Source of the DNA: Sphingomonadales bacterium
Lineage (GTDB): Bacteria; Pseudomonadota; Alphaproteobacteria; Sphingomonadales; Sphingomonadaceae
Assembly: GCA_027491235.1 (NCBI GenBank)
Contig: JAIXWO010000022.1
Location: forward strand, 496,001 to 560,000
Direction of reading: 5' to 3'
Length of the DNA: 64,000 bases
Shown: piece after piece, positions 1 to 64,000 of the stretch
Position numbering within the stretch: the first letter of the stretch is position 1
Layout: each line of letters opens with the position of its first letter
Notes under the pieces: model-generated
The model's database searches: none
The model's input: only the letters and a program-made list of their open reading frames with translations
What the model was told of the DNA's origin: nothing
Program-made: the position numbers and the translations under genes

Positions 1-1362
1 GTCCCGATGGACCCCGCGCACTTCGCGGCCCTAAAGGAAGACTTCCTCGCTGAAATCGCCGGTCGCGGCGATCTGTTTGTGGCCGATTTGTTTGGTGGAT
101 CGCAGCCGGAACATCGCGTTAATGTGCGCGTGATCAATGAACTCGCCTGGCATAATTTGTTCATCCGCACGCTGCTGGTTCGGCCGTCGGACGCGGAACT
201 GGCCAGCTTCGTTCCCGAATATACGATCATTGACTTGCCAAGCTTCCGTGCTGATCCTGCGCGTCATGGCTGCCGCAGTGAGACGGTCGTTGCCGTTAAT
301 TTCACTGAAAAGCTGATTCTCATCGGCGGCACGGCCTATGCCGGTGAAATGAAGAAGTCGGTCTTCGGCATCCTCAACTATCTCCTGCCGACTCGCGGCG
401 TTATGCCGATGCACTGTTCTGCCAATATTGGCGCGAATGGCGACACGGCGGTTTTCTTCGGCCTGTCGGGCACGGGCAAAACAACCCTTTCTGCAGATGC
501 AAGCCGCACGCTGATCGGCGATGACGAGCATGGCTGGTCAGATACGGCAGTCTTCAACTTTGAAGGCGGCTGCTACGCCAAGATGATCCGCCTGTCGGCC
601 GAAGCCGAGCCGGAAATCTTCGCGACCACCAAGCGCTTCGGCACGGTGCTCGAGAATGTTGTGATCGATCCGGTCACGCGTCAGCTCGACTTTGACGATA
701 ACAGCCTCGCTGAAAACAGCCGTGGGTCGTATCCGATTGATTTCATTCCGAATGCGTCGGCCGAAAACATGGGTCCAGTGCCCAAGAACATCATCATGCT
801 GACAGCGGACGCCTATGGCGTTCTGCCTCCGATTGCGAAGTTGACGCCGGATCAGGCCATGTATCACTTCCTCTCGGGCTACACGGCCCGCGTGGCCGGG
901 ACAGAAATCGGCGTGACCGAGCCGGAAGCGACCTTCTCCACCTGCTTTGGCGCGCCCTTCATGCCGCGCCACCCGAGCATCTACGGCAACCTGCTGAAGG
1001 AGCGCATTGCAAAGGGCAATGTGACCTGCTGGCTGGTCAATACCGGCTGGACCGGCGGCAAGGCAACGATGCCGGGCATCAGCCGCATGCCGATCAAGGC
1101 AACACGCGCGCTGCTCAATGCCGCACTCGATGGCAGCCTGAACGCGGTTGAGTTCGCCAAAGACCCGAACTTTGGCTTCGACGTGCCGGTTGCTGTGCCG
1201 GGCGTGGACACCAAGCTGCTCAATCCGCGTGATGCCTGGGAAGACAAGTCCCAGTATGACGCAACCGCGCGGACGCTCGTCCAGCAATTCGTCGATAACT
1301 TCGCTCAGTTTGAAGACCATGTCGACGAAGGTGTGAAGCAGGCGGCGCCGAAAGCGGCCTAA
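1..1362 (+). CDS. pckA: Phosphoenolpyruvate carboxykinase (ATP), 5'-truncated by window edge
   Basis: Converts oxaloacetate and ATP to phosphoenolpyruvate, CO2 and ADP, the first committed step of gluconeogenesis, in the cytosol. The reading frame is open from base 1, and about 453 residues are visible of a family that is usually about 530, so the true start lies upstream. The P-loop GLSGTGKTT is encoded near 460-486, followed by the IGDDEHGW segment, and [18 protein letters not shown] is the second conserved nucleotide/metal region. The TAA stop is followed one base later by a nested hairpin. Malate synthase G at the other end of the window would supply the same C4 pool, but the two genes are far apart. 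Certain family, incomplete gene. Confidence 0.97.
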
Positions 1363-1363
1363 T

Positions 1364-1410
1364 GTTTGGCTGAACCGGGTTGCCTGATATAGGGCGCCCG
1401 GTCTCCAAAC
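1364..1410 (+). terminator. Nested hairpin directly after pckA
   Basis: GTTTGG (1364-1369) pairs with CCAAAC (1405-1410), and inside it ACCGGG (1374-1379) pairs with CCCGGT (1397-1402). There is no T-run after it, so it is either a factor-dependent terminator region or a hairpin protecting the 3' end of the mRNA. The rest of the 283-base gap to the next gene holds a weaker hairpin (1452-1470) followed by TTTTT at 1480, and the palindrome GTTGCGCAAC at 1549-1558. Confidence 0.4.
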
Positions 1411-1645
1411 GGCACGAAGACTAACTGCAGCTGGACGATCCCAGAAAGCGTCGCTGGCCGAGTCGCAGCGGCCGTCTCATTTTTGAGGTAGCGGGCGTCA
1501 TTTTTTCGGCATCCACGAAGATACTCATCACAAAGACTTTTCTTCAAGGTTGCGCAACGGCGCTTTGGTGAGCCAGACATTTGACTTTGGATTGCCGCAA
1601 AACTGCGGTTAGCCTCATGACGTCACGCGTAGCTGGAGAATGATC

Positions 1646-1963
1646 ATGGGTCTTCTGGATGGAATTCTGGGCCAATTGGGTGGTGCGGATCAGATTGGCA
1701 AACTCGCCAGTCAGTTTGGTATCAGTGAAGAGCAGGTTCAGACGGCAATGGCCGCGCTTGGCCAGGCCCACGCCGAGCCTGGAGACACGGTCGCGAGTGC
1801 CGCAGCGGCAACCGGGCTATCGGCAGATACGCTGCAGGGTCTGTTGGGCCAGATTGGCGGCGAAGGTGCGCTCGATAAGATTTCAGGAATGATCGACCGC
1901 GACGGTGACGGTAATCCTGTGAATGACATCATGGGTATGGCTGGAAAACTTTTCGGTAGATGA
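1646..1963 (+). CDS. DUF937/YidB-type small protein
   Basis: A 105-residue protein rich in Gly, Ala and Gln, starting MGLLDGILGQLGG. It resembles the DUF937 (YidB-like) family, whose function is not established. It has two similar helical halves: one starting near residue 12 with the ISEEQVQTAM helix, the other with the LSADTLQGLL helix. A DRDGDGNPVND segment near the end resembles an acidic calcium-type loop but lacks the usual acidic residue at position 12. There is no signal peptide. I chose ATG 1646 because GGAGA lies six bases upstream; ATG 1640 would sit on top of that ribosome site. It is flanked by unrelated genes and appears monocistronic. Confidence 0.75.
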   Translation: MGLLDGILGQLGGADQIGKLASQFGISEEQVQTAMAALGQAHAEPGDTVASAAAATGLSADTLQGLLGQIGGEGALDKISGMIDRDGDGNPVNDIMGMAGKLFGR

Positions 1964-2121
1964 AGTGAATAGTCAGGCGCGGTCCAGTTGAAGGGCCGAG
2001 CGGCGACTGGATTGATGACTGAACCATGCGCCGATCGGTGTGTCGGGCCCGTTTGTTTTCAGGATACGCGCGTCACTTGCAGGTTGTTGCCGTCGCCGGA
2101 ATTATCCGCCAAGTCGTCTCT

Positions 2122-2940
2122 ATGGATATAACCAACTCTCTGCCGCCGCGTTCCGCGCTTTACATGCCTGCTTCCAATGCCCGCGCGATTGAAAAAGCGC
2201 GGAGTTTGCCGGCTGATATGATCATCCTTGATCTTGAGGATGCGGTGCCACCCGGCATGAAGGATGAAGCGCGTATGGCGGCCCGAGCGGCAGCAGAGAC
2301 GGGCTTTGGGAGCAGATTGCTCGCCATCCGCATTAACGGCGTCGGAAGTGCGCCGCACATGAACGATGTTGTGGTTGTGAAACAGTCGGCGTGCGATATC
2401 GTGGTCGTTCCAAAGGTGGAATCGGCAGAGGTCGCGGCAGATTTGGTCGAGCGACTGCGTAAGCCCATCATCGTCATGATCGAAACACCGCGTGGTGTTC
2501 TGCATGCGCCTGATATTTGTGCGGTGGACGGCGTGGTCGGCGTGTTCGTTGGGGCGAATGATCTGGCGAATGAACTGCGGTTGCCACCCAATGCGCCGCG
2601 CGCCGCGCTGACCATGGCGTTGCAGTCGATCCTGCTGTCGGCCCGCGCGGCAGGGATTTGGGTGTTCGACTCGGTCTATAATGACCTCAATAACCCTGAA
2701 GGCCTTGTTGCGGAATGCACCGAGGGGCGGATGATGGGGTTTGACGGGAAGACGCTGATCCATCCGAACCAGATCCTCGCTGCCAACGCCGCTTTTTCGC
2801 CGTCGGAGTCTGAAATCGAAGATGCGCGTGCGCTTGTGGCAGCGGCCTCAGGCGGAGCAGAACGCTTCCGAGATCGCATGATCGAGACCATGCATGTCGA
2901 TGCCGCCAGACGGATTTTGGCCCGACTGGCGGCCGACTAA
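2122..2940 (+). CDS. HpcH/HpaI aldolase / citrate-lyase-beta-like CoA ester lyase
   Basis: A 272-residue TIM-barrel protein of the CitE-like family, which cleaves or forms C-C bonds in CoA thioesters such as citramalyl-CoA, malyl-CoA or beta-methylmalyl-CoA. Family marks are ALYMPASNARAIEKA at the N-terminus, the acidic metal segment ILDLEDAVPPG, VVPKVESA, IETPRG, and FDGKTLIHPNQI near the C-terminus. The substrate cannot be told from sequence. An in-frame ATG exists at 2026, but the extra 32 residues are basic and unlike the family, so 2122 is preferred although its ribosome site is weak. It converges on the cytochrome c gene with only two bases between stop codons. Confidence 0.88.
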   Translation: MDITNSLPPRSALYMPASNARAIEKARSLPADMIILDLEDAVPPGMKDEARMAARAAAETGFGSRLLAIRINGVGSAPHMNDVVVVKQSACDIVVVPKVESAEVAADLVERLRKPIIVMIETPRGVLHAPDICAVDGVVGVFVGANDLANELRLPPNAPRAALTMALQSILLSARAAGIWVFDSVYNDLNNPEGLVAECTEGRMMGFDGKTLIHPNQILAANAAFSPSESEIEDARALVAAASGGAERFRDRMIETMHVDAARRILARLAAD

Positions 2941-2942
2941 AC

Positions 2943-3353
2943 TTACTTCTGCGCCATCAGCCAGGTGATGAGTTCTTTTCGCTTTGCGGCATCGGCGATG
3001 CCGGCAAATGACATCTTGGTTCCGGGAACGGCTGCACGCGGGTTGGTCAGATATTTGTCGAGGGTGGCTTCATCCCAGACGAGGCCGGATGCCTTCATCG
3101 CAGGTGAGAATGCATAGTCCTTAATGTCGCCCGCTTTGGTTCCGGCCACACCCCAAAGATTCGGTCCCAGACCATGCGGGGCACCCTTCACGACGGTGTG
3201 GCATGCCGCGCACTGACCCCACGCGGCAGGACGTGCATCGGCTGATGCGGTTTCTGTGCCGGTCACGCTGCTTTCGGTAGCGGGCTCATCGGCGGGCTTT
3301 GATCCGCAGGCCGATAACAGGGCCAAAGCGGCAATTACTGCGTAAGTCTTCAT
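2943..3353 (-). CDS. Cytochrome c lipoprotein (class I, c2-like)
   Basis: A 136-residue electron carrier. The N-terminus is a lipoprotein signal (MKTYAVIAALALLSACGS; lipobox LSAC), so the mature protein is probably anchored in a membrane facing the periplasm. A Ser/Thr/Glu/Ala-rich linker leads to a single haem domain with CAACH as covalent site, the GLGPNLWGV segment, and GTKMSFAG supplying the distal Met ligand. Size and motif spacing fit cytochrome c2/c552 rather than a cytochrome oxidase subunit. Its start overlaps the parE stop by 4 nt (ATGA), so it is probably cotranscribed with parE, an unusual partnership. The redox partner is unknown. Confidence 0.92.
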   Translation of the reverse strand: MKTYAVIAALALLSACGSKPADEPATESSVTGTETASADARPAAWGQCAACHTVVKGAPHGLGPNLWGVAGTKAGDIKDYAFSPAMKASGLVWDEATLDKYLTNPRAAVPGTKMSFAGIADAAKRKELITWLMAQK

Positions 3354-5326
3354 GCGTCGATCACCTCTTCATCTACCCGTGCCGCGTTTTCCTGAATGAA
3401 CTGGAAACGGTGTTCGGGATTTTTCCCCATCAACCGGTCGACCAGATCACGGACACCGGCACGCTCTTCATATTCCTGCGGCAACGTTACGCGAATAAGT
3501 GAACGTGTCGCAGGGTCCATCGTCGTCTCTTTCAACTGGTTGGGGTTCATTTCCCCAAGGCCTTTGAAGCGACCAACATCGACCTTTTTACCCTTGAATT
3601 CATTGGCTTCAATCTCGGCCCGATGCGCATCATCCCGCGCATAAATCGATTTCGCGCCAACAGTCAGGCGATAAAGGGGCGGCTGGGCAATGTACAAATG
3701 TCCCTGTCGAACCACCTCTGCCATTTCTTGGAAAAAGAACGTCATCAGCAATGTCGCGATATGCGCGCCATCGACGTCGGCGTCGGTCATGATGATGATG
3801 CGTTCGTAACGCAGCAAATCCGGGTTGCACTCTTTGCGCATCCCGCAGCCCATGGCCTGCGCGAGATCCGCAATTTCGCTGTTCGCGCGGATTTTATCCG
3901 ATGAGGCGGACGCAACGTTGAGGATTTTGCCGCGGATCGGAAGGATGGCCTGCGTTTTGCGGTTGCGCGCCTGCTTGGCAGAGCCGCCGGCGCTGTCGCC
4001 TTCAACGATAAAGAGCTCGGTGTTTTCCGGACCGTCTTCTGAACAGTCTGTCAGCTTACCGGGAAGTCTAAGCTTTCTCGCGGAAGTTGCTGTTTTTCTT
4101 TTAATTTCTTTCTCAGCTTTGCGCCGCAGGCGATCGTCCATGCGATCGAGCACAAAGCCGAGCAGCGCTTTTCCGCGCTCCATATTGTCGGCGAGGAAAT
4201 GGTCTAAGTGATCACGCACAGCGTTCTCAACCAGCCGGGCGGCTTCCGGTGAAGTGAGCCGGTCCTTGGTTTGGCTTTGGAACTGGGGTTCCCGGATGAA
4301 CACCGAAAGCATGACTTCCGATCCGGTGATGATGTCCTCAGCCTGAAGCCCTTCGGCCTTTTTCTGGCCGACAAGTGCGCCAAACGCGCGGATTCCCTTC
4401 ACGATGGCCGCGCGAAGCCCTGCTTCATGCGTGCCGCCATCGGGTGTCGGGATGGTGTTGCAATAGTAGCTGTAGCTGCCTTCAGACCAAAGCGGCCAAG
4501 ACACCGCCCATTCAACCCGTCCCTGTTCTTCCGGAAAGTCCTGATTACCCGCGAAGAAGTCTGCCGTGACGCATTCGCGGTCGCCCACTTGCTCGCGCAG
4601 ATGGTCGGCAAGGCCGCCGGGGAATTGGAATACGGCCTCGGTTGGTGTGTCATCGGAGATGAGTTCGGCTGCGCATTTCCAGCGGATTTCGACGCCGGCG
4701 AAAAGATAGGCCTTGGAACGGGCGAGCCGGAACAGACGCGCCGGCTTAAAATTCATCTCTCCGAAGATATCGGTGTCGGGGGTGAAGGCAACGCTCGTGC
4801 CCCGCCGATTGTTGACAGGACCAAGCTTTTCAATCGGCCCAAGTGTCACGCCTCGGGAAAAGCGCTGCCGGAACAATTCCTTATTCCGTGCAACTTCGAC
4901 GACCGTATCGCTCGACAGCGCATTGACGACGGAAACGCCAACGCCGTGTAGACCACCGGACGTGGCATAGGCTTTGCCGTTGAACTTGCCGCCCGAATGG
5001 AGCGTGGAAAGAATGACTTCCAGCGCCGATTTGTCTGGAAATTTGGGGTGCGGATCAACAGGAATGCCGCGGCCATTGTCTGTAATGGTCAGGCGGTTGC
5101 CTGGTTCCAGCAGGATTTCGATGCGGTTTGCGTGCTCGGCAACCGCTTCATCCATCGCGTTGTCGAGCACTTCGGCGGCAAGGTGATGGAAGGCGCGTTC
5201 ATCGGTCCCGCCGATGTACATGCCCGGACGACGCCGGACCGGTTCAAGGCCTTCAAGGACCTCGATCGACGATGCGTCGTAATTCCCAGGGACAGCGGAC
5301 GTGGACGCAAACAGATCGTCGGACAT
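3350..5326 (-). CDS. parE: DNA topoisomerase IV subunit B
   Basis: ATPase subunit of topoisomerase IV, which decatenates daughter chromosomes together with ParC (not in this window). 658 residues, normal for alphaproteobacterial ParE. The GHKL ATPase domain shows EVLDNAMDEA, DNGRGIPVD and GGLHGVGVS. The TOPRIM domain shows EGDSAGGSAKQARNRKTQA and the metal motif DADVDGAHI. The C-terminal IGRFKGLGEMN-type motif is present as VGRFKGLGEMNPNQL. ParE rather than GyrB is favoured because it lacks the inserted region common in GyrB and by the NRKTQAILPIRGKILNV junction. It lies 50 bases after gcrA on the same strand and overlaps the cytochrome c start. Confidence 0.95.
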   Translation of the reverse strand: MSDDLFASTSAVPGNYDASSIEVLEGLEPVRRRPGMYIGGTDERAFHHLAAEVLDNAMDEAVAEHANRIEILLEPGNRLTITDNGRGIPVDPHPKFPDKSALEVILSTLHSGGKFNGKAYATSGGLHGVGVSVVNALSSDTVVEVARNKELFRQRFSRGVTLGPIEKLGPVNNRRGTSVAFTPDTDIFGEMNFKPARLFRLARSKAYLFAGVEIRWKCAAELISDDTPTEAVFQFPGGLADHLREQVGDRECVTADFFAGNQDFPEEQGRVEWAVSWPLWSEGSYSYYCNTIPTPDGGTHEAGLRAAIVKGIRAFGALVGQKKAEGLQAEDIITGSEVMLSVFIREPQFQSQTKDRLTSPEAARLVENAVRDHLDHFLADNMERGKALLGFVLDRMDDRLRRKAEKEIKRKTATSARKLRLPGKLTDCSEDGPENTELFIVEGDSAGGSAKQARNRKTQAILPIRGKILNVASASSDKIRANSEIADLAQAMGCGMRKECNPDLLRYERIIIMTDADVDGAHIATLLMTFFFQEMAEVVRQGHLYIAQPPLYRLTVGAKSIYARDDAHRAEIEANEFKGKKVDVGRFKGLGEMNPNQLKETTMDPATRSLIRVTLPQEYEERAGVRDLVDRLMGKNPEHRFQFIQENAARVDEEVIDA

Positions 5327-5376
5327 AACGACGCTATAGTGTGCCGTGAGTCACCCGCGCAAGAGCATCGTGTGAC

Positions 5377-6048
5377 TTATCCCCCGCTGGGTTTTGCACC
5401 CGGAACGGCAAAGGGCAGGGGCTTCCGGTCGCGACGCGGCATTTGCGCCTGATAGGCCAAGCCGCAATGGTCGACGCAATACGGAAAACCGGGGTTCACC
5501 TTTGTACCGCAGAAATGGAAATCGGGCTCACCGGGATGGCCCAGCGGCCATTTGCAAATACGGTCATTGAGATCGAGCAGCGACGTCTTGTCGGCAATTT
5601 CGGGGCTTGGGCGTGCAGGCACCAAGCGACGCGGCGGCGCAGGCGGCGGCGGAGAGCTTTGCTCGCCCGGGTTTTGACGCACAAATCCGCCCGGGCCGAT
5701 CGACCGGATCGTCGGCGGCATCTGGTCTGGATTCGTTGACCGCGGCGCAGATGGCATGGCCGGCGCGGCGGCTGGACGGACCGGAGCGGGCTGTGCCTTA
5801 GCTACAGGTGCCGCGGGCGCTGCGGCAGGTGCCGGTTTCGCCCTTGGTGTCGAAGGCTTCCGCGCGGGGGCATCTTCGCCGTCATTGGCCTTTACAGGCG
5901 ATGGACGCGACTGAAGGCCAAGGCGGTGCGCCTTGCCGATCACGGCATTGCGGCTCACGCCACCCAGCTCTTCGGCAATTTGGGATGCGGTCATCCCTTT
6001 GGTCCACATCGTTCTCAGTTGTTCGATGCGTTCGTCGGTCCAGGACAT
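5377..6048 (-). CDS. gcrA: Cell-cycle regulator GcrA
   Basis: Alphaproteobacterial cell-cycle transcription factor that binds the housekeeping sigma factor/RNA polymerase and acts at promoters carrying CcrM-methylated GANTC sites. 223 residues. The N-terminal helix-turn-helix is visible in MSWTDERIEQLRTMWTKG and ASQIAEELGGVSRNAVIGKA. A low-complexity Ala/Pro linker covers roughly residues 50-150. The conserved C-terminal sigma-interacting part includes CKWPLG, FCGTKVNPGFPYC and CGLAYQ. It is transcribed away from the permease gene, 76 bases separating the two starts. It probably reads on into parE, placing a cell-cycle regulator upstream of a decatenating enzyme. Confidence 0.95.
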   Translation of the reverse strand: MSWTDERIEQLRTMWTKGMTASQIAEELGGVSRNAVIGKAHRLGLQSRPSPVKANDGEDAPARKPSTPRAKPAPAAAPAAPVAKAQPAPVRPAAAPAMPSAPRSTNPDQMPPTIRSIGPGGFVRQNPGEQSSPPPPAPPRRLVPARPSPEIADKTSLLDLNDRICKWPLGHPGEPDFHFCGTKVNPGFPYCVDHCGLAYQAQMPRRDRKPLPFAVPGAKPSGG

Positions 6049-6124
6049 TCTTTTACCACTTCAACCAAATAGGACGGAGCGCCACCCTTGCGGCAATCGG
6101 CTGCAGCCGATAGGCGATTGCGCA

Positions 6125-6952
6125 ATGAACAGCGAGTCCGAAATTTTCATCCGCAGTGAACCCGGCGTTCCGTCGATCCGATCGGTCAACTGGGGAGGCC
6201 TGCAAGCTCTCTATGTGAAGGAGGTGCGCCGATTTTTCAAGGTGCAGCTCCAAACCATCTGGGCGCCTGCGCTTACGACCATGCTTTATCTGGTCATCTT
6301 CACCGTTGCCCTTGGTGGCGTGAAGCGTGAGGTGTTGGGCGCACCATTCGCGGATTTCCTAGCGCCGGGCCTCATCATCATGGGGATGATGCAGAATGCT
6401 TTTGCCAATTCCAGCTTTTCATTGCTGGTCGGTAAAATTCAGGGAACGATTGTCGATTATCTGATGCCACCGCTCTCGACAGCGGAAGTTCTCTTCGGTT
6501 TGGCAGGCGCTGCGGTCACGCGCGCCGTGTTTGTCGGTTTTGCGATCTGGCTTGCCATGCTGGTTTGGCCGGGTGTCCACGTTGGGCCAAAGCACATCTG
6601 GGCCATCGCATTGTTTGGCCTGCTCGGATCATCAATGCTGGCGTTCTTGGGTGTTCTGACGTCGATATGGGCAGAAAAGTTTGATCATGCCGCAGCCGTC
6701 ACCAACTTTGTTGTGGCGCCGCTCGCGCTGCTTTCAGGCACTTTCTATTCGGTGGACAAGCTGGCGCCCACCTTCGCGGCGATCAGCCATGCCAATCCCT
6801 TCCACTATGCGATTTCCGGGTTCCGCTACGGATTCATCGGTCAGGCGGACATACCTCTCGGGTTTGGGGTTGTTCTCCTGCTCGCGATCAACGTCGCCTT
6901 GGCAGTTCTTTGCTACGTGCTCCTCAAAACCGGCTGGAAAATCAAAAGCTGA
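6125..6952 (+). CDS. ABC-2 type transporter permease
   Basis: A 275-residue integral membrane protein of the ABC-2 permease family (YadH/NodJ-like), with about six hydrophobic segments after a 45-residue cytoplasmic N-terminus. Examples are TMLYLVIFTVAL, LIIMGMMQNAFA and VVLLLAINVALAVLCYVLL. The conserved family region FYSVDKLAP...NPFHYAISGFRYGF is present. Such proteins need an ATP-binding partner, and none is encoded next to it. The in-frame ATG at 5933 would overlap gcrA by over 100 bases, so ATG 6125 is preferred. Substrate unknown; the family exports polysaccharides, lipids or drugs. Confidence 0.88.
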   Translation: MNSESEIFIRSEPGVPSIRSVNWGGLQALYVKEVRRFFKVQLQTIWAPALTTMLYLVIFTVALGGVKREVLGAPFADFLAPGLIIMGMMQNAFANSSFSLLVGKIQGTIVDYLMPPLSTAEVLFGLAGAAVTRAVFVGFAIWLAMLVWPGVHVGPKHIWAIALFGLLGSSMLAFLGVLTSIWAEKFDHAAAVTNFVVAPLALLSGTFYSVDKLAPTFAAISHANPFHYAISGFRYGFIGQADIPLGFGVVLLLAINVALAVLCYVLLKTGWKIKS

Positions 6953-6968
6953 GCGGTGACGGCGGGGG

Positions 6969-6997
6969 TTGTCCACGCATTTCTCCGTCTATATAAG
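6969..6997 (+). promoter_or_regulatory. Candidate promoter for argD-argF-hslO
   Basis: TTGTCC (6969-6974), 17 bases, then TATAAG (6992-6997). It would start transcription near 7004, just upstream of the hairpin at 7011-7037. It is the only good-looking site between the permease stop and argD. Inferred from sequence only. Confidence 0.4.
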
Positions 6998-7010
6998 CCT
7001 GTTTCGCTTG

Positions 7011-7037
7011 AAGGCGGCCCCAATTGGCCGCCTTTTT
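7011..7037 (+). terminator. Intrinsic terminator hairpin in the argD leader
   Basis: AAGGCGGCC (7011-7019), loop CCAATT, GGCCGCCTT (7026-7034), with a T-tract at 7033-7037. It has the form of a factor-independent terminator. It could end the permease transcript, but it lies after the only visible argD promoter and just 29 bases before the argD ATG, so it may act as an attenuator. Confidence 0.75.
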
Positions 7038-7066
7038 GTATTGCGGTTGAACAGGAGGCAGCAGCC

Positions 7067-8257
7067 ATGACGATCACGCCCTTGATGCCGGTCTATCCCC
7101 GGTGCGGTTTCCGCCCTGTGAAAGGGGAAGGGGCCTATCTCATCAGTGAGGATGGTCGTCGCGCGCTTGATTTCGCCAGCGGCATCGCCGTCAACCTGCT
7201 CGGCCACGGCCACCCGCATTTGACCAAAGCCATTGCGGATCAGGCGGCGACCCTGATGCATGTGTCAAACCTGTATGGCAGCCCCCAGGGCGAAGCCTTT
7301 GCGCAGCGTTTGGTCGACAACACATTCGCCGATACGCTGTTCATGACCAATTCCGGCGCGGAAGCGGTCGAGTGCGCCATCAAAACCGCGCGCCGTTATC
7401 ACCATGCCAAGGGCAATCCGCATAAGAACGTGCTCATCACCTTCAAGAACGCGTTCCACGGCCGCACCATGGCGACGATTTCCGCGACGGATCAGGAAAA
7501 GCTGCGCGATGGTTTTGCGCCGCTGCTGGACGGCTTTGTCGTCGTGCCGTTCGATGATCTGGAGGCCGCTCTGGCCGCTATCGACGAGAATACCGCAGGT
7601 TTCCTCGTTGAGCCGATCCAGGGCGAGGGCGGTATCCGCCCTGCAAGCCCAGCGTTTCTTCAGGGCCTTCGCGATGTTTGCGATGAGAAGGATCTGATGC
7701 TGGTGTTCGACGAAGTCCAGTGCGGCGTTGCGCGGACCGGAACGCTTTATGCGTACGAGCAATATGGCATCATCCCGGACATCATGGCGTCGGCCAAGGG
7801 TATTGGCGGCGGCTTCCCGATGGGAGCATGTCTCGCAACGGAAAAGGCCGCTGCCGGCATGGTCGCGGGAACACATGGCAGCACTTATGGTGGCAACCCG
7901 CTGGCCTGCGCCGCCGGCATGGCGGTGCTCGATGTCATTTTGGAACCGGGCTTTCTGGAACAGGTGCGCGCAACGGGTGACCGCCTGCGAGCCAGCCTTG
8001 AACAGTTGATCCCCAACCATGACCAACTGTTTGACAGTGTTCGGGGCATGGGCTTGATGCTTGGCCTGAAGCTCAAACATGATAGCCGCGCTTTTGTGGC
8101 GCACCTGCGCGACAATCACGGTCTTCTGGCTGTGGCTGCCGGCGACAATGTCGTCCGCATCCTGCCACCACTCAATATTGATGAAAGCCATATTGCGGAG
8201 TGCATCGAAAAGCTCTCTGCCGGGGCGGTCAGCTTTGCGCTGCCGAATGCGGCGTGA
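7067..8257 (+). CDS. argD: Acetylornithine/succinyldiaminopimelate-type aminotransferase
   Basis: PLP-dependent class III aminotransferase that makes N-acetylornithine from N-acetylglutamate semialdehyde in arginine synthesis. 396 residues. Visible marks: [14 protein letters not shown] (phosphate-binding), [22 protein letters not shown], and [13 protein letters not shown] with the Schiff-base lysine. The start is fixed by AGGAGG at 7053-7058, eight bases before ATG 7067; the longer frame from 6956 would run through the upstream hairpin. The stop overlaps the argF start (GTGA). No separate astC is seen near astAB, so this enzyme might also serve succinylornithine in catabolism, as related enzymes can; that part is inference. 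Confidence 0.95.
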
Positions 8258-9183
8258 CGCGTCACTTCCTCAACCTGTCTGACGCAGGCGGGGATGCCAT
8301 TGCGGCGATCTTGAACGACGCGCTGGACCGGAAGGCCGCGCGCAAAGGCTGGCCGAAAGGGCGCCCGGATGCGGATGCGCCGCTCAAAGATCATACTTTG
8401 GGCATGATCTTTGAGAAAAATTCGACCCGCACCCGGGTGAGCTTTGAAATGGCGATGCGGCAACTGGGTGGCGATGCCATGTTCATGGCGGCGGGCCAGA
8501 TGCAGCTTGGGCGCGGAGAAACGGTTGCGGATACCTCACGCGTCCTTTCCCGCATGGTCGACGCCATCGTCATCCGCACGGACGACCACGCCAAGATCGA
8601 AGACCTTGCCGCGCATGCCGACGTGCCTGTGATTAACGGGCTGACGGATCTTTCGCACCCCTGCCAGATCGTGGCCGATTTGCTGACCCTGTTGGAACAC
8701 GGAAAGGCACTTCCCGGTTTGGAAGTGGCTTGGCTGGGGGACGGAAACAACGTCCTTGCCTCCATCATTGAAGCGGCAGGCTTGCTGAAGTTCAATGTCC
8801 GGATCGGATGCCCCAAGGGCTATGAGCCCGACGCGGCGTTTGTGGAGCAGGCCCGTGCGGCTGGGGCGCGGATCGATATCGTTCATGATGCGGCAGAGGC
8901 TGTGGCCGGCGCAGACGTCGTGATCACCGACACATGGGTGTCGATGGGACAGGACCATGCGCACAACAAGATCGCGGCCATGTTCCCGTTCCAAGTCAAT
9001 GATGCGTTGATGGGGAAAGCGAAGGCCGATGCGAAGTTCCTCCACTGCCTTCCCGCCCATCGCGGGGAGGAAGCGACGGATAGCGTGCTGGACGGCCCGC
9101 AGTCTGTGATCTGGGATGAGGCGGAAAATCGCATCCATGCCCAAAAGTCGATCCTGCTGTGGTCGTTCGGGCTTTTGGCATGA
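8254..9183 (+). CDS. argF: Ornithine carbamoyltransferase
   Basis: Transfers the carbamoyl group to ornithine to give citrulline in arginine biosynthesis. 309 residues, the usual length. The carbamoyl-phosphate site NSTRTR is present, followed by the HPCQ motif ([11 protein letters not shown]) and the ornithine loop [10 protein letters not shown]. The GTG start overlaps the argD stop by 4 nt and the TGA stop overlaps the hslO ATG, so the three genes are translationally coupled. A TTG/ATG extension upstream (from 8200) lies inside argD and is rejected. Confidence 0.96.
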
Positions 9184-10046
9184 GCAATATCGACGCGGTT
9201 CTTGGATTTACAATTCCCGGACGTAATGCGCGCGGTCGTGTTGTGCGTTTGGGGCCAGTGCTCGAGTCCATTCTCGCAGCACACGGCTATCCTCCCGCGA
9301 TTGAGCGACTGCTCTCCGATGCGCTGGTTTTGACAGCATTGCTTGGCACCACCCTGCATGAAGGGGATGGGCAGATGACGATGCAGGCGCAAACTAAGGG
9401 CGGCGCTGTCGATCTGCTTGTGTGTGATTACCGCAATGGGGAATTGCGGGGCTATGTGAAGCATGACCCGGCGAAAATTCCTGATCTGCCGCACGAACCA
9501 GATATGCAGACGTTGTTTGGCGAAGGTTATCTTGCTGTGACGTTTGATCAGGCGGTGACGGGTGAGCGTTATCAGGGGATCGTTCCCATTGAGGGGAAGT
9601 CTCTTTCGGATTCGATTGAGACCTATTTCGCCCAGTCCGAACAAATCCCCAGCCTTGTCCGAACCGCGCTTTCGGGGGAAATTGCGGGCGGGTTGATTGT
9701 GCAGCATTTGCCGGAAGGAGAAGTCGGGCGCGAACGGCTCCACGTCCGGACAGACCACCCCGAATGGGAACATGTTCTGGCACTGGCCCATACCATTACC
9801 GGTGAAGAGCTGACGGACTTGGACCTGCCTTTTGAAGACATTGTCTGGCGGCTGTTCAACGAAGAGCCGGAAATCCGCATCCTCCCGTCCACGCCGCTGA
9901 CCAAGGGGTGCCGTTGCGATGGTGAGCATGTCCGTTCTGTGATCATGCAGTTTCCCGAAGACCAGCGGGCAGAGATGGCGGACGCCGCTGGTCTGGTGAA
10001 TGTTGATTGCGCCTTTTGCTCCAAGATATTTGCTGTCAGCATCTAG
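9180..10046 (+). CDS. hslO: Redox-regulated chaperone Hsp33
   Basis: Cytosolic holdase activated by oxidation. 288 residues. The C-terminal zinc switch is intact: CRC ([10 protein letters not shown]) and CAFC ([10 protein letters not shown]), matching the CXC-X(n)-CXXC pattern that binds zinc when reduced. The N-terminal substrate domain shows the GGGLIVQ-like segment as [13 protein letters not shown] 9180 overlaps the argF stop. The pairing of argF with hslO is a common sphingomonad arrangement rather than a functional pathway. Confidence 0.95.
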
Positions 10047-10167
10047 GCGGCATGGCGAGGCCGGTTGCTTGAGCTTGGCCACACTCTTGTAGTATTTTTC
10101 CAATACAGGGCCATATTTGTGGCGCAATCCTCGTCCAGAGACATGTTTTTAGGCAGGGGGCACGGAA

Positions 10168-10647
10168 TTGAAGGCGAAGTACGTATTCGCAGTTCTCTTC
10201 ACTGCGGGAGCATTTGTCGGCTCGACACCCAATGTCGGCGTGGCAGCGCCGGGAGCACCCAATGTGCCTATCAAGGCGCTGTCGACCATTCAGCCAGGCC
10301 TTTGGGACATCCGTTCCCGCGATAATCCGGATGCCAACCGCAGCTTCTGCATATCGGACCCCAAAATTCTGCTTCAGCTAAGGCACCCTAACAACGTTTG
10401 CACTCGCTTTGTCATCGCGGATGACGCGGATGAGGCGACTGTCCAATATTCCTGCGCTGCTAGCGGTAACGGGCGGACGACAGTTCGCGTCGAAACGCCG
10501 CGTCTGGTTCAAATTGATACGCAGGGGATCGCGGATCAATCGCCCTTTGCCTTTTCCGCCGAGGCCCGACGTGTTGGGAACTGTGCTGCCAGTTCGCCGG
10601 GTGTGGCGTCGCGAAAGCCTCCTAAGCCGCGGTTAGGCATCCGTTAA
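10168..10647 (+). CDS. Secreted protein, DUF3617-like
   Basis: A 159-residue protein with an N-terminal signal peptide (FAVLFTAGAFVGS, cleavage probably after VGVAA near residue 27). The mature part has IQPGLWDIRS, a Cys in FCISDP, a second in NVCTRF, a third in YSCAASG and a fourth in GNCA, suggesting two disulfides. The PGLW...C pattern resembles the DUF3617 family of small exported proteins of unknown function. The start is TTG 10168 after a weak purine-rich site (CAGGGGG). The C-terminal 20 residues are basic and probably disordered. Function not known. Confidence 0.72.
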   Translation: MKAKYVFAVLFTAGAFVGSTPNVGVAAPGAPNVPIKALSTIQPGLWDIRSRDNPDANRSFCISDPKILLQLRHPNNVCTRFVIADDADEATVQYSCAASGNGRTTVRVETPRLVQIDTQGIADQSPFAFSAEARRVGNCAASSPGVASRKPPKPRLGIR

Positions 10648-10720
10648 CCTTAATCGGTTAGTCCGGTTCTCGAAGTTCTCATGGTGAACTTCCTCTCCCT
10701 AATGTGAAGTGAAACTCACA

Positions 10721-10748
10721 GGGCCACCCTCGGGTGGCCCTCTTCTTT
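10721..10748 (+). terminator. Intrinsic terminator upstream of queC
   Basis: GGGCCACC (10721-10728), loop CTCG, GGTGGCCC (10733-10740), then TCTTCTTT. It ends the DUF3617-like transcript, and queC-queE begin 60 bases later. No preQ1-type pseudoknot is evident between this hairpin and queC. Confidence 0.78.
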
Positions 10749-10807
10749 TGTGCGGCTGGATTAGGCTTGCGCTTGAAAGACGGGTCGGGTCGGCCTAGCT
10801 GCGCGGA

Positions 10808-11512
10808 ATGACGTTTCCCAAGGCACCTGAAGGCGGCGCGCTGGTCGCGCTGATATCCGGCGGACTCGATTCGCTTGTCGTCGCGGCCATGGCGAAGGCC
10901 GCCGGTTGGCGCCTGTTCGCACTGACAATCGACTATAACCAGCGCCACCGGATTGAGCTTCAGGCAGCCGCGCGCGTCGCCGAAGCCTTGGGTGCCGAAC
11001 GGCATGTGGTGTTGCCGCTTGATCTGACGCAGTTCGGCGGCTCGGCGTTGACCGATGGCGGCATCTCTGTGCCAAAGGGTGGAGTGGAGCCCGGCATCCC
11101 AATTACCTATGTGCCCGCGCGCAATACGATCTTCCTCTCCCTTTGCCTTGGCTGGGCGGAAGCGGTCGGCGCGCGCGACATCGCGATTGGGGTCAATGCC
11201 CTCGATTATTCGGGCTATCCGGACTGTCGGGCGGAATTCATTGAAGCCTTTCAGGCGATGGCCAATTTGGCGACCAAGGCCGGCGTCGAAGGCGATCCAT
11301 TCCGCGTTCATACCCCGCTTGTGCACATGACGAAGGCCGATATCGTGACTGCGGGAACAGACCTTGGCATCAACCTTGGGATGAGCTGGTCTTGCTACGA
11401 TCCGACGGATGATTTTCGGCATTGTGGCCAGTGCGACAGCTGCCGCCTGCGCCAAAAGGGGTTTGACGACGCAGGCGTCGCGGACCCAACGGATTATGCG
11501 GCGCGCCCATGA
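10808..11512 (+). CDS. queC: 7-cyano-7-deazaguanine (preQ0) synthase
   Basis: ATP-dependent conversion of 7-carboxy-7-deazaguanine to preQ0, the precursor of queuosine in tRNA. 234 residues. N-terminal PP-loop ALISGGLDS (SGGXDS motif), then TIDYNQRH. The C-terminal zinc-binding cysteines are C in MSWSCYDP and CGQCDSC. ATGA overlap with queE links the two steps of the same pathway. queD and queF are not in the window. Confidence 0.96.
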
Positions 11513-12144
11513 CCTATTCGGTCAAAGAAATTTTCCTGACATTGCAGGGGGAGGGCGCACAAGCGGGCCGTAGAGCGGTGTTCATGCGCTTTTCCGGCTG
11601 CAATTTGTGGTCCGGGCGGGAACAGGACCGGGCAACGGCAATCTGCCAGTTCTGTGACACCGACTTTGTTGGCACCGACGGAGAGGGCGGCGGCAAGTTT
11701 GCAACGCCAGAGGCGCTTGCTGATGCTGTGGCGGCCACTTGGGGTGCGGGTGTCAGCGGCACGCCTTATGTCGTCATCACCGGCGGGGAGCCGATGCTCC
11801 AGTTGGACGAAGCATTAGTCCACGCGCTGCATGACCGGCATTTTGAGATTGGCGTGGAAAGCAATGGCACGCTCCCGGCAACGCCCGGCATCGATTGGCT
11901 GTGCATCAGCCCTAAGGCCGGCAGTGAGGTTGTTCAGCGGCAAGGCAATGAGCTGAAGCTGGTCTGGCCACAACCGGGCAGCGACTGGGCCGCTATGGAA
12001 GGCTGGGCGTTCGACCATTTCCTTATTCAGCCGATGGATAGCGCGTCGCGTGACGCAAACCTGAAGGCGTCCATCGATTTCGTGATGGATCATCCGCGCT
12101 GGCGGCTTTCGCTTCAGACACACAAGGCACTTGGACTGCCCTAA
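11509..12144 (+). CDS. queE: 7-carboxy-7-deazaguanine synthase (radical SAM)
   Basis: Ring-contracting radical SAM enzyme that makes 7-carboxy-7-deazaguanine from 6-carboxy-tetrahydropterin. 211 residues. The cluster-binding motif has the spacing CX14CX2C (GCNLW...ICQFC), the proteobacterial QueE variant rather than the canonical CX3CX2[10 protein letters not shown] near the N-terminus and TGGEPMLQ are the other family motifs. The start overlaps queC by 4 nt. Confidence 0.95.
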
Positions 12145-12158
12145 ATTGGCCGAAAGGC

Positions 12159-12279
12159 TTGCATTGTAGGGAAAGTCGAGTTAAGCGCGCCGCCTCAATC
12201 CCGCATGGGAGGCACATAAACCGGTGCGGAGCGATGCTCCGTTCTCGCCTCTCAGTGGACCAACCGGAAGGATATATCC
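12159..12279 (+). promoter_or_regulatory. rpsB promoter candidate and structured leader
   Basis: Candidate -35 TTGCAT (12159-12164), 16 bases, -10 TTAAGC (12181-12186). The leader of about 90 nt holds the hairpin CGGAGC-GAT-GCTCCG (12227-12241) and the palindrome GGATATATCC (12270-12279), which covers the ribosome site of rpsB. Such leaders can mediate S2 autoregulation; here that is an inference. Confidence 0.35.
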
Positions 12280-12281
12280 CT

Positions 12282-13040
12282 ATGGCAGCTCCTACTGTCA
12301 CTATGCACCAATTGCTTGAAGCAGGCGCACATTTTGGCCACCAGACACACCGCTGGAACCCGAAGATGAAGCCTTACATCTTTGGCGATCGCAATGGCGT
12401 GCACATTCTAGATCTCTCGCAGTCCGTTCCGCTGTTCGCGCGCGCCCTCGACTTCGTGTCGCAGACGGCAGCTCGTGGCGGCAAGGTTCTGTTCGTCGGC
12501 ACCAAGCGCCAGGCGCAGGGTCCGATTGCTGATGCGGCCCGCGCTTCGGGTCAACACTTCGTGAACCACCGCTGGCTCGGTGGCATGCTGACCAACTGGA
12601 AGACCATTTCCGGTTCGATCAAGCGCCTCAAGACCATGGAAGAAACGCTTTCGGGTGACACCTCTGGTTTCACCAAGAAGGAAGTTCTTCAGATGACGCG
12701 TGAGCGCGACAAGCTTGAGCTTTCGCTCGGCGGTATCCGCGACATGGGCGGCGTTCCCGACGTTATGTTCGTGATCGACGCCAACAAGGAAGAGCTGGCG
12801 ATCAAGGAAGCCAACGTTCTTGGTATTCCGGTTGTTGCCATTCTCGATTCTAACGTGTCGCCTGACGGCATCGCTTTCCCGGTTCCGGGCAATGACGACG
12901 CCAGCCGCGCCATCCGTCTTTACTGCGATGCCATTGCAACGGCTGCGACCCGTGGTGGTCAGCAGGGTGCTGCATCGCGTGGTGTCGATCTTGGCGCGAT
13001 GGATGAGCCACCGGCCGAAGCCGTCCTCGCCGACGCCTGA
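12282..13040 (+). CDS. rpsB: 30S ribosomal protein S2
   Basis: Small-subunit protein needed for S1 binding. 252 residues. Family marks: [51 protein letters not shown] and [13 protein letters not shown]. The start is ATG 12282 with AAGGA nine bases before; the upstream frame from 12159 is leader. It begins the long rpsB-tsf-pyrH-frr-uppS-cdsA-dxr-rseP-bamA-skp-fabZ block. Confidence 0.97.
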
Positions 13041-13051
13041 TCTGTTTTGTC

Positions 13052-13120
13052 ATTCCCGTGAAAGCGGGAATCCGTAACGCGCCCATTGTGGCGCTTGAAG
13101 GGCCCCCGCTACGGCGGGGG
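13052..13120. repeat. Three small palindromes between rpsB and tsf
   Basis: ATTCCCG/CGGGAAT (13052-13058 and 13065-13071), GCGCC/GGCGC (13079-13083 and 13090-13094), and CCCCCGC-TACG-GCGGGGG (13103-13120). The first and third modules look like the short dispersed palindromic units common in sphingomonad intergenic DNA. Transcribed, they fold into three consecutive hairpins with no T-run. Confidence 0.6.
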
Positions 13121-13152
13121 TGACGCCATCTAAAACCGAAAGGATAAAAGAC

Positions 13153-14076
13153 ATGGCAGAAATTACTGCTTCGATGGTCAAGGACCTGCGCGATAAATCC
13201 GGCGCAGGCATGATGGACTGCAAAAAGGCGCTTTCTGAAGCCAATGGCGACATGGAAGCCGCTGTTGACTGGCTGCGTGCCAAGGGTCTTGCCACCGCCT
13301 CTAAGAAGTCGAGCCGCACGGCCGCCGAAGGTCTTGTTGGCGTTGCAGTCAACGGCACGGTTGGTGCGGCAGTTGAAGTGAACTCCGAAACCGACTTCGT
13401 CGCGAAGAACGATCAGTTCCAGGATTTCGTCCGCAACGTGACCGAAATTGCACTTGCGAACGGCGATGATGTCGAAGCGCTTGCCGGTGCGGCTTACCCC
13501 GCTGGCGGCACTGTCGCTGAAAAGCTGACGAGCAACATCGCGACGATTGGTGAAAACCAGACGCTGCGCCGTGCCAAGGTGCTTAAGGTCGAACAGGGTG
13601 CGATCGTTGCCTATGTTCACAACGCTGTGGCGACAGGCCTTGGCAAGATCGGCGTTCTCGTGGCGCTCGAAAGTGCGGCACCTGCTGACAAGCTCGAAGC
13701 CCTTGGTAAGCAGCTCGCCATGCATGTGGCAGCGGCTTTCCCGCTCGCGCTCGACGAAAGTGGCATTCCTGCTGATGTCATCGACCGTGAACGCAAGATT
13801 GCTCAGGAAAAGGCAGCCGAAAGCGGCAAGCCGGCTGACGTGATCGCCAAGATGGTCGACGGCGGCGTTGCGAAGTTCGTTAAGGAAAACGCACTGCTGA
13901 ACCAGCTGTTCGTGATGGACGGCAAGACCAAGATTTCGGACGTCGTTGCCGCTGCAGGCAAGGACGCCGGTTCGCCGATCACGCTGACGGATTATGTCCG
14001 CTTCCAGCTCGGCGAAGGCATTGAGAAGGTTGAAAGCGATTTCGCAGCAGAAGTTGCTGCGGCTGCGGGCCTTTAA
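13153..14076 (+). CDS. tsf: Translation elongation factor Ts
   Basis: Guanine-nucleotide exchange factor for EF-Tu. 307 residues. N-terminal UBA-like region [19 protein letters not shown], then the Tu-contact motif ETDFVAKND (family TDFVA). ATG 13153 is preceded by AAAGGATAAA; the frame from 13120 starts inside a palindrome and is rejected. Same operon as rpsB, separated from it by three hairpins that might lower readthrough. Confidence 0.97.
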
Positions 14077-14093
14077 GTCCAACGCTTGGCAAG

Positions 14094-14121
14094 GGCGCGC
14101 ACCCGCATTAGGGTGCGCGCC
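14094..14121 (+). terminator. Strong hairpin after tsf
   Basis: A perfect 11-bp stem, GGCGCGCACCC (14094-14104) with GGGTGCGCGCC (14111-14121), loop GCATTA. It lacks a T-run, so it may terminate only partly or mark a processing or pause point between rpsB-tsf and the pyrH part of the block. Confidence 0.55.
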
Positions 14122-14162
14122 ACGCTATTTGTCCGCTTGGTTTTAGAAAGATTTATCCGCCC

Positions 14163-14885
14163 ATGACGCGCCCCGGCTTCAAACGCATTCTCCTGAAGCT
14201 GTCCGGTGAAGTGTTGATGGGGGATCAGGGCTTTGGCATCCAGCCAGAGACCGTTGCCCGCATGGCGCAGGAAGTGAAGGCGGCCAAGGACGCCGGCTTT
14301 GAAATCTGCCTCGTTATTGGTGGCGGCAATATTTTCCGCGGTATGGCAGGCGCTGCCAAGGGCATGGACCGAGCGCAGGCCGACTATATGGGCATGCTGG
14401 CGACGATCATGAACGCGCTGGCGATGCAGAATGCGCTGGAACAAATCGGTGTTGACACCCGCGTCCAATCCGCGATCCAGATGGATCAGGTCTGTGAGCC
14501 GGTTATCCGCCGCCGTGCAGAGCGCCACATTGAAAAAGGCCGCGTCGTCATCTTCGCAGCTGGTGTTGGCAGCCCCTATTTCACCACCGACTCCGGCGCT
14601 GCATTGCGCGCTGCCGAGATGAAGTGCGATGCCTTGTTTAAGGGCACAAGCGTCGACGGTGTTTATGATGCAGACCCCAAGCTGGTCCCGACGGCGACGC
14701 GCTACGAAAGCCTGAGTTTCGACACCGTGTTGTCGGACAATCTGAAGGTCATGGACGCGAGCGCGGTCGCACTGTGCCGCGATAACAATATTCCGATCGT
14801 TGTGTTTTCGATCCGCGAGGACGGCAATCTTGCCCGCGTCCTTGCCGGAGAGGGAACGGCGACAATCGTCACAAACAAAAATTGA
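14163..14885 (+). CDS. pyrH: Uridylate kinase
   Basis: Phosphorylates UMP to UDP; hexameric amino-acid-kinase-fold enzyme of pyrimidine synthesis. 240 residues. Motifs: [12 protein letters not shown] at the N-terminus, [10 protein letters not shown], and [12 protein letters not shown], followed by DGVYDADPK. It is 12 nt upstream of frr, the usual pyrH-frr pair. Confidence 0.97.
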
Positions 14886-14897
14886 GGGAGCAGGACT

Positions 14898-15455
14898 ATG
14901 CCATCCTATGACAAGGCCGATATTGAACGTCGCATGCACGGGGCTCTGGAGTCGCTGAAGAGCGATCTCGGCGGTCTCCGCACGGGCCGCGCCAACACAA
15001 CGCTGCTCGACCCCATTCAGGTTGAAGTTTATGGCGCCAATATGCCGCTCAATCAGGTTGCCACGGTGTCTGCGCCCGAGCCCCGCATGTTGTCGGTTCA
15101 GGTCTGGGATAAGTCGAACGTCACGCCCGTTGAAAAGGCGATCCGGAATGCCGGGCTCGGTATCAACCCGATTACAGACGGCCAGAACATCCGCCTGCCG
15201 ATCCCGGACATGACCGAGGACCGCCGCAAGGAACTGGCCAAGCTTGCGCACCAATATGCGGAAAAGGCGAAGATTGCTGTCCGCAACGTGCGTCGCGACG
15301 GTAACGACGCGCTGAAGGCGGACGAGAAGAAGAAAGAAATCAGTGAAGACGATCGCAAGCGTCTGGAAACGGAAGTCCAGAAGCTGACGGATGCGACCAT
15401 TTCTGAAATTGATGCGGCACTCGGTTCGAAGGAAAAGGAAATCCTCACCAAGTGA
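14898..15455 (+). CDS. frr: Ribosome recycling factor
   Basis: Splits post-termination ribosomes together with EF-G. 185 residues, full length. Family marks: [14 protein letters not shown], the central [33 protein letters not shown] good ribosome site (GGGAGCAGG) lies before ATG 14898. The stop overlaps the uppS GTG start by 4 nt. Confidence 0.97.
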
Positions 15456-16192
15456 GTGGTGCCTCGGCTCCTGCGGCTGCGGCAGGGCAGGGTGGCAGCG
15501 TCCCCCGGCATGTCGCGATCATTATGGACGGCAATGGTCGATGGGCCAAGCGTCGGCTTTTGCCGCGCATTGCCGGCCACCGTAAGGGCATTGAGGCTGC
15601 AAAGGCCGTTGTTCGGGCGGCAGGGGACCTCGGCATCGAGGTTCTCACACTCTACGCCTTTTCGACTGAGAATTGGCGTCGCCCGGCCGATGAAGTCAGC
15701 GATCTCATGGGCCTGCTTCGGAAGTTCATCGTCGATGATATTGATGAACTGGCCGCGAATGGCGTGCGTCTGCGGATCATCGGGGATTATCAGGCGCTGA
15801 AGCCCGATCTTGTGAAGCTGATCGACGACGCGATGGCGCGGACGGCGTCGAATAGCCGGACAACGCTTGTTATCGCGCTCAACTATGGCTCACAGGCCGA
15901 AATTGCCCGGGCCGCCCGTCAGCTGGCCGCTAAAGTGGCCGGAGCTGGAATGTCCCTTGACGCGATAACGCCGGAAGCTCTTGAGGCAGAACTCTATACT
16001 GCAGATGTTCCCGCGCCTGATCTTGTGATCCGGACCTCAGGGGAGCAGCGGCTGTCCAACTTTCTTCTTTGGCAGGCGGCTTATGCCGAACTTATGTTCG
16101 TAGACACATTGTGGCCCGACTTCGGAAAGGCCGAACTTGCCGCCGCCATTGCCGGATTTGGGGAGCGCGAACGGCGCTTTGGTGGTCTGTGA
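15452..16192 (+). CDS. uppS: Isoprenyl (undecaprenyl) diphosphate synthase
   Basis: Cis-prenyltransferase that builds the C55 carrier for peptidoglycan and other glycans. 246 residues. Catalytic [11 protein letters not shown] with the essential Asp, the GH(R/K)KG motif as [20 protein letters not shown], and the C-terminal [15 protein letters not shown] and FVDTLWPDF. The GTG start adds about 15 low-complexity residues before the conserved [13 protein letters not shown]; the overlap with frr supports it. Confidence 0.95.
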
Positions 16193-16947
16193 CGCCAGAA
16201 CTCGTCCAACGTGTCACGGTTGGTATCTTCCTCATCATTGTGGCCGTGCTGGAGCTCTGGCTCGGCGGAAGCGCGCTTTGGGTGCTGGCCACGGTTGCTG
16301 CACTGATCATGGGTGGCGAGTGGGCCGGCCTCACACGCGCTGACGATAAGCGTCGATTTATACAATATGCCCTGTGTATTCCCCTCGCGCTCATGTCTCC
16401 GCTGGCAGCCGGTCCCAGCTTATTGGCGATGGCCGCCATTGCAGGTGCGACAGTTTTCACCCTGATTGTTACGCGCAATCGCTGGCTGGCGGCGGGGATC
16501 CCCTATGTGGCCCTGCCCATCATGGCGCTGCTCTGGATCCGCATGCAGGACAATGGATTGCTGCTGGCCTTTTGGGCGCTCTCGCTCGTTTGGGCGACTG
16601 ATATTGGGGCGTTCTTTGCGGGCCGGAACTTCGGTGGTCCAAAAGTGGCTCCGGCCATAAGCCCGAATAAAACTTGGTCAGGCCTCATTGGCGGCATGAT
16701 CGCGGCCTTGCTGCTCGGCTGGGGGCTGACAAGCTATTATGATCTACCGTTCCAGCTGGCGATGGCCAGCCCCGGCCTCGCTCTGTTGGCTCAAGTCGGC
16801 GATTTCTTTGAAAGCTGGATGAAGCGCAGGGCAGGGGTTAAGGACAGCGGCACGATCCTTCCCGGTCATGGTGGTGTGCTTGATCGGCTGGATGGCGTCG
16901 TGACGTCATTGCCAGTGGCTGCTCTCCTCATTTGGCACCTTGGTTAG
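16189..16947 (+). CDS. cdsA: Phosphatidate cytidylyltransferase
   Basis: Integral membrane enzyme making CDP-diacylglycerol, the branch point for phosphatidylglycerol and phosphatidylethanolamine. 252 residues with about seven membrane segments. The family signature is intact: WMKRRAGVKDSG...PGHGGVLDRLDG. Upstream PNKTWSGLIGG is also conserved. GTG 16189 overlaps the uppS stop; the longer frame from 16069 lies inside uppS and is rejected. Confidence 0.94.
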   Translation: MTPELVQRVTVGIFLIIVAVLELWLGGSALWVLATVAALIMGGEWAGLTRADDKRRFIQYALCIPLALMSPLAAGPSLLAMAAIAGATVFTLIVTRNRWLAAGIPYVALPIMALLWIRMQDNGLLLAFWALSLVWATDIGAFFAGRNFGGPKVAPAISPNKTWSGLIGGMIAALLLGWGLTSYYDLPFQLAMASPGLALLAQVGDFFESWMKRRAGVKDSGTILPGHGGVLDRLDGVVTSLPVAALLIWHLG

Positions 16948-16956
16948 GGTGCTGCC

Positions 16957-18114
16957 GTGAAGACGGTCTCCATCCTTGGTGCGACAGGCTCTATTGGCCA
17001 GTCCACGCTGGACCTCGTACAACGCGCGCCTGAGGCTTATCAGGTGCTCGCGCTGACGGCGGCGAAGGATGTCGAAGGGTTGGCGGCCGCCGCTAGGGCG
17101 ACCAATGCCAAGCTTGCAGTTATTGCTGACGAAACGCTCTATGATGCTCTGAAGACCGCACTTTCCGGAACCAACATCGGCGTTGCTGCGGGACCTCAGG
17201 CGCTGGTTGAGGCCGCCAAGCTTGAGGCGGATTGGACAATGGCCGCAATCGTCGGCTGTGCGGGCCTCGCGCCGACGCTGGCCGCGCTGGAGACCGGCAA
17301 AACGGTCGCTCTGGCCAACAAGGAGGCGCTCGTTTCCGCAGGTGATCTGATGCTCGCGGTCGCGCGGCGCACAGGCGCAACGCTCTTGCCGACCGACAGT
17401 GAGCATAATGCGGTCTTTCAATGCCTCGATCAGTCAGCGCCAAAAGGTGTTGCCAAGATCATCCTGACAGCCAGTGGCGGGCCGTTCCGCACCTGGACGA
17501 AGGCACAGATGCAGGCCGCACAGCCGGAACAGGCGTTAAAGCATCCCAATTGGGCCATGGGCGCCAAGATAACGATCGACAGCGCTACCATGTTCAACAA
17601 GGGGCTTGAACTGATCGAGGCGCATTATCTGTTCGATATGCCCGCGGACCGGCTGGAAGTGATCTTCCATCCTCAATCGGTGATCCATTCCATGGTCGAA
17701 TATGTTGATGGGTCCGTGCTCGCACAGATGGGCGCACCGGACATGCGTATTCCCATCGCGCATTGCCTCGCCTGGCCGGAACGGATTGATACGCCGGTGG
17801 CGCGCCTGAACCTTGCAGAGGTCGCGAAGCTCGAATTTGAGGCCCCCGATGAAGTCCGTTTTCCAGCCCTGCGTCTGGCCCGCGAGGCCATGGTTGAAGG
17901 GGGTGCAAAGCCTGCCATTCTCAATGCGGCAAATGAGATGGCCGTCGCAGCCTTTCTGGAACGGCGGATCGCATTTACGGACATCGCAGTGATTGTGGAA
18001 TCTGTCCTGCACGCCTATGACGCTGCGGCGCCGTCAACCATCTCCGATGTTCTGGAGATCGACGGTGAGGCTCGGCGCTTGGCCGCGCGTAGCATGGAGG
18101 CCTTACCCGCATGA
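16957..18114 (+). CDS. dxr: 1-deoxy-D-xylulose 5-phosphate reductoisomerase
   Basis: NADPH-dependent second step of the MEP isoprenoid pathway (DXP to MEP). 385 residues. N-terminal GATGSIGQSTLDL nucleotide fold, ALANKEALVSAG, the catalytic/metal motif PTDSEHNAVFQ, and the flexible loop HPNWAMGAKITIDSATMFNKG. The start is GTG 16957. The fused IspDF of the same pathway is encoded about 29 kb away at 46743-47888. Confidence 0.97.
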   Translation: MKTVSILGATGSIGQSTLDLVQRAPEAYQVLALTAAKDVEGLAAAARATNAKLAVIADETLYDALKTALSGTNIGVAAGPQALVEAAKLEADWTMAAIVGCAGLAPTLAALETGKTVALANKEALVSAGDLMLAVARRTGATLLPTDSEHNAVFQCLDQSAPKGVAKIILTASGGPFRTWTKAQMQAAQPEQALKHPNWAMGAKITIDSATMFNKGLELIEAHYLFDMPADRLEVIFHPQSVIHSMVEYVDGSVLAQMGAPDMRIPIAHCLAWPERIDTPVARLNLAEVAKLEFEAPDEVRFPALRLAREAMVEGGAKPAILNAANEMAVAAFLERRIAFTDIAVIVESVLHAYDAAAPSTISDVLEIDGEARRLAARSMEALPA

Positions 18115-19244
18115 TGGAATCGCCCGGACTTCTCTGGACGATTGCGTGCTTCATTCTCGTCATCGGGCCGCTCGTCTTCATTCATGAAATGGGGCATTTC
18201 CTTGCGGCGCGTTGGTGTGGCGTGCAGGTCGAAGTCTTCTCTATTGGCTTTGGACGTGAGGTGGTCGGCTGGACAGACCGCCATGGCACACGCTGGAAAA
18301 TCGCTTGGATGCCTCTTGGTGGCTATGTCCGCTTTGCCGGTGACATGAATGGCGCGAGCATGGAAGACAGCCGTTGGCGGCAGCTTCCGCCGGACGAGCG
18401 GGAGCGCGTATTCCATGCCAAGCCGCTGTGGCAGCGGGCCTTTATCGTTTTTGCCGGACCCCTTGCGAATTTTGTGGCGGCCATTGCCATTTTGGGGACC
18501 TTTGCTGTCGCTTATGGTGAGGGCAAAACGCCGCCGGTTATCGAAATTCTGCAGCCCGGATCACCCGCGGACAAGGCTGGCCTTCGCGTCGGAGACCGCA
18601 TCGTCCAGATCAACAACCGGTCGGTGGAGAGCTTTGACGAGATTTACCCGATCATTCAGGATCGTCCCGGCGAGAAGCTCGCCCTGACACTGGAACGCGC
18701 CGGAAGCACGTTAGATCTCGCGGTCACGCCCAGCACTGTTGTTGAGCGGGATCGGTTTGGTAATGTGTATCGGATCGGACGCATCGGTATTGGATCGACA
18801 TCGACACGCGTGATTGAGCCTGTCCCGCTGTACAAGGCGCCGATCGTCGCGGTGCAACAGACCGCGTCGATTTTGGAACGCATGGTCAACGGCATTTGGC
18901 AGCTTATCACAGGGCGGCGGTCCGTTGAGGAACTTGGTGGGCCCATTAAGATTGCTCAAATTTCAGGACAAGCCGCAACATTAGGCTGGCAGGAGTTTGT
19001 TTATCTGGTCGCTTTGATCTCGATTAATTTAGGGTTCATCAACCTGTTGCCAGTGCCAATGCTTGATGGCGGACATCTCAGCTTCTATGCGGTTGAAGCC
19101 ATTCAGCGGCGGCCTGTCAGTCCGAAAACGATGGAACTCGCTTTCCGGTCGGGTATGTACGTTCTGCTGGCGTTGATGGTTTTTGTGACGCTGAACGATC
19201 TTGGGTCGCTTGGGCTCTGGCGACTGGCCGGTTTGGACGGATGA
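18111..19244 (+). CDS. rseP: Site-2 membrane protease RseP
   Basis: Intramembrane zinc metalloprotease that cleaves anti-sigma factors and signal-peptide remnants. 377 residues. HEMGH (residues 25-29, HExxH zinc site) lies in the first membrane segment, one PDZ domain follows (IEILQPGSPADKAGLRVGDRIVQI, about residues 145-200), and the third zinc ligand is in the PVPMLDGGHL motif near residue 317. E. coli RseP has two PDZ domains; here only one is obvious. ATGA overlap with dxr. Confidence 0.95.
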   Translation: MMESPGLLWTIACFILVIGPLVFIHEMGHFLAARWCGVQVEVFSIGFGREVVGWTDRHGTRWKIAWMPLGGYVRFAGDMNGASMEDSRWRQLPPDERERVFHAKPLWQRAFIVFAGPLANFVAAIAILGTFAVAYGEGKTPPVIEILQPGSPADKAGLRVGDRIVQINNRSVESFDEIYPIIQDRPGEKLALTLERAGSTLDLAVTPSTVVERDRFGNVYRIGRIGIGSTSTRVIEPVPLYKAPIVAVQQTASILERMVNGIWQLITGRRSVEELGGPIKIAQISGQAATLGWQEFVYLVALISINLGFINLLPVPMLDGGHLSFYAVEAIQRRPVSPKTMELAFRSGMYVLLALMVFVTLNDLGSLGLWRLAGLDG

Positions 19245-19287
19245 AATTGCAGGTTTCCTGCTTCGAATTTTTGGTGAGAGAGAGCGC

Positions 19288-21900
19288 GTGGTAGCAATTG
19301 AAAAGACCGTTTTTCGCAATCGTTGCCTGACAGCCCTGCTGTTGGGGACGGCGCTCCCCGCGCTTGTGACGCCTGCGCTCGCGCAGAACCGTCGGGCAGC
19401 AGTGCCTGCGGCGCGACCTGCGCCCGTTGAGCCACCAGCCGTCGCGCCTGTGGTGGCTGCGAAGGTCATCAAGACGATCAACGTTTTGGGGTCACAGCGC
19501 ATTGAGCCGGATACCGTCCGGTCTTACATCCGGTTGCGTCCCGGCCAGAACTACACGGTCGAAGCGCTTGATGACGCGTTGCGTGAATTGCTGGATACCG
19601 AACTGTTCTCCGACGTTCAGATCCGCGACAATGCGGGCGACCTGACCATCGAAATTCAGGAAAACCCGGTCATCAACCGCATCATTCTTGAAGGCAATAA
19701 GCGCCTGAAGGAAGAGAAGATCCGCCCCGAGATTAAGGCGGCACCGCGCCAGATTTTCACGCGATCCAAGGTTCGTGCGGACGTTGCGCGCATCATTGAT
19801 CTTTACCAGCGGCAGGGCCGCTATGCCGCGACCGTTGAACCGAAGATGGTCACGCTTGATCAGAACCGCGTCGATATCATCTTCGAAATCAGCGAAGGAC
19901 CGAAATCCAAGGTCCGTCAGATCAATATTCTCGGCAATGAGAAGTTCTCTGACAAGAAGATCATCAGCGAAATGGCCACACGGCCCTCAAGCACGTTCGG
20001 TATCTTCTCTTCGAAGGACAGCTACGATCCCGATAAGCTGGCTTATGACCAGTCGAAGATGCGCCAGTTCTACCTGACGCAAGGCTATGCCGATTTCCGC
20101 GTGACGTCCGCGACGGCGGAGCTCACGCCGGACAAGCGTGATTTTATCGTCACGTATGTTGTGGAGGAAGGGCAGCGCTACAAATTTGGCGACGTGACCG
20201 TTGAAAGCGAACTGCGCGATTACAAGCCCAAGGCAGAAGGGCTCATCACCAAAAAGGGTGCATGGTATAACGCCAAACAGGTTGAAGACACCGTTGAAGG
20301 CCTCAACGAGGCTGCCGGTTTGTTCGGCTATGCCTTTGCCGAAGTGAACCCGGAGTTCCAGCGTGACAAGGACACGCTGACCATGTCGATTGCCTACAAA
20401 ATTGGCGATGCACCGCGTGTTTATGTTGAGCGTATCGACATCAACGGCAACACCGTGACGCAGGACAAGGTCGTCCGCCGCGAATTCCGATTGGCTGAGG
20501 GTGATCCCTTCAACAGCTTCCAGGTCAAGCGTTCGTCGGATCGTATCCAGAGCCTTGGCTATTTCCAGGAAAAGCTTGAGATTGAGCAGAAGCCTGGCTC
20601 GGCTCCGGACCGCATCGTCCTTGAAGCGAATGTGGAAGAAAAGGCGACCGGCGAACTTCAGCTGTCTGCCGGTTTCTCGTCGCTGGAACGTTTCATCATC
20701 AACTTCTCGATCCGTCAGCGCAATTTCCGCGGCAAGGGTCAGGAACTGCGCGCGAGCGTCAACTACTCGCAATATTCCAAGTCGATCGAACTGGGCTTTA
20801 CCGAGCCTTACTTCATGGACCGCAACATTGCGGTGGGTGGCGACATCTTCCGCCGTGATTTGAACTCGTTCAACTTCATCAATCAGGCCCGACAGACGAC
20901 CTACCAACAGGTCACGACCGGGATGCAGCTGCGCATGGGGGTTCCGATCACGGAATTCATGTCGTTCGCGGCGCGATATGGCCTGAATTACGATGACGTC
21001 TCGCTCGATACGGGAACCTATTATTTCAATGGGCAGTGCGATCCGTTCCTTGCGGGCCGTTACCTGTGCGACGCAATCGGTAAGCGGACGACATCGTCGC
21101 TTGGCTACAGCCTTGTTTACGACAATCTGGACAACCGTATCCGCCCGACAAGGGGCAACCGGCTGCTGTTCAGCCAGGATTTTGCAGGCATTGGCGGCAG
21201 TGTGAAATATCTGCGCACGACGGTTGATGCGCGCAAATACTGGAAGCCATTCAGCAACTTCGTTTTCTCGCTGCAGGCGGAAGGCGGCTATGTCCATTCG
21301 TTTGAAAAGAGCCGTGGGGCGGGGCTGGACAAGGTTCGCCTGACCGACCGCTTCTATCTTGGCGAGCCGCAATTCCCGGGCTTTGACATCCGCGGTATTG
21401 GCCCGCGCGTGCAGCGCCTTTTCTATGATAGCAATGGCCAGCTCATTACGGCACGAGATCAGATCGTCGACGACTCACTCGGCGGTCGCGCCTACTATCT
21501 TGGCCGCATGGAGCTTGAAATTCCGCTGGGTTCAGGTGCGCGGGAAATGGGTCTGCGTCCCTCCATCTTTGCGGTGGCTGGTTCCGTGTTTGGCATCACG
21601 ACGCCTGTCCTCAACAGCCTCCGTAATGGTTTGACGCGTTGCCGCAACGATACGTCGGGCGTGGTCACCGAGTTTGCGAACTCGGCTGCCTGTGCCTCAG
21701 GTTCGACAGCAATCTTCTCCGTCCCGGCGTTCGAAGAGCGCTTTTTGGGGGACACATGGAAGCCGCGCCTTTCGGTGGGCTTCGGCGTAAATTGGCGCTC
21801 TCCGTTCGGTCCGTTCAGGATTGATATAGCCAAGGCGCTTATCAAGCATGACGGGGATGATCCAAAACTGTTTACATTCAACGTAGGAACTCAATTCTAA
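19288..21900 (+). CDS. bamA: Outer-membrane protein assembly factor BamA
   Basis: Outer-membrane insertase for beta-barrel proteins. 870 residues from GTG 19288, which follows a GAGAGAGAG site and begins a clear signal peptide (CLTALLLGTALPALVTPALAQ). Five POTRA domains are visible from about residue 53 to 455, with the repeated signatures INVLGSQRI, IILEGNKRL, INILGNEKF, VTVESELRD and IDINGNTVT. A 16-strand barrel follows, with loop-6 motif DIRGIGP (canonical VRGFGP). Two Cys pairs lie in predicted surface loops: C584/C594 and C785/C802. The frame from 19201 would overlap rseP and lacks a signal peptide start. Confidence 0.96.
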   Translation: MVAIEKTVFRNRCLTALLLGTALPALVTPALAQNRRAAVPAARPAPVEPPAVAPVVAAKVIKTINVLGSQRIEPDTVRSYIRLRPGQNYTVEALDDALRELLDTELFSDVQIRDNAGDLTIEIQENPVINRIILEGNKRLKEEKIRPEIKAAPRQIFTRSKVRADVARIIDLYQRQGRYAATVEPKMVTLDQNRVDIIFEISEGPKSKVRQINILGNEKFSDKKIISEMATRPSSTFGIFSSKDSYDPDKLAYDQSKMRQFYLTQGYADFRVTSATAELTPDKRDFIVTYVVEEGQRYKFGDVTVESELRDYKPKAEGLITKKGAWYNAKQVEDTVEGLNEAAGLFGYAFAEVNPEFQRDKDTLTMSIAYKIGDAPRVYVERIDINGNTVTQDKVVRREFRLAEGDPFNSFQVKRSSDRIQSLGYFQEKLEIEQKPGSAPDRIVLEANVEEKATGELQLSAGFSSLERFIINFSIRQRNFRGKGQELRASVNYSQYSKSIELGFTEPYFMDRNIAVGGDIFRRDLNSFNFINQARQTTYQQVTTGMQLRMGVPITEFMSFAARYGLNYDDVSLDTGTYYFNGQCDPFLAGRYLCDAIGKRTTSSLGYSLVYDNLDNRIRPTRGNRLLFSQDFAGIGGSVKYLRTTVDARKYWKPFSNFVFSLQAEGGYVHSFEKSRGAGLDKVRLTDRFYLGEPQFPGFDIRGIGPRVQRLFYDSNGQLITARDQIVDDSLGGRAYYLGRMELEIPLGSGAREMGLRPSIFAVAGSVFGITTPVLNSLRNGLTRCRNDTSGVVTEFANSAACASGSTAIFSVPAFEERFLGDTWKPRLSVGFGVNWRSPFGPFRIDIAKALIKHDGDDPKLFTFNVGTQF

Positions 21901-22520
21901 TGAAGACAATGACCAAACTTATCGTTGCGGCCTCCGCGCTCGCACTTGCTCCGGCAGCGCCAGCTATGGCGCAGTCGGTTGCCTATACAGACGTGCAGCA
22001 GGTGCTTGGCTCGTCGGCTGCGGCTAAGCTCGCTGATGAGCAGATGCGCGTGACGTACAAGGCGACCTATGACCAAGTGGAATCGCGCTCGCGCGTTCTT
22101 CAGGCAGAACTCAACGCCATGATCGTCAAGTTCCAGGCTGACCAGAAGACCAACCCGAACAACCCGTCGTTGCAGACACAGGCGAAGGCCATTCAGGACA
22201 AGCAGCGTGCGGCTCAGGAAGAACTCGGCCGTCTGAGCGATCCGATCGAGCGCGTGAACGCTTATGTTCTTGAACAGATCGATACGAAGCTGGATGCGGC
22301 CGTGACTGCTGCTATGGCGAAGAAGAAGGTCGCCCTGCTGTTGCAGCGTGGCGCCGTCATCAAGAACACGCCCGGCACCGATCTGACACAGGACATTGTG
22401 AACGAACTTAACGTTCTCGTTCCTAACGTGTCGATCACACCGCCGGCCAATTGGCAGCCCGGTCAGAACCGTCCGGGTGCGCAGGCAGCTCCTGCCGCAC
22501 CGCAGCCTCAGGGCCGCTAA
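21900..22520 (+). CDS. skp: Periplasmic chaperone Skp/OmpH
   Basis: Holds unfolded outer-membrane proteins on their way to BamA. 206 residues. Signal peptide with cleavage after APAMAQ-type site (about residue 25). The mature chain starts VAYTDVQQVL (family IAyvd), then long helices rich in Gln, Lys and Ala that form the coiled-coil tentacles, with the C-terminal strand NVSITPP. A Pro/Gln-rich tail is extra compared with E. coli. The TAATG junction overlaps the bamA stop by one base. Confidence 0.92.
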   Translation: MKTMTKLIVAASALALAPAAPAMAQSVAYTDVQQVLGSSAAAKLADEQMRVTYKATYDQVESRSRVLQAELNAMIVKFQADQKTNPNNPSLQTQAKAIQDKQRAAQEELGRLSDPIERVNAYVLEQIDTKLDAAVTAAMAKKKVALLLQRGAVIKNTPGTDLTQDIVNELNVLVPNVSITPPANWQPGQNRPGAQAAPAAPQPQGR

Positions 22521-22541
22521 GCGAACGATAGGGATAAGGTG

Positions 22542-22991
22542 ATGGCAGGGTCGCTCGACATTCGCGCAGTATTGGCGGCGCTGCCGCACCGTTATCCTAT
22601 GTTGCTTGTTGATCGTGTGGAGGAGATTGTTCCGGATCAGTCGATCCGCGCGATCAAGGCCGTCACGATCAACGAGCCGTTCTTTCAGGGGCATTTCCCC
22701 GGTCGGCCAATCATGCCGGGCGTCTTGATTATCGAGGCGTTGGCGCAGGCCGCAGGCGTTCTCGCGATTGAGTCGCTTGGTCTCGCTGGCTCCGGCAAGC
22801 TCGTTTATTTCATGGCTATTGATGGGGCGAAGTTCCGCACGCCGGTGGAACCGGGCTGTCTCCTGACCCTGGAAGCTGAGTTCATTCAGAAGCGGGCGAG
22901 CGTCTGCAAATTTGCCGGACGGGCTTTGCTCGAGGGCAAGCTTGCTGCGGAAGCCAACTTCACTGCCATGATCGCTGATCCACCGGCCTGA
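22542..22991 (+). CDS. fabZ: 3-hydroxyacyl-ACP dehydratase FabZ
   Basis: Dehydrates beta-hydroxyacyl-ACP in fatty-acid elongation. 149 residues, hot-dog fold. Catalytic signature [34 protein letters not shown] with the active-site His and Glu. ATG 22542 is preferred; GTG 22539 in the same frame is also possible. In most Gram-negatives lpxD lies between skp and fabZ, and lpxA-lpxB follow; here skp is directly followed by fabZ and then rpmE. Confidence 0.96.
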
Positions 22992-22995
22992 CACG

Positions 22996-23069
22996 CTGAT
23001 CCTTGCCAAGAGCATGATCAGCGGTTAAAGGCCGCGCTTTCCCGCATTCCGGACTGGTCGGAACCAGTC
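22996..23069 (+). promoter_or_regulatory. rpmE leader with two hairpins
   Basis: GCTGATC/GATCAGC (22996-23002 with 23017-23023) and the perfect hairpin GACTGGT-CGGA-ACCAGTC (23052-23069), 17 bases before the rpmE ATG. A promoter-like pair TTGCCA (23004-23009), 16 bases, TTAAAG (23026-23031) overlaps the first inverted repeat. If transcribed from there, only the second hairpin is in the mRNA. It may be a ribosomal-protein leader (autogenous control by L31) or an operator; not proven. Confidence 0.35.
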
Positions 23070-23086
23070 ACATTTGGAGCAAGACA

Positions 23087-23314
23087 ATGAAAAAAGAAGG
23101 CCATCCCGATTACCACATGATCAAGGTCCAGATGACCGACGGCACTGTGTTCGAAACACGCTCCACCTGGGGCAAGGAAGGCGACACGATGGTCCTCGAC
23201 ATTGATCCGCTCGCCCACCCGGCATGGACCGGTGGTTCGGCGCGTTTGATGGACTCGGCGGGTCAGGTTGCGAAGTTCAACAAGCGGTTCGGCGGTCTCT
23301 CGCTCAAGCGCTAA
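23087..23314 (+). CDS. rpmE: 50S ribosomal protein L31
   Basis: Large-subunit protein bridging to the 30S head. 75 residues. [19 protein letters not shown] at the N-terminus and [12 protein letters not shown] at the C-terminus match the family. There are no cysteines, so this is the zinc-free (C-minus) form. Monocistronic, with its own leader and a shared terminator with gyrA. Confidence 0.95.
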
Positions 23315-23340
23315 TCCGCTTCCGGTCTATACCGATACGA

Positions 23341-23372
23341 AAAAGCCCCGACCTTTTGGCCGGGGCTTTTTT
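23341..23372. terminator. Bidirectional terminator between rpmE and gyrA
   Basis: AAAAGCCCCG (23341-23350) pairs with CGGGGCTTTT (23361-23370), with an inner CC-TTTT-GG. T-runs in both directions let it end rpmE on the plus strand and gyrA on the minus strand. Confidence 0.87.
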
Positions 23373-23375
23373 GTG

Positions 23376-26087
23376 TCACTCCGATGCGTCTGAGGCGGTG
23401 TCGGTCGCTTCAATGGCTGGATCGATATCCGCCTCATCGCCGGTATCGCCGATCAGCGCCGCGCTGACGACATGTTCAGCATTGGCAACATCGAACAGGC
23501 GGACACCCGCTGTGTTGCGGCCGATGACGCGCATTCCGGAAACTTCCATGCGGATCATCTTGGCCTGATCGGTGACGAGCATGATCTGTTCGCCATCGCG
23601 GGCAGGGAAGCTGGCAACAACGGGGCCGTTGCGGGCAATGTTGTCGATATTGGTGATGCCCTGACCGCCACGGTTCGTCCGGCGATATTCGTAGGAGCTG
23701 GAGCGCTTACCATAGCCATTGGCGCAGACGGTGAGGATGAACTGCTCCCGCTCCGCCATTTCGGCCATGCGCTCAGCTGACAATGTCGGTTCATTGTCAT
23801 TATCCTTCCAAGCGGCAGCACGCATATAGGCTTCGCGCTCTTCCGGTGTCGCGCCCGAGCGCCGGAGGATGGTCAGCGACATCACTTCGTCGCCGTCCTT
23901 CAGCGTCATACCGCGTACGCCCGTCGAGTTGCGGCTTTGGAATTCGCGGATGTCGGTGCCCATGAAGCGGATGGCGCGACCGTTGCGTGACGCGAGCAGG
24001 ACATCGTCCTCTTCGGTCAGCAGGGCGACACCGATCAGCCGGTCATCGGCATCTTCACCTTCAAACTTCATTGCGATTTTGCCGTTGGACGGCACGTTGG
24101 TGAAGGCATCCATGCTGTTGCGGCGGACTGATCCCTTGGCCGTTGCGAACATGACGTGGAGCTTGCCCCATTCATTTTCGTCTTCTGGCAGCGGCAGGAC
24201 AGTCGAGATCGTCTCATCCTTGGCCAGTGGCAACAGGTTGATCATCGGGCGACCGCGCGTGTTTGGTCCACCTTCCGGCAGACGCCACACTTTCATGCGG
24301 TAGACTTTGCCCAGCGTTGAGAAGAACAGCACCGGCGTGTGCGTGCTCGTCACGAACAGTTCGGTAACGACGTCCTCATCCTTGGTCGACATGGCGGAAC
24401 GGCCCTTGCCGCCGCGCTTCTGTGCGCGGAAGGTGTCGAGCGTGGTGCGCTTGATATAGCCATCGACCGTGACAGTAACGACCATGTCTTCACGTTCGAT
24501 GAGGTCTTCATCGTCAATACTGTCGCCTGCCGGTGCAATTTCCGAGCGGCGCGGCGTTGCGAATTCATCGCGCACGGCGACCAACTCGTCCCGCATGACC
24601 GCGTAGAGCTTCACACGGTCGGCCAGGATTGCCAGCAACTCTTCAATCGAAGCCGCGAGCCCCTTCAGTTCGGAGCCGATTTCATCGCGACCAAGGGCGG
24701 TCAGCCGGTGCAGGCGGAGCTCAAGGATCGCGCGAATCTGTGTTTCTGAAAGCCGATACGTGTCACCGCTAATCTCGGTTTCGACAGCCTCCACCAGCTT
24801 GATGTAGCTGGCGATTTCGACCACGGGCCAATCGCGCGCGCCCAGTTTCTCCCGCGCTTCTGCCGGGCTGGAAGAGCCACGGATAATCCGCACGACTTCA
24901 TCCAGATTTGTGACGGCAATGACGAGGCCGAGCAAGATGTGCGCACGTTCCCGCGCCTTGTTGAGCTCAAACTTGGAACGACGCGTGATGACCTCTTCAC
25001 GGAACTTCACAAAGGCGTCGATAATGTCGCGCAGCGTTAGCGTTTCCGGGCGCCCACCACGGATGGCGAGCATATTCGCCGGGAAGCTCGACTGGGCAGG
25101 GGTGTGACGCCACAGCTGGTTGAGCACGACTTCTGCCGTCGCATCCCGCTTGAGTTCCACAACGACGCGCACGCCTTCACGGTTGGACTCGTCACGGATG
25201 TCTGAGATGCCCTCAATCCGCTTGTCCTTGGCCGCTTCGGCGATCTTCTCGACGAGCGCGTTCTTGCCCTGCTGATAGGGGATTTCGGTCAGCACGATCG
25301 ATTGGCGGTCGCCGCGACCTTCTTCAATAATGTGCCGTGACCGGACGATGATGGAGCCCTTGCCGGTGGTGTAGGCAGAGCGTGCGCCGGATAGGCCAAG
25401 GATGAGGCCACCTGTCGGGAAATCGGGCGCAGGCACGATGTCCATCAGCTCTTCATTGGTGATGGCGCCGTTTTCCATCAGCGCAAGGCAGGCGTTGATG
25501 ACCTCGCCCAGATTGTGCGGCGGAATGTTCGTTGCCATGCCGACCGCGATGCCGCCGGCACCGTTGACGAGCAGGTTCGGGAAACGTGCCGGAAGAACGC
25601 GTGGCTCCTCCCGCGAACCATCATAGTTCGGCTGGAAGTCGACAGTATCCTTGTCGAGATCTTCGAGCAGCGCCATGGCGGGCTTGGCAAGGCGCGCTTC
25701 GGTGTAACGCATGGAGGCTGGCGGATCGGGGTCCATCGAGCCAAAGTTGCCCTGACCATCCATCAGCATCAGCCGCATCGACCAATCCTGCGCCAGACGC
25801 GCCAATGCGTCATAGATGGAGGAGTCACCATGCGGGTGATAGTTACCCATCACGTCGCCGACGATCTTGGCCGATTTGCGGTATGGACGGCCCGGAACGA
25901 AGCCACCTTCCTGCGCGGCAAATAGGATGCGACGATGCACTGGCTTCAGACCATCACGCACGTCAGGCAGCGCGCGCGACACGATAACGGACATGGCATA
26001 GTCGAGATAACTCGACTTCATCTCGTCAACGATGCTGACGGGGGAGATGTCGGACGGGTCTGTGATAATCGGTTCGTCGGTGCTCAA
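23376..26087 (-). CDS. gyrA: DNA gyrase subunit A
   Basis: Breakage-reunion subunit of gyrase. 903 residues. The winged-helix tower contains [17 protein letters not shown], so the quinolone-determining positions are the susceptible type (Ser and Asp at the places of E. coli S83 and D87). The catalytic Tyr sits in SMRYTEARL. The C-terminal beta-pinwheel carries repeated blades; the GyrA-box is near QKRGGKGR. The acidic C-terminal tail ([20 protein letters not shown]) matches the family. Convergent with rpmE. Confidence 0.97.
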
Positions 26088-26326
26088 AAAACTGACTTTC
26101 GAGATGTGTAATTATGCTGCAATTTGCCTAGTCTGCCGCGTCACAAAAGGCCAGCAACAACGGCTTAAGTGGGACAGTATCTGTGGACTGGTTCAAACGC
26201 CGTTCAGCCGAAGGCCGTCAGACCATTGCGTATGGTTCCGCTTGTGCACAGGGATCGAAACCATTAGCGGGGACGCCGCATCATTAAGCGCCTGTTTTGT
26301 CGCAGGCGCGCAGGAGGATAAGGGAT

Positions 26327-27583
26327 ATGAAGACCGTTTCTCGCGCCGCAATCGGGCTCGCATTGGCAATGGGTGTGGCCGTTCCACTGGCAGTATCACC
26401 TGCCATGGCAGCGAAGGAAAAGAAGGAAAAGCCAGCGCCGGCGAAAGTCTGGCAGCTGAGCAAGGAATTCCGCGCAGCTTATGTTCCCGCTGACGCTGCG
26501 GTAAAGGCAAACGCGCCCGACGCTATTGCAAAGATTGAAGCCGCTGAAGCTGTCGTCAAGAATGGCGATGAAAAGTATATCGCTGGCACATTGCGCCTCA
26601 CACTGGGTCAGGCGACGAAGAACCCAAAGCTGCAACTGGATGGCATTATTGCCATGATCGCGAGCGGCAGCGCCGCCCCGGTTGATGCGCCCAAGCTGAA
26701 TATGGCAGCGGGCCAGCTGGCTTATCAGGCGGGCAATTATACGGACGCGAAGAAGTATCTGGCAGAAGCCATTCGCCTCGGAAATCCGGGGGTGGATGCA
26801 AACCTTCTGCTGGCGGAAGCCAATTTCAAGATGGGCACGACGCTTGAAGGCCTGACGGCGCTTGATGGGGCTGTGAAGGCGGAGCAGGCCGCAGGCCGCA
26901 AGGCACCGGCGGAATGGTATGGTCGCGCAGCCGCCATGGCCTATAAAGCGAAGATGACAGGCGAAACGGCTAAGTGGACCCGTGAGCAGGTTCGCGCTTA
27001 TCCGACACCGGAAAACTGGCGCAGTGCGCTCGTCATCTATCGTGACAGCGCCAACCTCGACAATCAGACACTGATCGATCTGTTCCGTCTGATGCACGAC
27101 ACCAAGGCCTTGGCGGGTGAACGTGACTTCTTCGAATATGCATCGCTTGCCATCACCGGCGCGCTGCCAGGGGAAGCCAAGACCGTCATTGAAGAAGGCT
27201 TTGCGTCCGGCGCCGTCAGCAAATCAAGCCGCGCTGTTGCTGAACGTCTGACCGATGCGAACGCAAAGATTCCTTCGGATAAGGCTTCTGTGGTCAACGA
27301 TGAAAAGCGTGCTCCGTCGGCTGCTGATGGCCGTCTCGCCGCCAATACCGGCAGCGCCTATCTCGCTTATGGCGACTATGCGAAGGCCATCGATCTTTTC
27401 CGTCTTGCGCAGAAGAAGGGTGGCATTGATGCTGACGTCGTGAATACGCGTCTTGGCATCGCTCTCGCCCGTGCCGGTCAGAAAGATGCAGCACGTGCAG
27501 CTTTTCAGGCCGTCAACGGCGCAGCCCGCAAGGAAGTCGCGCAGTTCTGGCTCCTCTGGCTAGACCAGACGCCAGCAGCCTAA
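26327..27583 (+). CDS. Periplasmic tetratricopeptide-repeat protein
   Basis: A 418-residue exported protein. Signal peptide AAIGLALAMGVAVPLAVSPAMA, cleavage near residue 25, followed by a Lys/Glu-rich linker. The mature chain consists of helical repeats resembling TPR/Sel1 units; clear units are AAGQLAYQAGNYTDAKKYLAEAI (about 128-150) and AYLAYGDYAKAIDLFRLAQ (about 345-363). No enzymatic motif is visible. The ribosome site AGGAGGATAAGGG precedes ATG 26327, so translation is probably strong. Divergent from gyrA across 239 bases. It may scaffold envelope proteins; the function is not known. Confidence 0.85.
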   Translation: MKTVSRAAIGLALAMGVAVPLAVSPAMAAKEKKEKPAPAKVWQLSKEFRAAYVPADAAVKANAPDAIAKIEAAEAVVKNGDEKYIAGTLRLTLGQATKNPKLQLDGIIAMIASGSAAPVDAPKLNMAAGQLAYQAGNYTDAKKYLAEAIRLGNPGVDANLLLAEANFKMGTTLEGLTALDGAVKAEQAAGRKAPAEWYGRAAAMAYKAKMTGETAKWTREQVRAYPTPENWRSALVIYRDSANLDNQTLIDLFRLMHDTKALAGERDFFEYASLAITGALPGEAKTVIEEGFASGAVSKSSRAVAERLTDANAKIPSDKASVVNDEKRAPSAADGRLAANTGSAYLAYGDYAKAIDLFRLAQKKGGIDADVVNTRLGIALARAGQKDAARAAFQAVNGAARKEVAQFWLLWLDQTPAA

Positions 27584-27612
27584 AGTCTCCGACTTTATTG
27601 GGTTATGGGAAC

Positions 27613-27645
27613 GGGGCTCCAGCAATGCTGGGGCCCCTTTCTTAT
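27613..27645 (+). terminator. Intrinsic terminator after the TPR gene
   Basis: GGGGCTCCAGC (27613-27623), loop AAT, GCTGGGGCCCC (27627-27637) with one wobble pair, then TTTCTTAT. It overlaps the last codon of the convergent Lrp-type gene. Confidence 0.82.
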
Positions 27646-28124
27646 TCACCGCCGACAGGGACGCCGGGTTTGTTCTTTGAAGTGCGGATGGTCAGTGATG
27701 TTTTCACGCCGGCCACATGCGGCGCCGTCGTCAGCGATGTTGTCAGGAATTCCTGAAATTCCTGCAGGTCTCGCGCGACGATCTTCAAAATGAAGTCGAT
27801 CTCTCCGTTGAGCATATGGCATTCCCGTACGGGTGCCAGCTTGGCGACATGCTCTTCAAATTCGCGAAGGTCGGATTCGGCCTGGCTTTTCAAGCTGACC
27901 ATGGCGAAGACCGTGATTGTATAGCCCATGCGCATAGAGTTGAGTTGCGCGTGATAGCCTTCGATAACGCCATCTTCCTCAAGCGTGCGGACGCGTCGCA
28001 GGCAGGGAGGTGCAGTCAGGCCGACGCGGCTCGCCAATTCAACATTGGTAATGCGGCCATCCTTTTGCAGTTCGGATAGAATTTTCTGGTCAATCAGATC
28101 GAACGCATTGTGCGGCATATGCAT
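27642..28124 (-). CDS. Lrp/AsnC-family transcription regulator
   Basis: A 160-residue DNA-binding protein with a RAM ligand domain. The N-terminal helix-turn-helix reads DLIDQKILSELQKDGRITNVELASRVGLTAPPCLRRVRTLEEDGVI. The C-terminal half folds as the amino-acid-sensing RAM domain (VRECHMLNGEIDFILKIVARDL). The PPCLRRV motif is typical of the true Lrp branch. Its regulon is unknown; the neighbours are a kinase gene and a TPR gene. ATG 28124 has GGATAA five bases upstream; ATG 28118 is an alternative. Confidence 0.9.
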   Translation of the reverse strand: MHMPHNAFDLIDQKILSELQKDGRITNVELASRVGLTAPPCLRRVRTLEEDGVIEGYHAQLNSMRMGYTITVFAMVSLKSQAESDLREFEEHVAKLAPVRECHMLNGEIDFILKIVARDLQEFQEFLTTSLTTAPHVAGVKTSLTIRTSKNKPGVPVGGE

Positions 28125-28150
28125 ATTATCCGTTCAGGAATTTACCCTTC

Positions 28151-28178
28151 TGTATAATAAAGTTTCAGTCGATTGCAA
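28151..28178 (-). promoter_or_regulatory. Candidate promoter of the Lrp/AsnC gene
   Basis: On the minus strand TTGCAA (28178-28173), 16 bases, TATACA (28156-28151), then about 26 bases to the start codon. The -35 lies in the palindrome ATTGCAAT (28172-28179), a possible self-binding site. Sequence inference only. Confidence 0.4.
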
Positions 28179-28285
28179 TTGTGCCAGATTGCGACGGTTG
28201 AGATTCATGGGTAGCCGAGACCATGCAGGAGGGCTATTCCGCAAGGCCGACAGGGCAAACCCGTTTGGCCAGAAGAGAGTATAAG

Positions 28286-29938
28286 TTGCGCTTTGACGAC
28301 ACCCTGACAACGGTTTTTGCACAGCCAGTGAGTGATCCTGGTGCGAAGGCCGCTGTGTGGATGCAAATCGTTGATATTCTTGCGCAGGACAGAGGCACCA
28401 TCAGCCCTGACATGCGAGACAAGGCACTTGCGCGCGTGGTTGAATTGCGGGTCGCCGTTGCGCCGGAGCATCGCCGCTGTGCCGCAGCAGCCGTGGCCTT
28501 TCAGTGCGAGTCGAAAGAGTTGGTCTCGCTCTTTGGCTGTGATCGCCCCTCCATCGCTGCGCCCATCATGTCTTCGGCGAGACTAAGTGATGCGGAATGG
28601 GAAGAGGTTCTGCCGGGCCTGCCTTCGCCATCACGTGCTTTATTGCGGGAGCGGAAGGACTTGTCGCCGGATGTTCAGCGGATGCTTGCGGCTTATGGCG
28701 CGAGCGATTTTGCCTTGCCCAGCGGCGAACGGGTCAGCGACGATCTTTTGGGCGCCGATCAGCAAAGCACCGCGTTTCCAGCGCACACAGATACGGTCGC
28801 CCAGATCAAGGATCTTGTGGCGCGGATTGAGGCCTATCGCAAAGACCGTGTCGATGACGGCGAGGAGTTTTTCCTGCCCGGTGGGGATGAGGCACCCGTC
28901 GACACGTTTCGGTTTGAGGCAGGTGTAGACGGTCTGATCAACTGGGTCGAAGGCGCACCGCGCGGCCCGGTGATTGGTATCGAAATGGGCGCGATGGCCG
29001 AGATTGGGGAACATGGTGTCGATGGCCATGCCGCCGGGGCTTTCCGCCGCCGGACGCCGTTCCGCAATGCCCGCATGCGCGTTCCGGGGCAGGGGCTTGC
29101 TGCGGGAGACTGGCTGATCTCCGGCTTGCCTCTGTTTGACGCTGCTTCGGGTCGTTTTGAAGGTTATCGCTGCACCGCCCGCCGTCCACTGCGGGATGAG
29201 CAGCCGTTTCCGCGCGCCCATGCTTTGGTGTCACAAGGGTTGCCACCAGATTCGCTGCGGCAACTCGTTCATGAGCTTCGCACCCCGCTCAATGCTATTC
29301 GCGGCTTTGCAGAGATGATTTCCGCGCAGTTGCTCGGGCCTGTTTCGTCTCCCTATCGCGACCGTGCGGAAGCCATCATTGCCGATGCGCGCAAGCTGCT
29401 GGCGATGTTTGACGATCTGGACGTGGCCGCGAAGATTGAGCGGGGCGCTTTCGAAGGGCGCAGCGTTGCAGGCGTGGAGCCTATTTCAACTCTGCAGGCC
29501 GTTGTGCAGGACCTTGCGCCTTCAGGCAGCGCCTATCGCACACGTTTGCGCTTTGATCTGGAACCTGACGTGCCACACGTTCTTCTGGATATGGTCACGC
29601 TTGATAGGCTGTTTTCGCGGATTGTCTCGGTGGTTCTGTCCGCGTCGCAGGAGGGGGACACGATGGCTTTGGCCCTGCATCGGACCGGTTCCGCCCTCCA
29701 ATTTCGCGTTGACCGTCCCGCAAGGCTTGCAGGACTGTCGGTCGGGCAATTGTTTGATACGTCATTGGACAATGGTGCGGATGATAGCGAGGGACCGCCA
29801 CTCGGCCTCGGCTTTGCCCTGCGGTTGGTCGACAGCATGGCGACGGCAGTTGGTGCGACATTTGAGATTCTGGAAGACGCGTTCCTGCTGCGTCTTCCGA
29901 CCGGCGCCACCAATGGAGCGGCCGAACGCGGCGCTTGA
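28286..29938 (+). CDS. Orphan histidine-kinase-like protein with degenerate ATPase domain
   Basis: About 550 residues, no membrane segment or signal peptide. The N-terminal part (to about residue 150) is helical and unrecognised. A PAS-like segment spans about 205-300. Then comes a HisKA dimerisation helix with the phosphoacceptor His in LVHELRTPLNAIRGF (His329). The ATPase part is decayed: where an N-box is expected the sequence reads VSVVLSASQEGD with no Asn, no DXGXG box is found, and only the LGLGFALRLVD glycine region remains. No response regulator is adjacent. TTG 28286 follows AGAAGAGAG and gives a family-like MRFDD start; ATG 28223 in the same frame is the alternative. Confidence 0.82.
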   Translation: MRFDDTLTTVFAQPVSDPGAKAAVWMQIVDILAQDRGTISPDMRDKALARVVELRVAVAPEHRRCAAAAVAFQCESKELVSLFGCDRPSIAAPIMSSARLSDAEWEEVLPGLPSPSRALLRERKDLSPDVQRMLAAYGASDFALPSGERVSDDLLGADQQSTAFPAHTDTVAQIKDLVARIEAYRKDRVDDGEEFFLPGGDEAPVDTFRFEAGVDGLINWVEGAPRGPVIGIEMGAMAEIGEHGVDGHAAGAFRRRTPFRNARMRVPGQGLAAGDWLISGLPLFDAASGRFEGYRCTARRPLRDEQPFPRAHALVSQGLPPDSLRQLVHELRTPLNAIRGFAEMISAQLLGPVSSPYRDRAEAIIADARKLLAMFDDLDVAAKIERGAFEGRSVAGVEPISTLQAVVQDLAPSGSAYRTRLRFDLEPDVPHVLLDMVTLDRLFSRIVSVVLSASQEGDTMALALHRTGSALQFRVDRPARLAGLSVGQLFDTSLDNGADDSEGPPLGLGFALRLVDSMATAVGATFEILEDAFLLRLPTGATNGAAERGA

Positions 29939-30034
29939 TTGGCTGACCGCTGAAGCATGGCGGGCAATTACTGGGACCTGTAACTACTTGCGTGGCGGGC
30001 CGCGGGTCCGCTATCGGACGGAGGCGTGGCGCGT

Positions 30035-30109
30035 GGGCCTGTAGCTCAATGGTAGAGCCGGCCGCTCATAACGGCTAGGTTGCGGGTTCGAATCCTGCCG
30101 GGCCCACCA
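30035..30109 (+). tRNA. tRNA with CAU anticodon, probably tRNA-Ile2
   Basis: A 75-nt cloverleaf with encoded CCA. The acceptor GGGCCTG pairs with CGGGCCC; D-arm GCTC/GAGC; anticodon stem GGCCG/CGGCT with loop CTCATAA (anticodon 30067-30069); T-arm GCGGG-TTCGAAT-CCTGC. G1-C72 rules out initiator tRNA. The acceptor pairs C4-G69 and C5-G68 match the known recognition elements of the lysidine synthetase TilS in E. coli, so it probably reads AUA as isoleucine and is not elongator Met. Confidence 0.93.
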
Positions 30110-30154
30110 AAACGTATTTGCCGTTCGGGAAGGACCCGTCTATGGCACCCGGGT

Positions 30155-30234
<80 letters not shown>

Positions 30235-30244
30235 CATAGCAGTT

Positions 30245-30499
30245 TTAGGCCGCAAGTGCCTCAATTAGCGCGAGTTTTCGGACTCGCTCGAGTGGTGAAT
30301 TGAGGCACGCTGCGTAAGGGTCTTCGGCCGTAATGATGGTCGAGATCGCAAATTGCATCTGTGCGATTCGGTCAATTTCCTGCAACGCGCCAATGTGCGA
30401 ACTGATGACGGCAGGATCTGCGCACAACGTCTCGCCGAGCCGTTCAAGGCTCTTACCAAGTTCATTCAACTGATCGGCAAGTTGCTGGTTGATAGGCAT
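30245..30499 (-). CDS. Unknown small protein at the end of the chemotaxis operon
   Basis: 84 residues, all-helical by appearance ([20 protein letters not shown] and [21 protein letters not shown]), no membrane segment and no signal peptide. It does not match a Che family I recognise. The start codon shares one base with the stop of the upstream cheB-like gene (TGATG), so it is clearly a member of the operon. ATG 30517 in frame would lie inside cheB. A role as an adaptor or regulator of chemotaxis is only a guess from context. Confidence 0.75.
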
Positions 30500-31527
30500 C
30501 AGGCGTCGTCCTGGCATGCCTTCAAAATGGCGCCTGCGATCGTCGGCAGCGGCAGCACTTGGTCTACGCTGCCTGTCTCAATTGCGCTGGCGGGCGCTTC
30601 GGAGACGATCGACGTTTCCTTGTCCTGTGCGAAGGTTTTACCGCCCGCGGCCTTCAGCGCCTTCATGCCCTGTGAGCCATCATTGCCCATACCGGTCAGC
30701 ACGGCGCCGAGCATTTTGCCGCCCGCCTTTGCCATTGAGGCATAGAGAAGGCTGGCGGAGGGCTTAAAGCCTTGGACCGGTTCACGATCCAAAAAGCGGA
30801 TGCGTCCATTAGGCCATTGATCGACAACAACGTGCGCCACGGGGTCCGCCGCCAGATAAACGGTACCCTGTTCCAACGGCATGCCTTCAGCGGCAATCTT
30901 GACCTGAGGCTTGATCGCTTCGGCGAGTTTGGCGGCAAAGGGGGCGACAAATCCGCCGTCAATCCGCAGCAGGGCAATTGTTGGGGGGCAGTTTTCAGGA
31001 AAACCGCGCAGCACTTCAGTAATAGCCTCAATGCCACCTGTGGATGCGCTCAGGGCAACAAGGGTCCCATCCCAGACAAATGTTCCGGCAAAGCCTGCAA
31101 CTGCGCCGCTTCCCGGTGCTGTGACTTTGTGGTTTGCGACCGACAGGACGAGCTTGCCCAATGTGTTTGCGATCTTGTCAAATTCATCCGGCGTTGCCTG
31201 TTGTGGCTTCGGGAAACACTCAACAGCGCCTAGTTCAAAGGCGCGCAGGGAGGTTTCTGCACCCTTTCCTGTGCGGGTCGACAGCATCACAACGGGCAGG
31301 GGGTTGGTGCTCATGATTTCGGCAAGGAAATCGAGACCATTCATGCCGGGCATTTCCACGTCGAGAGTGACGACGTTGGGGCTCAAGTCCTCGATCATGT
31401 CGCGGGCTTCATTGGCATCACGCGCAGCGCCCACAACCTCGATCCCCTTGGTCCGTTCCAGCACATCGCTGAACAGCGCCCTCATGGTGATCGAGTCATC
31501 AACGACCAGAACTTTTGCGACCGGCAT
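30499..31527 (-). CDS. CheB paralogue lacking the catalytic histidine
   Basis: A 342-residue protein with CheB architecture: receiver domain (VVDDSITMR, phosphoacceptor D56 in VVTLDVEMPGMNG), linker, and methylesterase domain. The nucleophile Ser is kept (SASTGG, S162) and so is the Asp motif (TGMGNDG), but the triad His, normally in QH(M/I), is Arg188 (ALLRIDGG; codon CGG at 30966-30964). The GMPR motif is replaced by EAPAS and APG by AAD. Hydrolysis of receptor methyl esters is therefore doubtful, while phosphorylation by CheA should still be possible. The intact CheB is encoded three genes upstream (32967-34001). The reading frame is intact, so it is not a pseudogene. Confidence 0.9.
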   Translation of the reverse strand: MPVAKVLVVDDSITMRALFSDVLERTKGIEVVGAARDANEARDMIEDLSPNVVTLDVEMPGMNGLDFLAEIMSTNPLPVVMLSTRTGKGAETSLRAFELGAVECFPKPQQATPDEFDKIANTLGKLVLSVANHKVTAPGSGAVAGFAGTFVWDGTLVALSASTGGIEAITEVLRGFPENCPPTIALLRIDGGFVAPFAAKLAEAIKPQVKIAAEGMPLEQGTVYLAADPVAHVVVDQWPNGRIRFLDREPVQGFKPSASLLYASMAKAGGKMLGAVLTGMGNDGSQGMKALKAAGGKTFAQDKETSIVSEAPASAIETGSVDQVLPLPTIAGAILKACQDDA

Positions 31528-31560
31528 TTTTTATCCCCACAACGAAACGGATGGATGAGA

Positions 31561-32004
31561 TCAGGCTGCTTCGGCAACGCTGATTTCGGGTTCGATGGCC
31601 AACGCGTCGAGGGCCAAAATCATGACCATGCGGTCCTCAATCGAGGCGAGGCCGCGGATGATTTCGCCCAAGCGATTGCCGGACACGTCCGGCGGCGCTT
31701 GAAGGTTCTCTTCATCGATCGTGACGATGTCGTTGACGGCATCCACGATCAGGCCCTGCAACTGTTCATTCACGCGGACCACCATGATGACATGGCGGGC
31801 AGAGGGGTCTGTTTCCCCCCAACCAAGACGCGCGCGCAGATCCATGACAGGCAACACGGTACCGCGCAGGTTGACGACGCCGCGCACATGGTTGGCGACA
31901 TGTGGCAAGGCTGTGGTTGGGGACCATGCACGGATCTCACGCACAGCCATGATGTCGATGCCGAGAACTTGCTCGCCAATTTGGAAGGTGATGAACTGCT
32001 GCAT
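31561..32004 (-). CDS. cheW: Chemotaxis coupling protein CheW
   Basis: Couples receptors to CheA. 147 residues with the typical two SH3-like subdomains: FQIGEQVLGIDIMAVREI, VRGVVNLRGTVLPVMDLRARLG and VDAVNDIVTI. ATG 32004 follows AAGGA at good distance; a TTG at 32025 overlapping the cheY stop is the alternative and would add seven residues. It lies between cheY and the degenerate cheB in the operon. Confidence 0.95.
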   Translation of the reverse strand: MQQFITFQIGEQVLGIDIMAVREIRAWSPTTALPHVANHVRGVVNLRGTVLPVMDLRARLGWGETDPSARHVIMVVRVNEQLQGLIVDAVNDIVTIDEENLQAPPDVSGNRLGEIIRGLASIEDRMVMILALDALAIEPEISVAEAA

Positions 32005-32021
32005 GTCGAAATCCTTCAAAC

Positions 32022-32390
32022 TCAATGCGTGACGCGGCGGACAGCGGCGGCCAGCTTGTCCGGGTCAAAGGGCTTCACAATCCAGCCCGTCGCGCCTGCA
32101 TCGCGGGCGCGGACCTTCTTTTCGTCGGAACTTTCGGTGCTCAGGACGAGGATGGGCATGTCGCGATAGCGGTCTTGCTTGCGCAGGGCCTCAATGAGCC
32201 CAAACCCGTCCATGTTCGGCATATTGATGTCCGTTATGACGAGATCTGGAATATGCCGGTTGAGCCAGTCGAGCGCGATCAGCCCGTCCTCAGCGTCGTG
32301 AACGACATGACCTTGGCCAACAAGCGCGTGCTTCAACAATGCCCGCATGCTTGGGCTGTCGTCGACTGTGAGGATCGTAATGGGACCCAT
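32022..32390 (-). CDS. cheY: Chemotaxis response regulator CheY
   Basis: Single-domain receiver of 122 residues that carries the signal from CheA to the flagellar motor. It has the acidic pair VDDSPSMR, phosphoacceptor in DLVITDINMPNMDG, Thr/Ser at LVLSTESS and the Lys in WIVKPFDPDKL. ATG 32390 follows AAAGGA; the longer frame from 32471 overlaps cheD and is rejected. Confidence 0.95.
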   Translation of the reverse strand: MGPITILTVDDSPSMRALLKHALVGQGHVVHDAEDGLIALDWLNRHIPDLVITDINMPNMDGFGLIEALRKQDRYRDMPILVLSTESSDEKKVRARDAGATGWIVKPFDPDKLAAAVRRVTH

Positions 32391-32409
32391 GAAGGGTTGT
32401 CCTTTCCAG

Positions 32410-32970
32410 TTAAAAAAGTTCGACATCACCCACGCGGGCGGGCGCTGCGGGCCGCAAGGGCGGCATCGCACTACTTGGAACGTCCTCGGTGGGAATATGT
32501 TTACAACGGATCTGCCCAGTCGCCGGTTTAAGGTCTAATCTTCGGGCAGAAGAGCCGCCCGTATCTTCCAGGCTGATGGGAATGCCGTCTTGACGGAGAA
32601 AATCCCGCGCAAAATTTGCGTTCGATGTCCCGATATGCGCCATGGCCCGGTGGATGTTGGAACCTCCATAGATATGCGCTTTCATCGTGGACCGGTTGGC
32701 GCCCCGCTTGATCATTTCGTTGATCAGCTGTTCCATCGCAAAGGCGCCATAAAGCCTTTGCTTTAGCGGGTCTTTTTCACTGCCGGCGCCCGGTTCGGCG
32801 AGCAGAAAGTGGTTCATGCCACCCGCTTCGATAGCTGGATCGAAAAGGCAGATCGCAATGCAACTGCCCAAAACCGTTGAGAGCACAAGTTGCGGATCAT
32901 CGCTGACATAGAAGTCGCCCTGGATGACGTTGATGCGGTTCTTGGCCGAAAGAATGGCATTTGTGTTCAT
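32410..32970 (-). CDS. cheD: Chemoreceptor glutamine deamidase CheD
   Basis: Deamidates glutamines of chemoreceptors to glutamate so they can be methylated. 186 residues. The active-site Cys lies in LGSCIAICL and the His in GGMNHFLLAE; IYGGSN and NANFARDFL are further conserved pieces. The C-terminal 30 residues, rich in Pro and Ala, extend beyond the usual family length. The ATG overlaps the upstream cheB stop by 4 nt (ATGA). Confidence 0.94.
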   Translation of the reverse strand: MNTNAILSAKNRINVIQGDFYVSDDPQLVLSTVLGSCIAICLFDPAIEAGGMNHFLLAEPGAGSEKDPLKQRLYGAFAMEQLINEMIKRGANRSTMKAHIYGGSNIHRAMAHIGTSNANFARDFLRQDGIPISLEDTGGSSARRLDLKPATGQIRCKHIPTEDVPSSAMPPLRPAAPARVGDVELF

Positions 32971-34001
32971 GCGAAAACGGCCTCAGCGACGCGGTTGATT
33001 GGCAAAATTCTGTTGGCCGCCCCCAGTTCGCTGGCAGCGCGCGGCATGCCGTAGACGATGGATGTGGCTTCATCCTGGGCGATGGTTTCTGCGCCTGCCT
33101 TCCGCATCGCCAGAAGGCCGCGGGCGCCGTCTTCGCCCATGCCTGTCAGCAGGATGCCGGTTGCGTGGGCTTGGACGACAGACGCGACCGATTCAAAAAG
33201 CACATCAACGCTGGGGCGATGTCCAGAGACTGGGTCGGCCACAGTCAACTGCGATATCAATCGGGAGCGACCTCGGACCACCAGATGGCGTTCATTGCCC
33301 GGCGCGATGTACACATGGCCGGGCTTGAGGAAGCAATCGCTCTCTGCCAGCGCGACATTGGCCGGGGAGATCGTGTTCAACCGGCGGGCCAAGGCTTTGG
33401 CCAACGCGCCGGAGATGTGTTGCACGATCAGCGTCGGCGGACAATTGGCCGGCCACTGCGCCAGCAATTTGGTCAGCGCCTCGACGCCGCCGGTGGAAGC
33501 ACCAATAGCAATTAGCCGCTTCGCATTTTCCTGACCGGTGCCAGGAGATGCTGCGGTGGCACCCAGCTGAGCACGCTGCACGGTTTTGCTTGTCTGGCGG
33601 GCACCATGGCGTGCGGCCAGCCTTATGCTGTGGGCTAGGACACCTCCGTCTCCCGCGAGCAGATTGCCATCATGCCCGGAGGGTTTTTCGTAACAGTCAA
33701 ACGCGCCGATCTGGAGCGCCTCCATGGTCACTTCGGCACCCCGCCCGGTATGTCCGGAAACAATGATGACCGGTGTCGGGCGCAGCGCCATGATTTTGGC
33801 GAGAAATTCCAAACCGTTCATGCCGGGCATTTCGATGTCGAGGGTGATGACATCGGGGTTGAGTTCTTTGATCCGCTCACGGGCTTCCGCGGCGTTTGCG
33901 GCCGTGCCGACGACTTGTATATCGCCTTCCTTGCCGAGCATGGTCTTCAGGATGGCCCGCATCGTGGCGGAATCATCGACGATCAGGACGCGGGTGCTCA
34001 T
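32967..34001 (-). CDS. cheB: Protein-glutamate methylesterase/glutaminase CheB
   Basis: Removes methyl groups from chemoreceptors for adaptation. 344 residues. Receiver domain with VDDSATMR and phosphoacceptor D55 (VITLDIEMPGMNG), then the esterase domain with the complete triad: GASTGG (Ser), IVQHISG (His) and TGMGEDG (Asp). The HRPSVDVLF and GMPR motifs are also intact, so this is the functional esterase of the operon. ATGA junctions with cheR (upstream) and cheD (downstream). Confidence 0.96.
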   Translation of the reverse strand: MSTRVLIVDDSATMRAILKTMLGKEGDIQVVGTAANAAEARERIKELNPDVITLDIEMPGMNGLEFLAKIMALRPTPVIIVSGHTGRGAEVTMEALQIGAFDCYEKPSGHDGNLLAGDGGVLAHSIRLAARHGARQTSKTVQRAQLGATAASPGTGQENAKRLIAIGASTGGVEALTKLLAQWPANCPPTLIVQHISGALAKALARRLNTISPANVALAESDCFLKPGHVYIAPGNERHLVVRGRSRLISQLTVADPVSGHRPSVDVLFESVASVVQAHATGILLTGMGEDGARGLLAMRKAGAETIAQDEATSIVYGMPRAASELGAANRILPINRVAEAVFA

Positions 34002-34870
34002 GCGTGTCGCTTTCTGTAAATTGTCTTCCCGACCATTTCGAAATGTCGTCCGCTTGCGCCCGGAAGGCGTTCGCTGTGCCCGATGTAAAGATAGCCCCCT
34101 GGCTCCAGACAGTCGGCCAGACGCTCGACCAGCTGTTCCTTTGTTGGCTCGTCAAAATAGATCATGACGTTGCGGCAAAAGATGACATTGAAGGCTTTGG
34201 TGAAAGGCCAGTCTCCAAGGAGATTGAGCCTGCGGAACCGGACGAGTTTGCGGACCGGATCGGCGATCTGCAGCGTGTCGCCGGCATCTTTGGTCCAGTT
34301 GTTGCGAAGTGGTGCCGGCACAGGGGCAAGCGCGACTTTTGGATAAATTGCAGCCCGCCCCGTTTCGAGGACGCTGTCGGTCAAGTCACTGGCTAGAAAC
34401 GCAAAGGGCTGCTGAGCAAGCTGCAGCCCGGTGCTGCGTTCCGGTCCGAGCAGGGTAAATGCGAGGGAATAGACCTCTTCTCCGCTGGAGCATCCAGCTG
34501 ACCAGAAACGGATGGTTTCCCGGCCTTTCGCCCGTAGGATCAAATCATCGCGCAAATGGTCGCGGAAGTGATCAAAATGGTGATCTTCGCGGTAGAAGTA
34601 GGTGTGATTGGTGGTGAGCAGCGCCACAGCAGTGCGGCGTTCCAGATCATCCTTCTGGATGAGTGAAATATAGTCGGAGAAGGTCTCCACATTCCGATCG
34701 CGAAGGCGGCGGGCGAGCCGGGAGTAAACCAGCATGGCTTTGCCCAGTGGAAGGACGTTGCCGGACTCGCGATAGATGAGCTTCGATATTGTATCGAAGT
34801 CTCTTCGGGAGAAGATACGGGCATTCTCGCCCTCAAAAGGGCTGCCAATGTTCAAAGTCGGCATGTTCAC
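33998..34870 (-). CDS. cheR: Chemoreceptor methyltransferase CheR
   Basis: SAM-dependent methylation of receptor glutamates. 290 residues. N-terminal helical domain (DFDTISKLIYRESGNVL, RLARRLRD), then TTNHTYFYRE, the SAM loop WSAGCSSGEEVYSLA, and NVIFCRNVMIYFD. The beta-subdomain that binds the C-terminal pentapeptide of receptors is expected around RFRRLNLLGD-adjacent residues. GTG 34870 overlaps the cheA stop by 4 nt; ATG 34864 is an alternative start. Confidence 0.95.
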   Translation of the reverse strand: MNMPTLNIGSPFEGENARIFSRRDFDTISKLIYRESGNVLPLGKAMLVYSRLARRLRDRNVETFSDYISLIQKDDLERRTAVALLTTNHTYFYREDHHFDHFRDHLRDDLILRAKGRETIRFWSAGCSSGEEVYSLAFTLLGPERSTGLQLAQQPFAFLASDLTDSVLETGRAAIYPKVALAPVPAPLRNNWTKDAGDTLQIADPVRKLVRFRRLNLLGDWPFTKAFNVIFCRNVMIYFDEPTKEQLVERLADCLEPGGYLYIGHSERLPGASGRHFEMVGKTIYRKRHA

Positions 34871-37074
34871 GCGGCAAGATCCAACTCGCGTGGGCTATGC
34901 GCGGCGGACGCCAAAGCTTCGACATCAACGATCAAAGCGATCCGACCGTCGCCCAGAATGGTGGCGCCGCCAATACCGGTGATGGGGCGGAAGTTGGTCT
35001 CCAGGCTCTTGATCACAACCTGACGCTGATCCTGAATCGCATCAACTTGAATGGCGATTTGCCCGAAGGACTCTGTCTCTACGACGATGAGGACGCTCTG
35101 TTCCGATACGGTCTCCGTCTCTCCGATACCCAGACTTGTGATCAGCGGGATAACAGGCAAGAAACTGCCGCGGACGTTGATGACGTGCTGGGTTGGAGAA
35201 AGTCGCTTCAATTCCCCGGGCTTGGCTTGCAGGCTTTCCACCACATTGTTGAGGGGAAGGATCAATGTCTCTCCGCCGCAACTCACAATCATCCCGTCTG
35301 CAATCGCCAGGGTGAGAGGAAGCGACAGGGAGAAGGATGTGCCTTTGCCGGGTTCTGACGAAATGCTCACGCGGCCGCCAAGGCCCTGAATGGCCTGCTT
35401 GACGACATCGAGGCCGACGCCACGGCCAGAAATGTTCGACACTTGCTCAGCAGTTGAAAAGCCCGGCGCAAAGATCAGGTTGTCGATCTCATCATCCGTT
35501 AAGCGCGCATCTGCGGCGACGATCTTGCGATCAACGGCCTTTTGGAAAACGCGAGCCCGGTCAATTCCGCGACCGTCATCCGAAACGCTGATGAGGATGT
35601 GGCCACCGCGCTGTTCAGCGGCCAGCCGGACATTGCCTTCGGCGGCTTTGCCAGCGGCGATGCGGTCCTCGATCTTCTCAAGGCCGTGGTCGATTGCGTT
35701 GCGGATAAGGTGGGTCAGCGGTTCGCCGATCCGCTCAATCACCGTCTTGTCGAGTTCGGTTGCTTCGCCTTCGACTGTCAGCGTGACCCGCTTGCCGGTC
35801 TCGGCTTCAAGTTCACGGACAATGCGGGGGACGCGGCTGAACACGGACCGGATGGGCTGCGCGCGCAGCGCCATGGCGCAATCCTGCAACTCACGCGTCA
35901 GATATTCGAGCTGCGAGAGCTCATCTTCAGCGGCCACACCTGCGCCGCTCAAGCGTTGGGCCAGCATCGACTGGGTGATGACCAATTCCCCGACCGTGTC
36001 GACGAGCCGGTCCAGTCGATCCAGATCGACACGGATGGTTGGAACTGGCCCGGCATTTACTTGCGCGTTGGGGGTCGGTCCAGCGGCGGGCGCTTCGGTC
36101 GGCACGGGAGCAGGCGACCCTGCCTCCGTTTTGGGGGGCGTCACTGATTGGCCAGTTGACGCAACTGTGGCCGCGGGAGCGGATACTTCCGCCTTGTTCG
36201 GAACCGCTGTCGCTGCCGTCTCAGCTTCTGGTGCCACTGGCATCACTGGTCTTTGAGGGAAATCAGTGAAGCGAGGTTCTTCTCCATATTCATGAATGGA
36301 AAGGCCGCACGCTTCCCCGACGAAGTCGAATATCTCTTCAATCGTCGTCCGAGGCACAGAGGCGGGAACGTCAATCTCCCAACCAATGTAAGCGCCTTCA
36401 GGTTCGAAATTGTCGAGGTCCGGCAGGGCGGTCAAATCGACCGTACGGACAATCGCCCCCTGGCCACATAATTCGCGGATGAGGAGTAGCGGATCACTGC
36501 CATTGTCCAGCGCGCGCATTGTCGGGCGCAGATGGATTACGTGGCCGCCGGCCGCGGGTTCGGGCGCGTTGAGATCAGCCAGAAGATCATCGAAATCGAT
36601 TTCGAGGTCATCATTGGCGGCATCATCTGCGACGGATGGTGAAGGAGTTTCATTGATCACTGGGTCGGGGCGAGCGGGTTCGGGTTCTTCTGCCCCATCG
36701 CTGTCAGCAATGGCTTCCAATTCTGCAGAAATGGGTCCGTCAGCTGGCGCTTCTGCCTGGCCTTTGATGGCCGACACATGATCCGTCAGCACGTCGAAGG
36801 CGCGAATGAGTGTGGTGAGCAAGGCCGGCGTCAGTGGCTTGTCACCGTCGCGGACCTGTTGCAGCACCGTTTCAAACTTATGGGTGAAGGACTGGAGCGG
36901 CGTGAAGCCAAACGCGCCAGCCCCACCTTTGATGGAATGGACAGCGCGGAAGATCGAGTTGATCGCCTCCGCATCTTGGTTTCCGTCCTTGCAGGCCAGC
37001 AGCGCACGCTCGGCTAAATCCAGCCCTTCGTCACATTCAAGCAGGAATATCTGCTGGATTTCGTCATGCTGCAT
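34867..37074 (-). CDS. cheA: Chemotaxis histidine kinase CheA
   Basis: Autophosphorylating kinase at the core of the receptor array. 735 residues. P1 (Hpt) domain with phosphorylated His46 in AVHSIKGGAGAFGF. An acidic, Pro/Ala-rich region follows, containing a small domain near residues 175-265 in the place of P2. P3 dimerisation helix LDRLDRLVDTVGELVITQ; P4 ATPase with HLIRNAIDHGLE, SDDGRGID, and GRGVGLDVVKQ; P5 CheW-like regulatory domain to the C-terminus. It overlaps the STAS gene by 11 nt and cheR by 4 nt. Confidence 0.96.
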   Translation of the reverse strand: MQHDEIQQIFLLECDEGLDLAERALLACKDGNQDAEAINSIFRAVHSIKGGAGAFGFTPLQSFTHKFETVLQQVRDGDKPLTPALLTTLIRAFDVLTDHVSAIKGQAEAPADGPISAELEAIADSDGAEEPEPARPDPVINETPSPSVADDAANDDLEIDFDDLLADLNAPEPAAGGHVIHLRPTMRALDNGSDPLLLIRELCGQGAIVRTVDLTALPDLDNFEPEGAYIGWEIDVPASVPRTTIEEIFDFVGEACGLSIHEYGEEPRFTDFPQRPVMPVAPEAETAATAVPNKAEVSAPAATVASTGQSVTPPKTEAGSPAPVPTEAPAAGPTPNAQVNAGPVPTIRVDLDRLDRLVDTVGELVITQSMLAQRLSGAGVAAEDELSQLEYLTRELQDCAMALRAQPIRSVFSRVPRIVRELEAETGKRVTLTVEGEATELDKTVIERIGEPLTHLIRNAIDHGLEKIEDRIAAGKAAEGNVRLAAEQRGGHILISVSDDGRGIDRARVFQKAVDRKIVAADARLTDDEIDNLIFAPGFSTAEQVSNISGRGVGLDVVKQAIQGLGGRVSISSEPGKGTSFSLSLPLTLAIADGMIVSCGGETLILPLNNVVESLQAKPGELKRLSPTQHVINVRGSFLPVIPLITSLGIGETETVSEQSVLIVVETESFGQIAIQVDAIQDQRQVVIKSLETNFRPITGIGGATILGDGRIALIVDVEALASAAHSPRELDLAA

Positions 37075-37345
37075 GTGCGGGTTCCAATCCCAGGAGATCG
37101 AGCGTTCCAGAAATTTTGGCCGCGTTCATGATGGCGGCACTGGGCTGCGTGATTGAGATGCGCGCATCGCGGCTGGTGGCCGTCTTGAACGCACTCAACA
37201 ACAGTTGCAGGCCAATCTGGCCAACTTGCTGGACGGCACTGCCGTCCAGCTGGAGGTGACTGCCTTTGGCCAAGGCGTCGGATATCTCCACGGCAAGGCC
37301 GGAGACTGCACGGCGATCAATCACCGTGGGCAGGCTGATGGTCAT
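37064..37345 (-). CDS. STAS-domain protein of the chemotaxis operon
   Basis: A 93-residue single STAS (sulfate transporter/anti-sigma antagonist) domain. Its fold is visible as LQLDGSAVQQVGQIGLQLLLSAF and ARISITQPSAAIMNAAKISGTLDLLGL. The position normally carrying the phosphorylated Ser/Thr (DSSG or DTAG) reads VGQIG here, so classic partner-switching by phosphorylation is unlikely. It lies between the MCP and cheA and overlaps cheA by 11 nt. A partner in array assembly is plausible but unproven. Confidence 0.85.
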   Translation of the reverse strand: MTISLPTVIDRRAVSGLAVEISDALAKGSHLQLDGSAVQQVGQIGLQLLLSAFKTATSRDARISITQPSAAIMNAAKISGTLDLLGLEPAHAA

Positions 37346-37371
37346 GTGGACGGTCCCTCGGTTCAGCGGGC

Positions 37372-39222
37372 TTAGAATTCAGACCAGTCTTCTTCGGAAA
37401 GATCCTGCTTCACCGCGAGGTTGCCCAAAACTTTTGCGGGCTTGCGCACGGCAGGCTTCAGGCGGGTGACCGGGGCTGACGCAACAGATCGTGCTGCCGG
37501 CCGCGCGGCTTCATTCGTCATCGACGTACGAAAGCGGGCTACCAGCTCCGCAAGCTCTGATGCCTCGCTTGCAAGGCTCCGCGATGCCGCCGTGCTTTCT
37601 TCAACCATGGCCGCGTTCTGCTGCGTCATTCGGTCCATGTCGCCAACGGCGGTGTTGATCTGCTGTAGGCTGGCCGCCTGGCTTTCGGCAGCGGCCGAAA
37701 TGCCGGACACAAGGCTGCTGATCTGTTCCACTTGCTCCCCGATACGGCCAAGCATCTCGCCCGTTTTTCCGACGAGCGACACGCCCTTGTCGACTTGAAC
37801 ATTAGACTGCGTGATCAGTTGTTTGATGTCCTTGGCCGCATCGGCAGAGCGCTGGGCAAGCGCGCGGACTTCATTGGCAACAACCGCAAATCCCTTGCCT
37901 GCATCGCCGGCTCGGGCTGCTTCAACGCCGGCGTTAAGGGCGAGCAGGTTTGTTTGGAAGGCGATGCCGTCGATCACGTTGATGATCTGGGAAATTTCCT
38001 GGGCAGACTTTTCGATGTCGCCCATCGCTGTCACGGCTTCGCCGACAACTTTACCGCCATTTGTGGCTTCGTTCATCGCTTCTCCGACAGCCTGATTGGC
38101 GGTGCGCGCGCTTTCAGATGCACTGCGAACAGATTGTGTCACTTCGTTCATCGCGGCAGCCGTTTCCTCTAGCGACGCGGCCTGCTGCTCTGTGCGGCGG
38201 GCAAGGTCTTCGGCTGCGGTGCTTATTTCGGTTGAACCGGTGTTGACGCTGGTGGCGGTGTTGGCAACGCGGCTGACAACGCCGTTCAACTCTTCAAGCG
38301 CTTCGTTAAAGTCAACGCGCAGCGCTTCATACTTCTCGGTGAAGGGGGCAGTAATACGATGTGTGAGGTTACCCTCCGCAATAGCCTTTAGGCCGGTTCC
38401 CAATTCAGAAACAACGATCTGCTGAGCGGCGGTGTCCGCCACTCGTTCGACGGCCCTGACGCGAAACACTTCAAGTGCCCGGGCCATGTCGCCAATTTCG
38501 TCTTCGCGCTCTTTCCCATGAATAACGATGTCGTAATTGGCGCGGGTCATGGCATCCATGTGACCAATCATTTCGTTGGTTGGTTGCAGGATCTTGCGCA
38601 TGAGAAACCAAATGGCGGCTCCAAGCGCGCTAATGAGAAGAAGCGCGATCAAGCCCAATTGGATGGACGCGCTGACAACGCCTGAGGATGCCTCGGCCTC
38701 CACTTTCTGGTCAGCCTTCACAAGCATTTCGACGCCGCGATCAACAAGCGTCTGATTTTCCTTTTCCAACCGCGTTAACCGGTTGAAACTTGCGCTCGTG
38801 GCTTCCGCATTTCCTGATTTAATGGCGGGGAGGAAATTGTTTTCAACTTCGTCCCAGAAGCGGTCGCCAGATGGCATGATCTCGCGCTCGTAAAGGTCAT
38901 GGATGTCCTGAGGGAGGAGATCTTCCTTTTGGAGTTCGCTCTGTCGCTCTTCAAAGGCGCGGCGGTTCTCCGAAAAGTACCTTTCCGCCTCGCTTGCGGA
39001 CATGTTGCCTTGGACCACGCGTGTTGCAACGAGATAAGGAGCTGCCGCGGTTGCTGAAGGTGGTGTGGAGTCAGCCAAAAGTCCAGCAGCAGCCTGTTCT
39101 TGGGCATGGAGGGTTCCGCCGATACGGATATGGTTGACGTCATATATACCGATGCCAATGGCCAACACGAAAAGTGCGCCCATGCCGGCAGCGCCCAACT
39201 GGCTGATCCGCTGAATCTTCAT
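37372..39222 (-). CDS. Methyl-accepting chemotaxis protein
   Basis: A 616-residue transmembrane receptor. TM1 is at about residues 8-27 ([18 protein letters not shown]), a helical periplasmic domain of about 155 residues follows, then TM2 near 184-203 ([20 protein letters not shown]), two HAMP-like segments, and the cytoplasmic hairpin with tip [19 protein letters not shown]. The C-terminus ends EEDWSEF, fitting the W-x-x-F tether that binds CheR/CheB. Ligand unknown. ATG 39222 follows AAGGAG; in-frame starts at 39249 and 39267 lack a ribosome site. Confidence 0.93.
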
Positions 39223-39290
39223 TTCTGGTTTGCTCCTTAACCCGAACATAAACTTGCAACGCCGCAATGCATGCGGACGTTCTCAAGCTT

Positions 39291-39317
39291 GAAACGGCCA
39301 GAAGGAGGAAAGATTTA
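39291..39317 (-). promoter_or_regulatory. Sigma-28 (FliA)-type promoter candidate of the chemotaxis operon
   Basis: On the minus strand TAAA (39317-39314), exactly 15 bases, then GCCGTTTC (39298-39291). The FliA consensus is TAAA-N15-GCCGATAA, so the -35, the spacing and the GCCG core all match. It lies about 70 bases before the MCP start codon. Confidence 0.5.
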
Positions 39318-39349
39318 GGGTTTGGGAGAACTCGCCGCTGTACGGGGCG

Positions 39350-39574
39350 CTATGGGTTGGCAGCGCTATTAGATGGTGTCATCGGCTGTTCGGCATTGGC
39401 TGCGGCGTCAATTTCGGAAATCTGGCGCGTAATGTCCGCCTCTGCGGCGTTACGGATGTCCTCAGCGCGCTCTGTGATGGCGGTCTCCGATCCAGTATCA
39501 CCCGGCGTGTTTTCCTTTGCAGATCCGCAGGCCGATAGCGCCAACAACAGCGCGCATCCGGCAGACCCCCTCAT
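39350..39574 (-). CDS. Small lipoprotein
   Basis: 74 residues. N-terminus MRGSAGCALLLALSACGS is a lipoprotein signal with lipobox LSAC; the mature chain is acidic and probably disordered or helical (ERAEDIRNAAEADITRQISEID). Its ATG overlaps the M28 peptidase stop (ATGA), so the two are cotranscribed. No family recognised. Confidence 0.72.
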   Translation of the reverse strand: MRGSAGCALLLALSACGSAKENTPGDTGSETAITERAEDIRNAAEADITRQISEIDAAANAEQPMTPSNSAANP

Positions 39575-40896
39575 TTGCCACCGCGAGAAAGAAGGTCTTC
39601 AGGCGCATTGGCAACCAGATCGAGCATGGTGGTCCATGCCGCGACGTTTTGGCGCAATGCGGCGGGGTCAATCTTGTCGAGCGTATCGTCGGCCGTGTGA
39701 TGCAGGTCAAAATATCGTGTGCCATCCTGATTGAGGTCGATGGCGGGGGTTCCAGCGCCAATCATCTGGCCGACATCTGCGCCGCCTGACGCAACGCCCC
39801 GTCCGCTTCCTATGCCCTGTGCAGCCAGCGCATCTGATATGCGGGCACGAAGCGGTGCGGCCGCCTCCGGCAAACGGAAATTGACCTGCCATATCCGGTC
39901 GGCGCCAAAATCTGATTCCGCAGCCAGCGCATGGGGTTCATCCTTATGCGCTTTGAAATAGGCATCGCCGCCAAAAACGCCGACCTCTTCTGACCCAGCC
40001 CAGAGGACCCGGATCGTGCGGCGGTGCTTGCCCTTTGTTGCGACAGAGAATGCGGCATCCGTCACGATCCCGCAGCCGGCAGCATCATCGATTGCGCCGG
40101 TTCCAAGGTCCCAGCTGTCTAAGTGGCAGGCGACCAAGACGATGCCTGCCGCTGGATCCGTCCCCGGCAGTTCGGCAAGGACATTGCCTGATTGTTGGGG
40201 GCCGGTGAACTTCGGGGTCAGGGTCAGCGACATTTTGATCGGGCTGCTGCTGGTGCGCGCAATCCGCTCCAGATTGTCAGCATCGGGGTTGGATAGGGCC
40301 GCTGCTGCGAGGGGTGTCACGCCGTCCGGCCAGGATGTGACGCCGGTATGAGGCGTGCGATGGTCATCTGTCCCGATGGAGCGGATCAGGAAGGCTGCCG
40401 CACCGCGCTTTGCGGCAACGGCAGGTCCTTCACGGCGCACGCGCCCGAAGACGCCGTAAGAAGACCCGTCCTGCGTGCGGCCCATGGCATGGCCGACATA
40501 AACAATCTTGCCCTTGATGGCCGCATCCGGCGCGGCGAGAAATTCCGCATAAGTGGAGTAGACGACCACCGTTCCCGTCAGGCCGTTGGCCGGAGTCGTT
40601 CCGCTATGGCCAAGCGCTGTGATGGCGAGTTTGTGCGGGTAGGGGGCCGTAATCTCTGCCTTTTCCTCTCCGCGAACCCAGCCCTTCATCTCAAAGGGTT
40701 CGATACGGATATTCTGGAATCCCAATGCCTTGAGCTTTAGCGTCGCCCAGGTCCGTGCCTTGGCTTCCTGTTCGGTCCCGGCGAGCCGCTGCCCAACCTC
40801 GGTCGTGAGTCCGGCAGTAATCTCAAAAGCGAGGTTCCTGTCTTGGGCAGAAGTGGCAGCCGGGAGGAGGGCGGCGAGGATAAGGAGCTTTTTCAT
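39571..40896 (-). CDS. Secreted M28-family zinc peptidase
   Basis: A 441-residue exported aminopeptidase/carboxypeptidase. Signal peptide MKKLLILAALLPAATSAQ. A PA-type insert spans about 110-220 (VYSTYAEFLAAPDAAIKGKIVYVG). The co-catalytic zinc site is CHLDSWDLG...AIDDAAG with SEEVGVFGG and the final HHTADDTLDKID. It should trim peptides in the periplasm or outside the cell; specificity not visible. It overlaps the small lipoprotein gene and is divergent from ettA. Confidence 0.92.
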   Translation of the reverse strand: MKKLLILAALLPAATSAQDRNLAFEITAGLTTEVGQRLAGTEQEAKARTWATLKLKALGFQNIRIEPFEMKGWVRGEEKAEITAPYPHKLAITALGHSGTTPANGLTGTVVVYSTYAEFLAAPDAAIKGKIVYVGHAMGRTQDGSSYGVFGRVRREGPAVAAKRGAAAFLIRSIGTDDHRTPHTGVTSWPDGVTPLAAAALSNPDADNLERIARTSSSPIKMSLTLTPKFTGPQQSGNVLAELPGTDPAAGIVLVACHLDSWDLGTGAIDDAAGCGIVTDAAFSVATKGKHRRTIRVLWAGSEEVGVFGGDAYFKAHKDEPHALAAESDFGADRIWQVNFRLPEAAAPLRARISDALAAQGIGSGRGVASGGADVGQMIGAGTPAIDLNQDGTRYFDLHHTADDTLDKIDPAALRQNVAAWTTMLDLVANAPEDLLSRGGK

Positions 40897-40916
40897 TCGC
40901 CATGGCTAACCTGTCG

Positions 40917-40967
40917 ATGCGGGTTTGCCAATGCGGATTTGCTGGGCTAGTGCCGCGTCAAATCCGC
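40917..40967. repeat. Direct and inverted repeats between the M28 gene and ettA
   Basis: Two direct copies, ATGCGGGTTTGC (40917-40928) and ATGCGGATTTGC (40931-40942), sit 14 bases apart. An inverted copy CAAATCCGC (40959-40967) matches GCGGATTTG (40933-40941) with 17 bases between. The arrangement looks like an operator for a dimeric regulator in a divergent promoter region; no family is recognised. Confidence 0.5.
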
Positions 40968-40993
40968 CAGCTTACAGATGAGAGAAACGACCC

Positions 40994-42667
40994 ATGGCCG
41001 CGCAATATGCCTATGTCATGAAAGACATGACCAAGTCTTTCCCCGGTGCCCAAAAGCCGGTGCTGAGCAACATCAATCTGCAGTTTTATCAGGGTGCGAA
41101 GATCGGCATCGTCGGTCCGAACGGCGCCGGTAAATCGACGCTGATCAAGATCATGGCCGGCATTGACACCGAGTTTTCGGGCGAAGCCTGGCCGGGTGAG
41201 AACATCACCATCGGCTATTTGGAGCAGGAGCCTCAGCTCGACCCGACCAAGAGCGTCCTTGAAAACGTCAAGGACGGCGCGCGCGAAACCGCGGACATGG
41301 TCGATCGCTATAACGAGATTTCGGCCCTGATGGGGGAACCTGATGCGGACTTTGATACGCTGATGGAAGAAATGGGCACGCTGCAGGAGCGCATCGACGC
41401 CGTCGACGGCTGGACGCTCGACAACCAGCTTGAAATCGCGATGGAAGCTTTGCGCTGCCCGCCGTCCGACTGGTCGGTTGAAAATCTGTCCGGTGGTGAA
41501 AAGCGCCGCGTGGCGCTCACCCGTCTGCTTTTGCAGAAGCCGTCGATCCTGCTGCTTGATGAACCGACCAACCACTTGGATGCCGAAAGCGTCGAATGGC
41601 TGGAAAACCATCTGAAGGAATATGCGGGCGCGGTGCTGATGATCACCCACGATCGCTATTTCCTCGATACGGTTGTGGACTGGATCCTTGAGCTCGATCG
41701 CGGGAAGTACTTCCCCTACGAAGGCAATTATTCGACCTATCTCGAAAAGAAGGCCAAGCGCCTTGAGCAGGAAGATCGCGAAGATTCCGGTCGCCAAAAG
41801 GCGATCAAGGAAGAATTGGAATGGATCCGGCAGGGCCCCAAGGGCCGCCAGACCAAGTCCAAGGCGCGTATCTCCAAGTTTGAACAGCTCGTTTCCGCGC
41901 AGGAAAACCGGTCACCCGGCAAGGCGCAGATCGTCATTCAGGTGCCGGAGCGTCTGGGTGGTAAGGTCATCGAAGCCAAGGGCATTTCCAAGGCCTATGG
42001 TGACAAGCTGCTGTTTGAAGACCTGTCCTTCATGCTGCCGCCGGGCGGCATTGTCGGCGTCATCGGCCCGAATGGTGCGGGTAAGTCGACATTGTTCAAG
42101 CTGATCACTGGTCAGGAAACGCCCGATACGGGGTCCATCGACATGGGCGAAACCGTTCGTCTGGGTTACGTGGACCAGAGCCGCGACCACCTCGATGCCT
42201 CCAAGAATGTCTGGGAAGAAGTCTCGGATGGCCTCGATTATGTGAAGGTCAACGGCCACGACATGTCGACGCGGGCCTATGTCGGCGCGTTCAACTTCAA
42301 GGGGCAGGACCAGCAGAAGAACGTCGGCAAGCTCTCCGGCGGTGAACGCAACCGTGTTCATATGGCCAAGATGCTGAAGCGCGGCGGCAACGTGCTGCTG
42401 CTCGACGAACCGACCAACGATCTCGACGTCGAAACGCTTGGCGCTCTGGAAGACGCAATCGAAAACTTCGCCGGTTGCGCCGTGGTCATCAGCCATGACC
42501 GTTTCTTCCTCGATCGTCTGGCCACGCACATCCTCGCGTTCGAAGGCAACAGCCACGTCGAATGGTTCGAAGGAAACTTCGCGGCCTATGAAGAAGACAA
42601 GCGTCGCCGTCTGGGTGATGCGGCGGACCGCCCGACGCGCCTCGCCTACAAGAAGCTGACGCGCTAA
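40994..42667 (+). CDS. ettA: Energy-dependent translational throttle protein EttA (ABC-F)
   Basis: ABC-F ATPase that gates the first peptide bond on ribosomes according to ATP level. 557 residues. Two nucleotide-binding domains: Walker A GPNGAGKST twice, signatures LSGGEKRRVAL and LSGGERNRVHM, Walker B LLLDEPTNHLD and LLLDEPTNDLD. The P-site tRNA interaction motif lies between them (YLEKKAKRLEQEDRE...RQGPKGRQTKSK). No membrane segments. Its stop overlaps the convergent DUF393 stop by four bases. Confidence 0.96.
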   Translation: MAAQYAYVMKDMTKSFPGAQKPVLSNINLQFYQGAKIGIVGPNGAGKSTLIKIMAGIDTEFSGEAWPGENITIGYLEQEPQLDPTKSVLENVKDGARETADMVDRYNEISALMGEPDADFDTLMEEMGTLQERIDAVDGWTLDNQLEIAMEALRCPPSDWSVENLSGGEKRRVALTRLLLQKPSILLLDEPTNHLDAESVEWLENHLKEYAGAVLMITHDRYFLDTVVDWILELDRGKYFPYEGNYSTYLEKKAKRLEQEDREDSGRQKAIKEELEWIRQGPKGRQTKSKARISKFEQLVSAQENRSPGKAQIVIQVPERLGGKVIEAKGISKAYGDKLLFEDLSFMLPPGGIVGVIGPNGAGKSTLFKLITGQETPDTGSIDMGETVRLGYVDQSRDHLDASKNVWEEVSDGLDYVKVNGHDMSTRAYVGAFNFKGQDQQKNVGKLSGGERNRVHMAKMLKRGGNVLLLDEPTNDLDVETLGALEDAIENFAGCAVVISHDRFFLDRLATHILAFEGNSHVEWFEGNFAAYEEDKRRRLGDAADRPTRLAYKKLTR

Positions 42668-43014
42668 CGCACCAATCGCTGGAGCAGGGGCCGCACTTTC
42701 AGAAAGAGGGTGTAGGTCTGCTCCAGCAAGGCAAGCACGACACGGTTTTGGGCCATAAGTCCAAGAGGGCGTAGCGGCGGAATTTCGCGCCACATGGCCG
42801 CAAAGGCCGCGGCACCGGAGAGCGTTTCACCTTGAGCGGTGGTCGCGTGGAAGCGCGCAAGCATCAGGCTGCGGTCGAGCGGGCAGACGGTGGAGGGCTC
42901 CGTTACATCTGCGAAGGCAATGCGTTGCCGTTTGTCCAGACGGCGCATCAGTGCAATTTCCCGGATGCAAAGGGGGCAGGCGCCGTCATACCAGACCGTC
43001 AGCCGCCTGTTCAC
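42664..43014 (-). CDS. DUF393 (DCC-family) thiol-disulfide-like protein
   Basis: 116 residues. VWYDGACPLC gives the DGxCxxC motif of DCC-family proteins, thought to be thiol-disulfide oxidoreductases; the rest fits the family (IAFADV, GAAAFAAMWREIP). GTG 43014 overlaps the stop of the flavin-binding gene by 4 nt; the in-frame ATG at 43098 would run 85 bases into it. Convergent with ettA. Confidence 0.85.
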   Translation of the reverse strand: MNRRLTVWYDGACPLCIREIALMRRLDKRQRIAFADVTEPSTVCPLDRSLMLARFHATTAQGETLSGAAAFAAMWREIPPLRPLGLMAQNRVVLALLEQTYTLFLKVRPLLQRLVR

Positions 43015-43616
43015 GGTGTGATCCAGTTGCCGGTCCAACCGTTCTCGGATCTCTGGAACAAGGCCCGCTGGTTGCCGCAGCTTGTGAGTTTCAGCCACTC
43101 AAGTTCAATCGCATCCACCAAAAGGACGCAGAAGTTTTCGCGGCCTGCTTCGCTCTCTGGTGCTGTTGGAGAACGGATCAACAGCGCTTCGGGCAAACCG
43201 CTTGTCGCCTCGGGTGTTGGCGTACCCGGCGGATGGGCCGCGAGATAGCAGCGCCTGCTGGACAGGGCAGAGGTCTCCCAAGCGTGATCAACCGTTTCCC
43301 CTGACCGCTCAATCCGGCCCACGCCCCGCACGATCAATTGAACGCGGGCTTCTGGGTCGTAGCCAAGGATGGCAACGGGTCCTGCAGCGTCAATCTGTAA
43401 TGCTTTGGATGAACGTACATCAGTGTGGAACCGAAAGGTCGCGCATGGACCTGATACCGCGCGCAAAACCATGATCCGGGGGGCGGGGGCGTTGCCTGAT
43501 ACCGAGCAGACTGTCGGCGTATGAAGCGGGCTATGGCGGTTGCGGACCGCACCGGCCCACATGCCGATGATTTGGTCTAGGACGCCGTCTAAATGATCTG
43601 TGGAGCTTTCTGTCAT
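43011..43616 (-). CDS. Pyridoxamine-5'-phosphate-oxidase-like flavin-binding protein
   Basis: A 201-residue split-barrel protein of the PNPOx-like (Alr4036 type) FMN-binding family. Marks: PRIMVLRAVSG, FHTDVRSSKALQI, RVQLIVRGVGRIE and the C-terminal IELEWLKLTSCGNQRALFQR. The true substrate is unknown; the classic PdxH C-terminal motif is incomplete. ATGA overlap with the upstream carbonic anhydrase stop, and GTGA overlap with the DUF393 gene. Confidence 0.85.
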   Translation of the reverse strand: MTESSTDHLDGVLDQIIGMWAGAVRNRHSPLHTPTVCSVSGNAPAPRIMVLRAVSGPCATFRFHTDVRSSKALQIDAAGPVAILGYDPEARVQLIVRGVGRIERSGETVDHAWETSALSSRRCYLAAHPPGTPTPEATSGLPEALLIRSPTAPESEAGRENFCVLLVDAIELEWLKLTSCGNQRALFQRSENGWTGNWITP

Positions 43617-44236
43617 TGGGGAAGGGTGAACTCACCGCTGTCTTCATCAAGGACGTACAGGCTGCCTTCGGCAATGGCGAACCAAGCGCCGTGCAGCTTT
43701 AGCTCGCCCGATGCCTCCCGCGCCGCAATGAAGGGAAATGTCCGAAGATTGTGCAGGCTGACTTTCACAGCCTCCATCTCCAAAGCGCGCTGGGGATCAG
43801 CCGGCGCGCGCGCCAAAACAGCATCGCGGGCGTCGCTGACAATTCTCATCCAGTCATCGATGAAGATGTTTTGGCCGGATGCCGGGTTCGATTGCTCCAA
43901 GGCCGCTTTGATGCCGCCGCACTGGCCGTGCCCAACCACGACAATGTGCTTTACTTCCAAGCCCAGAACACCAAATTCAATGGCGGCCGACGCGCCGTGA
44001 AGACCGCCCCCCGTTTCAAATGGCGGCACAAGATTGGCGACATTGCGCAGCGCAAAGACCTGCCCCGGAACCGTGTCAAAGATCGTCGCCGGGTCGACCC
44101 GGCTGTCACAGCAGGAAATGACCATGACGGGCGGGGACTGGCCCTGCTCTAAGGCGTCATATCGCGCCTTTTGCTGCCGATAAGCGTCGGCGCGGAAGCG
44201 GTGATAGCCCTCTAACAGAGCTTTAAATTCGGGCAT
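43613..44236 (-). CDS. Beta-carbonic anhydrase
   Basis: Interconverts CO2 and bicarbonate. 207 residues. The zinc ligands and catalytic Asp/Arg are visible: SCCDSRVDP, and [14 protein letters not shown] with His and Cys. ATG 44236 follows AGGAGA (five bases between); the longer frame from 44404 has no ribosome site and overlaps the lipA leader. First gene of the CA/PNPOx-like/DUF393 operon. Confidence 0.95.
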
Positions 44237-44316
44237 CGGTGTCTCCTGAAGCAGAAAATTGCTTAGCAAGCCCGGCATGGTTGGCAAGCCTTGAGCGGGC
44301 GGGTAAAGACCAGCGC

Positions 44317-45234
44317 ATGAATGCTCCGACAAATCTGCAGAAGGTCCGCAAGCCGGACTGGATCCGTGTGAAGGCGCCGACATCGGTTGGATATGCCGAA
44401 ACAAAGGCGCTGATGCGCGCCAAATCTCTTAACACTGTGTGTGAAGAAGCGGCCTGCCCCAATATTGGCGAATGCTGGACCAAGAAGCACGCCACGGTGA
44501 TGATCTTGGGAGACGTCTGCACGCGCGCCTGTGCATTCTGCAATGTCAAAACCGGCATGCCGCGCGCGGTCGACAAAAATGAGCCGCAGAACCTGGCCGA
44601 TGCCGCCGCGGAAATGGGGTTGAAGCACATCGTCATCACGTCGGTGGATCGCGATGACCTGCCCGATGGCGGCGCATCCCAGTTTGTGAAGGTGATCGAA
44701 GCGCTTCGTCGCACGACGCCGGAGACCACCATCGAGATTCTCACGCCGGATTTCCGCAACAAGATGCGGGCTGCGGTGGAGTCGATCGTCGCGGCGCGCC
44801 CGGACGTGTACAATCACAATCTTGAAACGGTCCCCCGGCTGTATCCAACCATCCGGCCAGGTGCGCGCTATTATGCGTCGCTGCGCTTGCTGGAGACGGT
44901 TAAGCAGCATGATCCTTCTATCTTCACAAAGTCAGGCATCATGGTCGGGCTGGGGGAAGAGCGGCTGGAGGTGCATCAGGTGATGGACGATATGCGTTCA
45001 GCCGACATCGATTTCCTGACGATTGGCCAATATCTGCAACCCACGCCGAAGCACGCTACGGTGATGGAATATGTAACGCCTAAGACATTTGAGGCGTATG
45101 CCGCCATCGCGCGGGCGAAAGGGTTTCTGCTGGTCGCCTCATCCCCGCTGACACGGTCCAGCTACCATGCAGATCGCGACTTCTCGTTGATGCGTGATGC
45201 ACGGGCTGCGCAATTGGCCAATGCCAAAGCATAG
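44317..45234 (+). CDS. lipA: Lipoyl synthase
   Basis: Radical SAM enzyme that inserts sulfur atoms into octanoyl groups on lipoyl domains. 305 residues. Auxiliary cluster CX4CX5C in [16 protein letters not shown] and radical-SAM CX3CX2C in [10 protein letters not shown], plus the C-terminal RSSYHAD Ser ligand ([11 protein letters not shown]). The start is ATG 44317. The stop lies within the start region of the RatA-like gene, 14-nt overlap. Confidence 0.97.
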
Positions 45235-45694
45235 CGAAACGCGGACGCTCCCCTGGAGCGCAGAGCAGATGTTCATGCTGGTGGCAGATGTTGGCCGCTA
45301 CAGTGAATTTCTGCCTTGGGTCAGTGGTGTACGGATTAAATCTAACACTGAATCTGAAATGATCGCAGATCTTTTGGTCGGGTTTAAAGCGCTGAAAGAG
45401 ACGTTTACCTCACGCGTGCGCAAGGTTCGGCCTATGTCGATTACGGTCGACTATCTCGATGGGCCGATGAAATATCTGCACAATGAATGGACGTTTCGCG
45501 ACCTGCCCGAAGGCGGGTGTGCGGTCGACTTCATGGTCGACTTTCAGTTCAAATCCAAGATTTTTGAAGCACTTGCGGGCCAAGTGTTCGAACGCGCCTT
45601 GCACAAAATGACAGACGCGTTCGAAACGCGGGCGGCCGTTCTCTACAGTTCGGCGCCCGGCAGCAGCAGTTCGAGAGCGACAAGCGCCGCCTGA
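45221..45694 (+). CDS. RatA/COQ10-type START-domain protein
   Basis: 157 residues. SRPBCC/START fold of the COQ10-like family, which binds ubiquinone precursors in respiration: [51 protein letters not shown]. Although often annotated as toxin RatA, the alphaproteobacterial members next to lipA are better seen as quinone-binding helpers. It begins inside the last codons of lipA and overlaps the opposite-strand CinA gene by 52 bases at the 3' end. Confidence 0.9.
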
Positions 45695-46155
45695 ACGCGG
45701 ATCGGGCCGCGGCCGAGATCTCCGAAATATTTGATGTCCGCAATAATGTCGTCGGGATCAGATCCGCGGCGCGCGCGGGCAAAGACGACTGTGCCGACAG
45801 GCTTCTTTTCTGAGCCGCCATCGGGGCCAGCAATGCCCGTGATAGAAACGGACACATCGGCTGTCGAATGATCGAGCGTGCCCTGCGCCATGGCCCAAGC
45901 CGTCGCAATTGAAACGGCACCGAAAGTTTCAAGAATATTCGAATCAACGCCGAGCGCGCTCATCTTTGCTTCGTTTGAGTAGGTGATGAAGCCAACTTCA
46001 AAGACGTCAGATGATCCGGAGATGGACGTGAGGGCGGCGGACACAAGGCCGCCCGTGCAGCTTTCAGCCACCGCCACGCGGCGCCCTTTTGCGCGGTTTT
46101 CGTAAATGACGCGCCGTGCCGCGTCGACCAATTCTACCGGGAGTGCATCGTCCAT
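45643..46155 (-). CDS. CinA C-terminal-type nicotinamide-nucleotide amidase
   Basis: Deamidates NMN in pyridine-nucleotide recycling (PncC activity). 170 residues, corresponding to the stand-alone C-terminal domain of CinA. Motifs: VAVAESCTGGLVSAALT, VGFITYSNEAK and TGIAGPDGGSEKKPVGTVV. The frame of its last 17 codons overlaps the opposite-strand ratA-like gene. Confidence 0.92.
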   Translation of the reverse strand: MDDALPVELVDAARRVIYENRAKGRRVAVAESCTGGLVSAALTSISGSSDVFEVGFITYSNEAKMSALGVDSNILETFGAVSIATAWAMAQGTLDHSTADVSVSITGIAGPDGGSEKKPVGTVVFARARRGSDPDDIIADIKYFGDLGRGPIRVQAALVALELLLPGAEL

Positions 46156-46161
46156 CAGATA

Positions 46162-46746
46162 CTACTTTGTTGTGACTGGCTTCCCGGCCCCGCCTGCCGG
46201 TGGGCAGATGGAAAACGGTGGCTTTGTCTTTGCGACGGCGGCCTGTGCCGGAGGACGGGATGAGAGTTCAAGGACTATTCCAACCAACTGCGACATATTC
46301 TCGGCTGGAAGTGGGGCCAGAACCTGTACGATGCGGTTGATATCCCCGCATTGTGTCGTCTTGACGTCCTTCACGATTGCCGTCGAAATGCCCGCGGTGA
46401 GGATGCCCTTCAGGGCATCATCCGGCAGGTTGTTCAAAAAGGTGACATCGGTATCCATAAATTTGCGCACTGCGAGTTTGGCCGACGGCCAGCTTGTTTC
46501 CGCGATCACGCGATATCGGCCCGCCAGTTCTGTACCCGATCGGCTGAGATAGCTGTCTGGCCCCAGCGTCGGGGCACATTTGGTGCTGATAGACGTGATG
46601 ACGTCCGGGAGCGCAAAGGACACGAGGCCCTGTGCTTCCTTAGGCGTCAGGCACTGCTTGGCCGTCTGGGCTGTGGCCAAGGTCGGAAGTGCGACCGATA
46701 GGACGCAACCGACAATGCAATGGATCAGTCTTGAAGCCATGTTCAC
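46162..46746 (-). CDS. Secreted protein of unknown function
   Basis: 194 residues. A signal peptide (CIVGCVLSVALPTLATAQT) is followed by a mature chain with four cysteines (QCLTP, KCAPT, QCGDI, ICPPA). The body reads ALPDVITSIS and DVTFLNNLPDDALKGILTAG. No family recognised. The GTG at 46746 overlaps the ispDF stop (GTGA); ATG 46740 is the alternative. It is in the same run as ispDF and the CinA-type amidase. Confidence 0.78.
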   Translation of the reverse strand: MNMASRLIHCIVGCVLSVALPTLATAQTAKQCLTPKEAQGLVSFALPDVITSISTKCAPTLGPDSYLSRSGTELAGRYRVIAETSWPSAKLAVRKFMDTDVTFLNNLPDDALKGILTAGISTAIVKDVKTTQCGDINRIVQVLAPLPAENMSQLVGIVLELSSRPPAQAAVAKTKPPFSICPPAGGAGKPVTTK

Positions 46747-47888
46747 TCCTCCTCTGGTAGGCGGATGGTGGCGGCGGCTTGAGCCGCTATGCCTTCTCCG
46801 CGACCTGTAAAACCCAGTCGTTCGGTCGTCGTTGCCTTAACGCTGACTTTCTTAATGGGGACGGCTAGCATTCCCGCGATGGCCATCCGCATGGCATCCC
46901 GATGCGGGCCGATTTTGGGCGCTTCGCAGATGATGGTGACATCCACATGATCAATCACGCCACCTGCTTGTCTGATGAGCGTTGCGGCGTGTTCAACAAA
47001 GCGGTGAGACGCCGCACCACGCCACTGCGGGTCGCTGGGCGGAAAATGCGCGCCAATGTCTCCGTCACCCAACGCGCCGAGCAGAGCATCGGTTAAGGCA
47101 TGCAGGGCGACATCGGCGTCACTATGTCCGGCAAGTCCCTTTTCATGATCAACCTTTACCCCGCAGAGCCAAAGGTCTTCACCCTCTGACAGCCTATGCA
47201 CATCATAGCCCAGGCCGATCCGGCTGATGAGTCGTTGGGCCCATTTGCGCTCGGCCTCCGCAAAATCGGCTGGCTGCGTGATTTTATCCAGCATGGCATG
47301 ACCCTCTACCACAGCGATCTTGTATCCGGCAGCACGCGCCATTTGGGCGTCATCGGTGGCGGCGGTTCCCGTCCATCGGTTGTGCGCGTCTCGGATAGCG
47401 TCGGTCCGGAAGGCTTGCGGGGTCTGGACACGGATGAGGCCGTTGCGATCCACGACATCGCCAAGCTCTTCCGCAGCCTTTGCCAAGGTATCGACAACGG
47501 ACAGGCCAGGGATGGCGCCGTCGGCCGTGTCGAGCGCCGCAATCAGTCGATCAATAACCGAGGATGGCAGAAAGGGCCGAGCGGCATCATGAATGAGAAC
47601 AATCCGGGCGTCGCCAATGGCCGCCATGCCAGCCGCGACGGAATGCTGACGTTCTGCGCCGCCAATCACGATTGCATCAACCTGAATATCGCCAAGTGCC
47701 TGGGCAGCCAGCTCTGTTTGGCCTTCGGCCACCACGACCACGGTCCGTTCAATGCGTGGATGCCGCGCTAGTGCGGTGACGGCATGCGCCAACAGGGCTT
47801 TTCCGCCGATCGTAACGAACTGCTTCGGCAGGCTGGTGCCTGCGCGCTCACCCTTTCCGGCGGCGACAATGATGGCAGCAATTGTCAT
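46743..47888 (-). CDS. ispDF: Bifunctional MEP-pathway enzyme IspDF
   Basis: Fusion of MEP cytidylyltransferase (IspD, about residues 1-220) and MECDP synthase (IspF, about 225-381). 381 residues. Isp[27 protein letters not shown]. Isp[11 protein letters not shown] with metal His and Asp, [44 protein letters not shown]. This fusion is usual in alphaproteobacteria and epsilonproteobacteria. ATG 47888; an upstream GTG (47906) lacks a ribosome site. It supplies the same pathway as dxr at 17 kb. Confidence 0.96.
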
Positions 47889-47913
47889 GGCGCTGGGCTT
47901 AGACACTCAAGAC

Positions 47914-47928
47914 TGTTGCGCCGCAACA
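47914..47928. repeat. Palindrome in the ispDF/dusB divergent promoter region
   Basis: TGTTGC-GCC-GCAACA, perfect over six bases on each side. It is placed symmetrically for a dimeric regulator between two divergent genes. Related sequences occur at 1549-1558 (GTTGCGCAAC) and, with a longer spacer, at 62620-62637 (TTGCG/CGCAA) upstream of malate synthase. Possibly chance. Confidence 0.4.
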
Positions 47929-47969
47929 CAAAAATGCGTAGAGCTTTTGCTGAAAATTTAGGCAAATCC

Positions 47970-48968
47970 ATGCAGCAGTTGAACCCTATCTCTGTCGGCG
48001 GTGTCCGCATCGACGTTCCTGTCATTCTCGCGCCGATGACCGGCGTGACCGACATGCCGTTCCGCAAGGTCGTTCGGCAATATGGCTGTGGCCTCAATGT
48101 AACAGAGATGATCGCCAGTCAGGCAATGATCCGGGAAACGCGTCAAAGCCAGCAAAAGGCGGCGTGGGACCCGATTGAAGAGCCGGTTTCCATGCAGCTG
48201 GCCGGCTGCACGCCCAAGGAAATGGCTGAAGCGGCCAAGCTGAATGAAGACCGCGGCGCGTCTATCATCGACATCAACATGGGCTGCCCCGTCAAAAAGG
48301 TCGTGAATGGTGACGCCGGCTCTGCGCTGATGAAGGATTTGCCGCTGGCCGCCAGCCTGATTGAGGCGACGGTCAAGGCCGTGAAGGTGCCGGTTACCGT
48401 CAAGATGCGCATGGGTTGGGATGAGACCCGCCTCAACGCGCCGGAACTCGCAAAGATTGCCGAAGACCTTGGCGCGCAGATGATCACCGTCCACGGGCGG
48501 ACGCGCAACCAGATGTATAAGGGGTCGGCGGACTGGGCCTTTGTTCGGCGCGTCAAGGATGCAGTAAAGGTTCCCGTCATCGTCAATGGCGACATCTGTT
48601 CAATCGACGACGCCAAAACGGCGCTCGATTTGTCCGGTGCTGATGGCTTGATGATTGGGCGCGGCGCCTATGGGCGGCCTTGGTTGATCTCTCAAGTTAT
48701 GGCGGCGCTGACCGATAGTGCCGCCATCCCCGATCCGACGATTGAGGAGCAGTATCATCTCATCGTCCGGCATTATGAAGACATGCTGGCGCATTATGGC
48801 GAGACAACCGGTGTGAACATGGCACGTAAGCATATTGGCTGGTATACCAAAGGCTTGCATGGCTCTGCTGACTTCCGCAACGCCGTCAATCAGATCAATG
48901 ATCCCCGCACGGTGCTGGCCATGCTCGAACGTTTTTATGAACCATGGCTCAGCCGCGCGGCCGCCTAA
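47970..48968 (+). CDS. dusB: tRNA-dihydrouridine synthase DusB
   Basis: FMN enzyme that reduces uridines in the tRNA D-loop. 332 residues. Motifs: [54 protein letters not shown] with the catalytic Cys, [23 protein letters not shown], and [15 protein letters not shown] 47970 is chosen; ATG 47934 would add 12 residues. As in many bacteria it leads an operon with ntrBC; it overlaps ntrB by 25 nt. Confidence 0.95.
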
Positions 48969-50044
48969 AGGCGATTGAGACGCCGGCGGGGCCTCTGACT
49001 GCGGAAGACGTGGTTGCGGCCTCTCCGATCTCCATGTTGGTCATCGATGACGGGGCCGTGGTGCAGCACGCCAACGCGGCGGCCGAAATGCTCCTCAACC
49101 TTAGCGCGCAAAATATCGTCGGACGGGCTCTGCAGGACGTGCTGGCGATGCCCGACGGCTATGTGGGCGATGACGCTCCTTTTGCCGCCTATGATGCGAG
49201 CTTGCGCCTGCGGAAAGGCGCGGTGTTGCGCGCGGACGTCTTCGTGACACCCTTTGCCGAATATGCGGGATGGAAACTCGTTTCCATGTATTCCGGGGCC
49301 GCGAGCCATCGCGTCGGCAACCGGGCGCATGGCGGCGGCACACGTGCGGCCGTCCGCATTGCGGCTATGCTGGCACATGAGATTAAAAATCCACTCGCGG
49401 GGATTAAGGGCGCGGCGCAACTCCTCGGTCGCAGTGTCGATGCGGGCGCGCAGCGGTTGACCAAACTGATCCAAGATGAGGTTGATCGGGTGGCCAGTCT
49501 GATCGACCGGATGGAAGGCTTTACGGATACCCGCACGCTGGAACGGCAGGCTGAGAATATCCACGCCATTGTTGATCATGCGCGCGAAGTGGCGGTGTCT
49601 GGCTTTGGGGACAGGCTGATCATCCGCGAACTCTACGATCCTTCGCTTCCAGAGGTGTTGGTTCATCGCGACACCATGGTTCAGGTGGTCCTCAATCTGT
49701 TGAAGAACGCCGCTGAAACCGCCGAGCACGGCTCCAAGCGGAAGGTGACGATTACGACATCGTTCCGCCATGGTGTTTCGGTCGCCGTTGATCCGGGCGG
49801 GCGGCGTGTTTCGCTTCCCATCGAATTGTGCATCATCGACGACGGACCGGGCGCCCCCCCGGAAATTGTCGATAACCTTTTCGACCCCTTTGTGAGCAGT
49901 AAGCCGAAAGGGCAGGGGCTAGGCCTCGCGCTGGTTGATAAATTGACGCGGGATATGGGCGGGATCGTCCAATATGCACGCGAAGGCATGCCGGAGCATA
50001 CGGTTTTCCGTTTGCTTCTGCCGAGAGCGGATGGGCGGAGTTAA
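48944..50044 (+). CDS. ntrB: Nitrogen-regulation histidine kinase NtrB
   Basis: Cytosolic PAS-containing kinase/phosphatase that controls NtrC according to the PII signal. 366 residues. PAS about 20-115 ([23 protein letters not shown]), HisKA with His in [15 protein letters not shown], HATPase with [21 protein letters not shown], and [12 protein letters not shown]. The start lies inside dusB (25-nt overlap), and the stop shares one base with the ntrC start (TAATG). Confidence 0.94.
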
Positions 50045-51486
50045 TGGGTCAAGGCAAGGTTCTGGTCGTCGACGATGACGACGCCATCCGATTGGTGATC
50101 AGCGAAGCGCTGACCCGTGAAGGTCATGACGTCATGTGTGCGGCCAGTGTCGCGGATCAAGCACGCGTGCTCGAGGATTTTGATCCAGATGTGCTGGTGA
50201 CCGACGTCATTTTACCGGACGGGAACGGGCTGGACGTGCTCCCCGCTATATTGGCCAAACGACCGGGTCTGCCTGTCATTGTTCTTTCGGCGCAAAACAC
50301 GCTGGCGACAGCTGTCCGTGCGACAGAGCAGGGGGCGTTTGAGTATCTGCCCAAGCCCTTTGATCTGGATGAGCTTTGCCAAGCCGTGCGCGATGGCATG
50401 GGACGGCGGGGCATTGTTGTGGCCGGTCCTGCGCTCACGGAGGCAGACGCCGCCTTGCCGCTCATTGGTCGGTCGCCAGCGATGCAGGAAGTCTATCGGA
50501 CGATTGCCCGAGTGGTTCCCAATGATTTGACTGTGTTGATCCTGGGTGAGAGCGGGACGGGCAAGGAACTGGTTGCCCGCGCAATACACGATCTGGGCGC
50601 GCGCAAAACCGCACCCTTCATTGCGATCAACATGGCCGCCATTCCCCGCGAATTGATCGAGGCCGAATTGTTCGGGCACGAACGGGGCGCCTTTACCGGG
50701 GCACAGCAACGCACCGCCGGACGGTTTGAGCAGGCAGCGGGCGGCACGTTGTTCCTTGATGAGATTGGCGACATGCCAATGGATGCCCAGACACGTCTGT
50801 TGCGCGTACTCCAGTCCGGTGAGTTCACGACCGTTGGTGGTAGCCGATCCATACAAGCGGATGTCCGTATCATCGCTGCAACGCATAAAGATCTCACCGC
50901 GTTGATTGCGGCAGGGCAGTTCCGCGAAGATCTCTATTTCCGCTTGAATGTGGTGCCGATGTCTCTGCCGGCGCTGCGTCAGCGTGCGGCGGATATCGGT
51001 CTATTGTCGCAGCACTTTCTTGATCGGGCAGCCGCTGAAGGATTGCCCCGTAAAGGCATCTCGGTGGAAGCCATTACGCGGCTGGGGCAGCATGATTGGC
51101 CCGGCAATGTCCGTGAGCTTGAAAACCTGATGCGCCGTTTGGCGGTGCTGGCCCGCGATGATCTGATCGGCGCCGAGATGGTTGAACAGCAACTCGTTGG
51201 GCGGCCCGCTAAGGCCGAGGCGCCGGTTATGGTCGCGCGGTCGGGGCTCGCAAATGCGGTGGAGCATCATCTCGCGGCCTATTTTGCAGAGTTTGGAACC
51301 CATCTGCCACCCGACGGGCTGTATGACCGCATTTTGGAAGAAGTCGAACGACCCCTGCTTGTGGCAACAATGTCGGCCGTTCGTGGCAACCAGCTTCGGG
51401 CGGCCAAATTGCTGGGCATAAACCGCAACACGTTGCGCAAGAAATTGACCGATCTGGGCATTGATCTAGCGGTTGGTCGCAGATAG
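50044..51486 (+). CDS. ntrC: Nitrogen-regulation response regulator NtrC
   Basis: Sigma-54-dependent activator of nitrogen-assimilation genes. 480 residues. Receiver domain ([22 protein letters not shown]), AAA+ domain with Walker [12 protein letters not shown], the sigma-54 contact loop GAFTGA ([11 protein letters not shown]), Walker B LFLDEIGD, and a C-terminal Fis-type HTH ([19 protein letters not shown]). All elements expected of an active sigma-54 activator are present. Confidence 0.96.
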
Positions 51487-51555
51487 CGGCTCGCTTCGTC
51501 GGCTTGCCGCTAACTGTGCTTGATCTGCAACGCCGGTGTTGTAGTATTGCCACGA

Positions 51556-53805
51556 ATGGTCAATTTGAACACGTCTTTCCTGCTCGCTTGGCAGCGCAAA
51601 CTCGTCGTCTTTGCGCGCCGGCAGGAATGGATCACGGTGTTGACTTGGGGCGCTGGGATCGGTGCCTTGGTCATGGCGTTGGCCACTTGGCAAATCCTAA
51701 GCACTGAAGGGGTCCTGAGCGCTTTATCGGGCGTGGTTCTGCTCTTTGCCAATCTCGTACCGGCCGTCATGCTTCTTGTCCTTGGCGGGCGTCGCCTTGC
51801 GATGCGTCGCGCGGAAAACTCGCTGGTCGGCGCCAATGGTCGGTTGCACGTCCGATTGGTGGCTCTGTTTTCTCTCATCGCCACGGTTCCGGTTGTCCTG
51901 ATGGTCCTCGTCGCCTCGTTGTTGTTCCAATATGGCGTCGACATCTGGTATTCAAAACGCGCCCAAGGGATGTTTGAGAACACCACTGCGCTTGCCCAGC
52001 AGCTTTACGCCGAGAAGCAAAAGCGCGTGATGGATGAGACAGCGGTGATGGCGGGAGACCTTGTTCAGGCCCTGCAGGTCGCCCCGATTGATAGCCAGCC
52101 CTTCGCCAATCAGTTTGCCTTTCAGGTATATCAGCGTGAGCTTTCTGAGGCGGCAGTTTTGGCCATCTCGACGAGGAATGGCGTACAGACGCTGGCGATT
52201 GTGAACCCCTATGAACGCGCAACCCAGAATTGGGTTCCGCCTGAGGTGGCGCGCGAACTTTTGGCCAAGCGTGAGGCCGTATTTCGCGATACCGGAAGCC
52301 GGATGGAATCGGTGACGCCGATGCCTGGTACGCCGGACCTGTTCCTCTATGCCTCTCGCGTGGCCGACACCGAAACGCTTGCGCAGGCCAAGCGCGCGTC
52401 CTTGGTTTTGAAGGACTATAACGCTCTCTTGAAACGATCGGGGACGCTCCAGTTTCGCCTGAATGCGGCTCTATACCTCTTGTCTCTGCTGATTATCGGG
52501 ATGGCCGTGTGGATCGCGCTTCGCGTTGCGGACAGGCTGGTGCGCCCTGTTGGGGAATTGGTGGATGCCGCGCGTAAGGTTGCGGCGGGTGACTTGTCCG
52601 TGCGCGTCTCGACGTCGCGCAGCCGCGATGAAGTTGGGGTCTTGTCGCGCGCGTTCAATCGCATGACCGAAAGGTTAGGCGAACAGAATATGGACCTGAT
52701 TGCCTCAAACGATCTGCTCGACCGGCGTCGTGTTTTGATCGAAGCCGTCCTGTCTGGCGTGACAGCAGGTGTCATTTCAGCAACGCCAGATGGGTATGTC
52801 CGCGTCATCAACCGGTCTGCCCGTGAGATTTTGAAGATAGCTCCGGGCGATGTGGTGGGTTCGTCCTTGAAAGAGCTTGTGCCTGATTTCGCAGCGCTGC
52901 TGGAAGAAGGCCGGACGGAAACTGTGCTTCAGCTTGGTGGGGCCGGAGAAACCCGGACGCTTGCCGTCAAGGTTGTGGAAAGTGAATTTGGCCATATCTT
53001 GACGTTCGACGATATCACCCAGCAACTGATTGATCAGCGTCGTGCCGCTTGGTCAGACGTTGCGCGGCGGGTCGCGCACGAGATTAAGAACCCTTTGACG
53101 CCCATCCAGTTGGCGGCGGAGCGATTGAAGCGCCGGTTCTCCAAGGAAATCGTGACGGATCAGGCCGCGTTTGACCGTCTTACCGAAACCATCGTGCGTC
53201 AGGTGGGTGATCTGCGGCGGATGGTTGATGAATTCTCCTCCTTTGCGCGGATGCCAAAGCCTGAGTTTGCCGAAGAGCCAATTGTCGATCTCGCGCGCGA
53301 GGCCATGTTCCTGCACGAAGTTGCAAACCCGGGGATCCGCTTCTCGATCACAGCGCCGTCTCCGTCGCCAATGCTGATCTGCGACCGCCGACAATTGGCC
53401 CAAGCCCTGTCCAACATCGTCAAAAATGGCGTAGAGGCGATCGCCCAACGCGTGGATGCCGTTGATCCGGATATTGCGATGACCCTGGCGGCCGAGGCCG
53501 ATGGCACTGTGACCATCAGTGTGGCGGATGCGGGCATTGGTCTGCCGCTGGAGCGGGACCGGATTATTGAGCCCTATATGACGACCCGACCGGGCGGCAC
53601 GGGCCTTGGCCTCGCGATCGTCAAAAAGATCATTGAAGAGCATATGGGCATCATCAGTTTCGCCGACCGCGAAGGTGGGGGGACTGTCGTGACCATTCGG
53701 ATTGATCCTGCAATTTTAGCTGCGGCCATTGCCCGGCAAGCACATGCCGCATCACCTGCGGCGGACCAGCTTCCCTCTGCTCTGACGCGTCACAAGGAGA
53801 ACTAG
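51556..53805 (+). CDS. ntrY: Membrane histidine kinase NtrY
   Basis: Nitrogen/redox-related sensor kinase paired with NtrX. 749 residues. Three N-terminal membrane segments in the first 130 residues, a periplasmic region of about 165 residues, another TM near 305 ([20 protein letters not shown]), HAMP ([18 protein letters not shown]), PAS about 395-490, HisKA with [19 protein letters not shown], HATPase with [11 protein letters not shown] and [15 protein letters not shown] 51556 has a weak ribosome site; the in-frame start at 51520 is not better. Confidence 0.93.
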
Positions 53806-53808
53806 GCC

Positions 53809-55197
53809 ATGGCACTCGACATTTTGGTCGTCGATGATGAGGCAGATATCCGTGATCTCGTCGCCGGTGTTCTGGAGGATGAAGGGTATACCGCACGGAC
53901 CGCAGCCGACAGTGATGCGGCGCTTGCGGCCATTGCCGATCGTCGACCGTCCCTCGTGCTTCTTGACGTATTTCTGAAAGGATCGCGTCTCGACGGGCTG
54001 GATCTGCTTGATGAAATTAAGCGCCGCGATCCAAGCCAGCCGGTTCTGGTCATATCCGGCCATGGGAATCTGGATACCGCCGTCACGGCCATCCGGCGGG
54101 GGGCCTCTGATTTCATCGAAAAACCCTTTGAGGCACAGCGTCTGCTCCTGCTGGTGACGCGCGCGACCGAGACGGAATTGCTGCGGGCCGAGAATGAGAC
54201 GCTGAAGGCGCAATATGGCCTTGATGAGCAGCTCAGCGGCACATCGAGCGCGATCAACCATGTGCGGGCTACCTTAAAGCGGGTGGCACCGACGGGCAGC
54301 CGCGTGCTCATTAGTGGACCCGCTGGCGTCGGCAAAGAGGTTGCCGCGCGTATGCTCCACAGCTGGAGCCCACGGGTCAATGCGCCGTTCGTTGTCGTCA
54401 GCGCCGCGCGCATGACGCCGGAGCGGGTGGAAGAAGAGCTCTTCGGGTCTGAACGTCCGGACGGCTCAAGCACACCCGGTCTGCTGGAACGCGCGCATGG
54501 CGGGACGCTTTTTCTTGATGAGATCGCCGACATGCCGATGACGACGCAGGGTAAAATCCTGCGCGTCCTGACTGATCAGAGCTTCACGCGGGTCGGTGGC
54601 CAGCGGTTGGTAAAGGTTGACGTACGCGTTCTTTCTTCCAGCGCGCGGACGTTGACCGATGAAATTGATGCCGGGCGCTTCCGGGAGGATTTCTATTATC
54701 GCCTGAATGTTGTGCCTGTCTTCATCCCTTCGCTGTCGGAGCGGCGGGAAGACATTCCTTCGCTGGTGGAGCATTTCATCGCGCGCTATTCTGCGGACCG
54801 GCGAGTTCCAACGCCCGATGTGGCGGCAGATGCGATGGCGGCGCTCCAGACCTATGACTGGCCGGGCAATGTCCGCCAGTTGCGCAACATCATGGAACGG
54901 ACGATCATTCTCGCGCCCGGCGACCGTATGTCGCGCATTGATGTGGATATGCTGCCGTCTGAGATTATCAACGACCCTGCGAGCCCCCAAGGGAGTGGGC
55001 CGACATCGGCGATTATGGGGGCGCCTTTGCGTGAAGCACGTGAAGCCTTTGAACGGGAATATCTGCGGGTGCAGATAAGACGTTTTTCAGGGAACATTTC
55101 CCGCACTGCCCATTTTATCGGCATGGAGCGGTCTGCCTTGCACCGCAAATTGAAGATACTGGGCATGGTGGATGATCGGGAATCTTCCGAAGACTAA
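53809..55197 (+). CDS. ntrX: Response regulator NtrX
   Basis: NtrC-family response regulator, partner of NtrY. 462 residues. Receiver with VDDEADIRD and LVLLDVFLKGSRLDG, AAA+ domain with Walker A GPAGVGKEVAA and Walker B LFLDEIADMP, and Fis-type HTH (NISRTAHFIGMERSALHRKL). The sigma-54 loop GAFTGA is replaced by a stretch around GSERPDGSSTPG, as in other alphaproteobacterial NtrX proteins, so it probably does not act through sigma-54. Three bases separate it from ntrY. Confidence 0.94.
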   Translation: MALDILVVDDEADIRDLVAGVLEDEGYTARTAADSDAALAAIADRRPSLVLLDVFLKGSRLDGLDLLDEIKRRDPSQPVLVISGHGNLDTAVTAIRRGASDFIEKPFEAQRLLLLVTRATETELLRAENETLKAQYGLDEQLSGTSSAINHVRATLKRVAPTGSRVLISGPAGVGKEVAARMLHSWSPRVNAPFVVVSAARMTPERVEEELFGSERPDGSSTPGLLERAHGGTLFLDEIADMPMTTQGKILRVLTDQSFTRVGGQRLVKVDVRVLSSSARTLTDEIDAGRFREDFYYRLNVVPVFIPSLSERREDIPSLVEHFIARYSADRRVPTPDVAADAMAALQTYDWPGNVRQLRNIMERTIILAPGDRMSRIDVDMLPSEIINDPASPQGSGPTSAIMGAPLREAREAFEREYLRVQIRRFSGNISRTAHFIGMERSALHRKLKILGMVDDRESSED

Positions 55198-55206
55198 ACA
55201 GTGCGG

Positions 55207-55310
55207 TGGACCCTAGGGCCTGCTGACTGTATAAAGACGGTGTTCCCGGATTTTTTAGGGAGCAGCGACAGACGCCTGATACAGGCGCAATCGCGGGAAT
55301 AATGACCCGC
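55207..55310 (+). promoter_or_regulatory. hfq promoter candidate and hairpin leader
   Basis: TGGACC (55207-55212), 17 bases, TATAAA (55230-55235), predicting a transcript from about 55242. The leader has two hairpins: CGCCTG-ATA-CAGGCG (55273-55287) and GCGGG/CCCGC (55293-55297 with 55306-55310), ending some 20 bases before the GTG. Hfq often binds its own leader mRNA in enterobacteria; such control here is conjecture. Confidence 0.35.
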
Positions 55311-55333
55311 CAAATATAGAAAAGGAATGAACA

Positions 55334-55816
55334 GTGGCTGACAAGACCAACAACCTCCAAGATATTTTCCTGAATACCGTGCGAAAGGCCAAGGTGCCCG
55401 TGACGATGTTTCTCGTCAAAGGCGTCAAGCTTCAGGGCATCATCACCTGGTTCGACAATTTTTCGGTCCTTTTGCGGCGCGATGGTCAATCACAGCTGAT
55501 CTACAAGCACGCGATCTCCACAATCATGCCCGGCCAACCCATCGACATTCCAGCGATGCGTGAAGCCATTGGCGATGGAAAGCGTCAGAAGTCCTTGCAG
55601 GATGTGTTCCTTGGTGCGACCGAGCGGACGCAGACGCCCGTCACCATGTTCCTCGTAAACGGGGTCATGTTGCAGGGTGAAGTCGCGACGTTCGACCTTT
55701 TCTGCCTTTTGCTGCAGCGCGATTCCATGGCGCAGCTGGTTTATAAGCACGCGATCTCGACGGTGCAGCCAGCGCATCCGCTGAACCTCGCCGAGGAAGA
55801 AGAAGCCGGCGATTGA
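55334..55816 (+). CDS. hfq: Tandem-domain RNA chaperone Hfq
   Basis: 160 residues containing two complete Hfq/Sm domains in one chain, whereas ordinary Hfq has one (about 75-100 residues). Domain 1 is residues 7-66 ([20 protein letters not shown] 57-60). Domain 2 is 86-146 ([20 protein letters not shown] 137-140). Proximal-site residues are kept in both. The basic rim (R16, R17, R19 in E. coli) is R-K-K in domain 1 but E-R-Q in domain 2, and the distal Lys31 position is Lys in domain 1, Met in domain 2. The tail has EEEE. GTG start after AAAGGAA. It is followed by hflX as usual. Confidence 0.96.
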
Positions 55817-57111
55817 GCGTTTTTAATCGACAGGAAGACGATGGCTTTGCGCGCGGTGCCAAGGCCATCGTCGTCTACCCCGAAATAGGCCTGAGCAGCC
55901 GCGATCCGGAATCGCGGTTGGATGAGGCGTCTGGTCTGGCCGAGGCGATTGGTCTCAACATTGCTGGCCGGGCGAGTTTCAAAATCCGCGCGGCGCGGCC
56001 TGCGACACTCTTTGGGGCTGGGCAGGTTCAGGACATTGCCGCCCGTGCAGCGGCGGTGGAGGCGGACCTTGTCATCATCGACGGCGCGCTGACACCGGTC
56101 CAACAGCGCAATCTTGAACGCGAACTCAAGGCCAAGGTCATCGACCGCACCGGCTTGATCCTCGAGATCTTCGGGGAACGGGCGGCAACCGCTGAAGGCC
56201 GTTTGCAGGTGGAACTGGCGCATCTTGATTATCAGGCCGGGCGTCTGGTCCGCAGTTGGACGCACTTGGAACGCCAGCGCGGTGGCTTTGGCTTTTTGGG
56301 TGGCCCGGGTGAAACCCAGATCGAAGCCGACCGCCGTCTCATCCGGGACAGGATGGCCAAGCTGCGTCGTGAATTGGAGCAAGTCCGCCGAACACGCGGA
56401 CTGCACCGTGATCGCCGCAAAAAGGCCCCTTGGCCTGTCATCGCGTTGGTGGGTTACACCAATGCCGGGAAATCGACGCTGTTCAACCGGATGACCGGCG
56501 CGACTGTTATGGCGGAAGACCTGCTGTTCGCAACGCTGGACCCGACGATGCGCCAGATATCCTTGCCCGGCGTCGACAAGGCGATCCTATCGGACACGGT
56601 GGGTTTTGTTTCGGATCTGCCGACCCAGTTGGTGGCAGCGTTCCGGGCGACACTGGAAGAGGTCAATGCCGCCGACCTGATTGTCCATGTTCGCGACATT
56701 TCGCATCCAGATAGCGATGCGCAATCGGCGGACGTTGAAGCTGTTCTGACTGATCTTGGTGTGCTCGGGGAAGGGGCTTCCCCCATGATTGAGGTCTGGA
56801 ACAAGATTGACCGGTTGGACGTAGAGGCGCTCGCTTTCCATCATCAAGAGGCGCTCCGGCGCGAAAATGTGGTTCTCGCCTCGGCGCTCACTGGGGCTGG
56901 CCTCTCCGAAATTGAGGAATTGTGCGCGCGGCATCTCACAACCTCTCACCGTCTTCGCACCATCATTTTGGGGACAAGTGATGGCGCCCGGCTTGCCTGG
57001 GTGCATGCGCATGGTCGGGTTCTCGACCAACAGGTGAATGACGATCAGGTCACGCTCAGCGTGCGGATGTCTGACGAGGATTTTGGGCGGTTTGAATCGC
57101 GCATGGCTTAA
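55813..57111 (+). CDS. hflX: GTPase HflX
   Basis: Ribosome-associated GTPase that rescues stalled ribosomes under stress. 432 residues. The N-terminal ND1 domain includes [19 protein letters not shown], the family signature [19 protein letters not shown], then G1 [10 protein letters not shown]2 ATLDPT, G3 DTVGF, G4 NKID. The TTG start overlaps the hfq stop by 4 nt. Its TAA stop and the mazG stop on the other strand share TTAA. Confidence 0.95.
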
Positions 57112-57860
57112 GCGCTGCGTTTGACCTTCTGCCAAAGCGCTTCCATCGCATCGAGGTCTAGGTCGGAAAAAGCATCACCCGCCATGGATTCCATTGCGCG
57201 AAAACGGCCTTCAAACTTTGAATTGGCCCTTCGCAGGGCCGCTTCGGGGTCGACGTCAATTTTGCGTGCCCAGTTTACGACAGCAAAGAGAAGATCGCCA
57301 ATTTCATCTTCGCGGGCATCCTGATCAACCGCATCCTCAACCTCGGCAATTTCTTCGAAAACCTTTGCCTTGGCGCCATTGGCATCGGGCCAGTCAAAAC
57401 CAGTCCGAGCGGCCCGCTTTTGGATTTTTTCGGCACGCAGCAAGGCGGGTAGGCCAAGGGCGACACCGCCAAGCGCACTGGCATCGGCATTACCTTCGCG
57501 TTCCAGCGCCTTGATGCCTTCCCAGTCGGGTTTCTCCGCATCTCCAAAGACGTGAGGGTGACGTCGCAGCATCTTTTCGGAAATGGCAGCGGCGACGTCG
57601 TCGAAGCTGAAACGCCCAGCTTCCTCGGCCATTCGGGCATGAAACACGACCTGAAATAGAAGATCGCCCAACTCATCCTTCAGCGCGGGCAGATCATTAC
57701 GCTCAATTGCGTCCGCAACCTCATAGGCCTCTTCAATGGTGTAGGGGGCAATGGTCGCAAAACTCTGTTCTACATCCCACGGGCAGCCCTTCTCGGGATG
57801 CCGCAGCTGCTCCATGATCGCGAGAAGCTGGTCAATGGATCTTGGACTTGATGCGGACAC
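57108..57860 (-). CDS. mazG: Nucleoside triphosphate pyrophosphohydrolase MazG
   Basis: Hydrolyses NTPs to NMP and pyrophosphate, cleaning damaged nucleotides. 250 residues with two MazG folds: the first with GCPWDVEQSFATIAPYTIEEAYEVADAI, ELGDLLFQVVFHA; the second with EEIAEVEDAV, EDEIGDLLFAVVNWARK. Both EExxE-type metal motifs are kept. Convergent with hflX. Confidence 0.94.
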   Translation of the reverse strand: MSASSPRSIDQLLAIMEQLRHPEKGCPWDVEQSFATIAPYTIEEAYEVADAIERNDLPALKDELGDLLFQVVFHARMAEEAGRFSFDDVAAAISEKMLRRHPHVFGDAEKPDWEGIKALEREGNADASALGGVALGLPALLRAEKIQKRAARTGFDWPDANGAKAKVFEEIAEVEDAVDQDAREDEIGDLLFAVVNWARKIDVDPEAALRRANSKFEGRFRAMESMAGDAFSDLDLDAMEALWQKVKRSA

Positions 57861-57914
57861 TTAGGCGGCCTCCAAATGCGGATGCCTGTCGGGTGACGGA
57901 TTGGGCCCTTGGGG

Positions 57915-58130
57915 TCAATCCCGTTGGGCGTTGATGGCGTCGAAGATTTTGGCGCCCGCCATCAGGACGGCCAGAAGGCACGCCCCAAACATGATCCAGC
58001 CGAGCCGGCCCGGGTATTGATGGACATATTCTTTGCCCCGTTCTGCAGCGCCTAATGCGAGGGCGTAGATGATGAACAACGCCTCGAACCGAGTGCGGAT
58101 AATGAACGGACGTTTGATCAGGCTCAACAT
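57915..58130 (-). CDS. Small two-span membrane protein
   Basis: 71 residues with two hydrophobic segments, RFEALFIIYALALGAAERG and LGWIMFGACLLAVLMAGAKI, separated by a short loop with HQYPGRLGW. Basic N-terminus (KRPFIIRTRFE) suggests an N-in topology. No known family. It lies between astB (upstream) and mazG, without overlap. Moderately confident that it is a real gene because of the coherent membrane pattern. Confidence 0.68.
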   Translation of the reverse strand: MLSLIKRPFIIRTRFEALFIIYALALGAAERGKEYVHQYPGRLGWIMFGACLLAVLMAGAKIFDAINAQRD

Positions 58131-58205
58131 GAGGATAGCTGTGCAAGTGCCGGGCCAACCCTAGATTTGCGTCTTTCCACCTTAACAGACGTGGTGAAGT
58201 GTAAG

Positions 58206-59453
58206 TTAATTCGACAGAAGCGCATCAAGCGAGAGGGTGGAGAGCAGCGCAGCACGCGCGCGCCGGATGTCTGCCCATAAGGTTGGCGAGCGAAGTTCAG
58301 TTGGATCAATCGCTTCGGGCCAATATTTGGTTATGACGGCAGCGACGGCATCGAGTTTAGCCTCGTCTGCCAGAAAGCGTGGATCAACATCCGCCGCATT
58401 GCACACAACCCGCAAACGCAGGCAGGCGGGTCCGCCACCATTCGCCATGGATTGGCGGACGTCGACGGGCACCAGTTGGCGGATGGGGCCGTTGCCGGCC
58501 ACCATCTCCTGCAGCCAACTCCATACCGGTACATTGTCGCGCGCTTCGGTGGGTAGGATCAGCGCCATACCACTATCCGGCAGGGTTACGAGTTGCGCAT
58601 TGAACAGATAGCTCTGAATCGCATCGGCCAGTGACACGCGGTTGGCGGGGACCTCGACAATCTCAACCTCAGGCAAGGCAGTCCGAAGGTCAGCGTAGAA
58701 GGTGTCTTTTTCAGCAAAGGCGCGTTCATGCGTGAACAGGACCCGCTCATTCGCGACGGCCACCACGTCATTGTGGAACGCGCCGGCTGCAATGGCGTCT
58801 TCGGACTGCTGGACGAACAACGCCCGGTTCACGCCATGGGTGCGGGCGACGGCACGGGACGCCTCAACATGCTGCCGCGCGGGGAAGGGGCCTCCGGTAA
58901 TGCCGTAAACAAAGACTTCCACACCCGCCGTGCCGTGTGTCGCACATAGGCGCATATGGCTGGCGGCACCTTCATCTCCGAACGGCGGCGGAACGGGCCC
59001 GTGCACGGCAAAGGCGGGATGCGCGAAGGCGAGCTTAAACTGGGCAAGGGTGCCGGGCCATTCATGGCTGCGGTGCGGCATCGTCACGAGATTGGCGACG
59101 CTCAAATGGCATTTGCCGTCCCGAGTGTCGGGCGCTGGGGAAACGGTCGCAGCGTTGGCTGCCCACATTGAAGAAGCGGAAAGGGCATTGGCGAGGAGGC
59201 GATCATCCGCTTCCTCTGCAGTTGTCCCAAGTTCCGCGAGCCAAGCCGTATCCGGGCGCTCCAGCGGCATGAAAAAGCCCTGGTGGAGGCCAAGCCGCAG
59301 GTTAGCGCACATCTTTTCAACACCCTGAAGGGCGGCTGCACGCGGCTGAGATATACCGCCGGCATTTTTGGCTGACGCCAAATTGCCGAGGCTTAGGCCC
59401 GCATAATTGTGGCTCGGGCCGATAATGCCGTCAAAATTGATCTCCGACAGCAT
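58206..59453 (-). CDS. astB: N-succinylarginine dihydrolase
   Basis: Second step of the arginine succinyltransferase (AST) pathway: succinylarginine to succinylornithine, CO2 and two ammonia. 415 residues, guanidine-modifying superfamily. Marks: FDGIIGPSHNYAGLS, GAFHNDVVAVANE with catalytic His, and the nucleophile Cys in GGGPACLRLRV. Three bases after the astA stop. It releases nitrogen from arginine and so links to the NtrBC genes in the same window by function only. Confidence 0.95.
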   Translation of the reverse strand: MLSEINFDGIIGPSHNYAGLSLGNLASAKNAGGISQPRAAALQGVEKMCANLRLGLHQGFFMPLERPDTAWLAELGTTAEEADDRLLANALSASSMWAANAATVSPAPDTRDGKCHLSVANLVTMPHRSHEWPGTLAQFKLAFAHPAFAVHGPVPPPFGDEGAASHMRLCATHGTAGVEVFVYGITGGPFPARQHVEASRAVARTHGVNRALFVQQSEDAIAAGAFHNDVVAVANERVLFTHERAFAEKDTFYADLRTALPEVEIVEVPANRVSLADAIQSYLFNAQLVTLPDSGMALILPTEARDNVPVWSWLQEMVAGNGPIRQLVPVDVRQSMANGGGPACLRLRVVCNAADVDPRFLADEAKLDAVAAVITKYWPEAIDPTELRSPTLWADIRRARAALLSTLSLDALLSN

Positions 59454-59456
59454 AGG

Positions 59457-60488
59457 TTAGAACCGCGAGATATGGGTAATGAGATCGCCTTCACCGACGC
59501 CCAGAAGATCGGCTGCCTCTGGGTCTATGGCGACACCTCCGTCACGGGGCTCCAGCCATCCATAAGCCGCGCGAAACGCGCCAAGCTTGCCAAAGGCGAC
59601 CAAGTCCTTTTCGCCTGCCTTATGTTCGCCCAAGGTGGCGTCGATCGCCACGATTTTCGTATCCGCCGCTTCCTTGATGCTGCGGATCTGATCGGTCCGC
59701 ACGGTCATGGTCGGGCCGCCATCGAAAATGTCGATATAATTTTCCCAATGAAACCCTTCATTCTCCAGCATCCGCATCGCGGCGCGACCGGAGGGGTGGG
59801 GTAGGCCGATGACGGCGCGGGCGCTTTCGGGGAGCATCGCTGTGTAGACGGGGTGCTTGGGCATCAGATCGGCAATGAACTGGTTGCCGTGCACCGCGTT
59901 GAACTGATCAGCCTGCTGGAAATTCATGCCGAAGAAACGGCCCGCCACGCCATCCCAAAAGGGTGATCCGCCGGCTTCATCGATGACGCCGCGCAGTTCG
60001 GCCAGTGTCTTGTCGCCAAAGCGGGCGCGGTGATTGCGGATGAAGAGGTAACGGCTGCGCGCGATCAACATGCCGAGGCCGCCTGACCGTTCGCCGGGAT
60101 GGAGGAACAGGCCGCCGACTTCGGTGCAGCCTTCCAGATCGGTCGACAGCGTCAGCATTTCTGCGCGGAAGGTTTTATCCAGCTCAACGCTATGCTGGGT
60201 CAGCATGCCAAGGCGGTAGGAGTAGAATGGCCATTTCTGCCCAACCCGGGAGAATATCTGGCAGGTGCCGCGCACTTCGCCGGTGGCTGTGTTCTCCATG
60301 ACGAACACGAACAGGTCATCATCAATGACGTCTTCGGTCCGCGCAAAGGCGGCAGCTGCGCGTTCGAGCTTGGTGCTCAGTGCTTTGCGGTCTGGCGGCA
60401 GGTTAGTGAAGCCACCGCCCGTGCGCTTGGCCATTTCATAGAGGTGCTGGACGTCGTCGGTCTGCGCGGCCCGAATGACGATGCTCAC
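59457..60488 (-). CDS. astA: Arginine N-succinyltransferase
   Basis: First step of the AST pathway: succinyl-CoA plus arginine to succinylarginine. 343 residues. Family marks: IVIRAAQTDDVQHLYEMA, GFTNLPPD, GEVRGTCQIFSRVG, RPFYSYR-type segment as WPFYSYRLG, and FWDGVAGRFFGMNF. The ATG overlaps the stop of the M20 hydrolase gene by 4 nt. Confidence 0.95.
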   Translation of the reverse strand: MSIVIRAAQTDDVQHLYEMAKRTGGGFTNLPPDRKALSTKLERAAAAFARTEDVIDDDLFVFVMENTATGEVRGTCQIFSRVGQKWPFYSYRLGMLTQHSVELDKTFRAEMLTLSTDLEGCTEVGGLFLHPGERSGGLGMLIARSRYLFIRNHRARFGDKTLAELRGVIDEAGGSPFWDGVAGRFFGMNFQQADQFNAVHGNQFIADLMPKHPVYTAMLPESARAVIGLPHPSGRAAMRMLENEGFHWENYIDIFDGGPTMTVRTDQIRSIKEAADTKIVAIDATLGEHKAGEKDLVAFGKLGAFRAAYGWLEPRDGGVAIDPEAADLLGVGEGDLITHISRF

Positions 60489-61693
60489 AAGCCACCCCTT
60501 TGCGCGATCCGCATCAAGGTGAGGGCAGAAAGGCGGGCACGTTCGGACAGGCTGTCCACGATCAGAAACTCCTCATCGGAATGGATGGCACCGCCGCGCG
60601 GCCCCATAGTGTCGACAACAGGGATGCCACATGCGGCGATATTGTTGCCGTCACACACGCCCCCCGTCGGACGCCAGTTGATTGCCAGACCCAGCTCGCT
60701 CCCGCAATCGCGAACGAGGTTAAAGAGCTTTTCGGCGGCCGCGTCGAGTGGTTTGGGCGGTCGGTTGAAGCCGCCATGGACGTGGCAGCAGACGTCATGG
60801 TCCCGCTTGATCGCAGCAACGGCGTTACGGATGATATCCGTTGCCAATGTCATGTCGTCGCGCGTCATTGGCCGAAGATTGACCCGCAGGATTGCAAGGT
60901 CAGGCACAACATTGTTCGGACCGCCACCATCGATGCGCGCCGGGTTGACCTTCAGGCCCGGCGCTTTGGCGGCGGCGAGACGGACGGCCAGATCGGCTGC
61001 CGCAACCAGCGCATTGCGGCCGTCTTCAGGATTTCGGCCTGCATGGGCAGCCTTGCCGTGAATGATGATCGAGAAATTCCCACTGCCCGGTCGGGCGCCT
61101 GCGAGCGTGCCATCGGGCAAAGCGGGTTCATACGTCAGGGCGGCAACCTTGCCTTGCGCCAATTCGGCAATCAGGCGCGCGGAGGCGTGGCTTCCCGTTT
61201 CCTCATCTGAATTGATTAAAACGTCATAGCCGATGGCCGCCGCTTGCGGCGTGGTTTCCAAAGCAGACAATGCTGCAAGGATGACGGCGATGCCGCCCTT
61301 CATGTCGGCGGTGCCGGGTCCATTCAGAACGCCATCCTCCCGCCAGCGTAAGGACTGGAACGGATGGTCGGCTGCAAACACGGTATCCATATGACCTGTA
61401 AGCAGAACCCGGGCAGGCGCGTCTGGGCGAACGGACACCCTTAGGTGATCTCCCCGTTGAACCTCAGTGACGGTGCCCTTGGCGTCGACGCTTTCGAAAG
61501 GGTCTGGCGCGATTAATGCGACGTCACCGGGGAGGCCGGAGAACGCGTCCGCCAGCAGCCCGGCCATGTATTTCAGGCCAGCAAGATTGGTCGTGCCACT
61601 ATTGACGGCGGCCCAACGTTCTACCTGCGCCAACATGGGGGCATGTCCTGCATGCTCCAGCGCGTTCAGTTCTTCACCCGTCAGTCCGGTCAT
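60485..61693 (-). CDS. M20-family metallohydrolase linked to the AST operon
   Basis: 402 residues, M20 peptidase/deacylase family (carboxypeptidase G2/ArgE-like). Metal and catalytic motifs: LLTGHMDTVFA (His and Asp), GPGTADMKGGIAV (bridging Asp), INSDEETGS (catalytic Glu plus ligand), and the dimerisation domain about 185-300 with HAGRNPEDGRNA. The third metal His region reads DTMGPRGGAIHSDEE. It is the first gene of an operon with astA-astB, so it may remove succinyl or acyl groups from pathway intermediates; the substrate is inferred only from position. Confidence 0.9.
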   Translation of the reverse strand: MTGLTGEELNALEHAGHAPMLAQVERWAAVNSGTTNLAGLKYMAGLLADAFSGLPGDVALIAPDPFESVDAKGTVTEVQRGDHLRVSVRPDAPARVLLTGHMDTVFAADHPFQSLRWREDGVLNGPGTADMKGGIAVILAALSALETTPQAAAIGYDVLINSDEETGSHASARLIAELAQGKVAALTYEPALPDGTLAGARPGSGNFSIIIHGKAAHAGRNPEDGRNALVAAADLAVRLAAAKAPGLKVNPARIDGGGPNNVVPDLAILRVNLRPMTRDDMTLATDIIRNAVAAIKRDHDVCCHVHGGFNRPPKPLDAAAEKLFNLVRDCGSELGLAINWRPTGGVCDGNNIAACGIPVVDTMGPRGGAIHSDEEFLIVDSLSERARLSALTLMRIAQRGGL

Positions 61694-61746
61694 ATCGCTT
61701 CATAGCGGGCGGTAGACCGGATGGCGAGGGGAGAGGTTGGCCAGAC

Positions 61747-62502
61747 TTAGGCTTTGGCAGCGTCCGCCTGAGGCCGGGCAAATTCAGATGGCACCTCGGC
61801 ATACATTTTGCGGGCCGCGGGACGGGCTGCGATCTTTTCAATCCATGCGAGCAAATGCGGGGTGTCCTTCGCGTTCACAAATTCCGGGAACCCGAATTGC
61901 ATGCCGCCTGCGATCGCATAGTTGCACACATCCGCCAGCGTGTATTGATCGCCGATAAGCCATTCCGTCTTAGAGAGTTGATCTTCAAGCCGTTTTACCG
62001 AAACGCCGATCTTACGCAACTCCTCTTCCAGAAGTTCCTTGGGGAAACCCTTGCGGGCATTGCGCCACTTGGTCTGTTGTTCTGGCACTGGAATACGCGC
62101 GACATATGCCTCGAACTCTTCGTCAGAATAGGCGCGCGCCATCGGTCCGATATGCCGTTCCCAGCCGATGGTAGAGACGCACCAGCAGAAATACTCATCG
62201 ACCCATTTCGTCCAGACACGCATTTGCGCAACGTCAAACGGATCCTTTGGGCGTAACGGATTTGCGTCCGGGAACACATCTTCAAGATACTCGCAGATCA
62301 CGGTCGATTCGGTGATGATCTTGCCGTCATGCTCTAGTGCCGGAACCTGCCCGCGCGGATTAATGGCCTTGAACCAGTCTTCATGATGCTCAAACTTGGT
62401 CGGGTCGAGCCGGTGGATCGTGAAGTCGACGCCCTTCTCGTACAGAGCCAGCATGGGCTTTAGCGAATTGGCACCGGGGCCGAAGCTGTAGAGTTTGAGC
62501 AT
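61747..62502 (-). CDS. LigF-like glutathione S-transferase (beta-etherase family)
   Basis: 251 residues. N-terminal thioredoxin fold (LKLYSFGPGANSLKPMLALY, NPRGQVPALEHDG, ITESTVICEYLEDVFPDA) and an all-helical C-domain (RVWTKWVDEYFCWCVSTIGW, YTLADVCNYAI). These segments closely match, from memory, LigF of Sphingobium SYK-6, which cleaves beta-aryl ether bonds of lignin dimers with glutathione. The start ATG 62502 is set by homology; the frame from 62568 adds a non-family leader. It stands outside any lig gene cluster; its substrate could differ. Confidence 0.9.
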   Translation of the reverse strand: MLKLYSFGPGANSLKPMLALYEKGVDFTIHRLDPTKFEHHEDWFKAINPRGQVPALEHDGKIITESTVICEYLEDVFPDANPLRPKDPFDVAQMRVWTKWVDEYFCWCVSTIGWERHIGPMARAYSDEEFEAYVARIPVPEQQTKWRNARKGFPKELLEEELRKIGVSVKRLEDQLSKTEWLIGDQYTLADVCNYAIAGGMQFGFPEFVNAKDTPHLLAWIEKIAARPAARKMYAEVPSEFARPQADAAKA

Positions 62503-62534
62503 GGGTCTCTCCGACAACGTTATCATGTCTAACA

Positions 62535-62563
62535 AATATGGCGCAGCGTGAACTGATATGCAA
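62535..62563 (-). promoter_or_regulatory. Candidate promoter of the LigF-like gene
   Basis: On the minus strand TTGCAT (62563-62558), 17 bases, CATATT (62540-62535), followed by about 30 bases to the ATG. The 200-base gap to the malate synthase start also holds the inverted repeat TTGCG/CGCAA (62620-62637). Confidence 0.4.
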
Positions 62564-62702
62564 CACATACAATTTTGATTACGTTTGTCTCCTCAGCCAG
62601 CCTCCAGTCTCTTGCCAAATTGCGCCTGTTATCGCAAAGAGGTTTGGCCCTTTTCCTCCCCGGGACTATTCTGTTCGCAACCGTTCCAACAAAGGGTTTT
62701 TC

Positions 62703-64000
62703 ATGACTGCCTATGTCTCGCGCGCCGGCCTTCAGGTTTCGCCGGTCCTTGCCGAATTTGTAGAAAATCGTGCCATCGCCGGGACGGGCGTGGGTGCGGA
62801 TCGGCTTTGGCAGGGGCTTGCTGATATCCTCGCCCAGTTTGGGCCCCGCAATCAGGCGCTGCTCGCCAAGCGTGACGACATTCAGGCAAAGCTTGATGAT
62901 TGGCACACGGCCAATCCGGGCCCAATTTCGGATATGGCGGCCTATCAGGCATTCCTGACGGATATTGGCTATCTTGCACCAGAACCGGCGCCGTTCAGCA
63001 TCGGCACCCGCAACGTTGATGATGAGATTGCGGTGATGGCCGGCTCGCAGCTTGTTGTGCCCTCGCTCAATGACCGTTTCGTCCTCAATGCCGCCAATGC
63101 GCGCTGGGGCAGCTTGTACGATGCCTTTTACGGCACGGATGCTCTTGAGGCTGATCCGGCCAAGCCCGGAGGCTATGATCCCGTGCGCGGAGCCGCCGTT
63201 GTTGCAGCGGCCAAAGCATTTCTTGATGACGTGGTTCCGCTTGCCGATGGCAAATGGGCGGACTGGACCGGCGGCGGTCTAAATCTGTCAGACAGCTCCG
63301 TTCCAATCGTCCGGCGCGGCGATGACATTCTCCTGCGCCACAACGGTCTTGGCATTGAGATATTGATTGACCGTAATCACCCTATCGGTCGGGATGATCC
63401 GGCAGGCATCAAGGATGTTGTTCTGGAATCCGCGCTGACGGCGATTGTCGATCTTGAGGATTCCGTCGCGGCCGTGGATGCCGATGACAAGGTGGCGGCC
63501 TATTCCAATTGGCTTGGCTTGATGCGCGGAGATCTTGTCGCCAGCTTTGAAAAGGGTGGCAAAACACTCACCCGTCGGATGGAAGAGGACCGCGCGTGGG
63601 GCGACGACGTGCTGCACGGCCGCAGCCTCCTTTTCGTACGTAATGTCGGGCATCTGATGACCAACCCTGCCGTACTCCTGCCCGACGGCAGTGAGGCGCC
63701 GGAAGGCATTCTCGATGCCGTATTCACCTCGCTCTGTGCAATGCATGATGTGTTGGGATTGGGATCGCTGCGTAACAGCCGCTCCGGCAGCGTTTACATC
63801 GTTAAGCCTAAGCAGCATGGGCCAGAAGAATGCGCCTTCACCAACGATCTGTTCGATGCCGTGGAAGACCTGCTTGGTCTTGCGCGCCATACGGTCAAGG
63901 TTGGCGTCATGGATGAGGAACGCCGGACGTCGGCCAACCTCGCGGCCTGCATTTATGCCGTGAAAGACCGGATTGTGTTCATCAACACGGGCTTCCTCGA
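62703..64000 (+). CDS. glcB: Malate synthase G, 3'-truncated by window edge
   Basis: Condenses glyoxylate and acetyl-CoA to malate in the glyoxylate shunt. 432 codons are visible of a family of about 700-720; the frame is open to the window end. Conserved pieces: TAYVSRAGLQV start, VPSLNDRFVLNAANARWGSLYDAFYGTDA, TAIVDLEDSVAAVDA, SLLFVRNVGHLMTNPA with the catalytic Arg, and GVMDEERRTSANL. The start ATG 62703 follows AAAGGG. Divergent from the LigF-like gene. No isocitrate lyase is in the window. Confidence 0.97.
   Translation, partial: MTAYVSRAGLQVSPVLAEFVENRAIAGTGVGADRLWQGLADILAQFGPRNQALLAKRDDIQAKLDDWHTANPGPISDMAAYQAFLTDIGYLAPEPAPFSIGTRNVDDEIAVMAGSQLVVPSLNDRFVLNAANARWGSLYDAFYGTDALEADPAKPGGYDPVRGAAVVAAAKAFLDDVVPLADGKWADWTGGGLNLSDSSVPIVRRGDDILLRHNGLGIEILIDRNHPIGRDDPAGIKDVVLESALTAIVDLEDSVAAVDADDKVAAYSNWLGLMRGDLVASFEKGGKTLTRRMEEDRAWGDDVLHGRSLLFVRNVGHLMTNPAVLLPDGSEAPEGILDAVFTSLCAMHDVLGLGSLRNSRSGSVYIVKPKQHGPEECAFTNDLFDAVEDLLGLARHTVKVGVMDEERRTSANLAACIYAVKDRIVFINTGFL

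What the first reader, a model, noticed from the sequence alone, without database searches (positions are those of the whole stretch)
55334..55816. Hfq with two complete Sm domains in one chain and diverged RNA-binding faces
One gene encodes two Hfq domains joined by a roughly 20-residue linker. Both keep the YKHA proximal motif, but domain 2 has lost most of the basic rim (E97-R98-T99-Q100 against R17-K18-A19-K20 in domain 1) and carries Met112 where domain 1 has Lys32 on the distal side. If six Sm folds still form the ring, it would be a trimer of dimeric chains with two alternating kinds of face, giving asymmetric RNA binding. I recall tandem Hfq being noted in sphingomonads, but the consequences of the alternating rim are, to my knowledge, little explored.
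Basis: partly seen in the sequence, partly recalled or inferred. Interest (0 to 1): 0.75.

Follow-up and report, generated by a model that had tools for sequence, protein, structure and literature searches.

The report
Two-domain Hfq of Sphingomonadaceae bacteria
This bacterium makes its RNA-chaperone protein Hfq as two fused copies that have become different from each other; the fusion has been in print since 2010 and is normal for this bacterial family, but how the two unlike halves share the work has, as far as could be searched here, not been measured.

Summary
The architecture is not new: NCBIfam has a model of the long form (NF010691), and Yang et al. 2010 (PMC2877685) described it in Zymomonas mobilis and six other Sphingomonadales and asked whether three chains make the ring. 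Added here: of 113 sampled genomes of the window's family, 108 are tandem and 5 single. One duplication at the ntrX-hfq-hflX locus is the simplest origin. Both domains keep the proximal and most distal pocket residues. Near-fixed are Lys28 in domain 1 (108/108) and Met31 (104/108) and Gln63 (105/108) in domain 2 (E. coli numbering). The domain-2 rim loss is graded, not fixed. The acidic tail follows domain 2 only, with twice the median charge of single-Hfq tails. AlphaFold2 places the domains confidently against each other in two divergent chains (pTM 0.87 each). Best reading: a working Hfq ring of three chains with alternating faces. Oligomeric state and RNA binding were not tested.

The parts
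55334..55816 (+). hfq, two Sm (Hfq) domains in one chain, 160 aa, GTG start
   Evidence: only Hfq in the genome
55320..55326 (+). AAAAGGA, Shine-Dalgarno-like, 7 nt before the GTG
   Evidence: read by eye; inference
55352..55531 (+). domain 1 (residues 7-66): basic rim R17 K18 K20, K29 and K32, M65, proximal Q9 K58 H59
55532..55594 (+). linker, residues 67-87; net charge +1; AlphaFold2 helix 72-79
55595..55771 (+). domain 2 (residues 88-146): rim E97 R98 T99 Q100, N109 and M112, L122, Q145, proximal Q89 K138 H139
55772..55813 (+). acidic C-terminal tail, 14 residues, net charge -5
53809..55197 (+). ntrX, upstream neighbour
   Evidence: NF051870, 741 bits
55813..57111 (+). hflX, downstream neighbour; the TTG start listed for it overlaps the hfq stop by 4 nt
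   Evidence: TIGR03156, 448.8 bits

Best explanation
It is the ordinary hfq of a Sphingomonadaceae bacterium, in the tandem form that most simply arose once within that family. Most likely three chains close into one six-Sm ring in which domains 1 and 2 alternate. All six proximal pockets still take uridine-rich 3' ends of small RNAs. The basic rim patches that speed annealing are strong on domain 1 and weaker on domain 2. The distal side alternates between a doubly basic unit (K28, K31) and one without these lysines (N28, M31). One acidic tail per chain clears RNA from the rim. Shown here: gene, fusion, conservation, distribution, residue differences, tail charge, and a confident one-chain model with fixed inter-domain placement. 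Inferred: single origin (one tandem row is unplaced), ring of three chains, alternation, division of labour, tail action.
For: Hfq profiles hit both domains. ntrX and hflX flank 107 of 108 tandems; hflX also lies beside all 52 singles. In 108 tandems Q8, Q52 and K56 are invariant in both domains; in domain 1 and domain 2 respectively H57 is kept in 106 and 108, F25 in 107 and 107, Q33 in 108 and 101, T61 in 106 and 108. Purifying selection on both domains (window against L061). Domain 2 is one clade, 99% SH-aLRT; domain 1 one clade, 92% (23 of the 108 tandems and 14 of the 52 singles). AlphaFold2 pTM is 0.87 for the window chain and for L106, a divergent 144-residue form with a 15-residue linker, while one domain alone aligns at query TM of 0.37-0.41, so the model is confident about where one domain sits against the other. 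Tail charge: median -6 in 94 tandems (14 fast-evolving g12 rows left out) against -3 in 52 singles; linker median 0. E. coli parallels: distal mutants Y25D and K31A have the most compromised mRNA association (PMC7987339, passages); acidic tails displace RNA from the basic rim (PMC5606850, passages).
Against: Covariation between domains had too few effective sequences (23 from 188) and its top pairs do not single out an interface. The rim charge of domain 2 is still +1 to +3 in 39 of 108 survey tandems and in 74 of 80 named loci, so a split into three strong and three weak rims does not hold equally everywhere. Six g12 tandems have lost the acidic tail although their domain 1 keeps R16 and K17, which tells against a tail being needed for each basic rim.
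Confidence: 0.7

Rival explanations
1. Six chains form a double ring: one hexamer of domain 1 and one hexamer of domain 2, stacked or side by side, each with its own specificity.
For: Each domain keeps a full Sm fold and its own near-fixed residues; a 15-24 residue linker could in principle join two rings.
Against: AlphaFold2 places the two domains in a fixed relation within one chain, with linkers of 21 and 15 residues alike; domain-2 homo-rings would have six weak rims and no Lys31. Not excluded: which contact the model shows was not inspected.
Confidence: 0.15
2. Domain 1 does the RNA work; domain 2 is a structural filler that decays where tolerated.
For: Domain 2 evolves faster (mean identity 73% against 84% for domain 1 in 94 non-g12 tandems); in six g12 tandems two residues of its first helix and the acidic tail are missing; its rim charge is zero or below in 69 of 108 survey tandems.
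Against: K56, H57, Q8 and Q52 are kept in domain 2 in 108 of 108 tandems, and no amino-acid change separates the window's domain 2 from that of Chakrabartia godavariana against 26 synonymous ones. In L122 and L123 domain 2 keeps His57 while domain 1 has Gln there.
Confidence: 0.12
3. Divergence of the two domains is neutral drift after fusion with no asymmetry in function.
For: The rim of domain 2 varies widely from genome to genome.
Against: Lys28 in domain 1 is 108 of 108, Met31 and Gln63 in domain 2 104 and 105 of 108, over 29 genus codes; drift alone would not be expected to hold new residues so tightly (inference).
Confidence: 0.1

Closest known systems
Tandem Hfq of Zymomonas mobilis ZMO0347 and six other Sphingomonadales species (Yang et al. 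2010, PMC2877685; passages seen); NCBIfam NF010691 / PRK14091
   Same: Two Sm-like domains in one chain, same order of bacteria; the window protein passes the model's cut-off.
   Different: Nothing in kind; the passages seen give no residue-level comparison of the two domains and no oligomer measurement (its supplementary alignment was not seen).
Single-domain alphaproteobacterial Hfq, e.g. Caulobacter crescentus (PDB 6gwk)
   Different: One domain per chain; the 52 singles have N28, K31 and M63 without exception, a basic rim (+2 to +3) and half the median tail charge.
E. coli Hfq
   Same: Proximal, distal and rim sites by homology; acidic tail mechanism (PMC5606850, passages).
   Different: Homohexamer of single-domain chains.
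Eukaryotic Sm/Lsm hetero-rings (recalled; mentioned in passages of PMC2877685)
   Same: Ring of unlike Sm folds.
   Different: Separate genes, seven members; here two kinds within one chain, and the ring itself is inferred.

Membership tests
Hfq (PF17209, TIGR02383) | Profile match above curated cut-off | tested here: met
   188.7 bits against 27; 181.3 against 61.7; two stretches each
Hfq (PF17209, TIGR02383) | Proximal uridine pocket Q8, F42, K56, H57 | tested here: met
   Present in both domains of the window; position 41 is N in domain 1 and L in domain 2
Hfq (PF17209, TIGR02383) | Distal site Y/F25, K31, Q33, Q52, T61 | tested here: inconclusive
   Domain 1 complete; domain 2 has M at position 31, rest kept
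Hfq (PF17209, TIGR02383) | Basic rim patch | tested here: inconclusive
   Met in domain 1 (RKAK), not in domain 2 (ERTQ)
Hfq (PF17209, TIGR02383) | Sm fold: helix and five strands | tested here: met
Hfq (PF17209, TIGR02383) | Six-Sm ring | not testable with these tools
   Only single chains could be modelled
Hfq (PF17209, TIGR02383) | RNA binding and sRNA-mRNA annealing | not testable with these tools
   Needs purified protein
Tandem Hfq (NF010691, PRK14091) | Full-length match to the 176-position model above 270 bits | tested here: met
   288.2 bits, model 16-173
Tandem Hfq (NF010691, PRK14091) | Found at ntrX-hfq-hflX in Sphingomonadaceae | tested here: met
   nearest named species Chakrabartia godavariana, 97%

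The most novel reading that the evidence does not exclude
The fusion has made an obligately three-fold Hfq: a strictly alternating ring with three strong annealing rims, three acidic tails that each police one basic rim, and a distal face of two alternating kinds of site (K28/K31 and N28/M31), so that A-rich mRNA motifs are read with a different register or affinity than by six-fold Hfq. Gln63 in domain 2, a beta-5 residue, would help to set which neighbour fits.
Probability: 0.35. Interest if true: 0.6.

Novelty: new member of a known kind. Interest (0 to 1): 0.4.

Why it matters
Every rim, tail and face of a normal Hfq is present six times, so it is hard to ask how many are needed. Sphingomonadaceae have in effect done that experiment: fewer strong rims, half the tails with twice the median charge, and two kinds of distal unit, kept across the family. 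A native mass and a structure would settle the question asked in 2010, and domain-specific point mutants would then count the sites needed for annealing, tail release and mRNA capture.

Tried and rejected
Chance or assembly error: rejected (108 of 113 family genomes tandem). A second hfq elsewhere in the genome: none. Secondary loss of domain 2 in the five single-domain genomes of the family: not favoured; they carry the N28 and K31 of all 52 singles and branch next to or outside the tandems on the hflX tree. The place of tandem row L037 is unresolved there (support 17; the tandem label needs 2 changes, the least forced by starred branches is 1), so a single origin is the simplest reading, not a proof. 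Gene conversion between the domains: not seen in 23 of 108 tandems. Tandem Hfq outside the family: none found. In 192 class genomes at least 90% complete, two Hfq matches occur in 4: three of the window's family and G254, one of whose matches lies in a frame of 109 aa, so probably separate genes. In 385 class genomes 5 pass the tandem cut-off, all of the family. Score alone cannot exclude short tandems, since six g12 tandems scored in or below the range of singles; I parsed 47 loci outside the family by domain and all are single. Other phyla and classes were not scanned. Inter-domain covariation: inconclusive (effective number 23 of 188). dN/dS over 105 pairs (pN/pS 0.215 domain 1, 0.265 domain 2): many are cross-genus pairs near saturation, not relied on; for g12 only one pair qualified (0.264 and 0.526). 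Structure search for a solved two-Sm chain: the rows shown cover one domain each; that does not exclude such a chain. Promoter and terminator scan of 54900-57300: two promoter-like sites against 0.7 expected, no terminator-like site between hfq and hflX. Rfam at gathering threshold: only two tRNAs in the window. Papers: PMC3474761 lists Novosphingobium aromaticivorans as having two copies of hfq-like genes (passage), which may be the tandem gene counted twice (inference). PMC6563040: Sphingopyxis granuli Hfq acts with the sRNA SuhB (passages). PMC10725011, PMC13414033, PMC5770649, PMC7546472 and PMC9797736 were looked at by term only and gave nothing on the two domains. No paper on the oligomer of a tandem Hfq was listed in ten searches of an open-licence library; Sun et al. 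2002 (recalled) is not held. Corrected on checking: a notebook entry says that about five residues of the domain-2 helix are missing in the short g12 forms; it is two.

Full report
Observation. The gene at window:55334-55816(+) is as described: GTG start, 160 codons, stop TGA. Pfam finds two Hfq stretches, 188.7 bits in all; the NCBIfam model NF010691 (PRK14091), 176 positions long, matches at positions 16-173 with 288.2 bits, cut-off 270. It is the only Hfq in the genome. Upstream lie ntrX and an ntrY-like frame (named by eye), downstream hflX, whose listed TTG start overlaps the hfq stop by 4 nt, and a mazG-like frame on the other strand (named by eye). The nearest named species is Chakrabartia godavariana, 97%; an unnamed MAG record is 99% (L175).

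Known already. Yang et al. 2010 (PMC2877685, passages seen) report two Sm-like domains in Z. mobilis ZMO0347, the same in six other species within the Sphingomonadales, and ask whether only three chains would be needed for the ring. Ten searches of an open-licence library (named in Tried and rejected) listed no measurement of the oligomer.

Distribution and origin. In 196 genomes of the order the window's family (code f1) has 113 members: 108 tandem and 5 single (G053, G105, G121, G133, G155), each parsed by domain (genomes recounted). The tandems span 29 genus codes. Of the 83 genomes of other families 77 have a match and 6 none; 22 of the 77 were parsed and are single, and none of the 77 scored above 150.4 bits. 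In the class, 5 of 385 genomes pass the tandem cut-off, all f1, and of 192 genomes scanned with PF17209 the two-match ones are three of f1 and G254, probably with separate genes. Tandems have both ntrX and hflX beside them in 107 of 108 loci (L080 lacks a hflX hit); hflX lies beside all 52 singles, ntrX was found within the held flank of 11 of those 52. The tandem is thus the ordinary hfq. On a hflX tree of 54 rows (35 of 108 tandems, 5 f1 singles, 14 of the other 47 singles; quick method) the f1 singles branch next to or outside the tandems; L037 is unplaced, and one origin is not ruled out by any starred branch. On a 66-column domain tree (23 tandems, 14 singles) all domain 2s form one clade (99) and all domain 1s another (92). 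One duplication without later exchange is the simplest reading.

What differs between the domains (E. coli numbering; the E. coli ruler is recalled). Over 108 tandems: position 28 is Lys in domain 1 in 108 and Asn in domain 2 in 108; the 52 singles are all Asn. Position 31 is Lys 102 or Arg 6 in domain 1, Met 104 in domain 2; singles all Lys. Position 63 is Met 99 in domain 1, Gln 105 in domain 2; singles all Met. Positions 38 and 41 are Trp and Asn in all 52 singles and in 94 of 94 non-g12 domain 1s, but Ala in 83 and Leu in 87 of 94 domain 2s. Kept in both: Q8, Q52 and K56 without exception, F25, H57, T61 and Q33 nearly so. The rim, positions 16-19, has net charge +1 to +3 in domain 1, +2 to +3 in singles, -2 to +3 in domain 2; 69 of 108 domain 2s are at or below zero, but only 6 of 80 in the named set, which is closer to the window and was picked by similarity.

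Linker and tail. In 94 tandems (14 rows of the fast-evolving genus code g12 left out) the linker is 20-24 residues, median charge 0; the tail after domain 2 has median charge -6 (range -2 to -15); 52 single Hfqs have median -3 (range -2 to -8). Per ring of six domains the tail charge would be about the same (three tails of -6 or six of -3). In E. coli the acidic tip competes with RNA for the basic rim (PMC5606850, passages). That the doubling serves one tail per basic rim is my inference.

The g12 rows. All fourteen g12 tandems evolve fast. Six of them (L106, L110, L120, L122, L123, L124) have a 15-residue linker, no acidic tail, and lack two residues (positions 14-15) of the first helix of domain 2; in L106 AlphaFold2 makes that helix 9 residues long against 12 in the window. 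They keep K56 and H57 in domain 2; in L122 and L123 it is domain 1 that has Gln at 57. Their domain 1 keeps R16 and K17 although the tail is gone, which tells against the idea that each basic rim needs its tail.

Selection. Between the window and L061 (the same DNA as the Chakrabartia godavariana locus L176) domain 1 has 0 non-synonymous and 19 synonymous changes, domain 2 has 0 and 26.

Mechanism. The best-supported picture is a six-Sm ring of three chains with alternating domains; all proximal pockets intact; strong rims on domain 1 and weaker ones on domain 2; two kinds of distal unit. In E. coli, K31A and Y25D most strongly reduce mRNA association (PMC7987339, passages), so Met31 in half of the units should matter, and the gained Lys28 of domain 1 may offset it. 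These last steps are inference.

Verdict. Observation confirmed, interpretation partly supported, architecture already known; the near-fixed K28/M31/Q63 set and the halved number of tails with doubled charge are the useful additions and make the 2010 question testable with point mutants.

Noticed in passing
window:55813-55816: The listed TTG start of hflX overlaps the hfq stop codon by 4 nt, which suggests translational coupling.
   Followed up: no
L106, L110, L120, L122, L123, L124 (Hfq gene within 1270-1953): Six genomes of one genus have shrunken tandem Hfqs: 15-residue linker, no acidic tail, two residues fewer in the first helix of domain 2; in L122 and L123 position 57 is Gln in domain 1 but His in domain 2.
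   Followed up: partly
L104, L105, L107, L108, L109: Five genomes of the same family have single-domain Hfq with N28 and K31 and seem to branch before the duplication.
   Followed up: partly
L037: A tandem whose hflX is placed beside the single-domain genomes with almost no support; could be the earliest tandem branch or a moved gene.
   Followed up: no
G254 (no locus fetched): An alphaproteobacterium of another family with two Hfq matches; the one listed lies in a frame of 109 aa, so the two are probably separate genes.
   Followed up: no
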